Source: Pyrobaculum sp. WP30
GTDB taxonomy: Archaea > Thermoproteota > Thermoprotei > Thermoproteales > Thermoproteaceae
Direction: 5' to 3'
Assembly: GCA_001189275.1 (NCBI GenBank)
Contig: CP012158.1
Coordinates: 1,913,704-1,977,703, forward strand
Length of the DNA: 64,000 nt
This document shows, one piece after another, positions 1 through 64,000 of the stretch; the stretch's first letter is position 1; each line of letters opens with the position of its first letter. The notes under the pieces were generated by a model. It had not been told where the DNA came from and searched no databases. It was given only the letters and a program-made list of their open reading frames with translations. The position numbers and the translations under genes were made by a program.

Positions 1-820
1 GCGGACGCCCCCGCGCAAGGGCATCAGCGGCGGCGTAGCCACTGCGGAGGGCCAGTATTATGCCCCCTCCGCTCAGCGGCTTTACGAGGCCGGCCGCGTC
101 TCCGACGAGTATTGTGCGGCCCTCCACGAGGCGCTTAAGCGGGGGACCCGCCAGGACACCGCCGCCGAAGGGCTTCCCCACGGGAGTGCCCCTGACGAGC
201 TTCACCAGTTTTCTCAGCTTGTCCACGGTGCAACACGTATCTGCGAGCCCCAACCTGTAGAGTCCCTTGTCTATTTCCACGATCCAGGAGAAGTAGGCCT
301 TGGAGAGCTTCTGGTTGTACACCACCGTTATGCCCCGTAGCCCCACGTCGCTTTTCACGTCCACCTGGAGGCCCGGCAACCGCACCACGTGTCCATAGGC
401 GCTGGATAGCCTGCGGGCAGAACCCTCCGCCACGACCACGTAGTCGTATGGCCCGTACCGCCTTCCGCCTGAGGTGTAGACGTAGCCCCCCCTCACGGCC
501 GTCACCTTCTCCCCCAGCCGGATGTTGGGCACCCTCTCCGCGAGCCAGCGCTCCAGGCCCGGCCTGTCGATTAAATAGACTTTATCCTTGACGCCGAAGT
601 AAATGCGCCGCCCCTCCAGGTCTGTGACCACCAACTCGTCGAATTTATTGAGCACAAGCCTCTCTGGTATCCCCACTGCCTGTGCCGATCTGCCGCTCAC
701 CAAACTGGTGCAGTGCCTCGGGAGGCCCACCTCTAGGTGCTCCTCGAAGACTTCCGCGTCGCCGTATCTCCCGGCGAATGCGAGGCCGGCCGGGCCTGCG
801 CCCACCACCGCCACCTTCAC
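1..820 (-). CDS. FAD-dependent oxidoreductase, geranylgeranyl reductase family (partial, 3' end outside window)
   Basis: The N-terminus carries a dinucleotide-binding beta-alpha-beta motif (VVGAGPAGLAFA, about residues 5-16). Near residue 240 is a second FAD motif, GDAAGLVKPLSGGG, close to the GDAAG..P..GGG signature of geranylgeranyl/digeranylgeranyl-glycerophospholipid reductases. That family saturates isoprenoid chains of archaeal lipids, though some members are quinone-linked or halogenase-like flavoproteins, so the substrate is inferred. The start is GTG at 820. An AT-rich TATA-like element at 839-850 lies about 25 bp upstream and there is no Shine-Dalgarno, so the mRNA is probably leaderless. 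About 273 codons are visible and the frame is still open at base 1. It is divergent from the HD protein, with 45 bp between start codons. Confidence 0.8.
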   Translation of the reverse strand, partial: MKVAVVGAGPAGLAFAGRYGDAEVFEEHLEVGLPRHCTSLVSGRSAQAVGIPERLVLNKFDELVVTDLEGRRIYFGVKDKVYLIDRPGLERWLAERVPNIRLGEKVTAVRGGYVYTSGGRRYGPYDYVVVAEGSARRLSSAYGHVVRLPGLQVDVKSDVGLRGITVVYNQKLSKAYFSWIVEIDKGLYRLGLADTCCTVDKLRKLVKLVRGTPVGKPFGGGVLAGPPLKRLVEGRTILVGDAAGLVKPLSGGGIILALRSGYAAADALARGRP

Positions 821-837
821 GGAGGTGCGTGACTTTC

Positions 838-851
838 CGTTATAAATATCT
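838..851. promoter_or_regulatory. Bidirectional TATA element between divergent leaderless genes
   Basis: One AT block (ttataaatatc) sits midway between the GTG start at 820 on the minus strand and the GTG start at 866 on the plus strand. It is about 23-26 bp from each. No second AT-rich element exists in the gap, so both genes probably use the same near-symmetric TATA sequence. Confidence 0.6.
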
Positions 852-865
852 GCATTACATGAGCC

Positions 866-2299
866 GTGGAGTATAAGAAGGCGATACGCGACCCAATACA
901 CGGCTTTATCAAGCTGACTGCGGAGGAGATACAGCTGATAGACGGCGAGCCGCTGATACAGCGGCTGAGATACGTAAAGCAACTGGGGTTTGTCTTCCTC
1001 GTGTATCCCACGGCGACACATACACGTTTCGACCACAGCCTTGGGGTTATGCACGTCGCAGGTCTCATAGGCGAGAGAGTTCTGCGAGAGATGAAGATGT
1101 TAGACGAAGGCGTAATTAAGCACCTCAGAGCCGCCGCACTGCTCCACGACATCGGGCATCTGCCGTTCTCCCACTCCTTCGAGGTCTTGACGCGGGAGCT
1201 CCTCCACATGGCCGTGAAGAACAAGTGTGTAGACGTTGACTTGGCGCAGTTCGACGTGGGGAAGCCCCACGAGGTGACTACTAAACTGCTTGTGGAAAGA
1301 CTTACGCCAAGACTCGCCGAGTTAGGTTACGACCCCGAGTTGATTAAGGACATTCTCTTTAGGAGGAGCGAGAAGTATAAGGTGCTTAGCAACATCGTTT
1401 CGGGGGTTTTCGACGCCGATAGGCTTGACTACATCATGCGAGATATGTACTTCACCGGCGCGGCGGTGGGCACAAGCTTTACACATATCGACCTTGAAAG
1501 AATAATTGAAAATCTCGAGGTGGCTGAGGACAAAATACTTTTTGACGAAAAGGCCAGGGTTAATTTAGAGGGGTATTTAATAACGCGGTATAACCTATAC
1601 CGCCACGTCTACCTCCACCACAAAACTGTCTTGTTCACAGAGGTGGGGCGGGCCATACTTGCGGACAACATCGAGAGGTGTGTAGAGGGGAGAGGAGACG
1701 GGATCATCTGCGAATATCTCTGCGAGCTGGCGCGGTTTGTCGCCGGAAAGGCCGGGGACGTAGATGCGTGGAAGGCCACCGATGACTACTTCATCTCTGT
1801 GTTTATGCGCGACCCCAGGTTTAGAGACCTCCTCGCCAGAAGACCTCTGGAGTATATACCGCTGTGGAAAAGAGAGAAGGAGTTTTTAGAAATCTTCAGA
1901 GACCCCGCTAAAATAAACGCGTCTATCGATCGGCTGGGGCCTCTCCACTGGGCTCTTGTGAATAAGCTGAGGAGCTGGCTGGTGGAGCGGCTTAATGTAG
2001 AACTCGGCGGAGCTTGCAAGTTGTCTCACGACGACGTGATAATCTCCTACGTCAGCTTCGAACCGTATACAGAAGATCTCTACATAACTACGGCTGCGAG
2101 ACCTATTCCAATTTCAGAGATTTCGCCGCTGGTCCAGGCGATAAACGAGGCGTGGAGACGGGCCCCCCACGTCTTTCTCTTTATTCGGAGAAAGACGCTG
2201 GACAAGTGCGGCGAGGCGACGCTACGCGGCTTAAAGGACGCACTTGAACCTCTGCTAGACCTGGCGATTAGAAGAGTATCAACTCAGAGTCACGCCTAG
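866..2299 (+). CDS. HD-superfamily phosphohydrolase (dNTPase-like)
   Basis: This is a 477-aa member of the HD phosphohydrolase family that includes archaeal/bacterial dGTPase-like and SAMHD1-like enzymes. The metal-binding set is visible: H52 and H57 in THTRFDHSLG, the HD pair in LLHDIGH (about 94-95), and a final Asp in FDADRLDYIMRD. The expected activity is metal-dependent hydrolysis of (deoxy)nucleoside triphosphates, so a role in nucleotide-pool control is likely, but the substrate cannot be read from sequence. The start is GTG at 866, 25 bp after the shared TATA box. The 3' end overlaps the convergent gene at 2279-2575 by 21 bp. Confidence 0.85.
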   Translation: MEYKKAIRDPIHGFIKLTAEEIQLIDGEPLIQRLRYVKQLGFVFLVYPTATHTRFDHSLGVMHVAGLIGERVLREMKMLDEGVIKHLRAAALLHDIGHLPFSHSFEVLTRELLHMAVKNKCVDVDLAQFDVGKPHEVTTKLLVERLTPRLAELGYDPELIKDILFRRSEKYKVLSNIVSGVFDADRLDYIMRDMYFTGAAVGTSFTHIDLERIIENLEVAEDKILFDEKARVNLEGYLITRYNLYRHVYLHHKTVLFTEVGRAILADNIERCVEGRGDGIICEYLCELARFVAGKAGDVDAWKATDDYFISVFMRDPRFRDLLARRPLEYIPLWKREKEFLEIFRDPAKINASIDRLGPLHWALVNKLRSWLVERLNVELGGACKLSHDDVIISYVSFEPYTEDLYITTAARPIPISEISPLVQAINEAWRRAPHVFLFIRRKTLDKCGEATLRGLKDALEPLLDLAIRRVSTQSHA

Positions 2300-2575
2300 A
2301 GTCTTCTCGACGTACTTGGCGACTTCTTCGCCGGTCTGCTCCAGGATCCACCTGCCGCGCGGCGTAATTGCCGCCGTGCCGTCTCTTATCTCCACCTCGC
2401 CATCGAGGAGCTTAGGCCACACCCTCCAGTTGTACCTTATGCCTAATTTCTCCACAGCCCTCTTCGCCAACTCGTCCACCTCCTCTATGGGGGCCGGCCC
2501 CCTGGCCAACCTCTGCAGGATCACCAGACGCAGGTATTCGCCCACTGGTGTGTAGCGGACGTACTGCACGTACAT
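2279..2575 (-). CDS. Small hypothetical protein, possibly winged-helix
   Basis: A 98-aa protein of unknown function. The predicted alternation of helices (YTPVGEYLRLVILQRLARG..EEVDELAKRAVEKLG) followed by a short beta hairpin (LLDGEVEIRDGTAAITPRGR) resembles a winged-helix layout, but no family is recognised. A TTG at 2594-2596 could extend it by seven codons. I prefer ATG at 2575 because an AT-rich box (aaataaatt, about 2595-2604) lies 25 bp upstream. Its 3' end overlaps the HD gene by 21 bp. Confidence 0.6.
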   Translation of the reverse strand: MYVQYVRYTPVGEYLRLVILQRLARGPAPIEEVDELAKRAVEKLGIRYNWRVWPKLLDGEVEIRDGTAAITPRGRWILEQTGEEVAKYVEKTLGVTLS

Positions 2576-2668
2576 GTAGTTAGGTAAATCCCACAAATTT
2601 ATTTCCAGGAGTCAAAGAAGACGCGGGTAGGGGAGAGTACGTTGAAATTTTGGTCATAGCCATGTGAC

Positions 2669-3504
2669 GTGGGTCCTTTCCATGCGCCCCTCGTGTCGCG
2701 TTGGCAAGTGGAAGATTTAAGAAGCCGTCGGGAGGTTGTGTCGTTTGACCTAGAGCTTACCAAGACCTCTGTGGAGTACCGCGGAGGGGTGGCGCGTTTT
2801 TCCTACGGCGGGCGTCTCTATGAGGTATCTCTTGACGACCTACCTGAGGTAGACGAGGAGAGTTGCGAGGTATACGTCTTGCTGGACAGGGAGTGGCGTG
2901 AGTTGTCGATCGCTAGGGGGCGGTTTTACAAGCTCTGCGTGTTTAGAAGAGGCTGGGCGCCGACGCTTATGATAGACGGCATAACCATGCACAGTGTGTT
3001 GGAAAACCCCCTGGCAGTCACGGCGCGGAAGATCGAGAGGGCGGGGGCCGCACGTTTGAGTGTTGCACCGGGCTTGGATACACGGCCATAGAGGCTTTGA
3101 AAAAAGGCGCGAGACATGTAGTCACCGTGGAGATGGACATAAACGTGCTGACTCTCGCCGCCTTCAACCCATACAGCAGGGTGCTTTGGTCCCCCCAGAT
3201 AGATGTAGTCATCGGCGACTGCCTCGCCGTTGCCGAAACGCTTAGAGACGGGGCTTTCGACTACGTGATCCACGACCCGCCGAGGCTCAGCCACGCCACC
3301 CAGAGGCTGTACTCCGAGGCGCTGTATCGCGAGTTTTATAGGCTACTGAAGAGAGGCGGGGGGCTTTTCCACTACGTAAGCCAAAGCGGCACCAAATACA
3401 GAGGCCTCAACCCCTACAGGGGCGTGGCCGAGAGGCTGAGGCGGGTCGGCTTCGCCGTGGAGAAGGCGAAGGAGGGCTACGGCATATACGCGAAGAAGCG
3501 CTAG
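2669..3504 (+). pseudogene. COG2521-like archaeal SAM-dependent methyltransferase, frameshifted
   Basis: Two adjacent frames together encode one class I methyltransferase. The first (2669 to about 3056) ends at the family region TARKIERAGAAR. The second (from about 3055) resumes with ECCTGLGYTAIEALKKG (the SAM-binding motif I), VVTVEMD (acidic end of strand 2), IGDC and HDPPRLS (motif IV), and runs to the TAG at 3502-3504. The frame change is -1 and sits at CGTTTGAG (about 3052-3060), inside the SAM-binding loop. No start codon would give the second half a complete SAM site. It may be a genuine inactivating deletion, a sequencing error or recoding. The stop codon interlocks with that of the convergent peptidase within CTAG. 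Confidence 0.7.
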
Positions 3505-4538
3505 AGTATGTGGGGAACTCTATTAAGCACCGCCGCACCCCCGTCTATATATACCATGTCCTCTATGCGGACCCCGCCGACGCCCTCTATGTAGACGCCG
3601 GGCTCGATCGTGACCACGTGGCCCTTCTTCAACACGTCTTTAGACGTGACGAAGAGCCGCGGCGGCTCGTGCACCTCGACGCCGACGCCGTGGCCCGTCG
3701 AGTGTATGAAATACTGCGCGAAGCCGTATTCGGCGATTACGTCCCGCGCCGCCTTGTCCACCTCAGCCGCGGCAACGCCTTCCCGTGCCGCCTTTTCGGC
3801 CGCCTTGACCGCCTCGTATACGGCGTACATGGCGTCTTTCAACACGCCGAAGCGCCCCGGCGCGAAGGTCCTCGTCATGTCTGAGCAGTAGACCCCCTTC
3901 TTTGCGCCTATGTCCACCACAACGTAGTCCCCGTATTCTATCCTCCTGTCGCCGAATCTGTAGTGGGGATACGCGCCGTTGGGGCCAGACGCCACGATGG
4001 GGTCGAAGGCCACGCCGTCAGCCCCCTCCTCCATAAACCATCTGTAGACCAGACCAGCCACGTCGCGCTCCCTCATGCCCACCAGCCTCATCTGGCCGAG
4101 CTTAACATACACGCTCTCCGTTACCCTGAGAGCCGCCTTGATGAGCTCCACTTCCCACTCCTCCTTGGCCGCCCTCAGCTCCGCCACCTCCCCCGACACG
4201 TCCACCCCCACCTCCTTGTTGTCAGAGGCCACCCTCTCCCTTACTACGCTCTTTAAGGCCTCTAGTATGCTCGGCGCCACCACGAGCTCCTCGCCAGGCC
4301 TCCTGGGCGGTATCTCCGCCGAGGCGACGGCAACCACCTTGTCCACAGCGGTCGTGGCCTTTGCCCGCGAGTAGTCGAGACGGGAGACGTACAGGATGGA
4401 GTACCCGCTCCTCAGATCCACGACGAGGCCGAGCGCGTCCGGCATGCCTACGGCGTAGGCCAGGTTAGGGCCCTTGGTCAGCACCAGGTAGTCGTACCTC
4501 CCCGAGAAGGCCCCCACCAGTTTTTTCAGGTTGCGCAT
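3501..4538 (-). CDS. pepQ: M24-family metallopeptidase (Xaa-Pro dipeptidase/aminopeptidase)
   Basis: A 345-aa pita-bread-fold peptidase. An N-terminal creatinase-like domain (about 1-120) precedes the catalytic domain. In the latter the dinuclear metal ligands are in VDIGAKKGVYCSDMTRTF (two Asp), HSTGHGVGVEVHEPP (His), TIEPGVY (Glu) and GGVRIEDM (Glu). Such enzymes cleave Xaa-Pro peptide bonds in peptide turnover. The start is ATG at 4538 with a TATA box (cttataatacgg, about 4553-4564) 25 bp upstream. The 3' end shares the CTAG tetranucleotide with the convergent methyltransferase. Confidence 0.88.
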   Translation of the reverse strand: MRNLKKLVGAFSGRYDYLVLTKGPNLAYAVGMPDALGLVVDLRSGYSILYVSRLDYSRAKATTAVDKVVAVASAEIPPRRPGEELVVAPSILEALKSVVRERVASDNKEVGVDVSGEVAELRAAKEEWEVELIKAALRVTESVYVKLGQMRLVGMRERDVAGLVYRWFMEEGADGVAFDPIVASGPNGAYPHYRFGDRRIEYGDYVVVDIGAKKGVYCSDMTRTFAPGRFGVLKDAMYAVYEAVKAAEKAAREGVAAAEVDKAARDVIAEYGFAQYFIHSTGHGVGVEVHEPPRLFVTSKDVLKKGHVVTIEPGVYIEGVGGVRIEDMVYIDGGAAVLNRVPHIL

Positions 4539-4565
4539 AGATATGATTCGGCCGTATTATAAGTC

Positions 4566-4964
4566 CTATCCCCTGAGGTGCGAAAGAGACACCGGCTTGT
4601 CGTATTTCCGCACAACGGTGAAGTATATAACGGAGACGGGGTCGTCCTCCTCCACGTTTCCATATATCTCTCTGAGCTCGTTTATCAGCTCAGTCATGGA
4701 CCCGAGGCCCTCGGCCGCCACGACGTCGTCGCCGAGCTTCCCCAGCTTGGTGTAGTATACCTTAGTTATGAAGGCCTCGGCGTATATGGCGTCGCAACAC
4801 ACAATATAGACAAGGCTGAAGCGGGGCTTCACGATGCCGTATCTAACGGTAACCCGCTTACGCCCGTTTAGTATATTCTCTAGGTATTTCTCTCTGAAGC
4901 GCAAGTAGGGCCCCAGCTCCACCTCTCTGCCCACGCCGCTGTGTAAACCTTTAAATTTTTGCAT
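4566..4964 (-). CDS. ASCH-domain protein
   Basis: A 132-aa protein with the ASCH-domain signature near the N-terminus (LRFREKYLENILNGRKRVTVRYG, residues about 20-42). ASCH domains are RNA-binding folds related to PUA, implicated in translation or RNA modification; the specific role here is unknown. I choose ATG at 4964: it precedes the domain by the expected distance and has GGAGG seven bases upstream. An alternative upstream start near 4997 would run into the divergent neighbour. Only 12 bp separate this start codon from the plus-strand GTG at 4977. Confidence 0.7.
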   Translation of the reverse strand: MQKFKGLHSGVGREVELGPYLRFREKYLENILNGRKRVTVRYGIVKPRFSLVYIVCCDAIYAEAFITKVYYTKLGKLGDDVVAAEGLGSMTELINELREIYGNVEEDDPVSVIYFTVVRKYDKPVSLSHLRG

Positions 4965-4976
4965 TACGGTTCCTCC

Positions 4977-5468
4977 GTGTGTGAAGTTTTCACACAAGGC
5001 GACGCCCTGGTGTTTAGGGCTCCCGAGCTGGAGCTCGCCATGGGGTACCTAGCTGTGAGGGCTGTGGCTGAGCGGGTGGAGCTGGGCGACGGCGAGCTCA
5101 GGTTGTCGCCTGCGTTGCCGGAGGTAGCCGCGGCGCTTAAGGCCCTCTGCGACTCAGACGCCTCCTCCGTGTTGCTCGACATAAAAGACTCGTTGCTACA
5201 CATGGGGTGGCTCGTCGAGGGGGCTAAAGACGTGACGAAGATAAGGAAGAGCAGGCGGGCAGGAGTGGGCGGCTTCACGGTGGTGGAGTACGACAAAACC
5301 GCCAGAAAAATGACGGTATTCACAACGCAGACTTGCCTCGCCGAGGCGCTGAAGCAGTTGGGCTTCGAGGTAGCCTCCGCGAAAAACTTCCTAGAGGCCA
5401 CCAGGCGCGTCTCCACGTTGGTAGAGGCGCTGGAGCTTGAGGAGGAGGTTTCACAAGCCTCATGTTAG
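4977..5468 (+). CDS. Hypothetical protein
   Basis: A 163-aa protein I do not recognise. It looks globular, with alternating alpha/beta content, a central segment containing ASSVLLDIKDSLLHMGWLVEG and a C-terminal helix. GTG at 4977 is taken as start because a TATA-like element (ctttaaattttt, about 4948-4959) lies 25 bp upstream. It overlaps the next gene by 7 bp, so the two are probably co-transcribed with the membrane-anchored regulator that follows. Confidence 0.6.
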   Translation: MCEVFTQGDALVFRAPELELAMGYLAVRAVAERVELGDGELRLSPALPEVAAALKALCDSDASSVLLDIKDSLLHMGWLVEGAKDVTKIRKSRRAGVGGFTVVEYDKTARKMTVFTTQTCLAEALKQLGFEVASAKNFLEATRRVSTLVEALELEEEVSQASC

Positions 5469-5818
5469 CCCTCCTCCTACTGCTCGCGCAGGTAGCCGCC
5501 CTGGCGTTGGCGGCGTATGCGGGGCGGGCCAGGCTGAAGAGGCTGATAGCCGAGGCCCAGAACGGGGCCGTGCCCGATCCTAAAGACGCGGCGGCGGACG
5601 ACCTCCACGAGGTGGACAAGGCCATACTTAAGCTACTGGCGGAGCGCCAGGGCGTGGTGTACCAAAGCGAGATAATCAAGGAGCTGGGCCTGCCCAAGAG
5701 CACAGTCCACAAATCCCTCCGGCGGCTCAGCGAGGCGGGCTACGTGGAGATACAGAAGAAGGGTAGGTTCAACTTGGTGGTTCTGAAAAAAGTCACTTCA
5801 GAGGCTTCAGCAACTTAA
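5462..5818 (+). CDS. Membrane-anchored winged-helix DNA-binding protein
   Basis: 118 aa. Residues 1-20 are a hydrophobic helix (LALLLLLAQVAALALAAYAG) followed by Arg/Lys, predicting one membrane anchor with the rest cytoplasmic. Residues about 45-110 form a MarR/TrmB-like winged helix, with a clear recognition region SEIIKELGLPKSTVHKSLRRLSEAGYVE and wing residues KKGRFNLVVL. A membrane-tethered regulator is inferred; the signal is unknown. It overlaps the upstream gene by 7 bp and the convergent gene by 26 bp. Confidence 0.7.
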   Translation: MLALLLLLAQVAALALAAYAGRARLKRLIAEAQNGAVPDPKDAAADDLHEVDKAILKLLAERQGVVYQSEIIKELGLPKSTVHKSLRRLSEAGYVEIQKKGRFNLVVLKKVTSEASAT

Positions 5819-6212
5819 CCTCGCCGTAGCTCCTCAAGACGTCTATGACCAGGGGGATGGGGTCCTCCTCGAGGCTTTTGAAGCCTGCCAGCTTCACGCC
5901 GTCCTCCACCACCCGTATGAAGCCGTTGCCGGTCCTGATGGTGGCCTCCTTGGGTCCGAAGATTATTTTAAACAGCTTCTTGGCTTCCCCCAGGCGTTTG
6001 GCGACCTCGGCCGCGAGCTCCAGCTGTTCCTCAGTTGGTTTCCCCCTGGGCTTCCTCTTTTTCAGCTCGCTTAGCTCCTCCTGGGCGAAGTCTCCCTTCA
6101 CAACGCCCTTCGGCCTCTCCACAAACACCACGTCGCCTTCATAGCCTACAACCTCCACGTTTTCGCCTTTTCTAACCCTGGCCACGAGGTCTGGGAGGGA
6201 GATCTTCTCCAC
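5793..6212 (-). CDS. Hypothetical protein
   Basis: A 139-aa protein of unknown family. The N-terminal half is beta-rich (RKGENVEVVGYEGDVVFVERP), then comes a charged helical linker (SELKKRKPRGKPTEEQLELA), then a domain with FKIIFGPKEATIRTGNGFIR. Longer starts exist (ATG at 6242, 6254 and 6284). I prefer GTG at 6212, because the only TATA-like element (6226-6238) would put transcription initiation there. In that case the extra N-terminal residues of the longer forms are not made. It is divergent from the 57-aa zinc protein. Confidence 0.5.
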   Translation of the reverse strand: MEKISLPDLVARVRKGENVEVVGYEGDVVFVERPKGVVKGDFAQEELSELKKRKPRGKPTEEQLELAAEVAKRLGEAKKLFKIIFGPKEATIRTGNGFIRVVEDGVKLAGFKSLEEDPIPLVIDVLRSYGEVKLLKPLK

Positions 6213-6225
6213 GTCCAGCTGATTA

Positions 6226-6238
6226 CTATTAAATATAA
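6226..6238. promoter_or_regulatory. Shared TATA element for divergent genes at 6212 (-) and 6253 (+)
   Basis: The sequence ctattaaatataa lies in a 40-bp gap between two start codons, 20-26 bp from each, and reads as a TATA-like box on both strands. It is the only AT-rich tract in the gap. Confidence 0.5.
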
Positions 6239-6252
6239 ACATTAGCAGATAC

Positions 6253-6426
6253 ATGGACAGCGAATACCTTACATACCTGGCCAAGTGCCCATCCTGCGGC
6301 AGGGAGATGGATGTTCTGAGCCAGTTCCTCCGCGTGGATCAGCTTACTGGGAGGAAAACTCTGGAAAGGACGTTGCTTTGTAAGACATGTAATATTAAAA
6401 TTAGGCAGTACGTCCAGCTGACATGA
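6253..6426 (+). CDS. Small zinc-binding protein (57 aa)
   Basis: ATG at 6253 opens a 57-codon frame ending in TGA at 6424-6426. Two CxxC pairs are visible, CPSC (about residues 12-15) and CKTC (about 46-49), typical of a zinc ribbon/rubredoxin-like knuckle. The stop overlaps the ATG of the next gene (ATGA), so this is the first gene of a two-gene operon with a four-helix membrane protein. The TATA box at 6226-6238 supports the start. Function unknown. Confidence 0.65.
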   Translation: MDSEYLTYLAKCPSCGREMDVLSQFLRVDQLTGRKTLERTLLCKTCNIKIRQYVQLT

Positions 6427-6920
6427 GTCGGGCAGTTCTGTATAAACGGTCCGAGGAGACGAAGAAACGGTACTCCTTCTACGGCCTCCTCACGGCAATT
6501 TTCTACCTGGCAACCCTGCTGGTGGGCGCCGTGGTGTACGCCTCCAGCGAATTGCCTGTGTATCTAAGCATGAACGCCGCTGCGGGCAGTGGCTACGGGG
6601 TGGCGGTGTTCGCGCAGAGCCTGCTGGTTCTGCTCTCATTCATAGTCCTCGCGGCCGCGGCCTTGTTAATCTTCCTCTCGCGGGCAACCACGGCTAGAGG
6701 CGAGTTCGCTAGCTCCAACCAGCTGATATACTCAGCCATAGCGGTGACGGCGATAGCGCTGGCCTTCGCCGCGTCGGCCCTCTTCCCGCCGGCGTCTAAC
6801 GTCGTCAATCCCCTCCACTACCTCTACGTGGCCATGATAGTGGCCGCCCTCGCCATGTCGCTCTATGCCGTGGTGCTCCTAAAGGCCGTGGTTAACTACT
6901 ACACGCCGAGGCGGAAGTAG
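6423..6920 (+). CDS. Four-TM membrane protein
   Basis: 165 aa with four hydrophobic segments (about residues 22-42, 62-85, 103-123 and 134-156), a basic N-terminus and a basic C-terminal end (YYTPRRK). No family is recognised. It is translationally coupled to the upstream zinc protein by an ATGA overlap. The 3' end overlaps the convergent Cys-rich gene by 22 bp. Confidence 0.65.
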   Translation: MSRAVLYKRSEETKKRYSFYGLLTAIFYLATLLVGAVVYASSELPVYLSMNAAAGSGYGVAVFAQSLLVLLSFIVLAAAALLIFLSRATTARGEFASSNQLIYSAIAVTAIALAFAASALFPPASNVVNPLHYLYVAMIVAALAMSLYAVVLLKAVVNYYTPRRK

Positions 6921-7471
6921 CGGCCGGGGTCCCCGTTCTTCTCCACCAGCGAGAGGCTCACCAACGCGCTCAACAGATTGTTAAGCGGCGCCTCAAGCCC
7001 CTCGCATCTATACGCCGAGCAGAACTCCCTGAGAGGGCGGTGTATGTCCAACCTCACCACATACGGCACCCTCACAAGCTTAGGCACCACGTCTTCCCTC
7101 AACACCGAGGCCACCCAGACCGGAAACGCCCGCTCCTTCCTCTCCCTCTGAAGAAGCTTCACCAGGCCCATGAGGTTTTTCAAGAAGGCTATGCCGAGCT
7201 CCACCCTGTCGTAGCGCTCCAGCTGCATAGACACGTATTTACCCAGATCTACGTAAACATCTAGCCCAGGCTCGAGCGACTTCAGGAACCTCAGCCCCTC
7301 AGTTGCGACGTCGCAACGCGCCTTGTCTGGACACGCGTTGCATCTGTCGCCCAGCGTCCCGCGGGCGCAGACCACGCAGGTATCCGTAGCTCTGCACATG
7401 TCCAGCCCCGGCGCCGCGAAGCCGCACGACCTGCAGATGGCTACTCCCTTCGCCGTGTAGAGGTTCCCCAC
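6899..7471 (-). CDS. Cysteine-rich zinc-finger-like hypothetical protein
   Basis: 190 aa. The first 55 residues hold nine cysteines in zinc-ribbon-like spacing (CRSC, then C..C, CVVC, C..C and C at ARC). An alpha-helical domain of unknown type follows (about 60-185). The start is GTG at 7471, with an AT-rich box at about 7488-7497 upstream. The zinc-binding head suggests nucleic-acid or protein binding, but no specific role can be assigned. It is divergent from the ATP-grasp ligase with 32 bp between start codons. Confidence 0.6.
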   Translation of the reverse strand: MGNLYTAKGVAICRSCGFAAPGLDMCRATDTCVVCARGTLGDRCNACPDKARCDVATEGLRFLKSLEPGLDVYVDLGKYVSMQLERYDRVELGIAFLKNLMGLVKLLQRERKERAFPVWVASVLREDVVPKLVRVPYVVRLDIHRPLREFCSAYRCEGLEAPLNNLLSALVSLSLVEKNGDPGRYFRLGV

Positions 7472-7503
7472 CAGTATATATACCGGCTATATTAACTAAA
7501 CGC

Positions 7504-8382
7504 ATGTCCGTTGCCGTCGTGGCTGAAAGCCAGACCCCCGACGAGCCCACGCGCGACATATACTTCGAGGTCAAGAGGAGGGGGCTCCCAGTGCGGTATA
7601 TACCAATACAGAGGCTTTCGGTCAAGATCACGGGGGGCGGGGCCGTGGTGGAGACCAGGAGAGGCCCCCTGGAGGCGTCTGTGGTGGTCATACGGGGCTT
7701 GGGCTACGTCATAGACTCCAACACGTTGATGAGGAGGGTCTCCGTGTTGAGGATCCTGGAGAGGGAGGGCAAGGTCGCGATAAACCCTGTCGACGCTCTG
7801 CTGAACTGCCGCAACAAGCTGGAGACCATATACCTCCTCGCTAAGGCCGGCCTGCCGGTGCCGCCAACCGTCGTCACAGAGGACCTATACCAGGGGTACG
7901 TGGCTACCAAGGAGATGGGTAAGGTGGTTCTGAAGCCGATACAGGGCAGCAGGGGGTTTGGCGCGATGATGTTTGAAGACCCCGAACAAGCCTTCCAGGT
8001 CATGAGGACGCTACTGATTACGAGGAACCCCCTCTACATACAGAAATACATCGAGAAGCCCAACAGAGACATAAGGATCATCGTGGTCGACAGAAGGCCC
8101 ATCGGTTGCATGTACAGAGTGTCGACAAGCTGGAAGACCAACATAGCCCAGGGCGCCACGGGCGTCCCGTGCAAAATCACACCGGAGCTTGAGGAGATAG
8201 CCGTCAAGGCTACTGAAACCCTCGACCTCGTATACTCCGGCGTAGATATAGGCGAGGGCAGGGAGGGATACGTGGTGTTTGAGGTCAACGCCAGCCCAGA
8301 CTGGCGCGGCTTCAAGCAGGCAACCGGCATAAACCCAGCCACGCATCTCGCCGACTACATACACCGCGTCGCGAAGATATAA
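7504..8382 (+). CDS. RimK-family ATP-grasp amino-acid ligase
   Basis: A 292-aa ATP-grasp enzyme of the RimK/LysX/MptN group, which ligates Glu (or another amino acid) to a carboxylate via an acyl-phosphate. Visible features are the pre-ATP-grasp domain (1-95), the ATP-binding lysines in KVVLKPIQGSRGFG (about 140-153), the RDIRIIVVDRRPIGCMYR strand pair, and the metal-binding VFEVNASPDWRGF near residue 265. The substrate cannot be told: candidates are cofactor polyglutamylation or the LysW-type amino-group-carrier pathway. No LysW gene is adjacent. ATG at 7504 has tatatata 25 bp upstream. Confidence 0.8.
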   Translation: MSVAVVAESQTPDEPTRDIYFEVKRRGLPVRYIPIQRLSVKITGGGAVVETRRGPLEASVVVIRGLGYVIDSNTLMRRVSVLRILEREGKVAINPVDALLNCRNKLETIYLLAKAGLPVPPTVVTEDLYQGYVATKEMGKVVLKPIQGSRGFGAMMFEDPEQAFQVMRTLLITRNPLYIQKYIEKPNRDIRIIVVDRRPIGCMYRVSTSWKTNIAQGATGVPCKITPELEEIAVKATETLDLVYSGVDIGEGREGYVVFEVNASPDWRGFKQATGINPATHLADYIHRVAKI

Positions 8383-8404
8383 AAACTCCGCCGAACCCCC
8401 CTAC

Positions 8405-8599
8405 GTGACCAAGTGGGTGTTGAAATGTACAGCATGCGGCGAGGAGCGGGAGTTCCAGGCAGGTTTCAACCTCGCCCTATTCGGCGGCAGGCTGTATCTG
8501 TACTGCCGCAGATGCAAAACAAATAGAGAACACGTTATCCTGGGTTGCGCCGAGCCTGAGGAGCTCTGCCCCACCTCCGGCGTAGATGTTATAGACTGA
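8405..8599 (+). CDS. Small zinc-ribbon protein
   Basis: 64 aa with CTAC (residues 8-11) and CRRC (about 34-37) flanking a beta hairpin, the classic zinc-ribbon layout. A C-terminal LGCAEPEELC adds two further cysteines. The start is GTG at 8405, exactly 25 bp after a TATA sequence (atataaaaac, 8377-8386) that overlaps the stop codon of the ligase gene, so it likely has its own leaderless transcript. It overlaps the convergent 57-aa gene by 11 bp. Function unknown. Confidence 0.65.
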   Translation: MTKWVLKCTACGEEREFQAGFNLALFGGRLYLYCRRCKTNREHVILGCAEPEELCPTSGVDVID

Positions 8600-8762
8600 A
8601 AAGGGGGTAACTCCTGAAGACCGCCTCCTTCAGAAGCCTCGCCAAGTGGGGGGCGTTGCGTTGCAACTTCTCCACCGCGGTGTCTACGTCGTCGTGTGGG
8701 GATATGCCGTATCTCTGGAACATGTAGGCGTGGGGGCCCATCACCGCCTGAAGCGTGGGCAT
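8589..8762 (-). CDS. Small hypothetical protein (57 aa)
   Basis: A 57-aa helical protein (MPTLQAVMGPHAYMFQRYG.., then DVDTAVEKLQRNAPHLARLL). ATG at 8762 is favoured over ATG at 8777, because a TATA-like attttttaaagt (8780-8791) sits 25 bp upstream of 8762. No family is recognised. The convergent 11-bp overlap is in line with neighbours. Confidence 0.5.
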   Translation of the reverse strand: MPTLQAVMGPHAYMFQRYGISPHDDVDTAVEKLQRNAPHLARLLKEAVFRSYPLFSL

Positions 8763-8809
8763 GTATACGGCGTGCATCCACTTTAAAAAATGCTCCGTAG
8801 CGCCGAGCT

Positions 8810-9481
8810 CTAGCAGACCAGCCTCAGCTGGATTATGCTACTGGTTATTAGGTGGCTGAGGGCGTTTATGCTACCCAGCGTGTTTAGGATTTTGCCGAGC
8901 TCCTCGGCCTCGGACTCCTCCAGCTTGTCCAGGAGGCGCTTCGCCTCTAGGCGCTCCCTCTTCTTCTCAAGCTCCGCCTTGAGCTGGGCGAGGGACTGCC
9001 CCACTGAGGCGATGCTTTTCTCCATGTCTATACAAGCCGCCCTGAGCCTCTTCTCCCTTTCCTGGAGGCGCTTGACCTGTTCGTTGTAGACGTCCATGCC
9101 TATTACGCCCTTGAGGAGGGCCTCCTCGAGCTTGTGGTAGGACTTATCCAGCTCGTTTCTAGACTTCTTAAGCTCCTCAATCATCCTCCCCACCTCTCTC
9201 ACCTTAACCTCGAAAAACTTGGGCAGAGCCGCCACGTCCAGGTCAACGTACTCCCTCGTTATCCTGACCCTTATGTTGGAGGTGTCTAGGTAGTAGCTCT
9301 GCCCGTTGGCATCTTTTATCTCAACGGAGACGAGCTTCTTCCTCTTCACGTCGAACTCGCCCTTCTCCGCCACGCCGATTAACAACACCCCTCCGATGTA
9401 CACCGGCTTGCCCCTCACCGTAGGCAACTTAGCCTCCTTCTTCTCCTGCCGCGCCACCGCCGAGAAAAACCTCCAAATCAC
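8810..9481 (-). CDS. Coiled-coil protein with N-terminal beta-barrel, CdvA-like architecture
   Basis: 223 aa. Residues about 18-85 are beta-rich and PRC-barrel-like (PTVRGKPVYIGGVLLIG .. VSVEIKDANG .. YVDLDVAALPKFF). Residues about 92-195 are a strongly charged coiled coil with a helical-hairpin signature, EEALLKGVIGMDVYNEQVKRL. A short hydrophobic C-terminal helix follows. Barrel plus coiled coil plus a G-x-I-(4)-Y hairpin is the order seen in CdvA, the crenarchaeal division-scaffold protein. This assignment is architectural inference only; another coiled-coil scaffold is possible. GTG at 9481 with an upstream ttttaatac box (about 9502-9512). Confidence 0.5.
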   Translation of the reverse strand: MIWRFFSAVARQEKKEAKLPTVRGKPVYIGGVLLIGVAEKGEFDVKRKKLVSVEIKDANGQSYYLDTSNIRVRITREYVDLDVAALPKFFEVKVREVGRMIEELKKSRNELDKSYHKLEEALLKGVIGMDVYNEQVKRLQEREKRLRAACIDMEKSIASVGQSLAQLKAELEKKRERLEAKRLLDKLEESEAEELGKILNTLGSINALSHLITSSIIQLRLVC

Positions 9482-9544
9482 GGCTCACCTACAAGCCGTA
9501 TTAAAACCACATGGTTTAAGATACTTAATACCGGAACAATTTCT

Positions 9545-10123
9545 ATGGACCTCGAGGAGCTGAGCCGCGAAATACTCACATGCGTCAAATGCCCCCTTCA
9601 TATGTACCGCACAAGCGCCGTGCCGGGGGAGGGCTCCGTGAAGCTGGGGATTATGATAGTGGGGGAGGCCCCCGGCGCTGACGAGGACAGAACCGGACGG
9701 CCCTTCGTAGGCGCCGCAGGTCGGCTTCTCACAGAGGCGTTGGCGCGGCTGGGGGTTTCGCGAGACGACGTCTATATAACCAACGTCGTGAAGTGCCGGC
9801 CGCCTAACAACAGAACGCCGACGCGGGAGGAGGTGGAGGCCTGCCTCCCCTACCTCCTCCGCCAGATAGAGTTGCTAAGGCCGAGGAGGATAGTGGCGCT
9901 TGGCTTAACCAGCGCCAAGACTCTGCTCTCCCTCGTTGGGAAGAGGGTGGAGAAGATCGGCGATGTGAGGAGGAGGTGTTTCCGAGGCCGCGTGGCCGGC
10001 GTGGAAGTTGAGATATGCGCCACATATCACCCCGCGGCTGTGTTGCGGAACCCCAGGCTGAAGGAGGAGTTCATGGGCGACTTGGCCGCGTTTCTAGGCG
10101 GCGGGCTTGAGCGCTTTTTCTAA
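9545..10123 (+). CDS. udg: Uracil-DNA glycosylase, family 4 (Fe-S)
   Basis: A 192-aa family-4 UDG, which removes uracil from DNA at high temperature. Motif 1 is GEAPGADEDRTGRPFVGAAG (about 40-59) and motif 2 is CATYHPAAVLRNP (about 158-170). The cysteines expected to hold the 4Fe-4S cluster are in CVKCPL near the N-terminus and in VVKCRPP and EACLPY in the middle. ATG at 9545 follows an AT-rich promoter region shared with the divergent coiled-coil gene. Uracil repair matters because hyperthermophiles deaminate cytosine rapidly. Confidence 0.92.
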   Translation: MDLEELSREILTCVKCPLHMYRTSAVPGEGSVKLGIMIVGEAPGADEDRTGRPFVGAAGRLLTEALARLGVSRDDVYITNVVKCRPPNNRTPTREEVEACLPYLLRQIELLRPRRIVALGLTSAKTLLSLVGKRVEKIGDVRRRCFRGRVAGVEVEICATYHPAAVLRNPRLKEEFMGDLAAFLGGGLERFF

Positions 10124-10145
10124 ATTTATATTGGGGTTTCTTCTC

Positions 10146-11036
10146 GTGGCTTTTAACTGCTTTAGGCGCGGTTGCGACGCGGCTGACCACCTGAAGGAGT
10201 TTGAGTACTGCAACAGCAATTTCGGCATCGACAGGGTCAGGAAGGCGTTGGTTGAGCTGTCTCCGGAGCACATGGCCGTGTTGCAGAGGATTAGGCTGAA
10301 CTGGCTCAACACCAAGAACCCCGTGTATATGTTTCTGTCGGGAAGCGTCGTGGTGAACTGCGTCTGGGGGGACGAGACCTTGTGTAAGCACCTGGAGGCG
10401 ATCAGGTCGGCGGGGGCCGCGGAGAGGGCGGGCGCCGCCTACTACCTCCCCTACACCCTGCTGTCTGACGAGGTGGTGGAGAACCTGCCCCTGCCGGAGG
10501 TGGCCGAGGAGGAGTATGAAATTAAGAAGTTCTACGTGGTTAGTCTGCGGGGGGTCGCCGGGGAGGCAGACGCAGTGGAGGCGTTGGCGAAGTTTTTCGA
10601 GGTTGCGCCTGTGTTTTTGGGGCGTCGGGCCGTCAAGGTGGTGAGGCGTGTCCCACACATCATGCAGTTGGCCAACAGATACACAGACAGGATAGACATA
10701 TTGCTGAAATTGGCAGACGGCTCCTTGACTGGGGTGGGCTATGTAGACGTGACCAAGACCTACCACCTGGGCTTCTCCATGGCTAAGAGCTTCCTCCTCT
10801 ATGGGCTTGACCGCGTGGTGGTGCTACACCCCTACGTAGACCAGGGCTTCCACAGAGAGGTGGCGAATAGGCTTAAAAACAGGTGGGACATCTCCGAGGT
10901 GGGCTACGCCGTGGTGAACCCGATGGAGGAGGAGTTATATTTCTACAAACTGCCGCGGGTAAACCGCTACTTGAAGATGAGCATCTCCGCGCAGAAATAC
11001 TCCTCTTTGATTAGGAGCTACATTGAGTCTCTATGA
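10146..11036 (+). CDS. Hypothetical protein, upstream partner of DUF2070 gene
   Basis: 296 aa, unknown family. GTG at 10146 is chosen over an in-frame start at 10107 because a TATA box (aaatttatatt, 10122-10132) lies just upstream and the longer form would overlap udg. A region near residues 190-225 (DRIDILLKLADG..GYVDVTKTYHLG) has a strand-D-strand-(D)xxK look that could suggest a nuclease-like core, but the spacing is not canonical and I do not call it. It is coupled to the DUF2070 gene by an ATGA overlap at 11033. Confidence 0.6.
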   Translation: MAFNCFRRGCDAADHLKEFEYCNSNFGIDRVRKALVELSPEHMAVLQRIRLNWLNTKNPVYMFLSGSVVVNCVWGDETLCKHLEAIRSAGAAERAGAAYYLPYTLLSDEVVENLPLPEVAEEEYEIKKFYVVSLRGVAGEADAVEALAKFFEVAPVFLGRRAVKVVRRVPHIMQLANRYTDRIDILLKLADGSLTGVGYVDVTKTYHLGFSMAKSFLLYGLDRVVVLHPYVDQGFHREVANRLKNRWDISEVGYAVVNPMEEELYFYKLPRVNRYLKMSISAQKYSSLIRSYIESL

Positions 11037-12643
11037 GGGCCTTCGAGAGGAGCTACTCCCTCCTGCTGGGTAGATCCGGCAGGAGGCTTGCTGTGTACGC
11101 CACCTCGTTGCTGATGGTCCTCGCGTTGGTGAAGACCTTGACGTATCCAGCCGCCGTGTTGTACTACCTGGCGTTTGGCGGGCTTCTCTTCGCTACGTTG
11201 TTTGTGGTGGATCGGAGGGTGGTTAACCCCCGTAGGTCTTACTACGTGGCGGTGGTGTCCGCTCTGGTTATCGCCTTCTTTGATGTGGCGTTTCAGAAGC
11301 CGCCTCTCACCTTTGCGCTGGTCGGCGCCTTGACAACTGCCTTGGTGGCCATGGCGCTTAGGTGCAGAGGCTTCGCCTACCTATTGCCCATACTCCTGTC
11401 AACCGCTGCGTATTACGTCCTCGGGCAACCGCATCTGGCGCTACTTTCTGTTCTGTATGCGGTGGTTATGTACGGCCTCAAGCCGGCTATAAACAAAATG
11501 GCGGGGGGCCTAGACGCCATGTGTATGTTCTCCAGTTTTCTATATGCCGTATTTGCGGAAGACGACGTGATTGAGGACGCGTTTAGGGAGCTGGGCAAGG
11601 CGGAGAGGGTGCCGCTACATGTGTATGTAGTGGGCGGGCGCCACGTGGTGGTGGTTTCAGACTTCCACCCAGGCCCCTTTAGACACATAGGCGGGGGCCA
11701 GCTGGTGGATCTGCTTAACCGCGAGGTGGAGGCCTTGGGCTTCCGCTTCACCTTCCTCCATGGGGTCGGAAGCCACGAACGTGACCCCGTCGATAGGGGG
11801 TCTGTGTTGAAGATAGTGGAGGCAGTGAAGACGGCTGTGTTGTCTGCGCTAGACGGGAAGCCGCCTACCGGCGTCCAGCCCCGGGAGGCGGCCCTGGGCG
11901 ACGTCAAGATTGCGGGGTTCAGCCTCGGCGCGGCGCCGCATCTCGCCGTGGTCAGCAGGTTGCGCTCGGCGTCGGACGACATCCCGACGTGGGTCGCCAG
12001 GAGGGTGGACGCAGGGGCCTACATACTTGTGGATGCTCAGAACAAGTTCGACGGGCCTGTGCGCTGGGGCGAGGAGGACGTGAAGGCGCTTTCGGAGGGG
12101 GTGGCGGCTCTACACGAGGCGCCTCTGTGCAGGTCCTTCTCCGTGGGCGTGGGGAAGGTAGACGCCGGACACCTAGACCCCTTGGGGTTTGAGATAGGTC
12201 CGGCGGGCATCTCCGCCGTTGTTAACGAATGCGACGGCGTGAGGGGGCTGCTGGTGGTGTTTGACGGCAACAACCTAGACGCCGGGCTCTACGAGAAGGT
12301 AGTGAGCCGATACAAGGGGAGGGGGTTCCGTGTGGTGGAGGTGGCGACCACCGACACCCACAGAGCCACAGGCGTGGGGCTCGGCCGGGGCTACAGAATC
12401 GTGGGGGAGCGGATAGACCACGGCCGCATATTGGAGGCCGTTGACAGGGCCGTGGCGGAGGCCGAGAAAACGCTCGGCGCGCATCCCGTCTCCTACCGGC
12501 GGATGGAGGTAGATGCCGTGGTGCTGGGGGAGGAGGGGTTCCAGAGGATCCAGCACGCCGTGCGGATGTACAAGAAGATGGGGGGCCTCATAGCGGTTGC
12601 GGTGTTTCTGGCGCCTGTTTTGCTGGTTCTGCTTTTTGCATAA
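11033..12643 (+). CDS. DUF2070-family membrane protein
   Basis: 536 aa. Six or seven hydrophobic segments occupy residues about 15-165 (LLMVLALVKTL.., YYLAFGGLLFATLFVV, YYVAVVSALVIAFFDVAF, ALVGALTTALVAMA, LLPILLSTAAYYVLG). A large soluble domain follows, with the DUF2070 hallmark VSDFHPGPFRHIGGGQL (about 210-226), and a C-terminal transmembrane helix. The family is archaeal and uncharacterised; the His/Asp-rich motif suggests a metal site. It begins with ATGA overlapping the stop of the upstream gene. Confidence 0.75.
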   Translation: MRAFERSYSLLLGRSGRRLAVYATSLLMVLALVKTLTYPAAVLYYLAFGGLLFATLFVVDRRVVNPRRSYYVAVVSALVIAFFDVAFQKPPLTFALVGALTTALVAMALRCRGFAYLLPILLSTAAYYVLGQPHLALLSVLYAVVMYGLKPAINKMAGGLDAMCMFSSFLYAVFAEDDVIEDAFRELGKAERVPLHVYVVGGRHVVVVSDFHPGPFRHIGGGQLVDLLNREVEALGFRFTFLHGVGSHERDPVDRGSVLKIVEAVKTAVLSALDGKPPTGVQPREAALGDVKIAGFSLGAAPHLAVVSRLRSASDDIPTWVARRVDAGAYILVDAQNKFDGPVRWGEEDVKALSEGVAALHEAPLCRSFSVGVGKVDAGHLDPLGFEIGPAGISAVVNECDGVRGLLVVFDGNNLDAGLYEKVVSRYKGRGFRVVEVATTDTHRATGVGLGRGYRIVGERIDHGRILEAVDRAVAEAEKTLGAHPVSYRRMEVDAVVLGEEGFQRIQHAVRMYKKMGGLIAVAVFLAPVLLVLLFA

Positions 12644-12672
12644 GGTTTATATATTAATACCGCAGGGCGGTT

Positions 12673-13137
12673 ATGTCTCATAAATCCCCGACTTCGGAGG
12701 CGGTCCTGGAGTACCTTGAGTCCATGATAGAGCGGCTGGAGCAGTGGGTGAAGGAGCAGGAGAGGCAGATAAGGGAGCTTGAGACGCATGGAGACGCCAT
12801 GAAAGTCGCCGACCGGCTGGAGCTCCTCTACTCGGCCCAAGCCATGCTGGGCTACATAGCGAGGGTGTTGAAGGACTTCGAGTCGTGGCTCAGCAACCCT
12901 GTGGTGACATCGGTGATGCCCGAAGACATGCTTAGGCGCCTTGAGACCATGTTGCGGGAGGTCGCCATTAAGTTCATCCAGGTGGACGTAGCGCACACCT
13001 CTGAGTATAGAGACCTCTTAACTAAGTTCGCCAAGGAGGGCAAGGTGCCCAGCGTCTTGATGCTGTACATCCAGCAGAAGCCCCAGTTGCCCCCGAGGAG
13101 GAGAGGCGAGGAGGGCGAGACTCCCCGTTTCTTCTAA
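12673..13137 (+). CDS. Alpha-helical hypothetical protein (DUF2153-like)
   Basis: 154 aa, almost wholly helical and charged (SMIERLEQWVKEQERQIRELE.., YIARVLKDFESWL..) with a basic, Pro-rich tail. It resembles the crenarchaeal DUF2153 family as I remember it; that name is tentative. ATG at 12673 has a strong TATA (gtttatatatt, 12645-12655). Its stop (TAA) interlocks with the TAG of the convergent Trm5-like gene at 13134-13137. Confidence 0.6.
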   Translation: MSHKSPTSEAVLEYLESMIERLEQWVKEQERQIRELETHGDAMKVADRLELLYSAQAMLGYIARVLKDFESWLSNPVVTSVMPEDMLRRLETMLREVAIKFIQVDVAHTSEYRDLLTKFAKEGKVPSVLMLYIQQKPQLPPRRRGEEGETPRFF

Positions 13138-13958
13138 TGCGGCTTGTATATATCTAGGCGCACCTTGTAGACCCCCGGGGCGTAGTCCCTCACCACCCTC
13201 CTGTCTACGATTTGGCAGTCTGGACACAGCTTTTTCGCCACTTCCTCAGCGTCTCTAAAGGGGTCCTCCTCCCGCCCCAGGTGGTAGAAGTGAACCACGC
13301 CGCCCCCCTCTAGGCAGTCAAAGGCCAGGGGGAGGTATCTGTAGGCGCCCAGCGGCAGGGTCATCAACACTCTATCGAATTTTTTCCTGAGAAGCGGAGC
13401 CACCGCAGCGACGTCTCCGTGTACAGCCACGGCGTTTCTTATCTTGTTTAGCTTGAAGTTCTCAACCATGTATTTGAAGCCCCAGGGGTTGAGCTCCACC
13501 GCCACTATTATCCTAGGCCTCGCCAGCTTTGCCATAGCGACCGCGTAGGGAGCTACGCCGGCGAAGAGGTACAGCACCCTCTCGCCCTCCCCCAACCTGC
13601 TGGCGACGTCTAGCCTGTCTGTCTGGTCCCGCGAGGAGAAGTACACCTTAGTTGGATCTACCTTGATGAGGTAGCCGTGTTCCTTGTGGAGAACCTCGGT
13701 GGGCCCCTCTATCAAGACCTCGAAGTTGTAAAGCCTGTAGTCGCCGCTACGCGCGCCCAGCCTCCTCAGCACTGCCTTGACATGTTTATTCATGGCCGCG
13801 ATCGCCCTCGCGATCTCGTGTTTATACGGCTCCAGCTCCGCCGGAATCTCCACAATGGCAACCGCGCCAGCTCTAGACCCCATTATCTCAAACGAGGAAG
13901 GCACCTTCTCCACCAGCCCCGGCGGTACCACCCCCTCGAGACGGCGCTTAAGCGCCAC
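13134..13958 (-). CDS. Trm5/Taw2-family tRNA (guanine-37) methyltransferase-like protein
   Basis: 274 aa. An N-terminal region with LEGVVPPGLVEKVPSSFEIMG precedes a KVYFSSRDQTDR segment and a Rossmann domain containing VLYLFAGVAPYAVAMAKLA (SAM motif I, about 143-161), VAVELNP and LMTLPLGAYRYLPLAFDCL (motif IV, where Trm5 has NLP). These mark the Trm5/Taw2 group, which modifies G37 or builds wyosine on tRNA-Phe. TLP rather than NLP leaves room for Taw2-type or other activity. GTG at 13958 with tttataaac (about 13976-13984) upstream. Confidence 0.75.
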   Translation of the reverse strand: MALKRRLEGVVPPGLVEKVPSSFEIMGSRAGAVAIVEIPAELEPYKHEIARAIAAMNKHVKAVLRRLGARSGDYRLYNFEVLIEGPTEVLHKEHGYLIKVDPTKVYFSSRDQTDRLDVASRLGEGERVLYLFAGVAPYAVAMAKLARPRIIVAVELNPWGFKYMVENFKLNKIRNAVAVHGDVAAVAPLLRKKFDRVLMTLPLGAYRYLPLAFDCLEGGGVVHFYHLGREEDPFRDAEEVAKKLCPDCQIVDRRVVRDYAPGVYKVRLDIYKPH

Positions 13959-14076
13959 TGGAGGTGGTGATCGCGTTTATAAAAATCTGCCCCTGACCCG
14001 CTCGTCACACCTCGGCTTGGTAAGTTCTCGTCATCGTGTGGCGTTTGTTGCTGAGGTTAAAATTATTGCCACCATT

Positions 14077-14090
14077 AAAAATATATATTT
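14077..14090 (+). promoter_or_regulatory. TATA promoter of radA
   Basis: The element taaaaatatatat is centred about 25 bp before GTG 14108, giving a leaderless radA transcript. An in-frame start at 14036 lies upstream of this box and would not be transcribed from it. Confidence 0.6.
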
Positions 14091-14107
14091 CAGACCCTCT
14101 CTTTTCC

Positions 14108-15103
14108 GTGTCTTCGAAGAAGAAGAAACCGGATGCTGAGGTGGCCCAAGCTACTGTGGAGGTGAACCCCGAGCTAGACGTAGAGGAGCTTGAGGGCATC
14201 GGCAGGGTCACGGGGGCGAAGCTGAAGGAGAAGGGGTACTACACCGTACGCGACGTCGCCTTCGCCTCGGCGAAGGAGCTGGCGGAGATCATCGGCAACG
14301 AGGAGCGTGCGGCGCAGATCATAGAGGCGGCGAGGAAGATGCTGGGGCTCCACTCCTTCATATCTGCGCTGGAGGTGTACGAGAGGAGGAAGAAGATCAG
14401 GCGCATCTCAACCGGCGTGAGGGCCCTGGACGAGTTGCTGGGCGGCGGCATAGAGACCAGGGCCGTGACGGAGATAGCAGGAGAGTTCGGCTCCGGCAAG
14501 ACCCAGCTGTGTCACCAGCTGGCCGTGATGGTGCAACTCCCCGAGGAGCGGGGCGGGCTGGAGGCGAAGGCCATATATATAGATACAGAAAACACCTTCA
14601 GGCCGGAGCGCATTATGCAGATAGCCAGGGCGAGGGGTCTCGACCCAGATCAATCCCTTCACAACATATTCTACGCCAGGGCTTACAGCTCGGACCACCA
14701 GATGATTCTGGTGGAGCAGGCTAAGCAGATAATTAAACAACACAACGTGGCGTTGCTAGTTGTGGACTCCGTGATTGCCCACTTCCGCTCTGAGTTCCCC
14801 GGACGGGAGAACCTGGCGGAGAGGCAACAGAAGCTGAATAAACACGTGGCGGATCTCCTGAGGCTCGCCGACGCGTATGACGTCGCCGTTGTCATCACGA
14901 ACCAAGTAATGGCGCAACCGGACGTCTTCTTTGGCAACCCGCTGAGGCCGGCGGGCGGCAACATCCTCGCCCACGGCGCCACCTACCGCATATGGCTACG
15001 CAAAAGCAAGGAGAACATCCGCATCGCCAAGATCTTCGACTCGCCGTATCACCCCGAGGGCGAGGTCTCGTTCAGGATCACAGAGGAGGGGGTCGTCGAT
15101 TAG
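14108..15103 (+). CDS. radA: DNA repair and recombination protein RadA
   Basis: 331-aa archaeal RecA/Rad51 orthologue that forms filaments on single-stranded DNA and drives strand exchange. A helix-hairpin-helix N-terminal domain ([23 protein letters not shown], about 25-47) precedes the polymerisation region and the ATPase core. The core has Walker [10 protein letters not shown] (about 121-129), Walker [12 protein letters not shown], the [11 protein letters not shown] loop and the C-terminal [19 protein letters not shown] 14108 gives the Lys-rich N-terminus SSKKKKPD. The stop TAG interlocks with the TAA of the convergent gene. Confidence 0.97.
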
Positions 15104-15687
15104 CGGAACATCAACATCAGCCAGTTGTATATCGGCAGGTACTTGAAGTTCGCAGTGGCGAAGTCCCAGAAGGACCTGTATTTTTCATACAGCGGGTGCG
15201 ACGACAGCTGAGTAACCAGCCTCAGCGCCTCGGATGAGAGACCAGCCACGGCGAGACTCGCGGAGACGTCCACCGCGAAGGTCCTGACGACGGTGTAGAT
15301 CAACGTCTCGCCCTCCACCACCTCCACGCGCGCCCTATCCAGGAGGAGGCTCGGATCCACCTTGGCCACTAGGGCGTCTGCCAGGCGGTTCAGCAGAGCC
15401 AGAGACAGCTCATACGCGAGCTCGTCTTGCTTAACCTCGGGCGGGATCGCCCAGACCTCCATCAGCTGGGGGTCCGTCAGGGCGTGTGCCACGGCCACCT
15501 CCCGCAACAACTTATATCTGTCCAGCGGTAGCGATACCTTAAGGGTATGGACGTCGCCAACCTCAAGCCTCGTCTCATCTCCGCCAACGACGACGAGGTC
15601 TATCGGCGGAGGGCCCAGCGACTCCACGAGCTCCCTCACCCTACGCAACGTCTCTTCGTCAGTTTCGCCCAGTACCACGAGCTCCAT
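15100..15687 (-). CDS. Hypothetical protein
   Basis: 195 aa, unknown. The N-terminal half is alpha/beta ([22 protein letters not shown], then [11 protein letters not shown]) and the C-terminal half helical, ending [13 protein letters not shown]. Starts at 15693 (GTG) and 15687 (ATG) are both possible; 15687 is 25 bp from an AT element at 15697-15712. It is divergent from the radical-SAM gene. Confidence 0.55.
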
Positions 15688-15696
15688 GGGCACGCC

Positions 15697-15712
15697 TCTT
15701 TTAAAGCTTAAA
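15697..15712. promoter_or_regulatory. Near-palindromic TATA element shared by divergent genes
   Basis: The sequence cttttaaagcttaaaa is almost its own reverse complement and lies roughly 25 bp from both ATG 15687 (minus) and ATG 15735 (plus). It overlaps an alternative plus-strand ATG at 15714, which would then not be on the transcript. Confidence 0.5.
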
Positions 15713-15734
15713 AATGGATAGCCAAGACAATAGT

Positions 15735-17333
15735 ATGCCAGCCCCGCAGTTTGACGTGATTCTGACCGCCGACAGATCCATGATGTCTAACTACCACCGC
15801 AAGGAGTTTCTGGGGTTCGGCACGACGGGACCTATCTTTGTAGAGCTCCCCTTCGGCCTCTCGGAGAGGTTTCACTCTTTTCTTTTCGCCCCTAAGCTCA
15901 AGACAGACAGACGGGGCAGGCCTGTGGAGGCTCCCTACGGCATGAGGAAGATCGAGGCTAAGCTACTCGACGCGGGCATAAACGCCGCCGTGATAGACCC
16001 AGACCACGTCCACAAATATATCCCGCACGCCAAGGTGCTCATGTTAAGCCACCATGACTACTTCGGCCTCAACCCGCCGAGTAGCACCTGGGGCGTGATG
16101 GTCGGCAAGGAGCCCATGAACGCCCTCTTCTTCCGGCGCTTCATGGAACGTGTAGCACCCCTAGTCAGAGACGCCAAGGCCAAAAACGGGCTGAAGGTCA
16201 TGGTTGGGGGTCCCGCGGCGTGGCAGTGGCTCTACTTCCCCGAGCTGGTGGAGAGGTGGGGCATAGACACCGTATTCGACGGAGAGGGAGAAAAACTCAT
16301 TGTCGACATCGTGAGACGCGCTCTAGACGGCGAGCCGCTCCCGAGATATGTCTACGTCGGCGTGCAGGAGGCGCCTAGTCTCGAGGAGATATCCACGATA
16401 AGGTACCCCAGCATCAACGGGCTTGTGGAGATAGGGAGGGGGTGTCCAAGGGGCTGTGCCTTCTGCCCTGTGACTCTGAGGGCCTTGAGGTGGTACCCGT
16501 TGGAAAAAATCGAGCAGGAGTTAAAGGTCAACAAGGAGGCGGGCATAGTGGACGGGCTGTTGCATGCAGACGAGGTGCCGCTCTATGGCTCCACCGGCGT
16601 GGAGCCCAACCCAGAGAAGTTGATTGCGCTCCACAAACTAGCGAAGCGGTATTACAGGAAGATAAGCTGGAGTCACAGCACGCTCGTCGCCGTGTATCAC
16701 GGCGAAAGGAAGATGGGGAAGCTCTTTACTAAACTATCTGAGATCATTATAGACGAACACCAAGACTGGTGGGGGGCTCAGATAGGGCTTGAGACTGGAT
16801 CCATACGGCTGGCTCGCAAAATAATGCCGGGCAAGGTGGCGCCGTACAAGATAGATCAATGGCATGACATAGTAGTGGAGGCCGCCGCGATTATGCACGA
16901 GATCCGCCTGATCCCCGCTATTACAATCATCGTAGGCCTCCCCGACGAACAGCCGGAGGACGTGGTGGAGACAATTGAGCTGATCGAGAGGCTCAGGCCC
17001 CACAGGAGCTTGATCGTGCCGCTGTTTTACGTGCCCATGAGCCACGTGAGGAGCGAGAAGGCGGGCTGGCTGGACAAGGTAAACCTCTACCCTGAGCATG
17101 TAGATTTGTTGAAGGTCGTGGCTAGGCACTCCATACACTGGGCTAAGGACATAGTAAACAAGTTCTACTTCAAGGGACCGCAGTATGCGCTGGTGAAGCT
17201 ACTAGTGAACTACTTCATCGGCTACGTAGAGAAGCGGCTAAACAAGATAGAGGAGGATGTGGAGCGTTACAAAGAGACGCTTCGGCAAGCTAGGGCCGCC
17301 GCGAGGAAGGAGGTCCTCACCTTCGCCTCCTAA
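15735..17333 (+). CDS. Radical SAM protein, B12-binding-like N-terminus
   Basis: 532 aa from ATG 15735 (539 if the ATG at 15714 is used). The N-terminal ~200 residues have a Rossmann-like pattern (GINAAVIDPDHVHKYIPHAKVLMLSHHD, then LKVMVGGPAAWQW), as in B12-binding-domain radical SAM enzymes. The 4Fe-4S motif is GRGCPRGCAFCPV (CxxxCxxC). A TIM-barrel core follows with GLETGS and ITIIVGLPDEQPEDV. The C-terminus is coiled-coil-like and basic. The substrate is unknown; such enzymes often act in methylthiolation or cofactor chemistry. The stop interlocks with the convergent gene (CTAA). Confidence 0.8.
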   Translation: MPAPQFDVILTADRSMMSNYHRKEFLGFGTTGPIFVELPFGLSERFHSFLFAPKLKTDRRGRPVEAPYGMRKIEAKLLDAGINAAVIDPDHVHKYIPHAKVLMLSHHDYFGLNPPSSTWGVMVGKEPMNALFFRRFMERVAPLVRDAKAKNGLKVMVGGPAAWQWLYFPELVERWGIDTVFDGEGEKLIVDIVRRALDGEPLPRYVYVGVQEAPSLEEISTIRYPSINGLVEIGRGCPRGCAFCPVTLRALRWYPLEKIEQELKVNKEAGIVDGLLHADEVPLYGSTGVEPNPEKLIALHKLAKRYYRKISWSHSTLVAVYHGERKMGKLFTKLSEIIIDEHQDWWGAQIGLETGSIRLARKIMPGKVAPYKIDQWHDIVVEAAAIMHEIRLIPAITIIVGLPDEQPEDVVETIELIERLRPHRSLIVPLFYVPMSHVRSEKAGWLDKVNLYPEHVDLLKVVARHSIHWAKDIVNKFYFKGPQYALVKLLVNYFIGYVEKRLNKIEEDVERYKETLRQARAAARKEVLTFAS

Positions 17334-17770
17334 CCCGTCAACCTCTTCTTGATCTCGCTCCTCAGGTCCACCTCAACACCCACCTTTGCGAGCCCCAGCA
17401 CCTTCGCCAGGAGGCAGACAAGGCCGCACCGCCTGCAACAACTCAGCGCCACCTCTTCTCCGCATTCCACCTCGCCCCCGCCGCAGATAAGGCTGTCTAT
17501 GTATCCCCACGCCTTTTCTAGCAACGGCGCCCGCGCCGTCTTTTTCTCAAACGCCACGGAGTTCGCAATGCCGTATACGTCGGTTATGTACAACACGGAC
17601 TTTATCTTCAGCCTAGACGCGAGCGACGTCATACACGGCAGAGACCTCGGCACAAGCGCGCCGCCGCAGAGCTCCACGACTTTTCTAAACTCCTCAAGAG
17701 CCGCATCATCCGCCTCCACATACGCCAGAAGACCGCTTCTCCAGTCTATCAACGCCACGCCTCGGTGCAC
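17330..17770 (-). CDS. Cysteine-containing hypothetical protein
   Basis: 146 aa from GTG 17770, with a tatttata element about 25 bp upstream. A longer frame to 17824 would include the promoter. Cysteines cluster near residues 94-120 (LICGGGEVECGEEVALSCCRRCGLVC), suggesting a metal or Fe-S site. The sequence around RSGLLAYVEADDAALEEF looks globular. No family recognised. Confidence 0.55.
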   Translation of the reverse strand: MHRGVALIDWRSGLLAYVEADDAALEEFRKVVELCGGALVPRSLPCMTSLASRLKIKSVLYITDVYGIANSVAFEKKTARAPLLEKAWGYIDSLICGGGEVECGEEVALSCCRRCGLVCLLAKVLGLAKVGVEVDLRSEIKKRLTG

Positions 17771-17948
17771 GGCTCTAGAAGAAAGCCTATATAAATAATA
17801 GATCAGCAGGCCCCCTTCTTTCACGACAGAACGTCTACGCTTTACATACGGCGCATAAGCCTTCAGAGAACGAGACGCGATGAGCCAGAGGGCCGACGCG
17901 GCGGTGCCGCGTGAACAATCTTTATAGATAGGTTTCTTTCAAGAGGCC

Positions 17949-18263
17949 ATGACAACGGAGCTGTGCTTCGCCTGCACGGATCAAGGCTACGCGAGGCCCG
18001 TCACGACTGTTAAGTGCACGGTCTGCAGGAAGGAGGTGAGCTGGAGAGGTGTGGTGTCGCACTACATGGAGCACGGCAAGAAGAGCGGCAACGACGTGGT
18101 GTGTCCCATCTGCAACACAAAGGTCAAGAGCCAGGAATACAGACGCCACGTGAGGATGCATTTCGTGGCCAGGAGAGATACGTCCTATATATGCAACGTC
18201 TGCGGCAGAGGCTTCATAACGCTGAGGTCGTTGCTCGTCCACATAATGAAGACACACGAGTAA
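17949..18263 (+). CDS. C2H2-type zinc-finger protein (three fingers)
   Basis: 104 aa built of zinc knuckles. An N-terminal CxxC (CFAC) is followed by three eukaryote-like CxxC..H..H fingers: CTVC..HYMEH, CPIC..HVRMH and CNVC..HIMKTH. The last, with F/L core residues (RGFITLRSLLVHIMKTH), is a textbook C2H2 finger. Nucleic-acid binding is inferred, as regulator or RNA-binding protein. ATG 17949 follows a tctttatagat box (about 17919-17929). The stop TAA overlaps the ATG of the CDP-archaeol synthase gene (TAATG), so the two form an operon. Confidence 0.75.
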   Translation: MTTELCFACTDQGYARPVTTVKCTVCRKEVSWRGVVSHYMEHGKKSGNDVVCPICNTKVKSQEYRRHVRMHFVARRDTSYICNVCGRGFITLRSLLVHIMKTHE

Positions 18264-18757
18264 TGGATCTTGTCCAGTTTTTTCTCCTCATCTGGCCTCC
18301 CTACGTCGCCAACGGCTCCGCGGTTTTTGCGGGACGGCTGAGGCAGCGCCACCCCCTCGACTTCGGCCGGCGCTTCAGAGACGGGAGGCGGATCTTCGGC
18401 GACGGCAAGACCTTCGAGGGACTCGCCATAGGGATCGCCGCGGGGACGTTGCTGGGCTACGCCCCCAACCTGATACGCCCATACCTATCGCTGTTGGACG
18501 CGTTTGTGTTGTCTCTCGCCGCGGTCCTCGGCGATCTTGCTGGCGCCTTTATTAAACGCCGTCTATGCATGCCTAGGGGGTACCCGGCGTTTCCTCTTGA
18601 CCAGCTAGACTTCGTACTCACAGCCCTCCTAGTCTTCAGCCTCTACAAAGATATCCCTCCCGAATACGTAGCCCTGGCGGCTGTGCTGACCCCCATTATA
18701 CACCGCGGCACGAACTACGCCGCGTATCTCCTAGGCCTCAAGAAGGAGCCGTGGTAA
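18263..18757 (+). CDS. carS: CDP-archaeol synthase
   Basis: 164-aa integral membrane enzyme that transfers CMP from CTP to unsaturated archaeol phosphate, giving the activated precursor of archaeal phospholipids. Signature elements: PPYVANGSAVFAG at the N-terminus, RRIFGDGKTFEGLAIGIAAG (GDGKT..G), AVLGDLAGAFIKRRL, and PLDQLDFVL. Four or five hydrophobic helices are visible. The start ATG overlaps the stop of the C2H2 protein by one base. Confidence 0.88.
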   Translation: MDLVQFFLLIWPPYVANGSAVFAGRLRQRHPLDFGRRFRDGRRIFGDGKTFEGLAIGIAAGTLLGYAPNLIRPYLSLLDAFVLSLAAVLGDLAGAFIKRRLCMPRGYPAFPLDQLDFVLTALLVFSLYKDIPPEYVALAAVLTPIIHRGTNYAAYLLGLKKEPW

Positions 18758-18785
18758 GTTTTTAAAAAGCTCCTATCTGCTTCTT

Positions 18786-19076
18786 ATGCACATCGTTGTC
18801 GGCGACCGGTCTACAGTGGCGCTTTTCAAGCTGATGGGGTTCGAGGGGAAGACCATAGAGGACCCCTCGGAGGCGTTGGAGTACCTCAGGAAAAACCTTG
18901 AAACATACGATGTGATCTTCGTGACGTCTAAAATCGCCAAGGCCATCAGGAAGGACCTAGACGAAATTAGGATAAGGAACCCGCGGAAGCTGGTTGTAGA
19001 GGTGCCCAGCGTCGAGGAGGGCATGGAGCGCGAAGTCAACTACCTACAGATCGTCAGACAGGTCCTAGGCGGGTAG
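18786..19076 (+). CDS. atpF: A-type ATP synthase subunit F
   Basis: 96 aa with the subunit-F Rossmann-like fold (HIVVGDRSTVALFKLMGFEG .. YDVIFVTSKIAKAIRKDLDEI .. PRKLVVEVPS). It sits in the stalk of the A-type ATP synthase. ATG 18786 is preceded at about 25 bp by gtttttaaaaag, so the gene has its own leaderless promoter ahead of subunits E and A. Confidence 0.88.
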   Translation: MHIVVGDRSTVALFKLMGFEGKTIEDPSEALEYLRKNLETYDVIFVTSKIAKAIRKDLDEIRIRNPRKLVVEVPSVEEGMEREVNYLQIVRQVLGG

Positions 19077-19125
19077 CCCAAGCTGTAACGCGGATAATTT
19101 ATAAAGACCGCCAATAGACGGCAAT

Positions 19126-19692
19126 ATGTCACTTTTCGAAGACCTAATTAATTCGAAGATCAGAGAACTTGAGGAGCTTAGGCAAAACCTCCCCGTAGAC
19201 ATTGAGAGCAAGATCAGGCGGGAGGTAGACGCCGCCCTCAGCAAGTTCTCAGCGCAGATAGCCAATGTCGAGAGCGAGGTGACGCTTGAGAAGGAGCGTA
19301 TACTCTACGACGCAGTTGTGGAGTCGCGGAGGAAGATAGCCGAGACGTATGAACAGCTTCTAAAGGATTTGATAGAGGCTGTATACAACGAGGTGGACAA
19401 GGCGAGAGGGACTGAGAGATACATAAAATTCCTGACATCGCTTATAGAAAACGCCGTTAACTATGTACAGAGCAGAGATGTAATTATATACACATCTCCA
19501 AAAGACAGGGGTGTTGTAGAGACCGTAGCCAGGTCCCTCGGGCTCACCGGCATGGTGGCTGAAAAGGACATACGCGGCGGGGTAATCGTCGCCGCAAGAG
19601 ACGGAAGCGTCGCCGTCGACTATTCGCTGGAGACCCTTCTGGCGAATAAAATAGATGATTTAAAACACCTCCTCTACTCGGAGACGGTATGA
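19126..19692 (+). CDS. atpE: A-type ATP synthase subunit E
   Basis: 188 aa with a long N-terminal coiled coil (residues about 5-75: [19 protein letters not shown] .. [20 protein letters not shown]) and a C-terminal alpha/beta domain with [11 protein letters not shown] and [25 protein letters not shown], typical of the peripheral-stalk subunit E. A TATA box (aatttataaag, about 19095-19105) precedes ATG 19126. It overlaps atpA by an ATGA. Confidence 0.9.
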
Positions 19693-21473
19693 GCGGGAAA
19701 ATCGAATACATATCGGGGCCCGTCGTAAAGGCGGATCTGCCAGGCGCAAGGCTCTACGAGCTGGTCTTTGTCGGGGAAATCAAGCTGTTTGGCGAGGTGG
19801 TGAGGATACAAGGCGACAAGGCCTTTATCCAGGTGTATGAAGACACCACGGGTCTTAAGCCGGGGGAGCCTGTTGTGAGGAGCGGGGAGCCGCTGAGCGC
19901 GTGGCTGGGCCCCACTATAATAGGCAAGATCTACGACGGCGTCCAGAGACCGCTTAAGAACATAGAGGAGATTTCTAAGAACCCGTTCATCGCCCGCGGC
20001 ATAGGTTACGACCAAGCGCCGCCCCTCGACTTAAAGGCGGAGTTTGACTTTAAACCCGCCGTTAAGCCCGGCGAGGAGGTGCATCCCGGCGACGTGATCG
20101 GCGACGTGAAGGAGACCGAGCTCATGACTCACTATATTCTGTATCCACCTCTGCCTGACCACACGCCCGGCGTGGTGGAGTGGGTGGCCGACGGCAAGTA
20201 TAAGGTAGACGACGTAATTGCCAGGGTCAAGACCAAGCGGGGCGTGGTAGAAGTAAAGATGTGGCACAAGTGGCCCGTGAGGAGGCCGAGGCCGTTTAGG
20301 GAGAAGCTACCGCCTGTGGAGCCGCTGATCACGGGCGTCCGCACAGTAGACACCATGTTTCCCATAGCCAGGGGCGGCACGGCGGCTGTGCCCGGGCCGT
20401 TCGGCTCCGGGAAGACTGTCATGATACGTACGCTTTCTATGTTTGCCCAGAGCCGTTTCATCATACCGGTGCTCTGCGGCGAGCGCGGCAACGAGGCCGC
20501 CGACGCCCTGCAGGGCCTCCTCAAGCTGAAGGACCCCACCACCGGCAGGTCTCTCTTGGAGAGAACCACGATTATCGTTAACACGTCTAACATGCCTGTG
20601 GCAGCCAGAGAAGCTTCTGTCTACATGGGCACCACGTTGGGTGAGTACTTCCGCGACCAGGGATACGACGTGTTGGTGCTTGCCGACTCCACCTCGCGCT
20701 GGGCCGAGGCCATGCGCGAAGTGGCGTTGCGTATAGGCGAGATGCCGTCTGAAGAGGGGTACCCGGCTTATCTGCCGACGAGACTCGCCGAGTTTTACGA
20801 ACGCGCCGGCCGCGTTGTGCTGGTGGGAAGCAAGGAGCGCGTGGGTTCTCTCACAATCGCCGCGTCGGTGAGCCCGCCAGGAGGCGACTTCACAGAGCCA
20901 GTTACGTCAAATACCCTTCGTTTCATCGGCGCCTTCTGGCCGCTGTCTCCTAGACTGGCGTATTCAAGGCACTACCCAGCCATAGACTGGCTTGTGGCGT
21001 TCTCCCGCTATGTAGACACCGTGGAGGTGTGGTGGTCGAAGAATGTATCACCTGAGTGGAGGAGAATAAGAGACAGCCTCCAATCGATACTAGTCAAGGA
21101 GGCTGAGTTGCAGGAAATTGTGAGGATTCTCGGCACCGAGGCGTTAAGCGAGTACGAGAAGCACATCCTCAACGTGGCTTTCATGATTAGAGAAGGCTTC
21201 CTGAAGCAGGACGCGTATAACCCCATCGACACGCCGTCGGCCCCCGTTAAACAATTCCTCCTTATGAAGGCCATCTACACCTACTACGAGGAGGGTCTCA
21301 AGGCAATTGAAGCCGGGGTCCCGGCTGCTGTGTTGAGAGAACTAGACGCAGTGAAACGCCTGCCGAGGCTTAGGATGGAGATAACCAACGACGTAGCCAA
21401 AGAGGAGCTCACCAAGTTTATCGAGAGGTTAGCTTCAGAGATCAGAAGTGCAGTAGCTGGGAAAAGATCTTAA
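19689..21473 (+). CDS. atpA: A-type ATP synthase catalytic subunit A
   Basis: 594 aa, full length. Beta-barrel N-terminal domain ([24 protein letters not shown]), the non-homologous bulge domain, Walker A GPFGSGKT (about residue 236), ATPase signature region [14 protein letters not shown] and [31 protein letters not shown], and a C-terminal helical domain. It catalyses ATP synthesis or hydrolysis in the A1 head. No atpB follows: the next plus-strand sequence is a non-coding gap and an ORFan island, so subunits B and D must lie elsewhere. Confidence 0.97.
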
Positions 21474-21691
21474 TTCTCCACCGCCTTCTGCTTCACAGAC
21501 TCATTCTGAGGCGCCAAGGCCTACCCCTGAGCCGCAGGTCAGCCTCGTCGCGAATGAAATGAGTATAAAGCAATGCAGTCCTTTTGACGTAGACGTTGCC
21601 GTCCTCCACGCCGACGTAGGCCGAAAGACGTTGCCGAGTATACGCAGTTTAAGACGTCGATTTTGACGTGAAAAGTGGGAAGGAGAAGCGG
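21474..21691. other. Gap between atpA and ORFan island, possible gene relic
   Basis: 218 bp without an intact gene. On the minus strand, a short open stretch (about 21530-21650) reads VGVEDGNVYVKRTALLYTHF and continues to a TGA, without a convincing start. An upstream fragment in another frame (KIDVLNCVYSATSFGL) could be its continuation. This looks like the decayed 3' end of an ORFan, but I cannot name it. Confidence 0.3.
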
Positions 21692-22618
21692 CTAGAGCAC
21701 CCTCACGTATTCTCTCGCCGCCGCGGCGAATGCCGGTGGGCTCTTCGGCCTGTATACCTCTCTTGTTCTCTCCTCGTATATCTCGTATCTGCTGAACGCC
21801 AGCTCCAGCGTGACCTCTTTCACCGTGCCGTCCCGGGCGCAGTACGCCCTTAGCTGGTTAAGCGAGAGACAAGCCTCCGACCCGTCCCTCGTCACGTAGG
21901 CCTCTATCATGTAGGGATGGAGGATGCTCGCCGGCCTCTGCCTTATCACATCAACCATCCACGGGAATCTGCGCATAACCTTGGCGATTTCCACCAGCCT
22001 ATCCCTAAGATCCAGCCACTTCTTCACCCAATCAACGCCGAATGCTTGCAACTCCGGCCACTCCTTCAGAAGCTCCTCCACGGGGTCGATCTTGACAACT
22101 AAAGCAGGCTCAGGCGGCTCCTTCATCTTCTCCAGCTCCCGCCTGTAGTCTCTAATTATCTCCTCAACACACTCCTCCACAGAGCGGCAATACGGCTGGT
22201 CCAGCCTCACCCCGTCTACAACAACGCCGCAGAAGACGTCGTACTGATTAACCCCCACACCCACCCTCCTGTATTCATACCACAGCCCGACGTCGTACTT
22301 CTCAGCCAGCTCCCACAATGCATCAGCCACCTGTTGCCTAATGCATCCACCCGCGTCTTCATCCTTCCGCCTTCTCCACCGCTCCTTAGCCTCCCACCTC
22401 CTCCTATCCCTTGAATGCACCCACACGCGATACCGCACGCATACTCCTTTGCGGCACCCCTCAGCCGTCAACACCCCCTCGTAGAGACAGCCGTCGCTGG
22501 CACACCACTCCTTAGGCGGCGGCTCATACTCCACATACTGAAGAATACCCAGCTTCTGAGGCAGTTCAAAAACGGCGGCTGTGGTTTTGATCTTTTTGGT
22601 CGTTGCCGTCATATCCAC
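21692..22618 (-). CDS. Cys-rich ORFan protein (308 aa), probable mobile-island gene
   Basis: 308 aa, unknown. The N-terminal ~100 residues contain cysteines in pairs (EWCASDGCLYEG .. AEGCRKGVCVRY .. GGCIRQQ) and a very basic stretch (SRDRRRWEAKERWRRRKDED). Further Cys occur at DVFCGVV and QPYCRSVEEC. The C-terminal half is helical, with AYVTRDGSEACLSLNQLR. It overlaps the upstream winged-helix gene by 10 bp, so they are co-transcribed. Composition and neighbours (PaREP2b) suggest an element specific to Pyrobaculum or its viruses/plasmids. Confidence 0.65.
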   Translation of the reverse strand: MDMTATTKKIKTTAAVFELPQKLGILQYVEYEPPPKEWCASDGCLYEGVLTAEGCRKGVCVRYRVWVHSRDRRRWEAKERWRRRKDEDAGGCIRQQVADALWELAEKYDVGLWYEYRRVGVGVNQYDVFCGVVVDGVRLDQPYCRSVEECVEEIIRDYRRELEKMKEPPEPALVVKIDPVEELLKEWPELQAFGVDWVKKWLDLRDRLVEIAKVMRRFPWMVDVIRQRPASILHPYMIEAYVTRDGSEACLSLNQLRAYCARDGTVKEVTLELAFSRYEIYEERTREVYRPKSPPAFAAAAREYVRVL

Positions 22619-22869
22619 TTCTTCAAGGCTGTTAAGACCTCCTTTACCGCCCTCCTCTCGATTAGGTCGACTCCCTTCTTGTGCCGCCTCGCCAGTCCCT
22701 TCTCAACCAGACTCATCATAAGGCTGTGCACAGCCCTCCCACACCGCCTATCCATGCCGCATATATCGCGGGTACGCACCGCGACCACGACACCTCTCTC
22801 ACCACTCACACGCCGCTGGACATACAGAAGCAGAGCCGGGAGGTACTGCCTAATCTTCCAGACCTTCAT
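22609..22869 (-). CDS. Winged-helix DNA-binding protein (ORFan)
   Basis: 86 aa. Helix-turn-helix-like order: an N-terminal strand/helix (VWKIRQYLPALLLYVQRR), a central DICGMDRRCGRAVHSLMMSLVEKGLARRH recognition region, and a C-terminal helix ending LTALKKWI. Likely the regulator of the following 308-aa gene, with which it overlaps by 10 bp. ATG 22869 lies only 27 bp from the divergent PaREP2b ATG, so it could control both. Confidence 0.6.
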   Translation of the reverse strand: MKVWKIRQYLPALLLYVQRRVSGERGVVVAVRTRDICGMDRRCGRAVHSLMMSLVEKGLARRHKKGVDLIERRAVKEVLTALKKWI

Positions 22870-22896
22870 ACCCTCATCTTCTTGGCGGCTTTCCTT

Positions 22897-24643
22897 ATGC
22901 TCGCCGTCGTTGTGCCAGCCGCCTCAGCCAGCCTCTTCAGAAGACCCAGCTTCTTGGGCGACGCCAGCCACAGAGCAGCCGCCTGTGGGTTCTTGCCAGC
23001 CGACGGCTTTAAAGGTGGGCTCCGGCTTCGACTTGGCTGGGGCGTTGAAGGAGTTGGAGGCGCTGAGGGACAGGCTAAACGACGACAAGGTGGCTAGAGA
23101 GGTCGTGGCGCCGACCCTCCTGCTTATCCGGGCGGAGAAGCTAGGCGTAAACGAGGCGACGCTGAGGTACTTCGGTGCTGTTATCTCCGGCGCAATAGAC
23201 GGCGACGGGCACGTGTCCGCGGCGCGGAAAGAAGTCGGCTTGACCAGCGGCGAGCGAGAAATCGCCCAGCTTTGGGTAGCCGCCTTGGCGGCGTACGACA
23301 TTAAGGCGGAGGTGAAAAAAGTCGGGAGTGTGTTTCACGTGGTCGCGTCTGGCGATGATGCCGTCAAGCTGGCCAGCCTTTACTTCCTCTTCGGTCCTCC
23401 TCTGCTTGAGGGAGGGGACGATAGGCTTAAGAGCCACAAGCTGGCTGAAGCCGTGAAGCTGGGGGCCGAGGGTCTCAGCGTCAGCTGGGAGGGGCTGAGG
23501 AGGACTCCAAGCGGCCTCGTCGCCGCCGATCTGATAATATCGGAGGGCGGCGCCGCCGTCAAGTACAACGCATATCTGCACGAACACGATGTCTCGCTTG
23601 AATTCCACTCGACGAACCGGAGCCGCGTGGAGCTCGCGGCCCGCCTCCTCAAGCTTGCCGGAGTCACCGCAGAGGTGACGAAGGTGGGCGGCAGAGACGA
23701 GTGGCGGGTCATAGCCACCACCGACAAGCTGGCGGCTGGACACGAAAAACTCAGAAAAGCCCTCGCCGAGATCGTTAGGAGGGCTATGGAGAATAGGTGG
23801 GTGGACGCCGACAGGGCAGAGCGCTGGTTTGAGAAGCTGGAGGAGGGCCTCACGCTGAGGGAGGGATGGCCGAAGTACTACGTAGGGCTGTCCAGTAGTG
23901 GCGGGCTTGAGGTCAGATTCAGCTCCACCAACCCCGACAGCATACAGCGGGAGACGCAACGGCTTATGGACATGGGCCTTGAGGAGGGGAGGCACTTCAC
24001 GGTGAAGATGCCGGAGGAAGGCCGCTTTGGCTACGTCTCGATCCTTAGGGAGGGTTTGGCGTACGCCGCCTGGCTCTCCGTGCACAGCAAGGATAAAGAC
24101 CAGAGGGAGCTGGCGGCCGTGTTCGTGGAGCGCATACTCCAGAGGGCGGAGGAGGCGGGCGACGACGTGCGCAAGAAAGCCGAGGAGATCGTGAAGGAGG
24201 GCAAGGAGAGGGCCTCTCTAGAGCTGAAGGGCTTTGAGAAGAAGGTTGAGGTGGACGGCAAGACATATGTCGTGAAGGTCATAGGCAGAGAAGCCGTTGA
24301 GGAGGGCGAAGGCGGCAGAAAGTTGCTGAGGATTAAAATAACGGCGGAGGTGGACGGCGTACTGCGCGAGTACACTATCACTTACAGCAGGCGCGGAGCC
24401 GGCAACGCGGCCGTGGGCTTCGCCACGGCTAGGGCCGACGCGCCAGGCGGCAGAGAGGCAGACGCCGAGAGACTCGCCGCCGTGGTAGAGGCGCTGACAG
24501 GAAAGAGGCCAAGGGTGTACCGCAAGAAGAACGGCCAGATAGTGTTAGAGTGCGGCAGAGAGCACCTAGACGGCTTCATGCGTTACGCCGAACTCGCAGA
24601 CGCCATCACGAGGTGGCTGGAGGAGACAGGTCGCCGGTACTAG
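22897..24643 (+). CDS. PaREP2b-type repeat protein, frameshifted near N-terminus
   Basis: The bulk (about 540 residues) matches the Pyrobaculum PaREP2b family from memory: FDLAGALKELEALRDRL, RYFGAVISGAIDGDGHVSAA, GPPLLEGGDDRLKSHKLAEAV, LTLREGWPKYYVGL, FEKKVEVDGKTYVVKVIG and LECGREHLDGFMRYAELADA. The usual N-terminal part (LFRRPSFLGDASHRAAACGF, from ATG 22897) is in another frame, and the two meet at the GGTGGG run at 23014-23019. The shift is +1 or -2. A GTG at 23015 could start the second frame alone. PaREP2b is a multicopy family, so this marks an inserted or duplicated element. Function unknown. Confidence 0.85.
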
Positions 24644-24664
24644 GCCGTATAGTTCCTCGCGGGA

Positions 24665-25096
24665 TTAGTGGCACTGGGATTGAGTAAGGTAATAAATCGG
24701 CGTGGAGTCTTTTACGCCTTCTATCTTTATCTCAACGGTTCTATCCGTCACGTCGCAGTAGAACGAGAGTTTTAGCACGCGTCGCTTTCCATCATCTACG
24801 TATTCATAGGCGCCGCTGTGGCCGTTGATAACTATCGACGTGCCTGCGAGTCTTTTTCTGCCGGGCTTCGCCACCACTCTTAACGTATACGTATCTGGGC
24901 CGTCTTTTATAAAGTGCATAACTTCGCCGTCGCGTACCCACTTGACGCCGTTTATTTCACGGTGTCTAAACACGTCGGAGGCCATAGGCATGATGATTAT
25001 CCTCCAGGTGGGCGGCGCCTTGAGAACCACGAAGTTGTAAAGGCCTAAAAGCCTGTTGCCGACTGCTATGGCGTGCCAGCTGTAGTCAGTGGACAT
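24665..25096 (-). CDS. Hypothetical protein, last gene of the ArsA-pair operon
   Basis: 143 aa, mostly beta (VGNRLLGLYNFVVL .. TWRIIIMPMASDVF .. DTYTLRVVAKPG .. RKRLAGTSIVING .. RTVEIKIEGVKDSTPIYYLT), suggesting a beta-sandwich or barrel. No family recognised. ATG 25096 lies inside the end of the preceding small-protein gene (11-bp overlap), indicating translational coupling. A longer start at 25117 is possible. It is the fifth gene of a unit that starts at 27569. Confidence 0.55.
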   Translation of the reverse strand: MSTDYSWHAIAVGNRLLGLYNFVVLKAPPTWRIIIMPMASDVFRHREINGVKWVRDGEVMHFIKDGPDTYTLRVVAKPGRKRLAGTSIVINGHSGAYEYVDDGKRRVLKLSFYCDVTDRTVEIKIEGVKDSTPIYYLTQSQCH

Positions 25097-25346
25097 GATG
25101 TTCCCCAAGGAGATCAAATATGTCGTGTTCTTTAACTGCCTCTTTTCTGATCTCCGACAGCGACGGATAGACGTAGGGAAGGAGCCTTAATGAGTAGTAC
25201 GTGGAAAGCAACGGTAGTCCTAGGAAGTCCCCAAAGACGAGGAACTCCACCAGTAGCCGTGTCTGTCTATGGATTTTGCCTATTTCTCTGTATAGGTCTA
25301 GGAAGAGTAGGCCAAAGAGAAATTCTTTGAGAGGTTTAAGATTCAT
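25086..25346 (-). CDS. Small ArsA-associated protein B
   Basis: 86 aa, helical, with two hydrophobic helices around FLFGLLFLDLYREIG and LLVEFLVFGDFLGLPLL, followed by TYYSLRLLPYVYPSLSEIR. The segment GDxLGxPxL(x)2YYSLRLLPYVxP is shared with the 82-aa protein at 27321-27569, so the two are paralogues lying at opposite ends of the ATPase pair. The ATGA start overlaps the stop of ArsA-2. An adaptor or membrane-associated partner is inferred. Confidence 0.65.
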   Translation of the reverse strand: MNLKPLKEFLFGLLFLDLYREIGKIHRQTRLLVEFLVFGDFLGLPLLSTYYSLRLLPYVYPSLSEIRKEAVKEHDIFDLLGEHHVH

Positions 25347-26323
25347 GAAACGAGTAACGTCGCCAACGCCCTAAGCCTTTCAAGCCCTACTATGTCTTCG
25401 GGGAATTGTTTCACCACCGCTAGTATGTTTGGAGAGAAGGCTTTTCTTATTAGTTCTAGGTTTCTCTGTTGTTCTTCGTATTTGCTCTTTAAGAAACCTG
25501 TGGCGTCGCGCTCAGCCTCCTCGGGGGGTATCACCATGTTGACCACGACGCCTCCGTAAGGTATCTCGTATGCTCTGACCATTTCTATAAATCTTTGGAC
25601 TACGGAGATTGCGAGCACTGTGGGTATAGTCACAAATACGAATCTAGTGAGATTTGAATCTGTAAGTACAGATCTGACTTTTACATATCTATTGTAGAGA
25701 TCTTGCAACTCCATTAAGACGGGGTCTTTCTCAATTTCTTCTTTGATCTTCTCCTTACGGAACGACAACTGCTCTTTTAGGGTTAACGTCTCGATTCTCA
25801 TCTTAATGGTGCGCTGAAGCCATGCGCCGTATAGTTTAGAGAGCCCTATCAGCCTTATTGCGTTGGCCACGGCCGCCATGTCGAAGACTATGCGGTCGTA
25901 GTTCTCTCCCTCCTTTAGCACCACGTCCATCATCTTGTCAAAAGCGGCGGCTTCGTGAAAGGCCGGGTTTGTCGTGGCTATGTCGATCAACGGCTTGATG
26001 TCCACGGAGACTTCCGCCATCTTCAACATTTCCTTCAGCAAGTTGGTTATCCTCGTCTTATACTTCTCTACGATATCGTCATACTGAACCTCTAGGGCCC
26101 AGAGATTCTTCACGCCTGAAATCTGCTTCACCACGCCGCCGGAGAGGTCTTGGCCGAATACAGAGGTGAGGCTGTGTACAGGGTTGAAGCTTGCCAGAAG
26201 GGTCCGTTTGCCCACGTTCTCGGCGAAATGCAATGCGGTGGCGGCCGCGATAACGGTCTTGCCTACTCCGCCTTTCCCGCCGAAGAATATGTACTTTACG
26301 TTTTGAGATAACAACTGCTTCAT
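25343..26323 (-). CDS. Get3/ArsA-like ATPase 2 (switch-degenerate)
   Basis: 326 aa from ATG 26323, which overlaps the stop of ArsA-1 (ATGA). It has a complete deviant Walker A (GGKGGVGKTV, K22) but departs from the Get3/ArsA family in both switches. The switch I STDP signature reads SFNP (N47 where the hydrolytic Asp is expected). Switch II reads DMAAVANAIR (148-157), where ArsA-1 has DMPPFGHGIR. A long helical insert (RIETLTLKEQLSFRKEKIKEE) corresponds to the client-binding helical subdomain. Family members are dimers that couple ATP to membrane-protein targeting or metalloid export. This copy likely binds but hydrolyses ATP poorly. Confidence 0.85.
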   Translation of the reverse strand: MKQLLSQNVKYIFFGGKGGVGKTVIAAATALHFAENVGKRTLLASFNPVHSLTSVFGQDLSGGVVKQISGVKNLWALEVQYDDIVEKYKTRITNLLKEMLKMAEVSVDIKPLIDIATTNPAFHEAAAFDKMMDVVLKEGENYDRIVFDMAAVANAIRLIGLSKLYGAWLQRTIKMRIETLTLKEQLSFRKEKIKEEIEKDPVLMELQDLYNRYVKVRSVLTDSNLTRFVFVTIPTVLAISVVQRFIEMVRAYEIPYGGVVVNMVIPPEEAERDATGFLKSKYEEQQRNLELIRKAFSPNILAVVKQFPEDIVGLERLRALATLLVS

Positions 26324-27324
26324 AGGTACTCCTCGATCTTCTTGCTGGGAGACCACAGTTCTTCAGCCACAGGCTTGAGCGTCTGTATGCCCTTGGGCTC
26401 TCTATTGAGCATCGGCACCACCGATACTATATATTTGCCGAATTTCTCCACTATCTCGGCGATATACTTCTTCTGCTCTTCTACTCTCCGTCTTAGATAC
26501 GCCGGAGCATCTGCCCTCTTGGCGAGGTCGGGGGGATAAACCTGGTTGACTACTATGCCCGTCAACTTAAGCCCAAGCGAGTTAAACATCTCTAAGGCCC
26601 TCTCGGTGTCGAGTATAGTCATCCTCTCGGGGGTCATAACCATCATAAACGCGGTGGTCTTAGTGTTGAGCAGTATATCTCTAAACTTAAGGATGCGGCC
26701 TCTTATGTACTCAAGCTCGTTGAGTATTTCGTCCTCGTAGGTGAGCTTCTGCCGCTTCAGCGAAGCCGCCACCCGGCCGTATTCGTAGGCCTGCCGCCTA
26801 AGCTCGGTGATTTTCTCGACCCATTTGCTGATCACATCTGCTATCGCTATCATCCTGATGCCGTGGCCGAAGGGCGGCATGTCGAAGACGTAGTAGTCGT
26901 ACTTCCCCTCCGACACGACGTCGACCATGGCGTCGTAGACCGCGCTTTCGTACATGGCGGGCTCCGCCGCCGCGCTGTCTATATACTCCTCGATGTCTTT
27001 AGGCAGGGAATCCAGCTTATACATGTCTATAATCTTCTTCTTTATGGCGTTCACATACTCGTTGATCTTCTTGTCTGCATCTATCTCCATCACGTAGAGG
27101 TTCTCCGCCAGCTTCACCTCACCCTTGCCAAAGACGTTCTGCTCAAACACGTCGCTCAAAGAGGCTTGGGGGTCTGTGCTAAAGACTAGAGTTCTCCTGC
27201 CCATTGACGACAGCTTTATAGAGGTGGCTGCAGAGAGCGTCGTCTTGCCTAGGCCTCCTTTGCCGGCGTAGATAAACACCTTAAGCGATGGGTTTTCCTC
27301 CAGAAGGCCCTTAAGCCCCTTCAT
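26320..27324 (-). CDS. Get3/ArsA-like ATPase 1 (complete catalytic motifs)
   Basis: 334 aa. Deviant Walker A AGKGGLGKTT (K27), switch I STDPQASLSD (D51), switch II DMPPFGHGIR (148-157), and a helical subdomain around ITELRRQAYEYGRVAASLKRQ. No CxxC zinc motif of eukaryotic Get3 and no metalloid-binding Cys pattern are seen, so arsenite transport is not supported. A Get3-like targeting or chaperone role with its partner is an inference. ATGA overlaps link it to the 82-aa gene upstream and to ArsA-2 downstream. Confidence 0.88.
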   Translation of the reverse strand: MKGLKGLLEENPSLKVFIYAGKGGLGKTTLSAATSIKLSSMGRRTLVFSTDPQASLSDVFEQNVFGKGEVKLAENLYVMEIDADKKINEYVNAIKKKIIDMYKLDSLPKDIEEYIDSAAAEPAMYESAVYDAMVDVVSEGKYDYYVFDMPPFGHGIRMIAIADVISKWVEKITELRRQAYEYGRVAASLKRQKLTYEDEILNELEYIRGRILKFRDILLNTKTTAFMMVMTPERMTILDTERALEMFNSLGLKLTGIVVNQVYPPDLAKRADAPAYLRRRVEEQKKYIAEIVEKFGKYIVSVVPMLNREPKGIQTLKPVAEELWSPSKKIEEYL

Positions 27325-27569
27325 GTCACCAGGTCTGTGAAGTCTCTCTCCCTCAACATGTAACGCTTCCAGTTTTGGATATTTGGAAACACATACGGCA
27401 GAAGCCTCAAGGAGTAATACGGCGGAAGTATGGGAACGCCTAACATGTCGCCTACCGTAATTATCATAAACAAGTTGTCTATCTGGGCCTTAACCTTCAA
27501 TATAGCAGTAGATTGACCATGCACCGTTAGACCCTCTACTACCTCCCTTATTCTATCTAATATGCCCAT
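27321..27569 (-). CDS. Small ArsA-associated protein A
   Basis: 82 aa, first gene of the operon. The C-terminal half, GDMLGVPILPPYYSLRLLPYVFP, is a clear paralogue of the protein at 25086-25346. The N-terminal helix (MGILDRIREVVEGL) is amphipathic. The TATA box (caataaaaac, about 27587-27597) overlaps the end of cstA and sits 25 bp before ATG 27569, so the operon is independently transcribed. Overlap with ArsA-1 is by ATGA. Confidence 0.65.
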   Translation of the reverse strand: MGILDRIREVVEGLTVHGQSTAILKVKAQIDNLFMIITVGDMLGVPILPPYYSLRLLPYVFPNIQNWKRYMLRERDFTDLVT

Positions 27570-27592
27570 AGAAAAAAGGAGGTGGGGGGTTT

Positions 27593-29356
27593 TTATTGTT
27601 TTTGTCTATACTTAGCAAAGCCGGCGAATAGATAGTACGCCATTACTGCGCCAAGTACCAACAGCAACGCTCCGAAAGCCGCCGACAAGAAGTTAGATAT
27701 CTGCACCACGGCGCCGCCGTAGAGCTTCGCGGCAGATGCTTGGACCCCTATCGGTTTGTTCTGCAAGGCGTAGAGGAGGTAGACGTAGGTCTCCCAAGCC
27801 AACGCCGCCAGTGTAGTTATTGCCATGAAGCCGCCTGGTATTAAAGTGTACCAACTAGGCTTCTTCACGCTGGCGAGGAAAATCGCAATTAGCAAAAGCG
27901 CGAGGCCGGCCAACAGCTGGTTAGTGCCTCCGAAGAAGATCCAGAGGTTAGTCCAGCTACCTACGAACGCCAAGAAGCCGGCGACGATTAGTAGAATGAT
28001 CGGCGAGATATATTTATTCCCCAGGGGGCTGTCTTCAAACAACTCGGCCATTATGAGTCTAAATATCCGCACGAAGAGCATAGAGGTTATGAGCCCCATG
28101 ACAGTCACAAAGATGCCGTATAGGATATTCATGTATATAGCAGGTACCTGAAGCATTTTAGTGGTAAGTAGAGATGCGCCCTGCACATAAGCAGCTGCGC
28201 CTGCAGGCGGCTGGGAGAGCACCATTACTGCGGCAATAGAAGAGAGCGCCACGGCGCCTTCAGTAAACATAGCGCCTCCACCGACGGGGAGCGCATCTGT
28301 TTCGTACTCTAGTTGCTTAGAGGTGAGACCTGACGAAACTAAACTATGCCAACCTGAGATGGCGCCGCAGGCTATAGTAACGAAAAGGATCGGCCATATA
28401 GGACCTCCTTGCGGGTTGACCATGGGATCGACGTATAAGTTCTTCACTGCTTGTTGCTGGATGGTAAGCCCTGTGATTGGAGTTACCAAGGCCGCCAGAA
28501 GAACTAAGACAAGCGCTATGATGGAGGGGAGGTAGCCCACGTAGACCGTAGGTAGGAGGAATTTGGGCATGGGGGTGGTGGCTGCTATGTAGTACAGGAT
28601 TGAAAGAACTAGAAGCCAAAACGCCACGGTGAGGGTGCCGGGGTATGTGAGCTTGGGGTCGAAGCCGTATTGTGCAAAGAAGCCGGGGCCATCTAGGAAG
28701 TTTGTGGTGGGCCATTGCGTCGCTGGAATTAACGCCACCGTGAAGTAACCCACTAGCACTATAAGAAGCGCTATCAGCGTAGCCAATAGGGCGTCCATCC
28801 GCATTTTGAATATAAGCTGGCCGAATATTATGCCTCCAAAGAGGACGAAAAGAACTGCGGTGAAGGTGCCCGGCACTCTGTTCAACACGTCGATGATGAC
28901 CCATTCAAAGACGGCGGTGATTATGATAAGGTAGAAGATTAAGTACACCAAGAGTATCTTCCGGGCGCGGTCCCCCAGCAACTTATAGGTTATGGGGCCC
29001 ATGGACCGCCCCTCGTTCCTCACCGACATCATCATGGCTGAATAATCCTGCGCCCAGCCGATGAACATGTTGCCGAAGATCACCCACAGCAAAGCAGGTA
29101 TCCAGCCGAAGAACAAGACCCCCGTGAGCGGCCCCACTATTGGGCCCAACGCCGCCACCGATTTGAACTGGTAGCCGAAGAGGACGTATTTAGACACCGG
29201 GAAGTACTCAACACCGTCGAAGTACAGCCTCGACGGGGTGGGTCTGTTGGGGTCTGTTTCCCAAATCTTTTTGTCTATCCACCTCGCATAGAATCTATAT
29301 GTTAGAAAATATAACACCAGCCCTAACAATATATAGGGAGCTGGAGTATTTAGCAT
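27593..29356 (-). CDS. cstA: CstA-family carbon starvation/peptide or pyruvate transporter
   Basis: 587 aa, about 15 predicted membrane helices. CstA signatures include YFPVSKYVLFGYQFKSVAALGPIVGP (N-terminal third), FGNMFIGWAQDYSAMM with RNEGRSMGP, and SGLTSKQL (GWHSLVSSGLTSKQL) in the middle. Family members import peptides or pyruvate; here the substrate is unknown. ATG 29356 is chosen because tatatag (about 29378-29386) is 25 bp upstream; longer starts precede the transcript. It is followed 23 bp later by the ArsA-pair operon. Confidence 0.9.
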   Translation of the reverse strand: MLNTPAPYILLGLVLYFLTYRFYARWIDKKIWETDPNRPTPSRLYFDGVEYFPVSKYVLFGYQFKSVAALGPIVGPLTGVLFFGWIPALLWVIFGNMFIGWAQDYSAMMMSVRNEGRSMGPITYKLLGDRARKILLVYLIFYLIIITAVFEWVIIDVLNRVPGTFTAVLFVLFGGIIFGQLIFKMRMDALLATLIALLIVLVGYFTVALIPATQWPTTNFLDGPGFFAQYGFDPKLTYPGTLTVAFWLLVLSILYYIAATTPMPKFLLPTVYVGYLPSIIALVLVLLAALVTPITGLTIQQQAVKNLYVDPMVNPQGGPIWPILFVTIACGAISGWHSLVSSGLTSKQLEYETDALPVGGGAMFTEGAVALSSIAAVMVLSQPPAGAAAYVQGASLLTTKMLQVPAIYMNILYGIFVTVMGLITSMLFVRIFRLIMAELFEDSPLGNKYISPIILLIVAGFLAFVGSWTNLWIFFGGTNQLLAGLALLLIAIFLASVKKPSWYTLIPGGFMAITTLAALAWETYVYLLYALQNKPIGVQASAAKLYGGAVVQISNFLSAAFGALLLVLGAVMAYYLFAGFAKYRQKQ

Positions 29357-29422
29357 AGAGCCAACACGTCTCAACTATATAAGTGTTGGGTTTGCCAAAT
29401 GACGAGATCTTATCGGTATAAA

Positions 29423-29953
29423 TTAGCCATTTGACGAAAAAAGTTTCACAAATCCAAGCGCGGCGGAGAGAGCCTTTCCGCAGTCGGTACCCGGCATGAT
29501 TAACTGCACAGATCTTCCGGATACCGTAATTCTCCAGATCCCCCTCTCCGCGGCGTAACTCAGTATCTTCTCTAAGACGTCCTTAGGGGTCGAGCGGTTT
29601 ACCACGTAGTAGTCGCCTATTTTTCTGCCTGTACCAGACCTCGACGCGTCGGCTGCCCCGATATCTATTGGCAACATGAACCTAGTCGCCACGTAGGGGC
29701 GGCGGCTTGCCGCAAACGCGGCTAATAGGTTCACTGGGTTGTCCCATGGAAGTTTATTTATGAACATCTCTATTTTGTCGTTGTTGCATAGAAGCGAGAT
29801 GTAGAGCGAGTTAGGTCCTCCTATCCATCTCTCCACAGCACATCCACAGCCCTTTACCACAGACTTATTGAATCTATGCGCAACGACGTGGGAAACGGCG
29901 TACCAAGAGCCGATTATCAATATGAATATGATTAACGCGTCCAGTGGCGACAT
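29423..29953 (-). CDS. Single-pass membrane protein, hypothetical
   Basis: 176 aa from ATG 29953. An N-terminal transmembrane helix ([21 protein letters not shown]) is followed by a soluble domain with [10 protein letters not shown], a strand-rich middle (FMLPIDIG) and a C-terminal [24 protein letters not shown]. The frame is open farther upstream but would then run through rpoH; an AT box (agtattttac, about 29974-29984) supports 29953. No family recognised. Confidence 0.6.
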
Positions 29954-30050
29954 GCCTGAGACTATTCCAGAAAGTAAAATACTTTGTTCTCTAACCGCCT
30001 CAGGCCTAAGGCGACAAGCAATGTTTATATACTGTTCGGTGTGTTTAGGC

Positions 30051-30278
30051 GTGTCCCGGGTTTCTCTCGGCGTAAAGGAGGCTGTGGTTATTCCCAGAGA
30101 GGAGGCAAAGGAGTTGCTTAGGCGGCTTAGGCTTAGGCCTTGGCAGTTGCCTTGGATCAGGTCCAGCGACCCCCTGGCGCAAGCTGTAGGAGCTAAGCCT
30201 GGCGACGTCCTCAAGATTGTGAGGGAGTCGCCTACGGCGGGCGAGTTCGTCACCTACCGCCTCGTGGTGCCGGGGTAG
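30051..30278 (+). CDS. rpoH: RNA polymerase subunit H (Rpo5)
   Basis: 75 aa; the archaeal homologue of the RPB5 C-terminal domain. The hallmark [44 protein letters not shown] is complete. GTG 30051 follows a TATA box (gtttatatac, about 30022-30032). It is immediately upstream of rpoB, the conserved archaeal order H-B-A'-A''. Confidence 0.93.
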
Positions 30279-30319
30279 CGGGGGACTAAACTTTTTATAT
30301 TATACTCTGTAGCGGGGCG

Positions 30320-33300
30320 ATGGTCGATCTTCTTCCACTACCGGTGCTCACCAGTGCGCAAGATGGGGGGTTCCCCTCCAGGGACGACAGGTGGGCTCTT
30401 GTGGAGAGGTTTATCAGGGATAAGGGCCTTGCGAACCACCAGATAAAATCTTTCAACGACTTCCTGGACAAGAAGTTGCCTAAGATCGTGGAGGAGTTTA
30501 AGGTGGTCGAGACGGAGATCAAGGGCCTTAAGATCGTGTTGGAGCGGCTGGAGGTTGGGTGGCCTAGGATTAAGGAGAGCGACGGCTCCGAGTCGTTGAT
30601 CTACCCGATGGAGGCTAGGTTGCGCAACGCCACCTACTCGGCCCCTATGTATCTCACAGCCACTCTTTATGTAGACGACGAGCCGTACGTCACTGAGACC
30701 TTCTACATAGGTGAGCTCCCCATCATGGTTAAGTCTAAGAGGTGCAACTTGACCAGGCTGAAGCCGGGCGAATACGTGAAGAAGTTTGAAGATGTGCAGG
30801 ACTTCGGCGGCTACTTCATAATCAACGGCAGCGAGCGCGTGATTATTTCGCAGGAGGATTTAGTGGCGGATAGGCCTATCTACGACAAGGGCGACAAGCC
30901 GTCGGTCAGATACCTCGCCAAGACAATCTCCACGGGCATAGGCTACAGAAGCACGCTTACTGTGGAGCTCGGCAGAGATGGCGTGTTGTACGCCACGCTT
31001 TCTGCGATGCCCGTGAAGATACCCTTCCCCATATATATGAAGGCTCTGGGCCTGGAGACCGACGAGGACGTGGTGAAGGCTGTGTCGGACGACCCCGAGA
31101 TCCAGAAGGAGCTCCTTCCCTCGCTCATTGCCGCAAACCAGATAGCTATAACGAGGGAGGACGCGCTGGATTTCATAGGCGGCAAGGTGGCTGTGGGTCA
31201 GCCCAAACCGATAAGAATAGACCGGGCTCTCCAGCTACTTGACAGGTACTTCCTGCCGCATCTAGGCACCGCCGTCCCCGACGAGAAGAGGCAACAGGAA
31301 ATCAGGCTCAAGAAGGCGTTGATGCTGGGCCAGATCGTGAAGGGCTTGGTGGAGCTTCACCTGGGTAGGAGGAAGCCCGACGACAAAGATCACGTGGCTA
31401 ACAAGAGGGTTAGGCTCGTCGGCGATTTGATGACCCAGCTGTTTCGGACGGTATTTAAGCAGTTCCTACAAGAGCTCAAGAGCCAGCTGGAGAAGTACTA
31501 CGCCCGCGGCAGGATCCCGCACATCCAGACCATAGTGAGGCCGGACATAATCACGGAGAGGGTTAGGCAGGCCTTGGCCACCGGCAACTGGGTCGGCGGC
31601 AAAACCGGCGTCTCGCAGATACTCGACCGCACCAACTACCTATCCACGCTGAGCTACTTGAGGCGTGCTGTGTCGTCGCTTTCGAGAACTCAGCCTCACT
31701 TCGAGGCCCGCGACCTGCACCCGACTCAGTGGGGCAGGCTCTGCGCTGTGGAGACGCCGGAGGGGCAGAACGTGGGTCTCGTCAAGAACTTAGCCCTCCT
31801 TGCGGAGGTCACCACCGGCGTAGACGAAGACGAGGTGGAGCAACTGCTCCTCAACCTCGGCGTGGTGCCCGTCCTCAAGGCCAGGGAGGAGGGCATAGGC
31901 GGCGCCGAGGTGTACCTCAACGGGAGGCTGATGGGGATACACCCCAGCCCCGAGGAGCTGGCGAACACCGTCAGAGGCTTGAGGAGGCAAGGCAAGATCA
32001 GCGATGAGATAAACATCGCGTTGCTAAATGGATCCATCTACGTGAATTGCGACGGGGGCCGCATCAGGAGACCCCTCTTGGTGGTGGAGGATGGGAAGCT
32101 CAAGTTGACAAAAGACGTGGTGGATAAGGTCAGGCGGGGCGAGTTGACCTGGGACGACTTGGTTAAGATGGGGGTGGTCGAGTATCTAGACGCGGACGAG
32201 GAGGAGAACGCCTACATCGCGGTGGACCCCAGCGGCGACTTGAGCAAGTATACGCACGTGGAGATAATCCCCTCCTCGATACTTGGAGCCATCGGCTCCA
32301 TCATCCCCTATCTAGAGCACAACCAGTCTCCCCGCAACCAGTACGAGGCGGCCATGGCGAAGCAGTCTCTAGGCCTGCCGCAGTCCAACTTCCTCTACAA
32401 GCTGGACTCCCGCGGCCATATGTTGTACTACCCCGAAAGGCCCATAGTGACTACGCGGGGGCTGGAACTGGTTGGCTACTCCAAGAGGCCGGCTGGCCAA
32501 AACGCCGTTGTGGCCCTCCTGACGTATACGGGCTACAACATAGAAGACGCCGTGATTCTGAACAAGGCGTCTGTGGAGCGCGGCATGCTTAGGTCTGTGT
32601 TTTATCGTACCTACGAGACCGAGGAGCAGAAGTACCCAGGGGGGGAGGAGGATAGGATTGAGATACCCGACAGCTCCGTGAAGGGGTACAGGGGGCCTGA
32701 GGCATACAGCCACCTTGACGAAGACGGCATCGCGCCGCCTGAGGCGTATGTGAGCAGTAGTGAAGTTATAATCGGCAAGACCTCGCCGCCGAGGTTCTAC
32801 ACCACGCTGGAGGCCGAGCGCATCTTGAAGGAGAGGAGAGACGCCTCCATAGCCGTGAGACGCGGCGAGAAGGGCATAGTAGATAGGGTGATCATCACGG
32901 AGTCGCCGGAAGGCAACAAGCTGGTCAAGGTGAGGCTGAGGGAGCTGAGGATCCCGGAGCTCGGCGATAAGTTCGCTTCGCGCCACGGCCAGAAGGGCGT
33001 CGTGGGCATGTTGCTTAGACATGAGGACATGCCGTTTACCGAGGAGGGCATCGTGCCGGACATAATCGTGAACCCGCACGCCCTGCCGTCCCGCATGACG
33101 GTGGCGCAACTGCTGGAGAGCATGGCTGGAAAAGTGGGAGCCTCCACGGGTCAGCTGGTAGACGCCACGCCATTTGAGGGGGTCAAGGAGGAGGATCTCC
33201 GAAAGCTCCTCCTCAAGCTGGGATATAAGTGGGATGGGAAGGAGGTGATGTACAGCGGCATAACCGGCGAGAGGCTTGTGGCGGATATATTCATAGGGGT

Positions 33301-33703
33301 TGTGTACTACCAGAAGCTCCACCACATGGTGGCCGATAAAATACATGCGAGGGCTAGAGGCCCTGTCCAGATACTCACCAGGCAACCCACTGAGGGCAGA
33401 TCACGCGAGGGAGGCCTTAGGCTCGGCGAGATGGAGAGAGACGTCTTGATAGCACACGGCGCCTCGGCGTTGCTCTATGAGAGGATGGTCGAGTCAAGCG
33501 ATAAATACGTGATGTATGTCTGCGAGCTCTGCGGCCTCCCCGCGTATCTAGACGCCAAGAGCAACAAACCGAGATGCCCCATCCACGGCGACACGGGACA
33601 GTTCGCCAAGGTGACCGTGCCCTACGCCTTCAAGCTGTTGCTTCAGGAGCTCATAGCGCTGGGGATTTACCCTAGGCTTGAGCTGGCCGAGGTTCTGGAC
33701 TAA
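30320..33703 (+). CDS. rpoB: DNA-directed RNA polymerase subunit B (Rpo2)
   Basis: 1127 aa, one undivided polypeptide (not split into B' and B'' as in methanogens). Recognisable: the N-terminal protrusion/lobe, QPHFEARDLHPTQWGRLCAVETPEG (fork region), NQSPRNQYEAAMAKQSLG, GDKFASRHGQKGVVG (active-site hybrid-binding) and a C-terminal zinc site CELCG..CPIH with TVPYAFKLLLQEL. ATG 30320 lies about 20-30 bp after ctttttatatta. It forms half of the catalytic cleft. Confidence 0.97.
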   Translation: MVDLLPLPVLTSAQDGGFPSRDDRWALVERFIRDKGLANHQIKSFNDFLDKKLPKIVEEFKVVETEIKGLKIVLERLEVGWPRIKESDGSESLIYPMEARLRNATYSAPMYLTATLYVDDEPYVTETFYIGELPIMVKSKRCNLTRLKPGEYVKKFEDVQDFGGYFIINGSERVIISQEDLVADRPIYDKGDKPSVRYLAKTISTGIGYRSTLTVELGRDGVLYATLSAMPVKIPFPIYMKALGLETDEDVVKAVSDDPEIQKELLPSLIAANQIAITREDALDFIGGKVAVGQPKPIRIDRALQLLDRYFLPHLGTAVPDEKRQQEIRLKKALMLGQIVKGLVELHLGRRKPDDKDHVANKRVRLVGDLMTQLFRTVFKQFLQELKSQLEKYYARGRIPHIQTIVRPDIITERVRQALATGNWVGGKTGVSQILDRTNYLSTLSYLRRAVSSLSRTQPHFEARDLHPTQWGRLCAVETPEGQNVGLVKNLALLAEVTTGVDEDEVEQLLLNLGVVPVLKAREEGIGGAEVYLNGRLMGIHPSPEELANTVRGLRRQGKISDEINIALLNGSIYVNCDGGRIRRPLLVVEDGKLKLTKDVVDKVRRGELTWDDLVKMGVVEYLDADEEENAYIAVDPSGDLSKYTHVEIIPSSILGAIGSIIPYLEHNQSPRNQYEAAMAKQSLGLPQSNFLYKLDSRGHMLYYPERPIVTTRGLELVGYSKRPAGQNAVVALLTYTGYNIEDAVILNKASVERGMLRSVFYRTYETEEQKYPGGEEDRIEIPDSSVKGYRGPEAYSHLDEDGIAPPEAYVSSSEVIIGKTSPPRFYTTLEAERILKERRDASIAVRRGEKGIVDRVIITESPEGNKLVKVRLRELRIPELGDKFASRHGQKGVVGMLLRHEDMPFTEEGIVPDIIVNPHALPSRMTVAQLLESMAGKVGASTGQLVDATPFEGVKEEDLRKLLLKLGYKWDGKEVMYSGITGERLVADIFIGVVYYQKLHHMVADKIHARARGPVQILTRQPTEGRSREGGLRLGEMERDVLIAHGASALLYERMVESSDKYVMYVCELCGLPAYLDAKSNKPRCPIHGDTGQFAKVTVPYAFKLLLQELIALGIYPRLELAEVLD

Positions 33704-33732
33704 ACTTTATATATTGATTTGTATCTAACGCC

Positions 33733-36387
33733 GTGTCGTTAAGGGAGGAACTCGACACTATCCCCCGAAAGGTGATTAAATCTATTAAGTTCGGGGTCCT
33801 CAGCCCTGAGATCATCAGGAAGTACTCCGTGATGGAGGTCACCACCTCTGAGGTGTACGACGAGGGCGGCCTCCCAGTGAGGGGCGGCATCGCGGACCGC
33901 AGGCTCGGCGTCGCCGAGCCCGGCTCGCGGTGTGAAACCTGCGGCCAGACACACGACGTGTGTCCAGGCCATTTTGGACACATTGAGCTGGTTAAGCCAG
34001 TTGTCCACGTGGAGTTCGCGAGGGTAATCTACGACGTGTTGAGGGCGACTTGCCCCAACTGCGGCCGCATTATGTTGAGGGATGAGGAGGCTAGGCGGTA
34101 TAGGGAGAGGCTTACGAAGCTCAGGGGGCGTTGGAGGCTTCTAGCCCTGAATCTCCATGAGAAGATACGCAAGAAGGCTTCCGAGAGGACGACTTGCCCC
34201 CATTGTGGGTATAAGAGGAATAAGATAAGGTTCGAAAGGCCTTACTACTTCTACGAGGAGACTGAGAGCGGGGCCTTGGTGAAGCTGGACCCCGAGGTGT
34301 TGAGGGATAGACTTGCCAAGGTCCCCGGGGAGGATCTAGAGCTGTTGGGCTTCAACCCGTCTGTGGCCAGGCCTGAGTGGGCTATTTTGAAGGTTCTGCC
34401 CGTGCCGCCGCCTCACGTCAGGCCTTCTATACAGCTTGAAACTGGCATAAGGTCTGAAGACGACCTCACTCACAAACTTGTCGATATTATCCGTATGAAT
34501 GAGAAATTGAAAATAGCTATTGAAACTGGCGCCCCGACTAATGTCGTTGATAACTTGTGGGATTTATTGCAGTATCATGTCGCCACCTACTTTGACAACG
34601 AGCTCCCCGGCATACCTGTGGCTAAACACAGAGGCGGGAGGCCGCTTAAGGGCATCGCCCAGAGACTTAAGGGGAAGGAGGGGAGATTCAGGGGCTCCCT
34701 CTCCGGCAAGCGCGTCAACTTCTCGGCGCGTACCGTCATCAGCCCCGACCCCCACATAAGTATCAACGAGGTCGGTGTGCCTGTGGACATAGCCAAGGTG
34801 CTGACAGTTCCGGAGAGGGTGACGACTTGGAACGTGGACGTCCTCCGCGAATATGTAATAAGGGGCCCCGAGGCTTGGCCGGGCGCCAACTACGTGGTGA
34901 CGCCGGAGGGCAGGAGGATAGATCTGCGCTACGTGAAGGATAGGAAGACGCTTGCAGATAGACTCGCCCCAGGCTGGGTCGTGGAGAGACACCTACGAGA
35001 TGGGGACATAGTTCTGTTTAACCGCCAGCCGAGTCTCCACAGGGTGTCCATGATGGGGCACCTGGTCAAGGTGTTGCCGGGGAGGACCTTTAGGCTCCAC
35101 CTAGCCGTGTGTCCGCCGTATAACGCCGACTTCGACGGAGACGAGATGAACCTACACGTGCCCCAGACTGAGGAGGCCCGGGCTGAGGCGCGGACTTTGA
35201 TGCTTGTGGAGAAGCACATAATTACCCCGCGCTACGGCGGCGCCATAATCGGCGCAAGGCAGGACTACATCATAGGCGCCTACCTCCTCTCGCACAAATC
35301 AACCTTCCTCACCAAGAAGGAAGTCGCCTTCCTGCTGGGGGCGGGAAAATCCGCTGAGGACCCGCCCGAGCCCGCCATTCTGCACCCCGTGGAGCTGTGG
35401 ACAGGCAAGCAGATTATTTCTCACTTCCTCCCGAAGGACCTCAACTGGGTGCAGCCAACGGCCTTTAAGAGCAGGTGCCAAGACGCGTATAGGTGTTTTG
35501 GCGACGAGTGGATTATCGTCGTCAACGGTAATTTGGTGAAGGGGGTGTTGGACAAGAAGTCCATAGGCGCTGAGCAGGTAGACTCCTTGTGGCACAGGGT
35601 AGCCCGCGACTACCCGCCTGAGGTCGCCAGGCAGTGGCTGGACTCCTCCCTGAGGCTGTTTCTCAGGTTCCTGGACCTCAGGGGCTTCACCTTCGGCATG
35701 GACTCCATATATCTGCCGCCGGAGTCCTACAAAGAGCTAGACGAGCTAATTGAGGAGAGTCTGAAGAAGGCAGATGAGCTGATTGAGGAGTTTAGAAGCG
35801 GCCGTCTGGAGGCTATGCCAGGCTTCACTGTGGAGGAGACCTTTGAGAACAAGGTTACCGAGATAATGTCTAGAGTGCGCGAAGACGCGGCTACTGTAGT
35901 GGAGAGATACATACGCAAAGACGCAGAGGGCTACCTCATGGCTAAGACCGGCGCCAGAGGTAGCATCGTGAACATAGTCCAGATGGTCGCCACGCTGGGG
36001 CAACAGACAATAAGGGGCGAGCGCATTAGGCGGGGCTACAGGACAAGGACTCTCCCGCACTTCTCGACAGGCGACATAGGCCCCTACGCAGGCGGCTTCG
36101 TTAGGAGGTGCTTTAGATGCGGCTTGTCACCTGTTGAGTACTTCTTCCACGCGGCCGCCGGCAGAGACGGCTTGATAGACACCGCGGTGCGTACGGCGCA
36201 GTCAGGCTACATGCAGAGACGGCTGATCAACGCTCTACAAGACGCATACACGGCCTACGACGGCACTGTTAGGTTCGGCGGCGAGACGCTGTTGCAGATG
36301 CTCTACGGCGAAGACGGGGTCGACGTAAGCCGCTCGGACCACGGGAAGATAGCCGATATAAAGTCGTTGAAACTCTGGATAAGATGA
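33733..36387 (+). CDS. rpoA1: DNA-directed RNA polymerase subunit A' (Rpo1N)
   Basis: 884 aa. The zinc-binding clamp head (CETCGQTHDVCPGHFGH) and second Cys pairs (CPNCG, CPHCG), the RFRGSLSGKRVNFSARTVI rudder region, and the catalytic Mg-binding loop NADFDGDEMNLH are all present. GTG 33733 is 25 bp after tttatatattg. It overlaps rpoA'' by ATGA. Archaeal A' and A'' together equal the bacterial beta' subunit. Confidence 0.97.
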   Translation: MSLREELDTIPRKVIKSIKFGVLSPEIIRKYSVMEVTTSEVYDEGGLPVRGGIADRRLGVAEPGSRCETCGQTHDVCPGHFGHIELVKPVVHVEFARVIYDVLRATCPNCGRIMLRDEEARRYRERLTKLRGRWRLLALNLHEKIRKKASERTTCPHCGYKRNKIRFERPYYFYEETESGALVKLDPEVLRDRLAKVPGEDLELLGFNPSVARPEWAILKVLPVPPPHVRPSIQLETGIRSEDDLTHKLVDIIRMNEKLKIAIETGAPTNVVDNLWDLLQYHVATYFDNELPGIPVAKHRGGRPLKGIAQRLKGKEGRFRGSLSGKRVNFSARTVISPDPHISINEVGVPVDIAKVLTVPERVTTWNVDVLREYVIRGPEAWPGANYVVTPEGRRIDLRYVKDRKTLADRLAPGWVVERHLRDGDIVLFNRQPSLHRVSMMGHLVKVLPGRTFRLHLAVCPPYNADFDGDEMNLHVPQTEEARAEARTLMLVEKHIITPRYGGAIIGARQDYIIGAYLLSHKSTFLTKKEVAFLLGAGKSAEDPPEPAILHPVELWTGKQIISHFLPKDLNWVQPTAFKSRCQDAYRCFGDEWIIVVNGNLVKGVLDKKSIGAEQVDSLWHRVARDYPPEVARQWLDSSLRLFLRFLDLRGFTFGMDSIYLPPESYKELDELIEESLKKADELIEEFRSGRLEAMPGFTVEETFENKVTEIMSRVREDAATVVERYIRKDAEGYLMAKTGARGSIVNIVQMVATLGQQTIRGERIRRGYRTRTLPHFSTGDIGPYAGGFVRRCFRCGLSPVEYFFHAAAGRDGLIDTAVRTAQSGYMQRRLINALQDAYTAYDGTVRFGGETLLQMLYGEDGVDVSRSDHGKIADIKSLKLWIR

Positions 36388-37523
36388 TCTCCAAACTAGA
36401 TCTGTTGGCAAAGATCTCGCAGGTGTTGCCGCAACCGCTTTATAAAGAGCTTGAAAACGCCGTAAAAGACCTAGACGACGAGAGGGCACTCCGGCTGATA
36501 TACCGCGTTCTCAAGCTCTACACCACCTCCTTGATAGACCCAGGCGAGGCCATCGGGATCGTGACGGCTCAGTCAATCGGCGAGCCGGGCACCCAGATGA
36601 TTCTGCGTTCTTTCCACTACGCAGGCCTGAGGGAATTCTCCATGGCAAGAGGTTTGCCCAGGTTGATAGAAATAGTCGACGCCAGAAGGAACCCGTCTAC
36701 CCCGCTTATGTTCATCTACCTAAAGCCGCCCCACAACAAGAGCAGGGAGGCCGCCGAGGCCGTCGCGAAGAAGATACAGCAGGTGACGCTGGAGATGCTG
36801 GCTAAGGAGGTCGATGTAGACTACGTGGCTGGCGCTGTGACGATCACGTTGGATCCAGACCAGCTGAAGTACCGCGGGTTGAGCCTAAAAGATGTGGAGA
36901 AGATAGTAAGCAAGGCAAAGGGGAAAGACCTCTCGGTCTCCATGCGCGGATACGCAATTACGGTGTCGCTGACGACTCCTGACGTGTTAAAGATCAGGAA
37001 GGCGCGGGACAAGATCCTACAAGTCAAGGTGTCCGGCATAAAGGGGGTGAGGAAGGTCGTGCTCCAGTACGACTCTAAAAACGATGAGTGGTTTATAGTG
37101 ACCGAAGGCACCAACCTAGAGGCGGTGCTCCAGCTGGAGGAGGTGGACCCCAAGAGGACATACAGCAACGACCTCCACGAAGTTGAGGAAGTCTTGGGCA
37201 TCGAGGCGGCTAGGTCCCTGGTGGCGCAGGAGATCAAACGCGTCTTGGACGAGCAAGGCCTCGACGTGGACACCCGCCACATGTACCTAGTCGCAGACGC
37301 GATGACTTGGTCAGGCAGGCTAAAGCCCATAGGACGCCACGGAGTCGTCGGGGCGAAGGAGTCGCCCCTAGCCCGCGCCGCCTTTGAGGTCACCGTGAAG
37401 ACGCTTGTGGAGGCCGCGGTGAGGGGGGAGGACGAGCAGTTCAAAGGCGTCGTGGAGAACATAATCGCCGGCAAATACGTCCCCGTAGGCACAGGCATAG
37501 TCAGGCTTTTGATGCAGTTCTAG
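36384..37523 (+). CDS. rpoA2: DNA-directed RNA polymerase subunit A'' (Rpo1C)
   Basis: 379 aa. Contains the trigger-loop region GIVTAQSIGEPGTQMILRSFHYAG and the C-terminal jaw/clamp segments (LVADAMTWSGRLKPIGRHGVVGAKESPLARAAFE). The start ATGA overlaps the A' stop, so A' and A'' are translationally coupled. No intein or insertion is seen. Confidence 0.97.
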   Translation: MISKLDLLAKISQVLPQPLYKELENAVKDLDDERALRLIYRVLKLYTTSLIDPGEAIGIVTAQSIGEPGTQMILRSFHYAGLREFSMARGLPRLIEIVDARRNPSTPLMFIYLKPPHNKSREAAEAVAKKIQQVTLEMLAKEVDVDYVAGAVTITLDPDQLKYRGLSLKDVEKIVSKAKGKDLSVSMRGYAITVSLTTPDVLKIRKARDKILQVKVSGIKGVRKVVLQYDSKNDEWFIVTEGTNLEAVLQLEEVDPKRTYSNDLHEVEEVLGIEAARSLVAQEIKRVLDEQGLDVDTRHMYLVADAMTWSGRLKPIGRHGVVGAKESPLARAAFEVTVKTLVEAAVRGEDEQFKGVVENIIAGKYVPVGTGIVRLLMQF

Positions 37524-37699
37524 GCCCCGGCGGATTCCGCCCACAGCCGCGCGGAGCTCCCTCGCCGGCCTCTAGAGAGATCTACACGTGCCTCAGTGGA
37601 AGCACTAGGCCCCTCCATCTCCACGGCATATGAGGCGGTAACATCCCTGAGGGGTATTCGGCGTTGAAACTTTATAAATAGTTCTTTCATCTGCGCAAC
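37524..37699. other. Intergenic leader before rpl30e
   Basis: A 176-bp gap in an otherwise contiguous block. It contains a TATA box (actttataaata, about 37668-37680) 25 bp before the GTG of rpl30e. The remainder is GC-rich and I see no convincing gene or RNA in it. Confidence 0.4.
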
Positions 37700-38005
37700 G
37701 TGGTCGATATAGGCAGGGAGCTCCAGGTAGCTATCAACACGGGCAAGGTCGTCATAGGCTTTGAAGAGACGAAAAAAGCGGTGTTGGCGGGAACTCCAAA
37801 GATGGTGATACTGGCGGCCAACGCCCCGAAGTGGGCTCGCGACGATATAGAGTACTACGCCAAGCTGGCTGGGATCCCCATTTTTGTATTTCCTGGGTCG
37901 AGCATTGAGCTGGGCGCCGCCGCGAAGAGGCCTCACCGAATTATGGCCGTCGCAGTGGTCGACCCAGGCCAGAGCGAGATCTTGAAACTCGTGGAGCATG
38001 CCTGA
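37700..38005 (+). CDS. rpl30e: Ribosomal protein L30e
   Basis: 101 aa of the L7Ae/L30e fold: [45 protein letters not shown].. [15 protein letters not shown]30e is a 50S protein that contacts kink-turns. GTG 37700, leaderless by TATA spacing. It overlaps the NusA-like gene by 8 bp, the usual archaeal order L30e-NusA-S12. Confidence 0.93.
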
Positions 38006-38432
38006 TATTAGGCTTACGGAGGAAGAGATCAGATACGCGACTCTTTTTGAGAGCATCACCGGCGTGACGCCGATAGACGTGGTTATAGACAACGAGTATT
38101 CTAGGATTATTTTCGTGGTTCAGAAAAACCAAGCCGCCTTGGCGGTGGGCAAGGGGGGTTCCAACGTGAAGATGTTGAGAAACATAGTTGGTAAAGACGT
38201 GGAGATCGTGGAGGCTGGCGAAAGCCCTGAGGAGCTTATAAAAAACAGCCTCTACCCCGCCAAGGTTATAATGGTAAAGGTGACTAAGGCGCCCTCTGGC
38301 TCTAAGGTCGCCATCACCACCGTGGCGCCTGAGGACAAAGGCATAGCCATAGGCAAGAATGGGCGTAACATCGCAAGGGCGAAGACGCTGGCTAAGCGCT
38401 ACTTCGACATTGAGAAGATAATACTGGCCTAG
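37998..38432 (+). CDS. nusA: NusA-like KH-domain transcription factor
   Basis: 144 aa with two KH domains: [27 protein letters not shown] (GKGG loop) and [29 protein letters not shown] (GKNG loop). It lacks the N-terminal and S1 domains of bacterial NusA, as is normal in archaea. RNA binding during elongation or termination is inferred. It overlaps rpl30e by 8 bp and precedes rps12. Confidence 0.92.
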
Positions 38433-38482
38433 GGCCTTTGTGATAAGCTATAAAGTTTATTAAGGCTTTGTTGTAAAGGGGC

Positions 38483-38926
38483 GTGCCTGGTAAAAAATCG
38501 CCATACGGACTATTTGCGGGCGGCAAGTTGAAGAGGAAGCGGCAGAAGTTTAGGTGGAACGACGTCACGTATAAGCGGAAGATGCTGGGTCTCGTGGAGA
38601 AGTACGACCCCCTGGAGGGCGCCCCTATGGCGCGTGGAATAGTCCTCGAGAAGGTCGGCGTTGAGGCGAGAAAGCCTAACGCGGCTGTTCGTAAGTGCGT
38701 AAGGGTTCAGCTCGTGAAAAACGGCAAGGTGGTGACCGCCTTTGTCCCGCTGGACGGCAGTTTGAACTATATAAATGAACACGACGAGGTTGTGATTGAG
38801 CGTATAGGCGGCCCTGAGGGGAGGTCCCTCGGCGATATCCCGGGCGTAAGATTTAAGGTGATCAAGGTCAACGGGGTTTCGCTCTGGGCTATTTGGCGTG
38901 GCAAGAAGCAGAAGCCCACTAGGTAA
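38483..38926 (+). CDS. rps12: Ribosomal protein S12 (uS12)
   Basis: 147 aa. The decoding-site loop region [19 protein letters not shown] and the C-terminal [24 protein letters not shown] are conserved. GTG 38483 follows an AT-rich element (gctataaagttta). The final base of the stop TAA is shared with the first base of the rpoD ATG (TAATG). Confidence 0.96.
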
Positions 38927-39711
38927 TGCCGAGGGCGAAAGTAGTTGAGAAGTCTCCTCTGTTTTTAAAGGCGGTTATTGAGGGCGCGTATCCATCTCTT
39001 GTGAATTCGCTCAGGCGTGTGTTAATCGCCGAGTTGCCCGCCATGGCGATTGACTCCGTAGTTGTTGTTAATAATACCTCCGTTATGTATGACGAAATGT
39101 TGGCGCATAGGCTTGGGCTCATCCCGCTGACTACGCCGCTTGAAGCTCTGCCGCCTATAGAGGACTGCGAGTCAGGTCTTGCGGACCCCTCAGAATGCAC
39201 CGTAAGGCTTACGTTGCAAGTTACGGCAGAGGGCGAGGTGACTGTGTACTCCGGCGACTTGGTGTCTGAACGGCCAGACGTGGCTCCTGTGTATAAGGAT
39301 ATACCGATTGTGAAGCTTGTAAAGGGTCAGAACATCACGGTTGAGGCATATGCGAAGCTGGGCCGGGCGAGGGATCACGCCAAGTGGCAGGCGGCACTTG
39401 CGAGCTACTACTACTACCCCAAGGTCGAGGTGAGGGACGAGAAGTGCCGAGAGAAATGCCGCGAGGTTTGTAAAGACCTTGAGGATCCATTGGAATGCAC
39501 CTTCAACAAGGCGTGGACATGTAAGGATCTTTGCGGCGACGGGCTAGCGGTGGAGTGGGATAGGTACAAATACGTCTTCTGGGTCGAGTCTTTCGGGAAC
39601 TACGACATAGAAACGGCGTTGCGGGAGGCCCTCAGAATTCTAAAGAAGAAGTTTACCGTCTTCGCAGAGTCTCTGAGCCAGAGGGCGGCCGCGCTTCAGC
39701 AAACCGCCTAA
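38926..39711 (+). CDS. rpoD: RNA polymerase subunit D (Rpo3) with Cys cluster
   Basis: 261 aa, homologue of RPB3/alpha. The dimerisation region (SLVNSLRRVLIAELPAMAID) and the inserted ferredoxin-like domain are present. The latter has a dense cysteine set at about 178-205 (CREKC, CKDLEDPLEC, CKDLC), consistent with the Fe-S-cluster type of archaeal RpoD. It starts at TAATG with the S12 stop. Downstream the locus breaks into an AOR relic before L18e. Confidence 0.95.
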   Translation: MPRAKVVEKSPLFLKAVIEGAYPSLVNSLRRVLIAELPAMAIDSVVVVNNTSVMYDEMLAHRLGLIPLTTPLEALPPIEDCESGLADPSECTVRLTLQVTAEGEVTVYSGDLVSERPDVAPVYKDIPIVKLVKGQNITVEAYAKLGRARDHAKWQAALASYYYYPKVEVRDEKCREKCREVCKDLEDPLECTFNKAWTCKDLCGDGLAVEWDRYKYVFWVESFGNYDIETALREALRILKKKFTVFAESLSQRAAALQQTA

Positions 39712-39720
39712 CAGGCAAGT

Positions 39721-40241
39721 TCAAAGCAAACTTTTCACAGCATCGCCGGTGGGAACCCCGTCTTCGTCCCAGCCTCTTAACGCATAGTAGCGTCTAAGCG
39801 CCTCCTTCAACTCTTTTTCGTCTATCTTCTTGAGCCTTCGAGGCGGCTTTTAAGCGGGGCAGATAGGTTGTTCGCGAGTCTACGCCTATCTTTGTCTCTG
39901 TTGCGTCTCTCCCCCAGGCGTCTCTTAACTCCACGCGCCCGTCTTATATCAGTACGTCGGCTTCTCCGCTCTGCCAGACAACGGCGTCTGCGCCAGCCCA
40001 CCTCATGACCGCCCCACCGCGCCGCCCATGTAGCCACCGCCCAGTATGCCGGTGAGCAGAGACCGGAAGACCGCGTGGCCATGGGGATCCTTGTCCAGCC
40101 GAGAGGACTTGAGCTACCAGGTGTTTACCGGCGTAAACGGCTCGGCGGAGTGCCCACCCAAGTTGTGGAAAAGCCAAGACCCCCCACCTCCTTAACTCGC
40201 CAGGTCAGTTTAGGGCGGTCGACCGCTACGACTTTGAACAT
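39721..40241 (-). pseudogene. Relic of tungsten aldehyde:ferredoxin oxidoreductase (AOR)
   Basis: Fragments in all three minus-strand frames line up in AOR order. The start is MFKVVAVDRPKLTWRVKEVGG (from ATG 40241, like the AOR N-terminus). Then come FRSLLTGILGGGYMGG and MRWAGADAVVWQSGEADV with DGRVELRDAWG. The end is LKEALRRYYALRGWDEDG with VPTGDAVKSLL and a TGA at 39721-39723. A functional AOR is about 600 aa, whereas this relic spans 521 bp, so most of the middle (the pterin/Fe-S ligands) is deleted and several frameshifts and stops remain. Not functional. The bases 39712-39720 and 40242-40332 hold only spacer and the L18e promoter. Confidence 0.75.
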
Positions 40242-40332
40242 GTGTATGGCGTGTCGCAACTTATTAAGCATGGGCGTCAGGTTTTGGCGGAGGTGCATAA
40301 ACTTTAAATATAGATGTTGTTGCGTTGGCGGT

Positions 40333-40701
40333 ATGCCTCCTAATCCAACTGGACCGACAAACAGACAGCTGAGGATGCTGGCTAGGTTTCTGAGGAAGGC
40401 GGCGGTTGCTAACTCCGCAAATATTTGGAAGGCGGTTGCGGAATACGTCGAAAGGCCTAGAAGACAGAGGGTTGTGGTGAACGTGGGGAAGCTGAACCGT
40501 GTGGCCGGCGATGGAGATGTCGTTGTGGTGCCGGGGAAGCTGTTGGGCGGCGGGAATCTCTACAAGAAGGTTGTGGTAGCCGCTGTGAACATATCACCTA
40601 AGGCCGCTCAGAAGGTCTTAGAGGCTGGCGGCGAGGTTTTGACGCTTCCTGAGCTTGTAAAGAAGTTTCCAAAGGGGAGCGGCGTCAAGATAGTGGTATG
40701 A
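40333..40701 (+). CDS. rpl18e: Ribosomal protein L18e
   Basis: 122 aa; matches archaeal L18e (TNRQLRMLARFLRKAAV .. ERPRRQRVVVNVGKLNRVAGDGD .. PGKLLGGGNLYKKVVVAAVNISPKA). ATG 40333 follows a TATA box (ctttaaatata, about 40304-40314). Its 3' end overlaps L13 (ATGA). First gene of the L18e-L13-S9-RpoN operon. Confidence 0.95.
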   Translation: MPPNPTGPTNRQLRMLARFLRKAAVANSANIWKAVAEYVERPRRQRVVVNVGKLNRVAGDGDVVVVPGKLLGGGNLYKKVVVAAVNISPKAAQKVLEAGGEVLTLPELVKKFPKGSGVKIVV

Positions 40702-41264
40702 ACGCGGCGAGGCGGTCTCTGGTCGACGTGTCGCAGTTGCCCGAGAAGGGAGAAGTCGTCATCGACGCAGAGGACCACGTGGCGGGGAGGCTGGCCACAT
40801 ACATCGCGAAGGCTCTACTAGAGCGGCCGGAGTTGCGGATCGTCGTTGTAAACGCGGAGAAGCTGGTGATAACCGGCGACGAAAAGATGGTTGTTGAGTG
40901 GATTAAGAGGAAGATAGACGAGTGGCGTACACACTACAACCCGGAGAAGGTAGGTCCGAAAATCCCCCGGAGACCTGACCGCATATTCAAGAGAATTGTG
41001 AGAGGCATGTTGCCCAAGAAGACGGAGACTGGGCGGAGGGCGTTGAAGAGGCTCCGCGTCTACATGTCTATGCCTATGGAGTTCTTTCAGAGGAAGAGAC
41101 TGGTCCTCTACGAGGTGCCTGAGGCAAAGCTTAGGCTTAGACCTTTGCTTAGGTACGTAACGCTGGAGGAGGTGTGGCGTAATGTGGACCCCGCCGCGTG
41201 GGAGCAGTGGAAAAAGGCGAGGGATATGTGGGAGAAAAAGATAAAACAGCAAGCTAGTGGGTAG
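40698..41264 (+). CDS. rpl13: Ribosomal protein L13 (uL13)
   Basis: 188 aa. Archaeal L13 motifs: VVIDAEDHVAGRLATYIAKALLE, VVVNAEKLVITGDE, RTHYNPEKVGPKIPRRPDRIFKRIVRGMLPKKTETGRRALKRLRVYM. It has a basic C-terminal extension. ATGA overlap with L18e; S9 starts 2 bp after its stop. Confidence 0.95.
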   Translation: MNAARRSLVDVSQLPEKGEVVIDAEDHVAGRLATYIAKALLERPELRIVVVNAEKLVITGDEKMVVEWIKRKIDEWRTHYNPEKVGPKIPRRPDRIFKRIVRGMLPKKTETGRRALKRLRVYMSMPMEFFQRKRLVLYEVPEAKLRLRPLLRYVTLEEVWRNVDPAAWEQWKKARDMWEKKIKQQASG

Positions 41265-41266
41265 CC

Positions 41267-41707
41267 ATGGACGTTAGGGCTCTCGGCGCGTCGATACTGC
41301 AGGAAGCCCCGCGTGTGGTCATCTCTGTGGGTAAGAAAAAGACCGCGGTGGCAAGGGCCGTTATAAGGCCTGGGATCGGCCGCGTCAGGGTAAACGGATA
41401 CCCGCTGGAGCTTTGGCCTGTCGAGATGGCCCGCGTAAAAATGGCTGAGCCTCTTGTCCTTGCCGGCGACCTGGCAAAGAAGGTGGATGTCGAGGTTAAC
41501 GTGTCGGGGGGCGGCTACATGGGCCAGGCTATAGCCACCAGGATCGCCATAGCGAGGGGGTTGGTGGCTTACTTCCAGAGCCAGGAGCTGAAGGAGCTGT
41601 ATGAGAGGTATGACCCATACATGTTAAAGGGCGACCCCAGGCGGACTGAGCCTAAGAAGCCAGGCCTCAAACACGCGAGGAGCAAGAGGCAGAAGGCGTA
41701 TAGATGA
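41267..41707 (+). CDS. rps9: Ribosomal protein S9 (uS9)
   Basis: 146 aa with [25 protein letters not shown] at the N-terminus and the C-terminal tail [24 protein letters not shown] that reaches the P-site tRNA. The start ATG follows the L13 stop after 2 bp, and the stop overlaps the rpoN ATG (ATGA). Confidence 0.96.
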
Positions 41708-41904
41708 TCATACCCGTACGGTGTTTCACCTGCGGCCGGCCGCTTGGCCATCTCCACTCCCCGTTTAAACGCAGAGTCCTTGCGGGGGAGCATCCGGCGC
41801 AGGTGCTGGATTCTCTTGGAGTTAAGAGGTACTGTTGCCGCAGGACTTTGATGGCGCATGTGGACTGGATCGACGACGTTCTTCTATACGAGAGACGTAG
41901 CTAG
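41704..41904 (+). CDS. rpoN: RNA polymerase subunit N (Rpo10)
   Basis: 66 aa. The zinc-bundle signature [14 protein letters not shown], with the later double cysteine in [21 protein letters not shown], gives the CxxC..CC zinc site of RPB10. It links subunits D/L to the enzyme. Coupled to S9 by ATGA. Confidence 0.95.
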
Positions 41905-41941
41905 GGGATAATTTTATATATCGCTAAATACTGGCGTTTCT

Positions 41942-42202
41942 ATGTCGAAAGCCCCGCCGCAGTTAAAACTCCCATCGCCTATTAAAGTACTGACAAAGAT
42001 GCTGAACAAGGAGGTGGTGGCTAGGCTTAAGGGTGGGGTGGCGGTTAAGGGCGTCTTAACGGCGTATGACGGTTGCATGAATTTGGTGCTTGACGACGCG
42101 GCAGAGCTTGACAAATCCGGTGAGCCGCTTACGCGATACGGCAGGTTAGTGGTTAGAGGATCTCAGGTGATTTATGTATCCGCCATTGAGGCGTCGCCAT
42201 GA
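41942..42202 (+). CDS. LSm/Sm-like archaeal protein
   Basis: 86 aa. Sm1 (LNKEVVARLKGGVAVKGVLTAYDGCMNLVLDDA) and Sm2 (GRLVVRGSQVIYVSAI) motifs are both visible. It forms ring oligomers that bind oligo-U RNA. ATG 41942 is preceded by attttatatatcg. It overlaps metK by 4 bp (ATGA), an operon pairing of an LSm protein with SAM synthetase. Confidence 0.9.
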   Translation: MSKAPPQLKLPSPIKVLTKMLNKEVVARLKGGVAVKGVLTAYDGCMNLVLDDAAELDKSGEPLTRYGRLVVRGSQVIYVSAIEASP

Positions 42203-43407
42203 TCGTCGTAGAGAAGGTGGATAAAACGCCGGTAGCTAGGCGGCTAGTTGAAATTGTTGAGAGAAAGGGACAGGGACATCCCGACTACATCGCAGACGGC
42301 ATTTCCGAGTGGGTAAGCAGATATCTGTCGAAGTTCTACATGGAGCAGTTCGGCGTGATTCTCCACCACAACGTAGACAAGACCTTGGTGGTTGGCGGGC
42401 AGGCTGCTCCGCGGTTTGGCGGCGGCGAAGTACTGCAGCCCATCTACATACTCGTGTCCGGCAGGGCGACCTACGAGGTGAGGACTAGAGACGGCGTTGT
42501 CAAGATACCGCTTGGCCCCGTGGTGATACAAGCGGCGAGGGACTGGATCAAGCAACACTTCCGCTACCTAGACCCGGACATGCATACTGTAATTGACTAC
42601 AGAATAGGCCAAGGCTCTGCTGATTTGGTCGGTATTTACGACTTGGGCGTTAAGAGCGTGCCGCTTGCAAACGACACGTCCGTCGGCGTTGGCTATGCCC
42701 CCCTGACGCCGCTTGAGGATCTTGTCTACAAGACCGAGAGACTTCTCAACTCCCGCGACTTCAAGGCTAAGTACCCCGAGGTTGGGGAAGACGTGAAGGT
42801 GATGGGTGTGAGGGTCGGGAAGGAGGTTAAGCTGACAGTCGCGGCGGCCATGATAAGTAGGTTGACGAAGGATAAAAGCCACTACCTCTCTGTTAAGGAG
42901 GATGTGCAGAGGGCTGTGGAGGATCTCGCCGCTAAGGTAGCCCCGGAATACGGCGTGGAGGTTACAATAAACGCCGCCGACAAGCCGGAGCACGGGATAT
43001 TCTACCTCACGGTCACCGGCACCTCTGCCGAACACGGCGACGACGGCATGACGGGGAGGGGCAATAGGGCTAACGGGCTGATCACGCCTATGAGGTCTAT
43101 GTCGCTGGAGGCGGCCGCTGGTAAGAACCCGGTTAGCCACGTGGGCAAGATCTACAACGTGGTTGCCCAGCGGATTGCCGACAAGATCTATAAACAGCTT
43201 AAGGAAATCACCGAGGTATATGTCGAGATCGTCTCACAGATCGGCAAGCCTATAGATGAGCCGAAGATCCTAAACATCGAAATTATCAAAGACGGCGAAC
43301 TTACCTCAGAGATTAAGAACGAGGTAGGCGCCATCGCCAGGGAGGAGCTCGACAGAATTACGCAAATCACCGACCTCGTATTAAGAGGAGAGGCGTCGTT
43401 ATATTAA
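42199..43407 (+). CDS. mat: Archaeal S-adenosylmethionine synthetase
   Basis: 402 aa, the archaeal-type MAT that converts Met and ATP into SAM. Characteristic segments: [95 protein letters not shown]. It supplies the several SAM enzymes in this window. Coupled to the LSm gene. It overlaps the convergent DUF460 gene by 9 bp. Confidence 0.96.
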
Positions 43408-45156
43408 GCCCCGCCGGTATTGTTCAACTAATTTTCGCAGGTCTATCTCTTTCTTTTCGTCGAGCCTGCGCCTAATCTGGTCGGCCAGCTCCCTCACGGC
43501 GTCTAGATCCACCACGTAGAACTCGCCGAGCTCCAGCTTGGCAACTTGCTTGAGCGGCACGCCTAGTGTCCTCCTAGCAACGGCCTCGTCCACCGTGCTG
43601 AGGTTTCTGCAGATAGTGCCCACGGGCTCGTTGCCTCTGCACTCGGCGGTTTGTGAGATGTGTACAAGCCGGTACCTAGACCCGTAGTTCATTAAGATCT
43701 CAAGGAGGGTTTTCCTCAACTGCTCCATCTCTGCGTCTTTTTTTGCAAGTTCTCTTGTAAGGGTCTCCAGTCTGGTCTGCATCTCTCTGTATTTGGCGTC
43801 GCGCCACTTCTCGTCCTCGACGTATCTACGTAGTTGGGCGTATTCGCGCCGCAGGTCGTCGAGCTCCCGTTGTAGCTGCTGGTTCTCGTACTCAAGGGCT
43901 TTAAGCCGCGTGGTCAGCGCCTCGTCTCTCGCGGCACACGGCTTTTCAACCGTGATGTAGACCACCCTCGTCTCTTTCTCCTCCCGTTTCTTCAGCGCCT
44001 CAGAAACTGCTTGGGCTATGGAGTAGCCGCGGACCACTAAGGCCTTGGCGTGTTCTAGCTGTTCAAACTTCAGAATATCGCCGAACTCTTTTTCTATTTT
44101 TTCGAACTTAGGTTTATACTCCAGGTACGCCCTGTAGGCGGCGGCCAAGGCGTCCCGCTCGTGGCTGGTCTTGGCCTGCCACCCCACTTTGTCGAGTATC
44201 TGCGCCTTTTCCTCGGAGGACAGGTCGCGGCTGGGCGTGTACAAGACGGCGCCGCCCATGGCGGCTAGCCGCTTCACGAATTCGGGCGCCTCCGCGACGT
44301 CTGTTGCGACGAGTATTGGGACGCCCCACTGCTGGACGTACCTCATCACGTCGCCTCTTGAAAAACTTCTACGGGCTACCGTGTCTAGAACCTCGCCGTC
44401 TAGCGTAAGTATCGCCAGTCCCGTCACTATCCCCGGATCTACGCCTAGTATGAGAAGGCGGCCGCGCGTAGACGACTCTCCTCTTTTGGCAGGCGCCGAG
44501 TATATGGCTACTGCTACGTCTATGCCCCGCGTCGGCTTTACATATCTCCGCACCACCTCCCTGTTTGCATACACGACGAACTTCGCGGAGGTGACCTCAC
44601 CCGACTCCTCTCTGAGGAATAGGTCGTAATCCAGCCTGGCCTCTTTAAGCCTAGCCTCTATCTTAGAGGCTATCGACTTGATGCGGTGGGTGATGTTCCT
44701 CATGTATCGGTTTCTGCTCATCCCACCGGGGCTTGTCGAGATCCGCCTATAGACAAGTATTACCGTCTCCTCCTCAAAGAGCTTAACAGGCATGCCCACG
44801 CCCATACCTGCGAGGGTTGCGAGGTGTTCGGCGGTTTCTAGAGGCTCAAGCTTACCCCTAACCACGCCGAGGTGCTCCCTCACAAGCTCCTCCATCTTCC
44901 TATAACCCCCAGCGCCTCTGGTCACCTCAACGACCTCAACAGTATACGGCAGTTTACCCAGCAACCTCACCAAGGGTCTGCCGTATTGAAACAGCTCGCC
45001 GATGTTGTCCGTTGCCAAAACCTCGACCCTATACCGCTTGAAAAGATGCGTCAATTCACGTGAGCTTAAGACTCCCTTCTCCACTATGGACTTGCCCTCT
45101 AATACGGCGTATGCAAAGGAACCACCTGCCGCGATGTCTATTCCTAGTATCGCCAC
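43399..45156 (-). CDS. DUF460 protein (RuvC-like fold with coiled coil)
   Basis: 585 aa. Two RNase-H/RuvC-like halves: MAILGIDIAAGGSFAYAVLEG at the N-terminus and LLILGVDPGIVTGLAILTLDGEVLD (about 235-260), followed by ERDALAAAYRAYLEYKPKF. A coiled coil occupies about 415-510 and a short C-terminal domain ends it. This is the archaeal DUF460/COG2433 layout, of unknown function but with putative nuclease residues (D in GIDIA and GVDPG). GTG 45156 starts 2 bp after the rio2 stop, and a gaattaataaag box inside rio2 may be its own promoter. Confidence 0.85.
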   Translation of the reverse strand: MAILGIDIAAGGSFAYAVLEGKSIVEKGVLSSRELTHLFKRYRVEVLATDNIGELFQYGRPLVRLLGKLPYTVEVVEVTRGAGGYRKMEELVREHLGVVRGKLEPLETAEHLATLAGMGVGMPVKLFEEETVILVYRRISTSPGGMSRNRYMRNITHRIKSIASKIEARLKEARLDYDLFLREESGEVTSAKFVVYANREVVRRYVKPTRGIDVAVAIYSAPAKRGESSTRGRLLILGVDPGIVTGLAILTLDGEVLDTVARRSFSRGDVMRYVQQWGVPILVATDVAEAPEFVKRLAAMGGAVLYTPSRDLSSEEKAQILDKVGWQAKTSHERDALAAAYRAYLEYKPKFEKIEKEFGDILKFEQLEHAKALVVRGYSIAQAVSEALKKREEKETRVVYITVEKPCAARDEALTTRLKALEYENQQLQRELDDLRREYAQLRRYVEDEKWRDAKYREMQTRLETLTRELAKKDAEMEQLRKTLLEILMNYGSRYRLVHISQTAECRGNEPVGTICRNLSTVDEAVARRTLGVPLKQVAKLELGEFYVVDLDAVRELADQIRRRLDEKKEIDLRKLVEQYRRGLI

Positions 45157-45158
45157 GT

Positions 45159-46079
45159 CTATAGTAGGGATGTCTTTATTAATTCTATAAAGCGCTCACC
45201 ACCGTAAACGTCCCCCTCCCCCACGGCATTGAGTAGCTCCTCCACCGGGAAGTTCACGCCCTTTTCTTTGAAATAGGTGGCCATGTTGTGGAGATCGCGC
45301 CTGAGATATGCCGCCGCAACCGGGTGCCCCAGCGGCACCCACTGCGGCCAGTCGATTATGTACGCCCTCCTACCTGCAATTATGTTGTAGGGGGATAAGT
45401 CGCCGTGAACTATCCCGAGACGTAAGGCCACGCGGAGAGTCTCTAAGACGTCCTGCGCAATGACCGCAAATTCGCCGGCGTCTAGGCGGTACAGCTCAAC
45501 GCCGTCAACATATTGCATAACCACCACGTGTCTGTTGTAGGCCAGGGGTTCGGGCACGTATCCACCAGCCTCAAACACCTTCTCAAGGGCGTAGAACTCA
45601 GCCAACGCGGACAGCCTCGTCTCGTATACATGCCCAAGGTGTTCATATCTGCTGATCTTTGCCTTAAACGCCTCTCCATGTCTAAACACGGAGACGCCTC
45701 CTCTGTGGAACTTAGCCGCGATTTTAAAACCAGAGGGAGATTCCCCTGCGTACACCACAGATTCCTTCCCCACCCCTATGGGGGTTGGGGACAGCTTCAA
45801 GACTTTCTTCTTCATGCGGAGCGTGTGGAGCGCCAATACGTCGTAGCCCGCCGCCGTTATCCTCCAGCCCAAATAAGGCGAGAGATTCCGCCTAAGCAGG
45901 CCGAGGAAGTGGAGGCGCCTTACGCTGTCGCGGACCTCCTCCTTCCTGTATCTCGCCCATCTCTCCACCAGCCTCTGGGGGACGAACTCGTACCTCCGAT
46001 GCCCCGCCTCGATGATCCTCAATATTCTCAAGTCTCTCTTGGCGAGCTGACTGTATGCATCGACAACACTCCTAATCAC
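45159..46079 (-). CDS. rio2: Rio2 family atypical serine kinase/ATPase
   Basis: 306 aa. An N-terminal winged helix (VPQRLVERWARYRKEEVRDSVRRLHFLGLLRR, about 34-65) precedes the RIO kinase core. The core has P-loop GVGKESVVYAG, catalytic loop VHGDLSPYNI and metal-binding IIDWPQWV. Rio2 acts in late 40S/30S maturation. GTG 46079, with the TATA sequence gtttaaa (46101-46107) lying next to the start codon of the divergent UPF0179 gene. Confidence 0.93.
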   Translation of the reverse strand: MIRSVVDAYSQLAKRDLRILRIIEAGHRRYEFVPQRLVERWARYRKEEVRDSVRRLHFLGLLRRNLSPYLGWRITAAGYDVLALHTLRMKKKVLKLSPTPIGVGKESVVYAGESPSGFKIAAKFHRGGVSVFRHGEAFKAKISRYEHLGHVYETRLSALAEFYALEKVFEAGGYVPEPLAYNRHVVVMQYVDGVELYRLDAGEFAVIAQDVLETLRVALRLGIVHGDLSPYNIIAGRRAYIIDWPQWVPLGHPVAAAYLRRDLHNMATYFKEKGVNFPVEELLNAVGEGDVYGGERFIELIKTSLL

Positions 46080-46111
46080 TTTAAAAGATACCTCTTAGGG
46101 GTTTAAATATG
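46077..46111. promoter_or_regulatory. Interlocked divergent promoters of rio2 and UPF0179 gene
   Basis: Start codons are 29 bp apart (GTG 46079 minus, ATG 46109 plus). The plus-strand TATA (ctttaaaag, 46079-46087) abuts the minus start codon. The minus-strand TATA (46101-46107) abuts the plus start codon. Each is 26 bp from its own start, so the two preinitiation complexes should clash. Confidence 0.6.
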
Positions 46112-46618
46112 AAGCGAACAGTCACCTTGCTCTCAAAGGAGCAGGCTGAGGTGGGGCATCGGTTCCGCGTGGTAAACATCCCCGATGAGTGCAAGACGTG
46201 CCGGCTCTTCCCCGTGTGTCTGGGCAGGCTGACCGTGGGGAGAAGCTACAAAGTTGTCGAGGTGAGGCCCTCAATGGGCCAGCGTTGCAAGATCACCGAC
46301 GGTGAGATGACGCCGGTGGTGGTCGAGGAGGCGCCTATAGTGGGGTTGCTCCCCCTAAACAAGGCGCTCGAGGGCGTAATCACGACGTTTGAGGGAGAGT
46401 GCGCGGGATGCGACGGCTGCCCCACAGACGTGGTTAGAGCCGGGGAGAAGATCAAAGTTGTTAAGGTGCTTGGCAGGAAGAGCTGCGGAGGGAAGGAGTT
46501 TGCTATTGTTGAGTTTTACGCCTTAGGACCGCCTTCACCCTCAGAATCAGGTGGCTCAAAGACTTCTCGAGGTTCTTCTCGCGTGCCTCCTTCACGACCT
46601 CTTTCAAAACGGCCTTAG
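46109..46618 (+). CDS. UPF0179 family protein
   Basis: 169 aa with the Cys-rich UPF0179 core: DECKTCRLFPVCLGRLTVGRSYKVVEVR, GQRCKI, FEGECAGCDGCPTDVV and KSCGGKEFAIVEFYAL. The eight or so cysteines suggest a metal/Fe-S protein; function unknown. The family normally ends about where FAIVEF occurs. Here the frame continues 25-30 residues (PPSPSESGGSK.., Ser/Pro/Arg-rich) antisense to the convergent 67-aa gene, so the tail may be a read-on extension. Confidence 0.8.
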   Translation: MKRTVTLLSKEQAEVGHRFRVVNIPDECKTCRLFPVCLGRLTVGRSYKVVEVRPSMGQRCKITDGEMTPVVVEEAPIVGLLPLNKALEGVITTFEGECAGCDGCPTDVVRAGEKIKVVKVLGRKSCGGKEFAIVEFYALGPPSPSESGGSKTSRGSSRVPPSRPLSKRP

Positions 46619-46706
46619 CCTCAGCGACTTTGCCCTCCTTGGCCAGCTTCTCCGCCTCTCGTAGACGCGTTACGAGTTTAGCCGCCGTCTGTACTTCCTC
46701 AGCCAT
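46503..46706 (-). CDS. Small charged helical protein (67 aa)
   Basis: ATG 46706 gives a 67-aa highly charged helical protein (AKLVTRLREAEKLAKEGKVAEAKAVLKEVVKEAR..) resembling a helical hairpin or TPR-like repeat. A tttaaac element (about 46727-46735) lies 25 bp upstream, favouring it over ATG 46715. It overlaps the 3' part of the UPF0179 frame by 116 bp. A real gene is supported by promoter position and composition, but no family is known. Confidence 0.5.
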   Translation of the reverse strand: MAEEVQTAAKLVTRLREAEKLAKEGKVAEAKAVLKEVVKEAREKNLEKSLSHLILRVKAVLRRKTQQ

Positions 46707-46760
46707 GTGCCGCATAAAGAGGACTGTTTAAATGTTTTAAGCTCGTGGTAAAGCCATGCC

Positions 46761-47447
46761 GTGGATCGAGTCGCCGTGTACATAAAAAACCTGGAGGAGG
46801 CCTTGGAGGGTCTTGTCTTGAAAGACCCGGCGTATAAACACATCGTGGAGCTCGCCAGGGCGTACATGAAGGACGCCAAGTATTACTACTCCACCGGCGA
46901 CCGGGAGACCGCACTGGCCGCGGTGTCGTATGCGGAGGGGCTTCTTGACGCCTTGAAGATGGCCGGCGTTGCAGATTTCGTCTGGAAGAAGCCGAGTGAG
47001 ATAAAGAACACGAAGACGGTCATGGTGGCGGGTACCTTCGAGATACTTCACCCAGGCCACTTGGCGTATCTAAGAGAGGCGTGGAGGCTTGGCTACGTCG
47101 TCGCAGTGGTCTCCTCAGACGAGAACGCCGAGCGGAACAAGCGGCGGAAGATAGTGATACCTCAGCAGCAGAGGTCGGAGGTCCTGTCCTCGCTTTATTA
47201 CGTGCACAAGGTGGTGCCGGGAAAGCCGGGCAACATCTTCGACATCTTTGAGGAGGTGAAGCCAGACGTAATCCTCCTAGGCCCCAACCAGAACGTTCCC
47301 GAAGACGTTGTGAAGGCCGAGGCGAGGAGGAGGGGCGTAAACGCCGAGGTTCTTCGCATGCCTGCGTTTAAACAATGCGAGCTCTGTAGCACCACGAAAA
47401 TCCTAGAGAGGGTAGTAGCGACTTTCTGCAATGCCTCTCAACGTTGA
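46761..47447 (+). CDS. DUF357-cytidylyltransferase fusion (RibL-like FAD synthase)
   Basis: 228 aa. An N-terminal helical DUF357 domain (about 1-70; [25 protein letters not shown]) is fused to a nucleotidyltransferase. The latter has the signature [23 protein letters not shown] (HxGH, about 92-110) and KCELC-like cysteines near the C-terminus ([16 protein letters not shown]). The catalytic half resembles archaeal RibL, which adenylylates FMN to FAD. Substrate is inferred. GTG 46761 follows tgttttaagctc. It overlaps the endonuclease V gene by 17 bp. Confidence 0.8.
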
Positions 47448-48096
47448 GGTGGCCCGAAAGATCCAGGAATTGCTACGCGCCCAGGTGCGCCTCTCCCCCC
47501 TCCCTCCCCCGAACACTGTGGGGAGCCTAGACGTGGCATACAGCGGCGGCTTGGCCTACGGCGTTACGGTGGTGATGCGGCTCTCCTCGCTCCAGGTGGT
47601 CGACGCGGCTTGTAGCATTACGAAAAACGTGGTTCCGTACGTCCCCACGTTTCTCGCCTTTAGGGAGCTGACGCCTATGTTGAGGGCTTACTTCAAACTG
47701 AGGGCTAGGCCCGATGTAATCTTGGTGGACGGCCACGGGGTGGCTCATCCGCGGAGGTTCGGCATAGCGTCTCATATAGGCGTCGTGCTGAAGAAGCCCA
47801 CAATCGGCGTGGCCAAGTCTAGGCTCTACGGCGTGGAGAGAGGTGACGCCGTGCTGGACCCGGCCACGGGCGAGGTGTTGGCGCGGGTGGTTAAATGCGG
47901 CGGGAAGAAGTACGTGTCCGTCGGGTCTTACGTCACTTTGGATGACGCCGTGGAGCTTGTAAAGAGACTGTGCGTAGGCGGCGACGTATACCCCCTCAAG
48001 CTCGCCGACGACCTCACCAAGAAGTTACGACGTGAAAAACCCGAGAGGTTTGACCAGTGGGGCGAAGCGGTGGTCTGTGATTTATTTCCCTCCTGA
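47431..48096 (+). CDS. nfi: Endonuclease V
   Basis: 221 aa. Endonuclease V cleaves DNA (and RNA) next to deaminated adenine (inosine). Catalytic Asp in [10 protein letters not shown] (about 33), the [16 protein letters not shown] strand-helix, [24 protein letters not shown] (second Asp) and [13 protein letters not shown] are all present. It overlaps the upstream gene by 17 bp and the convergent permease by 15 bp. Together with Udg, FEN-1 and RadA it makes this window rich in DNA repair. Confidence 0.94.
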
Positions 48097-48897
48097 CCCC
48101 AAGACGAGGAGCCCCCTTATGAAGTACCTCCCCAAGGCGATGAAAAGCAGTAAAGGCGGCAACGAGGCTATGAGCGCCGCGGAGAACATCTCGTTATATA
48201 AATTGCCCGATTGCCCGACGTAGCTAAATACTTTGAGTGTTATGTGGTTGTTATAGGTTCTAGAGAGGACTAGCGGGATGAAGAAGTTGTTCCACCCGTT
48301 TATGGTGAGGTATGTGGCTGTGGACGTGAAGGCTGGTCCCAGAAGCGGCAACACGGCCCTGGCGAATATCGTGAATTCCCCGGCTCCGTCGACTTCTGCC
48401 GCCTCCACAACAGCCCTGGGAAGAGCCGTGATGAATATGAGCATCATCAACGTCGCGAAGGGTATGAAGAATATGAGCAGAGCCAAGGCGATTCCGTAAA
48501 GCGTGTCGAAGAGACCTATCTGGGTCATGAAGCGGGCCAGCGGCACCACGGCGGATTGATAAGGCAGGTATGTGGCTATTGCGACAAGCACCATAAAGAC
48601 GTCTTTTAACCTCGTGGCGGCCCTCCAGAGGGCGTAAGCCCCCAACGCGCCTATGAGCGTGGCGCCTATGGCCGATGGTATTACCACCACCGCAGTGTTT
48701 AGAAGCACCGGCGCGAGCTCCCCGGCGACTCTAGCCACTGTGGCGAAATCTACGGCGGAGGACGGCTGAAACACGGGGGTTGTCAGCACCTCAGAGAGAG
48801 GCTTGAACGCCCCTATTACGAGCACATACAGCGGCAGAATCCAAAGCGCTCCTATCAACACTATTAAGAGGTGGATGACGAACCTCATCTTATCCAC
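48082..48897 (-). CDS. Sugar ABC transporter permease (MalG-like)
   Basis: 271 aa, six membrane helices. The EAA motif for coupling to the ATPase is visible as [25 protein letters not shown] (about 155-180). It overlaps the upstream permease gene by 13 bp. Third gene of a binding protein-permease-permease operon; no ATPase gene is present in the window. Confidence 0.88.
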
Positions 48898-49708
48898 CTC
48901 TTCAGCCCTATCAAAGCATATGGGATGACTATGACCGCAGACAGCGCTACTATGGCCACGGCGGCTGCGCTGGCCACCGCTAGGTAAAACGCCGTGAACT
49001 TCATAAATGTATACATCACTAATGTCATAACATTAGGATTTATAAAGAGAATTGCATAAGGTAAGTCGAACATTTGTATAGAGAACAATGTAAAAAATAT
49101 GGTGGATATTATAAATCCCTGCTTCGACTGAGGAATCACCACCCTAAGCATTGTGTATACTCTGCCAGCGCCGTCTACCTGCGCGGACTCCAGCTGGGAC
49201 TTATCTACGTTGTAGAACATGGCCAAGTAAAAGAGAGTGGCAAGACCCGCGTATACCCATACAGAGACCAGCGAGATGCTCCAGAAGGCGTTCTCGCCCT
49301 GGAGGGGGGCGCCCAGGTAGTTGCCGATTCCCCGGTCGTTGTCTAGAAGCCATCTCCATATTATGCCTGTGGCCACGAGAGAGAGCGAGAGCGGGTAGAT
49401 GAAGTAGGCGGTCAAGACGTTTCTAGCCCGGGGGTTCTCGACGTTGTAGATGAGGGAGGCTATCACAAGCCCCGCCGCGTTCCCCAGAGCCACCAGTACG
49501 AAGATCCACAGTATAGTCTTCATCAGCGCCGTCTGGAAGAGGGGGTCTGTAAGGAGCTGGACGTAGGTGGCAAAACCCACGAAGTCGAAAGCTGGTTTCA
49601 ATATGGAGTAGTCGGTAAAGGAGTAGTACAGATTCCACGCAATGAAGAAGTAGAGGAAGGCGGTGGTTAAAAAAGGGGAATGGAAAAAAGCAGTAGGGTT
49701 ATTCTCAT
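48885..49708 (-). CDS. Sugar ABC transporter permease (MalF-like), frameshifted near the start
   Basis: The body (FLTTAFLYFFIAWNLYYSFTDYS .. to [10 protein letters not shown]) is a six-helix MalF-type permease with an EAA loop (ESAQVDGAGRVYTMLRVVIPQSK). Its frame has no usable start codon near the N-terminus. The coupled ATG at 49706-49708 (ATGA over the stop of the binding protein) reads MRITLLLFSIPLF and then stops at TAA, immediately after a T6 run (49669-49674). A -1 shift at that run, or at the T6 run of 49684-49689, joins the two frames. This is either a slippage mutation, a homopolymer error or recoding. Confidence 0.75.
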
Positions 49709-51132
49709 TTGACCCAAGGCGGCTGATACCCGCCGAAGGGCTTACCTGGCGCGCCCATGTACCAGGTGTCTTTCCAGAGCGAGCGCTCTGTGGCAAGCGC
49801 CTTCGACAGCGTGTCGTACCAGAGGTCTGCCCTACCGGTCTGTACAAGCACTATGGATTGTTGCATCAACATCTGCCACACGTCTGAGAATAAGGCGCCG
49901 TGTGTGAGGCTGAATACGTAGGCCTTGGCGTTTCTATACTCCCCAACTTCCCACCTCTGTATCGACGTGGGGTAGATCGCGGGGTCTATGTTCTTATACA
50001 CAGCAATAGAGCCTTTCAACGGGTTGAAAATGGACTGGCCCTCGGGACCTGCGAAGTATTTCACGAACTCCACGCCCAGTTGCGTGGTGGGCCCGCCCGC
50101 GGGCACCGCCACAGAGTCGATCACGAGGTTGTAAACTCCACCTGTGCCTGGAAACGGGGCGACAATGATGTTGCAATCCGGCGTCACGGCGGAGTACGGA
50201 CACATCTTTACCTGTGGATACACGTTGTAGATGAGGCCGACAACCCAGTCCCCATCTACGTGGGCCAGGCCTTTACCTGCCACCAAGTCAGCCACGGCGC
50301 CCGTCCAGTCGAGAGCTGGCCAGTTGGCTGGGAACGTCTTGGCTAAGGTAAGGAAGATCTCTGTGGACTGCCGTAGCGATGGGTCGTCGGGCGGGAGCGT
50401 GCCGTACATGAACATTATGAACTTCTGAGGCCCTGCGGCGGCTAGGAATACCTGCTCCCAGAGGTGCAAAATGGTGAACTGGTCGGCACCTGCCTGCAGG
50501 AGACATGGCACGCCTGCCGCCGACGCCTTGCCACACAGAGCCACCAACTCGTCGAGAGATGCCGGGACGTTACCGCCTAGTTTATCCAGGACCTGTTTAT
50601 TGATGAAGATGAGGTTTGCACGGTGTATGTTAACAGGCAGGGCGTAAACTTTTCCGTTTAGAGAACATGCGGACAAGACGTCAGCCGCTTGCGCGGACAT
50701 ATCGATTTCTCTAGCCACCTGGCTCAGCTCGACGAAGCTGGCCTCGCCTTTAGGAGCTACATATATATAGCTCAGCATCTCGGGTCCGCAGTGGACTTGA
50801 AACGCCGCGGGCGGACTGCCTGCTTGCATTAAAGCCAGTATGGCGAATTTGGCGTTTACACCAGCGCCGCCCGGCACGGCGGTTTTCTCAACCTGTATCC
50901 CGGTCTTTTTTGTGAAATTCCCAATGACTGCATCTATTGCAAACCTCTCAAGACCTGCCCACCAGGTGTAGAACGTGATTTTCTTAGCTGAAGGCGTAGT
51001 AGCCGTAGGGGAGGTAGGCGGAGTTGTGGTTGTCAGCGTCGGAGGTTTCTGAGACATAGTGCCGAGGAGGTACGCAACGACAGCAACGACAACAAGAGCG
51101 GCTATAATGCCCACCACTTGGGTTGACTTCAT
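49705..51132 (-). CDS. Sugar ABC transporter substrate-binding protein
   Basis: 475 aa. N-terminal signal/anchor helix (STQVVGIIAALVVVAVVAYLLG, residues 3-24) is followed by a Thr/Pro-rich linker (about 30-48), typical of archaeal cell-surface binding proteins. The family-1 binding fold begins KKITFYTWWAGLERFAIDAV. Tryptophans and Gly-rich segments (AHVDGDWVVGLIYNV) fit carbohydrate binding; the sugar is unknown. ATG 51132 has tatataaat about 22 bp upstream, so longer starts are unlikely. First gene of the transporter operon. Confidence 0.88.
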   Translation of the reverse strand: MKSTQVVGIIAALVVVAVVAYLLGTMSQKPPTLTTTTPPTSPTATTPSAKKITFYTWWAGLERFAIDAVIGNFTKKTGIQVEKTAVPGGAGVNAKFAILALMQAGSPPAAFQVHCGPEMLSYIYVAPKGEASFVELSQVAREIDMSAQAADVLSACSLNGKVYALPVNIHRANLIFINKQVLDKLGGNVPASLDELVALCGKASAAGVPCLLQAGADQFTILHLWEQVFLAAAGPQKFIMFMYGTLPPDDPSLRQSTEIFLTLAKTFPANWPALDWTGAVADLVAGKGLAHVDGDWVVGLIYNVYPQVKMCPYSAVTPDCNIIVAPFPGTGGVYNLVIDSVAVPAGGPTTQLGVEFVKYFAGPEGQSIFNPLKGSIAVYKNIDPAIYPTSIQRWEVGEYRNAKAYVFSLTHGALFSDVWQMLMQQSIVLVQTGRADLWYDTLSKALATERSLWKDTWYMGAPGKPFGGYQPPWVK

Positions 51133-51510
51133 ATATATTGAGTAATTCATTAATTTATATACATTCATCTATTTAGAACCACCGGCTTGGTAACGCATCT
51201 CACTTGTCCTCTATATAGAACAACGCAAGAGTGATAAACTATCGAAAAGCCAAGTTTATATCACAAAGGAGGATGTGGTTTTTGGCACAGATTATGACGA
51301 AGCAAAAAGAAGAGATATGGATAGGATCACAGCTCAACATGCGCCGCGGCGTCTAACATATCATGGAGTTGAACGAAATTAAACAGCATCGCTGTGCGTT
51401 TGCCGATATTGAGCTACAACGCCGAGCTTAGTCGATGCGAACCTGCAGAACCGACGACAACCAGCATCGGCCAGCGTCCAGCAACGCCGACGACAACCAG
51501 AAGAGCCAGA
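51133..51510. other. Gene-poor segment between transporter operon and tRNA-Ser
   Basis: 378 bp without a confident gene. It holds the binding-protein promoter (51149-51160), a second TATA-like gtttata (51254-51260) followed by GGAGG, and a 35-codon frame from GTG 51275 (FGTDYDEAKRRDMDRITAQH..) of unknown status. There is also a 14-bp direct repeat (ccgacgacaaccag) at 51451-51464 and 51487-51500, just outside the tRNA 3' end. It may be the scar of a decayed insertion. Confidence 0.4.
51451..51500. repeat. Direct repeat next to the tRNA 3' end
   Basis: Two copies of ccgacgacaaccag (51451-51464, 51487-51500) are separated by 22 bp, and the spacer also contains repeated ccagc/gtccagc units. The second copy ends 10 bp from the encoded CCA of the tRNA. 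Confidence 0.5.
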
Positions 51511-51648
51511 TGGCGCCGGGGGTGGGATGTGTCCGGCGGTTCTCCCGCCGTTGAACCCACGCCCCCTTGACGGGGACGGGATAACTCGGCTGAGCCCTCG
51601 AATCGGGGGTATTCTGTCCCGCGCCTTGGGCCGCTCGGCCACCCCGGC
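51511..51648 (-). tRNA. tRNA-Ser(CGA), interpreted as carrying three short introns
   Basis: The acceptor stem GCCGGGG/CCCCGGC, discriminator G and encoded CCA (51511-51513) are plain. D arm GCC..GGC, long variable arm CCCC-GUCAA-GGGG and G73 identify a class II tRNA-Ser. The T arm GUGGG-UUCAA..AU-CCCAC is split by 22 nt (51529-51550). In the anticodon arm, CGGGA (5') and UCCCG (3') are separated by 41 nt. Removing 602-615 and 583-596 (14 nt each, plus 51000) leaves loop CUCGAGA, i.e. anticodon CGA. No single-intron solution gives U33. Exact splice sites are inferred. Confidence 0.8.
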
Positions 51649-51665
51649 TATACTTCTCAACGCCT

Positions 51666-51677
51666 CGGTTTAAAAGG
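51666..51677 (-). promoter_or_regulatory. TATA/BRE of tRNA-Ser
   Basis: The minus-strand sequence ccttttaaaccg is centred about 24 bp from the first base of the mature tRNA (51648). Transcription should therefore start at or within a few bases of tRNA position 1, leaving almost no 5' leader. Confidence 0.55.
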
Positions 51678-51745
51678 TTTTCTGCCGTCTGTGGCGCAGG
51701 CGTGGGGCGGGTTAAATTTTATATATTGTAGCCTTTTTGGCGTCT

Positions 51746-51943
51746 ATGTCGATTAGGGGTGCCAAGTTCCACGGCCCGTCGCCGCCTTCTGACAGTATGA
51801 CTAACTGGGTGCTGGCGCCTCTTGAGAGGGGCGTGATGTTTGCTTGTCCTAACTGTGGGAAGACGAGCATTGTACGTAGTGCTAGGTCGCGGAAGCTGGG
51901 GGTGCCGTATCGGTGTCCCGAGTGCGGCTTTGTGGGTCCATAA
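51746..51943 (+). CDS. Archaeal Zn-ribbon protein linked to translation (COG2888-like)
   Basis: 65 aa. Zinc ribbon CPNCGKTSIVRS .. CPECGFVGP at the C-terminus, preceded by a short tail. This matches the small archaeal RNA-binding zinc-ribbon proteins that accompany aEF-1beta. ATG 51746 follows aaattttatatattg at about 22-30 bp. It is followed by the aEF-1beta gene after 31 bp. Confidence 0.75.
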   Translation: MSIRGAKFHGPSPPSDSMTNWVLAPLERGVMFACPNCGKTSIVRSARSRKLGVPYRCPECGFVGP

Positions 51944-51974
51944 GTTTTAAATAGGTGGCTTAGGTTGTGGGCTT

Positions 51975-52253
51975 ATGTCGGCGGAGGTGGCGCTGGTCTA
52001 CAGGGTGCTTCCAGAGAGCGTGGAGGTTGATGTGGAGAAGCTGAAAAACGCTATTATCAACAAGCTGTCGCCTAGGTACAAGGTGGATAAGGTGGAGGTT
52101 GAGGAGATAGGTTTTGGCATAAAGGCGTTGAGGTTCTACGTCAGGATGCCGGAGTCCGAGGAGTACAGCTCCGACGAGGTTGAGGAGCTTTTGCAGTCTG
52201 TGGAGGGGGTGGGAGGCTTCGAGCTTGAGTACTTCTCGAGACTAAGTTTTTGA
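51975..52253 (+). CDS. aef1b: Translation elongation factor aEF-1beta
   Basis: 92 aa with the ferredoxin-like guanine-exchange fold: [46 protein letters not shown] and a C-terminal [15 protein letters not shown]. It promotes GDP/GTP exchange on aEF-1alpha. ATG 51975 has a gttttaaatagg box about 25 bp upstream. Confidence 0.92.
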
Positions 52254-52285
52254 TTACAAGTTTTTATACCTATTTCGGTCTTTAG

Positions 52286-54702
<2,417 letters not shown>

Positions 54703-54730
54703 TTATTAAATACCGCGTGTGTAAGGTTCT

Positions 54731-57682
<2,952 letters not shown>

Positions 57683-57712
57683 GCCTGTCGGAAAGACGTA
57701 TAAAAAATATGT

Positions 57713-58234
57713 TTACGCCCTCAGCTCCCTTTCCCTGACGAGCTCCACCTTGACGTTAGCCCCCGAGATCTGGCTTATAATCGCCTGGAGCCTCTCAGGC
57801 CTAATAGGCAACCGCCTTAACTCCCTAGAGGGTATCTTCACCACGGTCTCGGTGGTGCCGTCGGGAAGCCAAGACGTCGATATCGTCAACAACTTAGCCG
57901 GGGACACCAGCTGCGCAATCACCTCGTTGACGCTGCCGTGTTCCACCACCCTGACATTTCTTCCGAGGAGAGAAGAAAGCTCCTTCTCAAGTTGTATAAA
58001 CGCGCCGCGCGGCATCTTCTTGGTGTTTCTCATGAGTATAATAATGAAGTCGTCCACTTCGTAGGACTTTACATATTCCACGTCGGCTAAGTTGATTTTA
58101 CGCTCAACCTTCAACAACGCATCTGAAACTTCGACGTCGAGCCAGCTGTACCTCCCGCTGTCTATAAGCGACTGGCACTTTTGACACAACACACGCGTCT
58201 TCACACAAAATTCGCAGAACGGAATCTTAGCCAT
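57713..58234 (-). CDS. Zinc-knuckle and KH-type RNA-binding protein (NusA-like)
   Basis: 173 aa. The N-terminus has a CxxC pair set (FCEFCVKTRVLCQKCQS), then an alpha/beta domain with VRVVEHGSVNEVIAQLVSPAKLLTIS, reminiscent of KH domains in archaeal NusA-like proteins. The C-terminal part (RRLPIRPERLQAIISQISGANVKVEL) is a second small domain. RNA binding is inferred. ATG 58234 is 25 bp after tttttatatg (about 58253-58262); TTG 58240 is an alternative. Confidence 0.65.
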   Translation of the reverse strand: MAKIPFCEFCVKTRVLCQKCQSLIDSGRYSWLDVEVSDALLKVERKINLADVEYVKSYEVDDFIIILMRNTKKMPRGAFIQLEKELSSLLGRNVRVVEHGSVNEVIAQLVSPAKLLTISTSWLPDGTTETVVKIPSRELRRLPIRPERLQAIISQISGANVKVELVRERELRA

Positions 58235-58292
58235 CGGCAACTATAAAAAGGACATATAAAAACTATTTTATAACCACATTTACGGAGGACGC

Positions 58293-59990
58293 GTGCGTGT
58301 GGTTATAGTAGACGGCTACACCGACGAGCCCGCAGGCCTCGGAGTGCCTCCATATCTAGACGTCTACGCGAGATACGCCGCCGGAGCGGCGTTTACGGCC
58401 GGGGCCGACGAGGTTCATTACTTCACCATTGACCAGCTGAGGAGGGACTGGCCCAGCTCACTTAGGGCGCTTGCGCACTACGACGTGGTTGTTGTAATAG
58501 CCGGCATAACGACCCCCGGGAAGTATCTCGGGGGCACCCCAGTACACATAGATGAGGTCTTCGACATAGGCCGCGTCGAGGGGCCTATAAAGGTGCTGGG
58601 GGGCCCCGTGGCTAAGTTCGGCTACGGGATTGCGGGCGGCGCCGTGGCCGTGCCGTCGTATAAATTCCGCAGATACTACGACTTGGTGGTCACAGGCGAC
58701 GTAGACCTAGTGGTCTACAGGCTACTCACGGAGGGCTTAGAAAGGGCCTCGCCGTCGGAGACGCATAAAGACTTCAGGCTGGTGGACGTGTTCGCGTGGA
58801 GGGGCGCGAGGATAGTTACGCAACACCCCAACTACGGCAAGAACCTCATAGTGGAGCTGGAGACGTACCGCTCCTGCCCTAGGTATGTGTCGGGCGGGTG
58901 CTCCTTCTGCACCACGGTGGGGTACGGCCCCGTGGTTATGCGAGACGCAGATGGTGTGGTCAAGGAGGTGGAGGCGTTGTACGCCGCGGGGGTGCGCCAC
59001 TTTAGGCTCGGGAGACAAGCCGACTTCTACACCTACATGGCGCACGACGTAGGCAGGGAGGACTTCCCGCGGCCCAACCCAGCCGCCGTAGAGAGGCTTC
59101 TTGTTGGGACTAGAAACGCCGCGCCTGAGCTGAAGACGCTGCACATAGACAACGTGAATCCCGGCACCGTGGCGAGGTGGAGAGAGGAGTCGATAGAGGT
59201 CACGAAGCTGTTGGTGAAATACGGCACCCCCGGCAACGTGGCCGCCATGGGCGTGGAGACAGCCGACCCCAGGGTCGTCAAGATAAACAACCTAAAGGTC
59301 GGCCCAGAGGAGGCGCTGGAGGCCGTTGAGCTCTTTACGAGATACGGCTCCGTCCGCGGCCACAACGGGATGCCCCATCTCCTTGCTGGGATAAACTTCG
59401 TGGCTGGGCTACCGGGCGAGACCGCGGAGACCTACCGCCTAAACATGGAGTTCCTGCGACAAGTCCTCGAAAGGGGGTTGCTCGTCAGGAGGGTAAACAT
59501 CAGGCAGGTGTTGATATTCCCGGCGTCGCGTCTCTGGCCAAAGGCGAAGAAGCTGACCGCTAAGCTTCGGGAGCACAAGGCCAGATTCCAGCAGTTTAAG
59601 AAGTGGGTGAGGGAGGTCTTCGACAGGGAGATGCTTAGGCGGATCGTGCCGGCTGGCACAGTGCTGAGGGAGGTGTTCACAGAGGCCCATTTCCACAACG
59701 GCACCTACGCAAGACAGGTGGGCTCCTACCCTCTGCTTGTCTACATCCCAACGCGTCTAGAGCTGGGGAGGTTCATCGACGTGGTTGTGGTGGAGCACGG
59801 CTCCCGGAGTGTGCTGAGCCTGCCCTACCCCCTAGACATAAACCGGGCGGAGAAGCGGCTCCTCCGCCACCTCCCCGGCCTCGGCAAAGAAAAAATGAGG
59901 GCGATGTTACGTGAGAGGCCGTTTATGTCAATTGACGATGTGAAGAGAAAGGTCGGAGATGGGGATTACCTCAGGTACGTGTCTGTGTGA
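58293..59990 (+). CDS. Radical SAM protein with C-terminal helix-hairpin-helix (COG1031-like)
   Basis: 565 aa. N-terminal Rossmann-like region (RVVIVDGYTDEP .. DVVVVIAGITTPGKYLGG), then an unusual radical-SAM cysteine motif SCPRYVSGGCSFCTTVGYG (spacing C-x7-C-x2-C). Next come a TIM-barrel core with GVETADPRV and INFVAGLPGETAETYRLN, and a C-terminal HhH-like end (LRHLPGLGKEKMRAMLRERP). Such a nucleic-acid-binding tail suggests an RNA or DNA substrate. GTG 58293 has both a TATA (ttttataac) and GGAGG upstream. It overlaps the convergent gene by 20 bp. Confidence 0.8.
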   Translation: MRVVIVDGYTDEPAGLGVPPYLDVYARYAAGAAFTAGADEVHYFTIDQLRRDWPSSLRALAHYDVVVVIAGITTPGKYLGGTPVHIDEVFDIGRVEGPIKVLGGPVAKFGYGIAGGAVAVPSYKFRRYYDLVVTGDVDLVVYRLLTEGLERASPSETHKDFRLVDVFAWRGARIVTQHPNYGKNLIVELETYRSCPRYVSGGCSFCTTVGYGPVVMRDADGVVKEVEALYAAGVRHFRLGRQADFYTYMAHDVGREDFPRPNPAAVERLLVGTRNAAPELKTLHIDNVNPGTVARWREESIEVTKLLVKYGTPGNVAAMGVETADPRVVKINNLKVGPEEALEAVELFTRYGSVRGHNGMPHLLAGINFVAGLPGETAETYRLNMEFLRQVLERGLLVRRVNIRQVLIFPASRLWPKAKKLTAKLREHKARFQQFKKWVREVFDREMLRRIVPAGTVLREVFTEAHFHNGTYARQVGSYPLLVYIPTRLELGRFIDVVVVEHGSRSVLSLPYPLDINRAEKRLLRHLPGLGKEKMRAMLRERPFMSIDDVKRKVGDGDYLRYVSV

Positions 59991-60165
59991 GCTTATACAA
60001 CACGTAGAGGGTAAATATCACGAAGGCCGCCACAACCACGTCGAAGAGGTTGAACCGAGCCGCGCCTATGGAGAGGTCGGGCGTCCTCAGCCCTGCGACT
60101 ACCAGATACAGGAGGTAGATGGCCACTCCGAGGGAGAAGCCGGCGTAGGCGTAGAGCAGTTTCAC
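59971..60165 (-). CDS. Small two-TM membrane protein
   Basis: 64 aa with two hydrophobic helices (LLYAYAGFSLGVAIYLLYLVVAG and FDVVVAAFVIFTLYVLYKL) joined by a short loop. GTG 60165 has agtataaatagg (about 60185-60196) 25 bp upstream. Function unknown. Confidence 0.6.
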   Translation of the reverse strand: MKLLYAYAGFSLGVAIYLLYLVVAGLRTPDLSIGAARFNLFDVVVAAFVIFTLYVLYKLTQTRT

Positions 60166-60195
60166 AGGTGGCGGTACCCCTCCCCTATTTATACT

Positions 60196-60552
60196 TTACC
60201 TGTATAGCTTGAGAGCGCCCGTGACCTTGTCCACCAGCTCTTCGGGGGCGGGCCCCACGCAGATGGCCGTGGGGGTGTCGGGCGGGATCTCGGTAAGCCC
60301 AGCGTCAACAACCACGGCAGTGGGGAGGTCCAGCTCCTTCGCCTTGTTGCGAAGCTCATATAGGTGGGCGACGTCCTCAGCGGCGAGGACAACCTTCTTC
60401 TGGCCCTCCGCCAGCCACTGGTCCAGCCACCTCCGCCACTTATCCTCCTCGAGGGCCAGCATTACGCACTCCACGGCGGCGTGGCCTGCCTGCGCCGCCG
60501 CCTTGCCACAGGAAATCTTGAGGTCCTTCCTTATCGCTATCGCCATCTTCAT
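60196..60552 (-). CDS. pth2: Peptidyl-tRNA hydrolase Pth2
   Basis: 118 aa. Pth2 motifs: AIAIRKDLKISCGKAAAQAGHAAVECV at the N-terminus, QKKVVLAAEDVAHLYEL, GLTEIPPDTPTAICVGPAPEELVDKVTGALKLY at the C-terminus. It releases tRNA from stalled peptidyl-tRNA. ATG 60552 is chosen from three nearby starts because atttatatcc (about 60573-60582) is 25 bp upstream. Confidence 0.95.
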   Translation of the reverse strand: MKMAIAIRKDLKISCGKAAAQAGHAAVECVMLALEEDKWRRWLDQWLAEGQKKVVLAAEDVAHLYELRNKAKELDLPTAVVVDAGLTEIPPDTPTAICVGPAPEELVDKVTGALKLYR

Positions 60553-60624
60553 GGGCACGCGTTCATCCTAGGATATAAATTTGTCAACGGCACAATGCTT
60601 AAAAACACAAAATAGCAGACAATT

Positions 60625-63600
60625 ATGAACTCAAAACATATACTGGCGGTACTAATTTTCGCAACAGCAATTCTCTATGCCCAGGTGATCTCCGGCGCAA
60701 ACCCCGCTGTGTTCGACACAGACACGCCAGTGCTTGCTAAGATAGTAGTCTCCGACATAAACTCCTTCGCGGCACAGTGGAAAACCGCACCAAATGTGCA
60801 GACCGTGAAGGTCGCCGGCAGGGAGATCGAGTTCGCCACCCTCACGATCGATGGGGTCAAGGTTCATGGCAAGCTAGACGGGGCAACCGCGGAGCTTTAC
60901 TACAAGGGCCCCGCCAGATCTCTAAAGACCATCGCCGAGTCTCCATACGTCAAGTCTGTCTTCGTCAAGGTACTACCTGAGGTCCCGCCTAGAGACTTCT
61001 TTACAGAGATACGCACGCTGGAAGAAAGAGGGGCCGGGACCCCCCAGCCCACGCTTCCCGTGATGAGAGAGATTATAGGCGCCTCTAGGGTGGAGCAACT
61101 GTTCGGCGTCAACGGCACCGGCGTGGTCATTGCAGTAGTAGACACAGGAGTAGATTACGGACATCCAGACATCCAAGAGGCGCTTGCCTGGCTGATAAAG
61201 ACCACAGACGGCAGAGAGATTGTAGCCTCCTCTATATCGCCAGCAGGCACAGACCTGCAGTATAAGACGCTTAGAGGACAAGCCGCCTCTATACCTCTCA
61301 ACCAGGTGGCCGCAGTCGAGCCACTTGTCCTAGACGCCGACGAGTCCCAAGTACTGCTTTTGAAAAACATAACGGCGACCAGCGGATACTTGCCCGTCAG
61401 CGGCGGCGCCTTCTATGTAATCGATGGCGCCTATATATATAAAGTATCGGCGAGGTGCAACTATAGGGTTGCTGGGCTCCCCAGCAAGAGCGGAGTATAT
61501 AAATTCGGTATGACCCACCTCTTTATTCCTTGGTACGGCGGCTATGTAAACGTCGGCGTCGTCATGTACGACCCGGACCAGCCCGGCGTCTACACGGCGG
61601 CCCGCGTCGACATAAATAACAACTGTGACTTCACGGACGACCCAGAGCTTAGGTATCTCGGCAACAGATTAATAGTTGATAACCCAACAGCCCCCACCGT
61701 CAGCCTCGGCGTCGCAGGCGGCTACTTCTACGACTGGGGCCTCTGGTTCGACGTCTACGCCAAGTTCTACCCAGGCTGGGACCTCGCTGGTAACTACCTC
61801 AGCATATTCTACGACTTCCACAGCCACGGCACGGCTTGTAGCTCAGTATCTGCTGGAAAAGGCAAAGCCACCTACAACCTCGGCTACCTAGGCCCCCAGA
61901 GGCTCAGAGGCATCGCGCCTGGCGCCAAGGTCCTAGGCGTCAAGGGCCTCTGGTGGGGCATGGTGGAGCCGGGCATGATGTGGGCCGCAGGCTTCGACGT
62001 TAACCAAGACGGGCAGTGGCACTGGACCGGGCAGAAGAGGGCCCACGTAATAAGCAACAGCTGGGGAATCTCCTCGTTTATATACGATTACACGGCCTTC
62101 GGCTACGACTTCGAATCCGCCGTGATAAACGCGCTGGCGGCGCCGCGCTTCCTAGACAGAAACTACCCAGGCATCGTGATTGTCCAGGCAGGCGGTAACG
62201 GCGGCTACGGCTTCGGCACCATCACAAGCCCCGGCGCCGCCGTGGGCGCCATAACGGTTGGAGCCGCCACAAGCGGCCACTTCTGGCTGGCTCTTGGGAT
62301 ACCGTTCTACGGCTTCCGCTGGGGCGACGTCATCAGCTGGTCGCTCAGAGGACCCACACCAGCTGGCTATGTGAAGCCCGACGTTGTTAACATAGGCGCA
62401 TTTGGTATTGCGGCTTATCCGGTGGGCTGGGGCAGATACTGGTACAACTCCCCCGAAGACTGGGACATCTTTGGCGGAACTTCGCAAGCCACGCCGCTGA
62501 CAGCCGGCGTAGTGGCGTTGGTGTTAAGCGCAGTTGCCGACAAGATAGACCCAGCCGCCGTGGATCCATTTCTAGTGAGGCAATTTATCGCAAGTACTGC
62601 CGTTGATATAGGCTATACGCCGTTTACCGCAGGCCATGGGTTTGTAAACGCCACAGCAGCCGTCATAGCCGCCAGAAGCTACTACGGCCTGCCAGCACCC
62701 AAGGCGCCTGTGGCATTGTTTAGAACAAACTCTCAAGTAGGTCTAGGCGACTCCTGGAACTTCCAGTGGAGAGTGAATATACCTCTCTACTTCGGTTATC
62801 TGTTGAATAACATATTGACAACTCAGTGGTCCTCCTATTTGCAAACCCAGGTACAGCAACCAATGATAGGCATGACTAGTCTGTACCTGACGGTGAACCC
62901 AGGCGGCCAGGCTGTAGGTACGGTCACAGTAGAGTCGCGCAGTTATGCGCTCTCCATCAAGGCGTCTGCGGTCTCTCTCACGCCTATATACAGGTCTATG
63001 ACGGTAAAGAATATACCTGTGCGGACCTTAGGCGGCTATTTCAAGATGCAAGATCTAGGCTTTGACGAGAACGTCCTTAGACAAGCCGACCTTGTGGTGT
63101 TTAGAATGGCTTACAGCTTCTCCGTATTCGACCCCGAGTTCAACTACCTCGAGAACGTTAGACCTGTGCTCTGGGTATTCGGGTGGACAGATCTAAACAA
63201 CGACGGCGATGTCTCTACCAACGAGTTGACGTGGCTTAACTACGGCTACCAGCGCGGGACCGCCACCGAGGTCCCCGTGGCTAAGCTAGGCGCTAAGCTC
63301 GCGCCTAACCAGAGACTCGTCTTGAGAGTAGACGTAAGGCCGGTGAGACCTCCGTATCCTCCCACAGTACCCGTTACAATAGAGGTCGTGGCCTATAAGA
63401 GGACTCCGGCTCCCGACGTCCAGGTGATGCCTACAAGCTATACGTTAAGACCAGGCCAGAGTCAGAGTTACAGCTTCACCGTACGCGTCGTTGCTCCGGC
63501 GAACGCGGCGCCCACAGCATATGAGAGAATGGTGTTGTTTGACATAAATGGAACTACCTACGTTGTTCCGTTGAGTTATATAGTTACTGAGAGCGTATCT

Positions 63601-64000
63601 GTCAACACGGCCTTTGAGCTTACCGCACGGAGATCCGACAGCTGGTATAACGCCAGCGAGGTGAGAGGCGCCAACGACTGGGCTTGGCGTTACGAATCGG
63701 GCGACTGGCGCGTCTTCTATGTGTCTACGCCAAGACCAGCCAGAGGTCTCTATGTGGACTTTAGCTGGAGGTGCCGCAACACTTCGCTTATCGTATACAC
63801 GCTCGCCGGCGACGGCTTCTTCGCCGGCTACTTCTGGAACCAAGGAGTTACGTACCATAGGTACCTCGGCTCCGGTAAGTTCATGTGGACTGGCACCGGT
63901 GGAGAGACCAGGATAGTGGCTCTGCCATCTAGCTCCTTTGCCGTACCCATAACCGTCGGCGGTTTCTTATACACAACGATGTCGGCCTCGTACCCCGTCA
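60625..64000 (+). CDS. Secreted subtilisin-like (S8) protease, partial (3' end outside window)
   Basis: At least 1125 codons from ATG 60625. Signal peptide about 1-23 (NSKHILAVLIFATAILYAQ), then a propeptide-like region. Catalytic residues: D173 in VIAVVDTGVDYGHPD, H401 in FHSHGTACSSVSAG, oxyanion N525 in VQAGGNGG, S620 in GGTSQATPLTAG. The Asp and His lie 228 residues apart, against about 30-40 in subtilisin, so a large insertion sits between them, as in pyrolysin/TPP-II-like enzymes. After the catalytic domain come beta-rich segments and an acidic loop DLNNDGDVSTNE that may bind Ca2+. Likely extracellular protein degradation. Confidence 0.9.
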   Translation, partial: MNSKHILAVLIFATAILYAQVISGANPAVFDTDTPVLAKIVVSDINSFAAQWKTAPNVQTVKVAGREIEFATLTIDGVKVHGKLDGATAELYYKGPARSLKTIAESPYVKSVFVKVLPEVPPRDFFTEIRTLEERGAGTPQPTLPVMREIIGASRVEQLFGVNGTGVVIAVVDTGVDYGHPDIQEALAWLIKTTDGREIVASSISPAGTDLQYKTLRGQAASIPLNQVAAVEPLVLDADESQVLLLKNITATSGYLPVSGGAFYVIDGAYIYKVSARCNYRVAGLPSKSGVYKFGMTHLFIPWYGGYVNVGVVMYDPDQPGVYTAARVDINNNCDFTDDPELRYLGNRLIVDNPTAPTVSLGVAGGYFYDWGLWFDVYAKFYPGWDLAGNYLSIFYDFHSHGTACSSVSAGKGKATYNLGYLGPQRLRGIAPGAKVLGVKGLWWGMVEPGMMWAAGFDVNQDGQWHWTGQKRAHVISNSWGISSFIYDYTAFGYDFESAVINALAAPRFLDRNYPGIVIVQAGGNGGYGFGTITSPGAAVGAITVGAATSGHFWLALGIPFYGFRWGDVISWSLRGPTPAGYVKPDVVNIGAFGIAAYPVGWGRYWYNSPEDWDIFGGTSQATPLTAGVVALVLSAVADKIDPAAVDPFLVRQFIASTAVDIGYTPFTAGHGFVNATAAVIAARSYYGLPAPKAPVALFRTNSQVGLGDSWNFQWRVNIPLYFGYLLNNILTTQWSSYLQTQVQQPMIGMTSLYLTVNPGGQAVGTVTVESRSYALSIKASAVSLTPIYRSMTVKNIPVRTLGGYFKMQDLGFDENVLRQADLVVFRMAYSFSVFDPEFNYLENVRPVLWVFGWTDLNNDGDVSTNELTWLNYGYQRGTATEVPVAKLGAKLAPNQRLVLRVDVRPVRPPYPPTVPVTIEVVAYKRTPAPDVQVMPTSYTLRPGQSQSYSFTVRVVAPANAAPTAYERMVLFDINGTTYVVPLSYIVTESVSVNTAFELTARRSDSWYNASEVRGANDWAWRYESGDWRVFYVSTPRPARGLYVDFSWRCRNTSLIVYTLAGDGFFAGYFWNQGVTYHRYLGSGKFMWTGTGGETRIVALPSSSFAVPITVGGFLYTTMSASYPV

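Follow-up and report, generated by a model that had tools for sequence, protein, structure and literature searches.

We find that two adjacent ATPases of the ArsA/Get3 family in Pyrobaculum sp. WP30, here named A1 and A2, are encoded in one cassette with a CstA (carbon-starvation family) transporter and two small CstX proteins, and that A2, together with every one of its orthologues, carries Asn at the switch I position at which the rest of the family carries Asp. The composition of this CstA-CstX-ArsA module, the linkage of its genes, the invariant asymmetry of its ATPases and their phylogeny are direct observations. From these we infer, with a probability of roughly 60%, that A1 and A2 form a heterodimer with a single hydrolytic site that drives, gates or regulates CstA by way of CstX.

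The layout itself is already known. Castillo & Saier (2010; PMC2963123) described ArsA-CstA-CstX(-CstY) operons and named CstX and CstY; they also proposed that the ArsA homologues energise CstA, and reported coevolution of CstA, CstX and ArsA. Their clusters 14-18 correspond to CstA operons, and cluster 15 holds adjacent ATPase pairs from Pyrobaculum arsenaticum (334 and 327 aa) and from Symbiobacterium; two CstX paralogues are recorded for P. arsenaticum as well. The sequence-only reading of this DNA, which knew of no described system of this layout, was therefore mistaken on that point. In those parts of the 2010 account that were available to us, the Asp of the SXD motif is replaced by Asn only, and in single-domain proteins; the CstA-linked ATPases are considered possible homodimers; and arsenic and carbon-starvation genes are never mixed in operons. 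The same parts do not tie the Asn to one subunit of a pair, and the CstA operons listed there contain no beta protein and no thioredoxin-like protein. Three points are new here: the Asn is invariably confined to the same partner of an obligate pair; this pair goes back to a single ancient duplication and is tied to a single CstA clade; and the cassette also includes a thioredoxin-like protein and a beta protein with a C-terminal Cys-His.

That ArsA/Get3-type ATPases directly power transporters beyond ArsB was put forward in 2010 and is still an open proposal; this module makes both the heterodimer and its coupling to CstA directly testable. A2 carries naturally the change that is used in the laboratory to stop hydrolysis by Get3, and so would separate ATP binding from hydrolysis. 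Furthermore, our assignment corrects, across many phyla, the likely annotation of these ATPases as arsenical-pump or tail-anchor-insertion enzymes, and that of several hypothetical proteins.

Five overlapping genes are the 3′ part of a CstA cassette

The window that we analysed is a stretch of 64,000 nt from Pyrobaculum sp. WP30 (CP012158.1, 1,913,704-1,977,703), and all coordinates below are window positions. The block under study (24,665-27,569) contains five overlapping ORFs arranged head-to-tail on the minus strand: CstX1 (82 aa; 27321..27569), A1 (334 aa; 26320..27324), A2 (326 aa; 25343..26323, with its ATG start codon at 26323), CstX2 (86 aa; 25086..25346) and an all-beta protein (143 aa; 24665..25096). 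The CstX1/A1, A1/A2 and A2/CstX2 junctions are each 4-bp ATGA overlaps, and CstX2 and the beta protein overlap by 11 bp; with junctions of this kind, a single transcript is likely. These five genes make up the 3′ portion of a longer cassette, the first gene of which is cstA (593 aa; 27593..29374, minus strand; PF02554, E = 2e-97). It lies 23 bp upstream of the CstX1 gene. The sequence-only reading had missed this upstream neighbour. Downstream of the block, the window also contains a PaRep2b/LAGLIDADG gene.

Both ATPases match PF02374 (E = 1e-71 for A1, 2e-56 for A2) and both are TIGR00345 members (E = 4e-69 for A1); other than these two, this genome has no full-length member of the ArsA/Get3 family. 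The pair has the ArsA/Get3 ATPase fold with its deviant Walker A motif. The presence of cstA in the cluster, of CstX (about 90 aa) in two copies and of single-domain ArsA proteins of ~330 aa identifies the window's genes as a CstA-CstX-ArsA module in its asymmetric form with two ATPases; gene families and gene order are those of the operons of the 2010 account.

One ATPase of the pair always carries Asn in switch I

A2 orthologues came from 81 genomes of the class, from ~400 genomes of the phylum and from a scan that covered 84,980 species genomes; the patterns used for that scan (GGKGGVGK and TNP[AS]F..) lie outside switch I, and hence did not select for Asn. In the window, switch I of A1 contains Asp51 (STDPQAS; codon at 27172..27174, minus strand), and that of A2 contains Asn47 (SFNPVHS; codon at 26183..26185, minus strand), which occupies the position of Asp57 in Get3. 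An alignment of all of the ATPases places Asn at this position in 55/55 A2 proteins and Asp in 120/120 other readable sequences, the latter comprising A1 (54/54), the single ATPases of CstA/CstX loci (37/37), other Get3-like proteins (22/22) and tandem ArsA halves (7/7). Invariance across 55 orthologues argues that the Asn of A2 is not there by chance. Moreover, invariance is limited to 50 of the 320 A2 columns, and A2 sequences diverge from one another by up to 64%; the Asn therefore reflects strong constraint and not recent drift.

Another asymmetry is found in switch II. A1 reads DMPPFGHGIR (26854..26883, minus strand; His154), with G and H conserved in 55/55, whereas A2 reads DMAAVANAIR (25853..25882, minus strand; Asn154), in which A (54/54) and N (50/54) stand in place of the GH. 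A2 retains the signature Lys, the Lys and Thr of the P-loop, the switch II Asp and the base Asn. A1 is itself not fully canonical: its switch I has DPQAS in place of DPAHS in 54/54 sequences. This change from DPAH to DPQA costs A1 the His of switch I, which A2 retains. The D57N mutant of yeast Get3 binds ATP without hydrolysing it (PMC12506534), and by analogy A2 probably binds ATP but does not hydrolyse it.

The sequence-only reading had described the five overlapping genes, the STDP/D51 and GH of A1, and the SFNP/N47 and AN of A2, all of which we confirmed in the ORFs. It had also proposed that the two ATPases form an obligate pair in which one subunit hydrolyses ATP and the other does so poorly. 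At the level of sequence, that proposal is strengthened by the invariant Asn, by the retained P-loop, signature Lys and base Asn, by the single ancient duplication and by the adjacency of the two genes; A2 homologues with an intact STDP/GH were sought among the orthologues, and there were none.

The pair arose once and is linked to one CstA clade

A1 and A2 proteins each form one clade (support 100 in both cases) and these are sister clades (97), which points to one duplication that is older than the archaeal and bacterial carriers. Distances between A1 proteins covary with those between A2 proteins (r 0.97 over 53 loci), and A2 occurs without A1 only at a contig end or where the reading frame is split (L122, L078). 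The carriers are Pyrobaculum and related Thermoproteota, Bathyarchaeota, Methanoperedens, Chloroflexi, Symbiobacterium, Desulfobacterales, Acidobacteria and Gemmatimonadetes. Among these carriers are many metagenome bins, individual examples of which could be mis-assigned.

When genes flanking the double loci were clustered, one family was dominant: CstA. A profile search located cstA in 48/55 A2 loci, both archaeal and bacterial. As for the seven loci that have no adjacent cstA, one (G004) has the gene 37 kb away, three are short loci or lie where a contig ends, and three, all of them bacterial and fully flanked (L126, L129, L135), have no cstA within 6 kb. Within the class, CstA is present in 17/17 genomes that carry the pair, and the pair in 0/55 genomes that are CstA-less. 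Comparisons inside the genus are also instructive: two cstA-less genomes (G066, G069) carry neither ATPase, and two others (G063, G068) have a different CstA, accompanied by one CstX and by a single ATPase of the STDP type. To judge from this gene content, the module appears to be swapped as a whole, not piecemeal. Loss of linkage in related genomes was looked for and was not seen. The association extends to ATPases that are not paired: cstA accompanies 34/36 single-ATPase loci that contain CstX, and 0/20 control ATPase loci that lack CstX. Furthermore, the CstA proteins of the paired loci are themselves a single clade (support 100). We recognised no ars genes (arsB/acr3/arsR/arsD) among the conserved neighbour clusters, and the ATPases contain few cysteines (a mean of 0.4-0.8 per protein); on both grounds we rejected a role in arsenic resistance.

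The small proteins are CstX paralogues

That the two small proteins are paralogues, as the sequence-only reading had it, is upheld by their reciprocal matches (each retrieves the other with an E of about 1e-12) and by the fact that both match NF041419 (cory-CC-star), with 35 bits for CstX1 (E = 1e-8) and 25 bits for CstX2 (E = 2e-5). The curated cut-off for this family is 80 bits, and the C-terminal CC of NF041419 is absent from both proteins, the tails of which are ...DLVT and ...HHVH; the C-terminal His of CstX2 is largely conserved. On these sequence comparisons, the window's proteins are related to the cory-CC-star family and are not its equivalogs. All of the 62 relatives match NF041419, and a profile of the CC-star proteins (mainly from Bacillales, beside cstA) aligns over near full length (hhalign 98.9%, E = 1e-17). 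Judged by size and context, these small proteins are the CstX of Castillo & Saier.

Two copies of CstX occur in 38/55 loci, and a single copy was found in 15/55. An earlier description of them as two dedicated adaptors thus stands with regard to their being conserved and dedicated, but not with regard to their number. The AF2 model of CstX1 is a helical hairpin (pLDDT 84); a fold search with the small-protein model returned no PDB match, and a plasmid search with CstX1 likewise gave no match. We found no paper on cory-CC-star in the open-licence literature; later studies of these operons in subscription-only journals could have escaped this search. We also considered YbdD, which is required for CstA uptake in E. 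coli (PMC5847655) and shares its C-terminal RCC with the CstX of Bacillales; homology between YbdD and CstX is not demonstrable (hhalign 10%), and PF04328 is absent across the 81 class genomes.

Accessory proteins of the cassette

The all-beta protein (AF2 pLDDT 91.7) is present in 29 loci, two of which are bacterial; its invariant residues are His93, Cys114, Cys142 and His143, the last two being C-terminal. Its nearest solved folds (Foldseek) are those of the Tsi3/PsbP/Mog1/DcrB group, although these matches are weak (E about 1e-3, TM about 0.5), and it has no sequence relative in the PDB. A guess derived from Get3d, that this might be a stand-alone ArsA_HSP20/alpha-crystallin domain, was rejected: there was no meaningful Pfam match in 24/24 members, and Foldseek led to PsbP/Mog1/Tsi3-like folds instead.

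Upstream of cstA in the window is a CstY-like protein (176 aa; 29423..29953, minus strand) with one apparent N-terminal membrane helix; it matches the neighbour-family profile from other loci (E = 8e-62) and has no Pfam match. One-helix proteins of this type (176-220 aa) occur in about 40 loci, and the two CstY-like profiles match one another (hhalign 96%, E = 4e-9). Their size, single hydrophobic segment and context suggest that they are the CstY of PMC2963123. A thioredoxin-like protein (weak PF13192) that is absent from this window is encoded in 28 loci.

Proposed mechanism and its alternatives

We propose that A1 and A2 would form a heterodimer resembling the Get3 dimer or the paired halves of ArsA, and that both subunits would bind ATP, with hydrolysis confined to the A1 nucleotide. 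The signature Lys of A2 would reach the A1 site across the interface, and the dimer would close upon ATP binding and open upon hydrolysis at the one site. The CstX proteins probably link the ATPase dimer to CstA in the membrane, such that each ATP cycle would drive, gate or regulate transport; the need of E. coli CstA for its small partner YbdD speaks for this reading. Accessory parts would be played by CstY, by the thioredoxin-like protein and by the beta protein with its Cys/Cys/His set, possibly in the sensing or binding of thiols, metals or redox state. ABC transporters with degenerate sites offer a comparable logic for an ATPase that is proposed to have one dead and one live site. We hold with somewhat less than even confidence the broader idea that CstA, in a clade common to archaea and bacteria, became driven or gated by ATP through an obligate ArsA heterodimer of this kind, with its own metal/thiol accessory protein.

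A tentative alternative, which we regard as possible, is that the pair acts as a switch, sensing ATP/ADP or redox state, that opens and closes a proton-driven CstA. A subunit that is predicted not to hydrolyse ATP, and accessories of a thiol or metal type (the C/C/H of the beta protein, and the thioredoxin-like protein), would suit such a switch. So would the E. coli CstA, which is driven by the proton gradient and works without an ArsA-type ATPase (PMC7730263); CstA transport hence does not inherently require the ATPase. This weighs against the mechanism proposed above, as do the three fully flanked bacterial loci that have no cstA nearby and the failure to demonstrate CstX-YbdD homology. Gene context, however, cannot separate gating from energising.

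We consider it unlikely that A1, A2 and CstX, together with CstY, instead serve as chaperones and targeting factors in the insertion, folding or assembly of CstA, a protein with many membrane spans. In favour of this, Get3 represents a branch of the family that acts as a membrane-protein chaperone, the fold of the beta protein is distantly (and weakly) like that of SciW, a chaperone for membrane segments, and a few CstY-like proteins (3/23) weakly resemble CCDC47, a subunit of the multipass translocon (best E 0.00035). On the other hand, the CstY profile has no CCDC47 match in PDB sequences; we have not accepted CstY as a CCDC47 homologue, and keep the similarity as a lead. The zinc-binding CxxC is absent from all 110 A1 and A2 proteins and from all 37 CstA-linked single ATPases (0/147 in total), whereas 13/22 other Get3s have it. 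Furthermore, the client region, as compared by sequence only, is more charged than in other Get3s (41% vs 34%; GRAVY -0.8 vs -0.4), and E. coli makes CstA without such factors. General insertion of tail-anchored proteins by an archaeal Get3 heterodimer, which the Pfam and TIGR00345 memberships might suggest, is very improbable, and we rejected it as the main reading, since these genes are linked to one transporter family, are missing from the cstA-less genomes of the same genus and encode no CxxC; an earlier suggestion of membrane-protein insertion is not supported, as the CxxC is absent and the genes track cstA.

Relation to known systems

The CstA-YbdD and BtsT-YjiX pairs of E. coli resemble the module in that a CstA-family transporter has a small, required partner; they differ from it in having no ATPase. 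The CstA relatives found in E. coli transport pyruvate, and perhaps peptides. Get3/TRC40 shares the fold family, the P-loop with its signature Lys and the D57N analogy, but it is a homodimer with a zinc CxxC, a hydrophobic client groove and tail-anchored clients. The ArsA-ArsB arsenite pump likewise has paired nucleotide sites beside a transporter, and an accessory thiol protein (ArsD), and in a variant from Alkaliphilus metalliredigens two single-domain ArsA proteins accompany Acr3; in contrast to the A1-A2 pair, both ArsA halves keep the Asp in the 7/7 sampled, and CstA is not ArsB/Acr3. Finally, mycobacterial BagA/BagB (Rv3679/Rv3680), which is distant in sequence (E = 4e-6 or weaker) and lies in another gene context, provides one solved entry (PDB 6bs3) that contains two distinct Get3-like chains.

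Reciprocal residue loss in switch I

We observed that the switch I His is gone from ATPase 1 (26320-27324), in which DPAH has become DPQA in 54 of 54 orthologues; unlike ATPase 1, ATPase 2 retains this His. The Asp and the His have been lost reciprocally between the two subunits: ATPase 1 is without the His, and ATPase 2 is without the Asp.

C-terminal residues and flank of the cassette

In the beta protein (24665-25096), both C114 and a C-terminal Cys-His are invariant among 24 orthologues. His is also a frequent last residue of CstX2, the second of the small CC-star-like proteins, and the CstX of single-ATPase modules ends in RCC or HF. There may thus be a recurring metal or thiol site at the C-terminus of these proteins. 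The cassette's immediate downstream neighbour in the window is a plus-strand PaRep2b/LAGLIDADG_3 ORF (22415-24643; PF07775, E = 2e-11; LAGLIDADG_3, E = 2e-6), the place of which is occupied by a thioredoxin-like gene in some related genomes.

Related modules and other contexts

In two genomes of the window's genus (G063 and G068; loci L076 and L080) the module is another one: its CstA differs, and it has a single CstX and a single, canonical ATPase. In L096 and L106 (genomes G124 and G270) the two ATPase genes and the gene for the second CstX lie on different strands; the position of this CstX is therefore free, although its presence is retained. On a Natronorubrum bangense plasmid (L117), haloarchaeal arsD-arsA is followed by the small 'halo-CC-star' proteins HcsL and HcsS; CC-star proteins therefore accompany an arsenite-pump type ATPase too. 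Other Get3-like ATPases, from Bacteroidota and Chlorobiaceae bins (L156, L163, L172 and L176), sit amid apparent gas-vesicle cluster genes, a context that agrees with PMC2963123. Finally, of 23 CstY-like one-helix proteins (L102:5309-5950, L107:3299-3916 and relatives), 3 weakly resemble CCDC47, a subunit of the multipass translocon of eukaryotes; the best of these matches has E = 0.00035.
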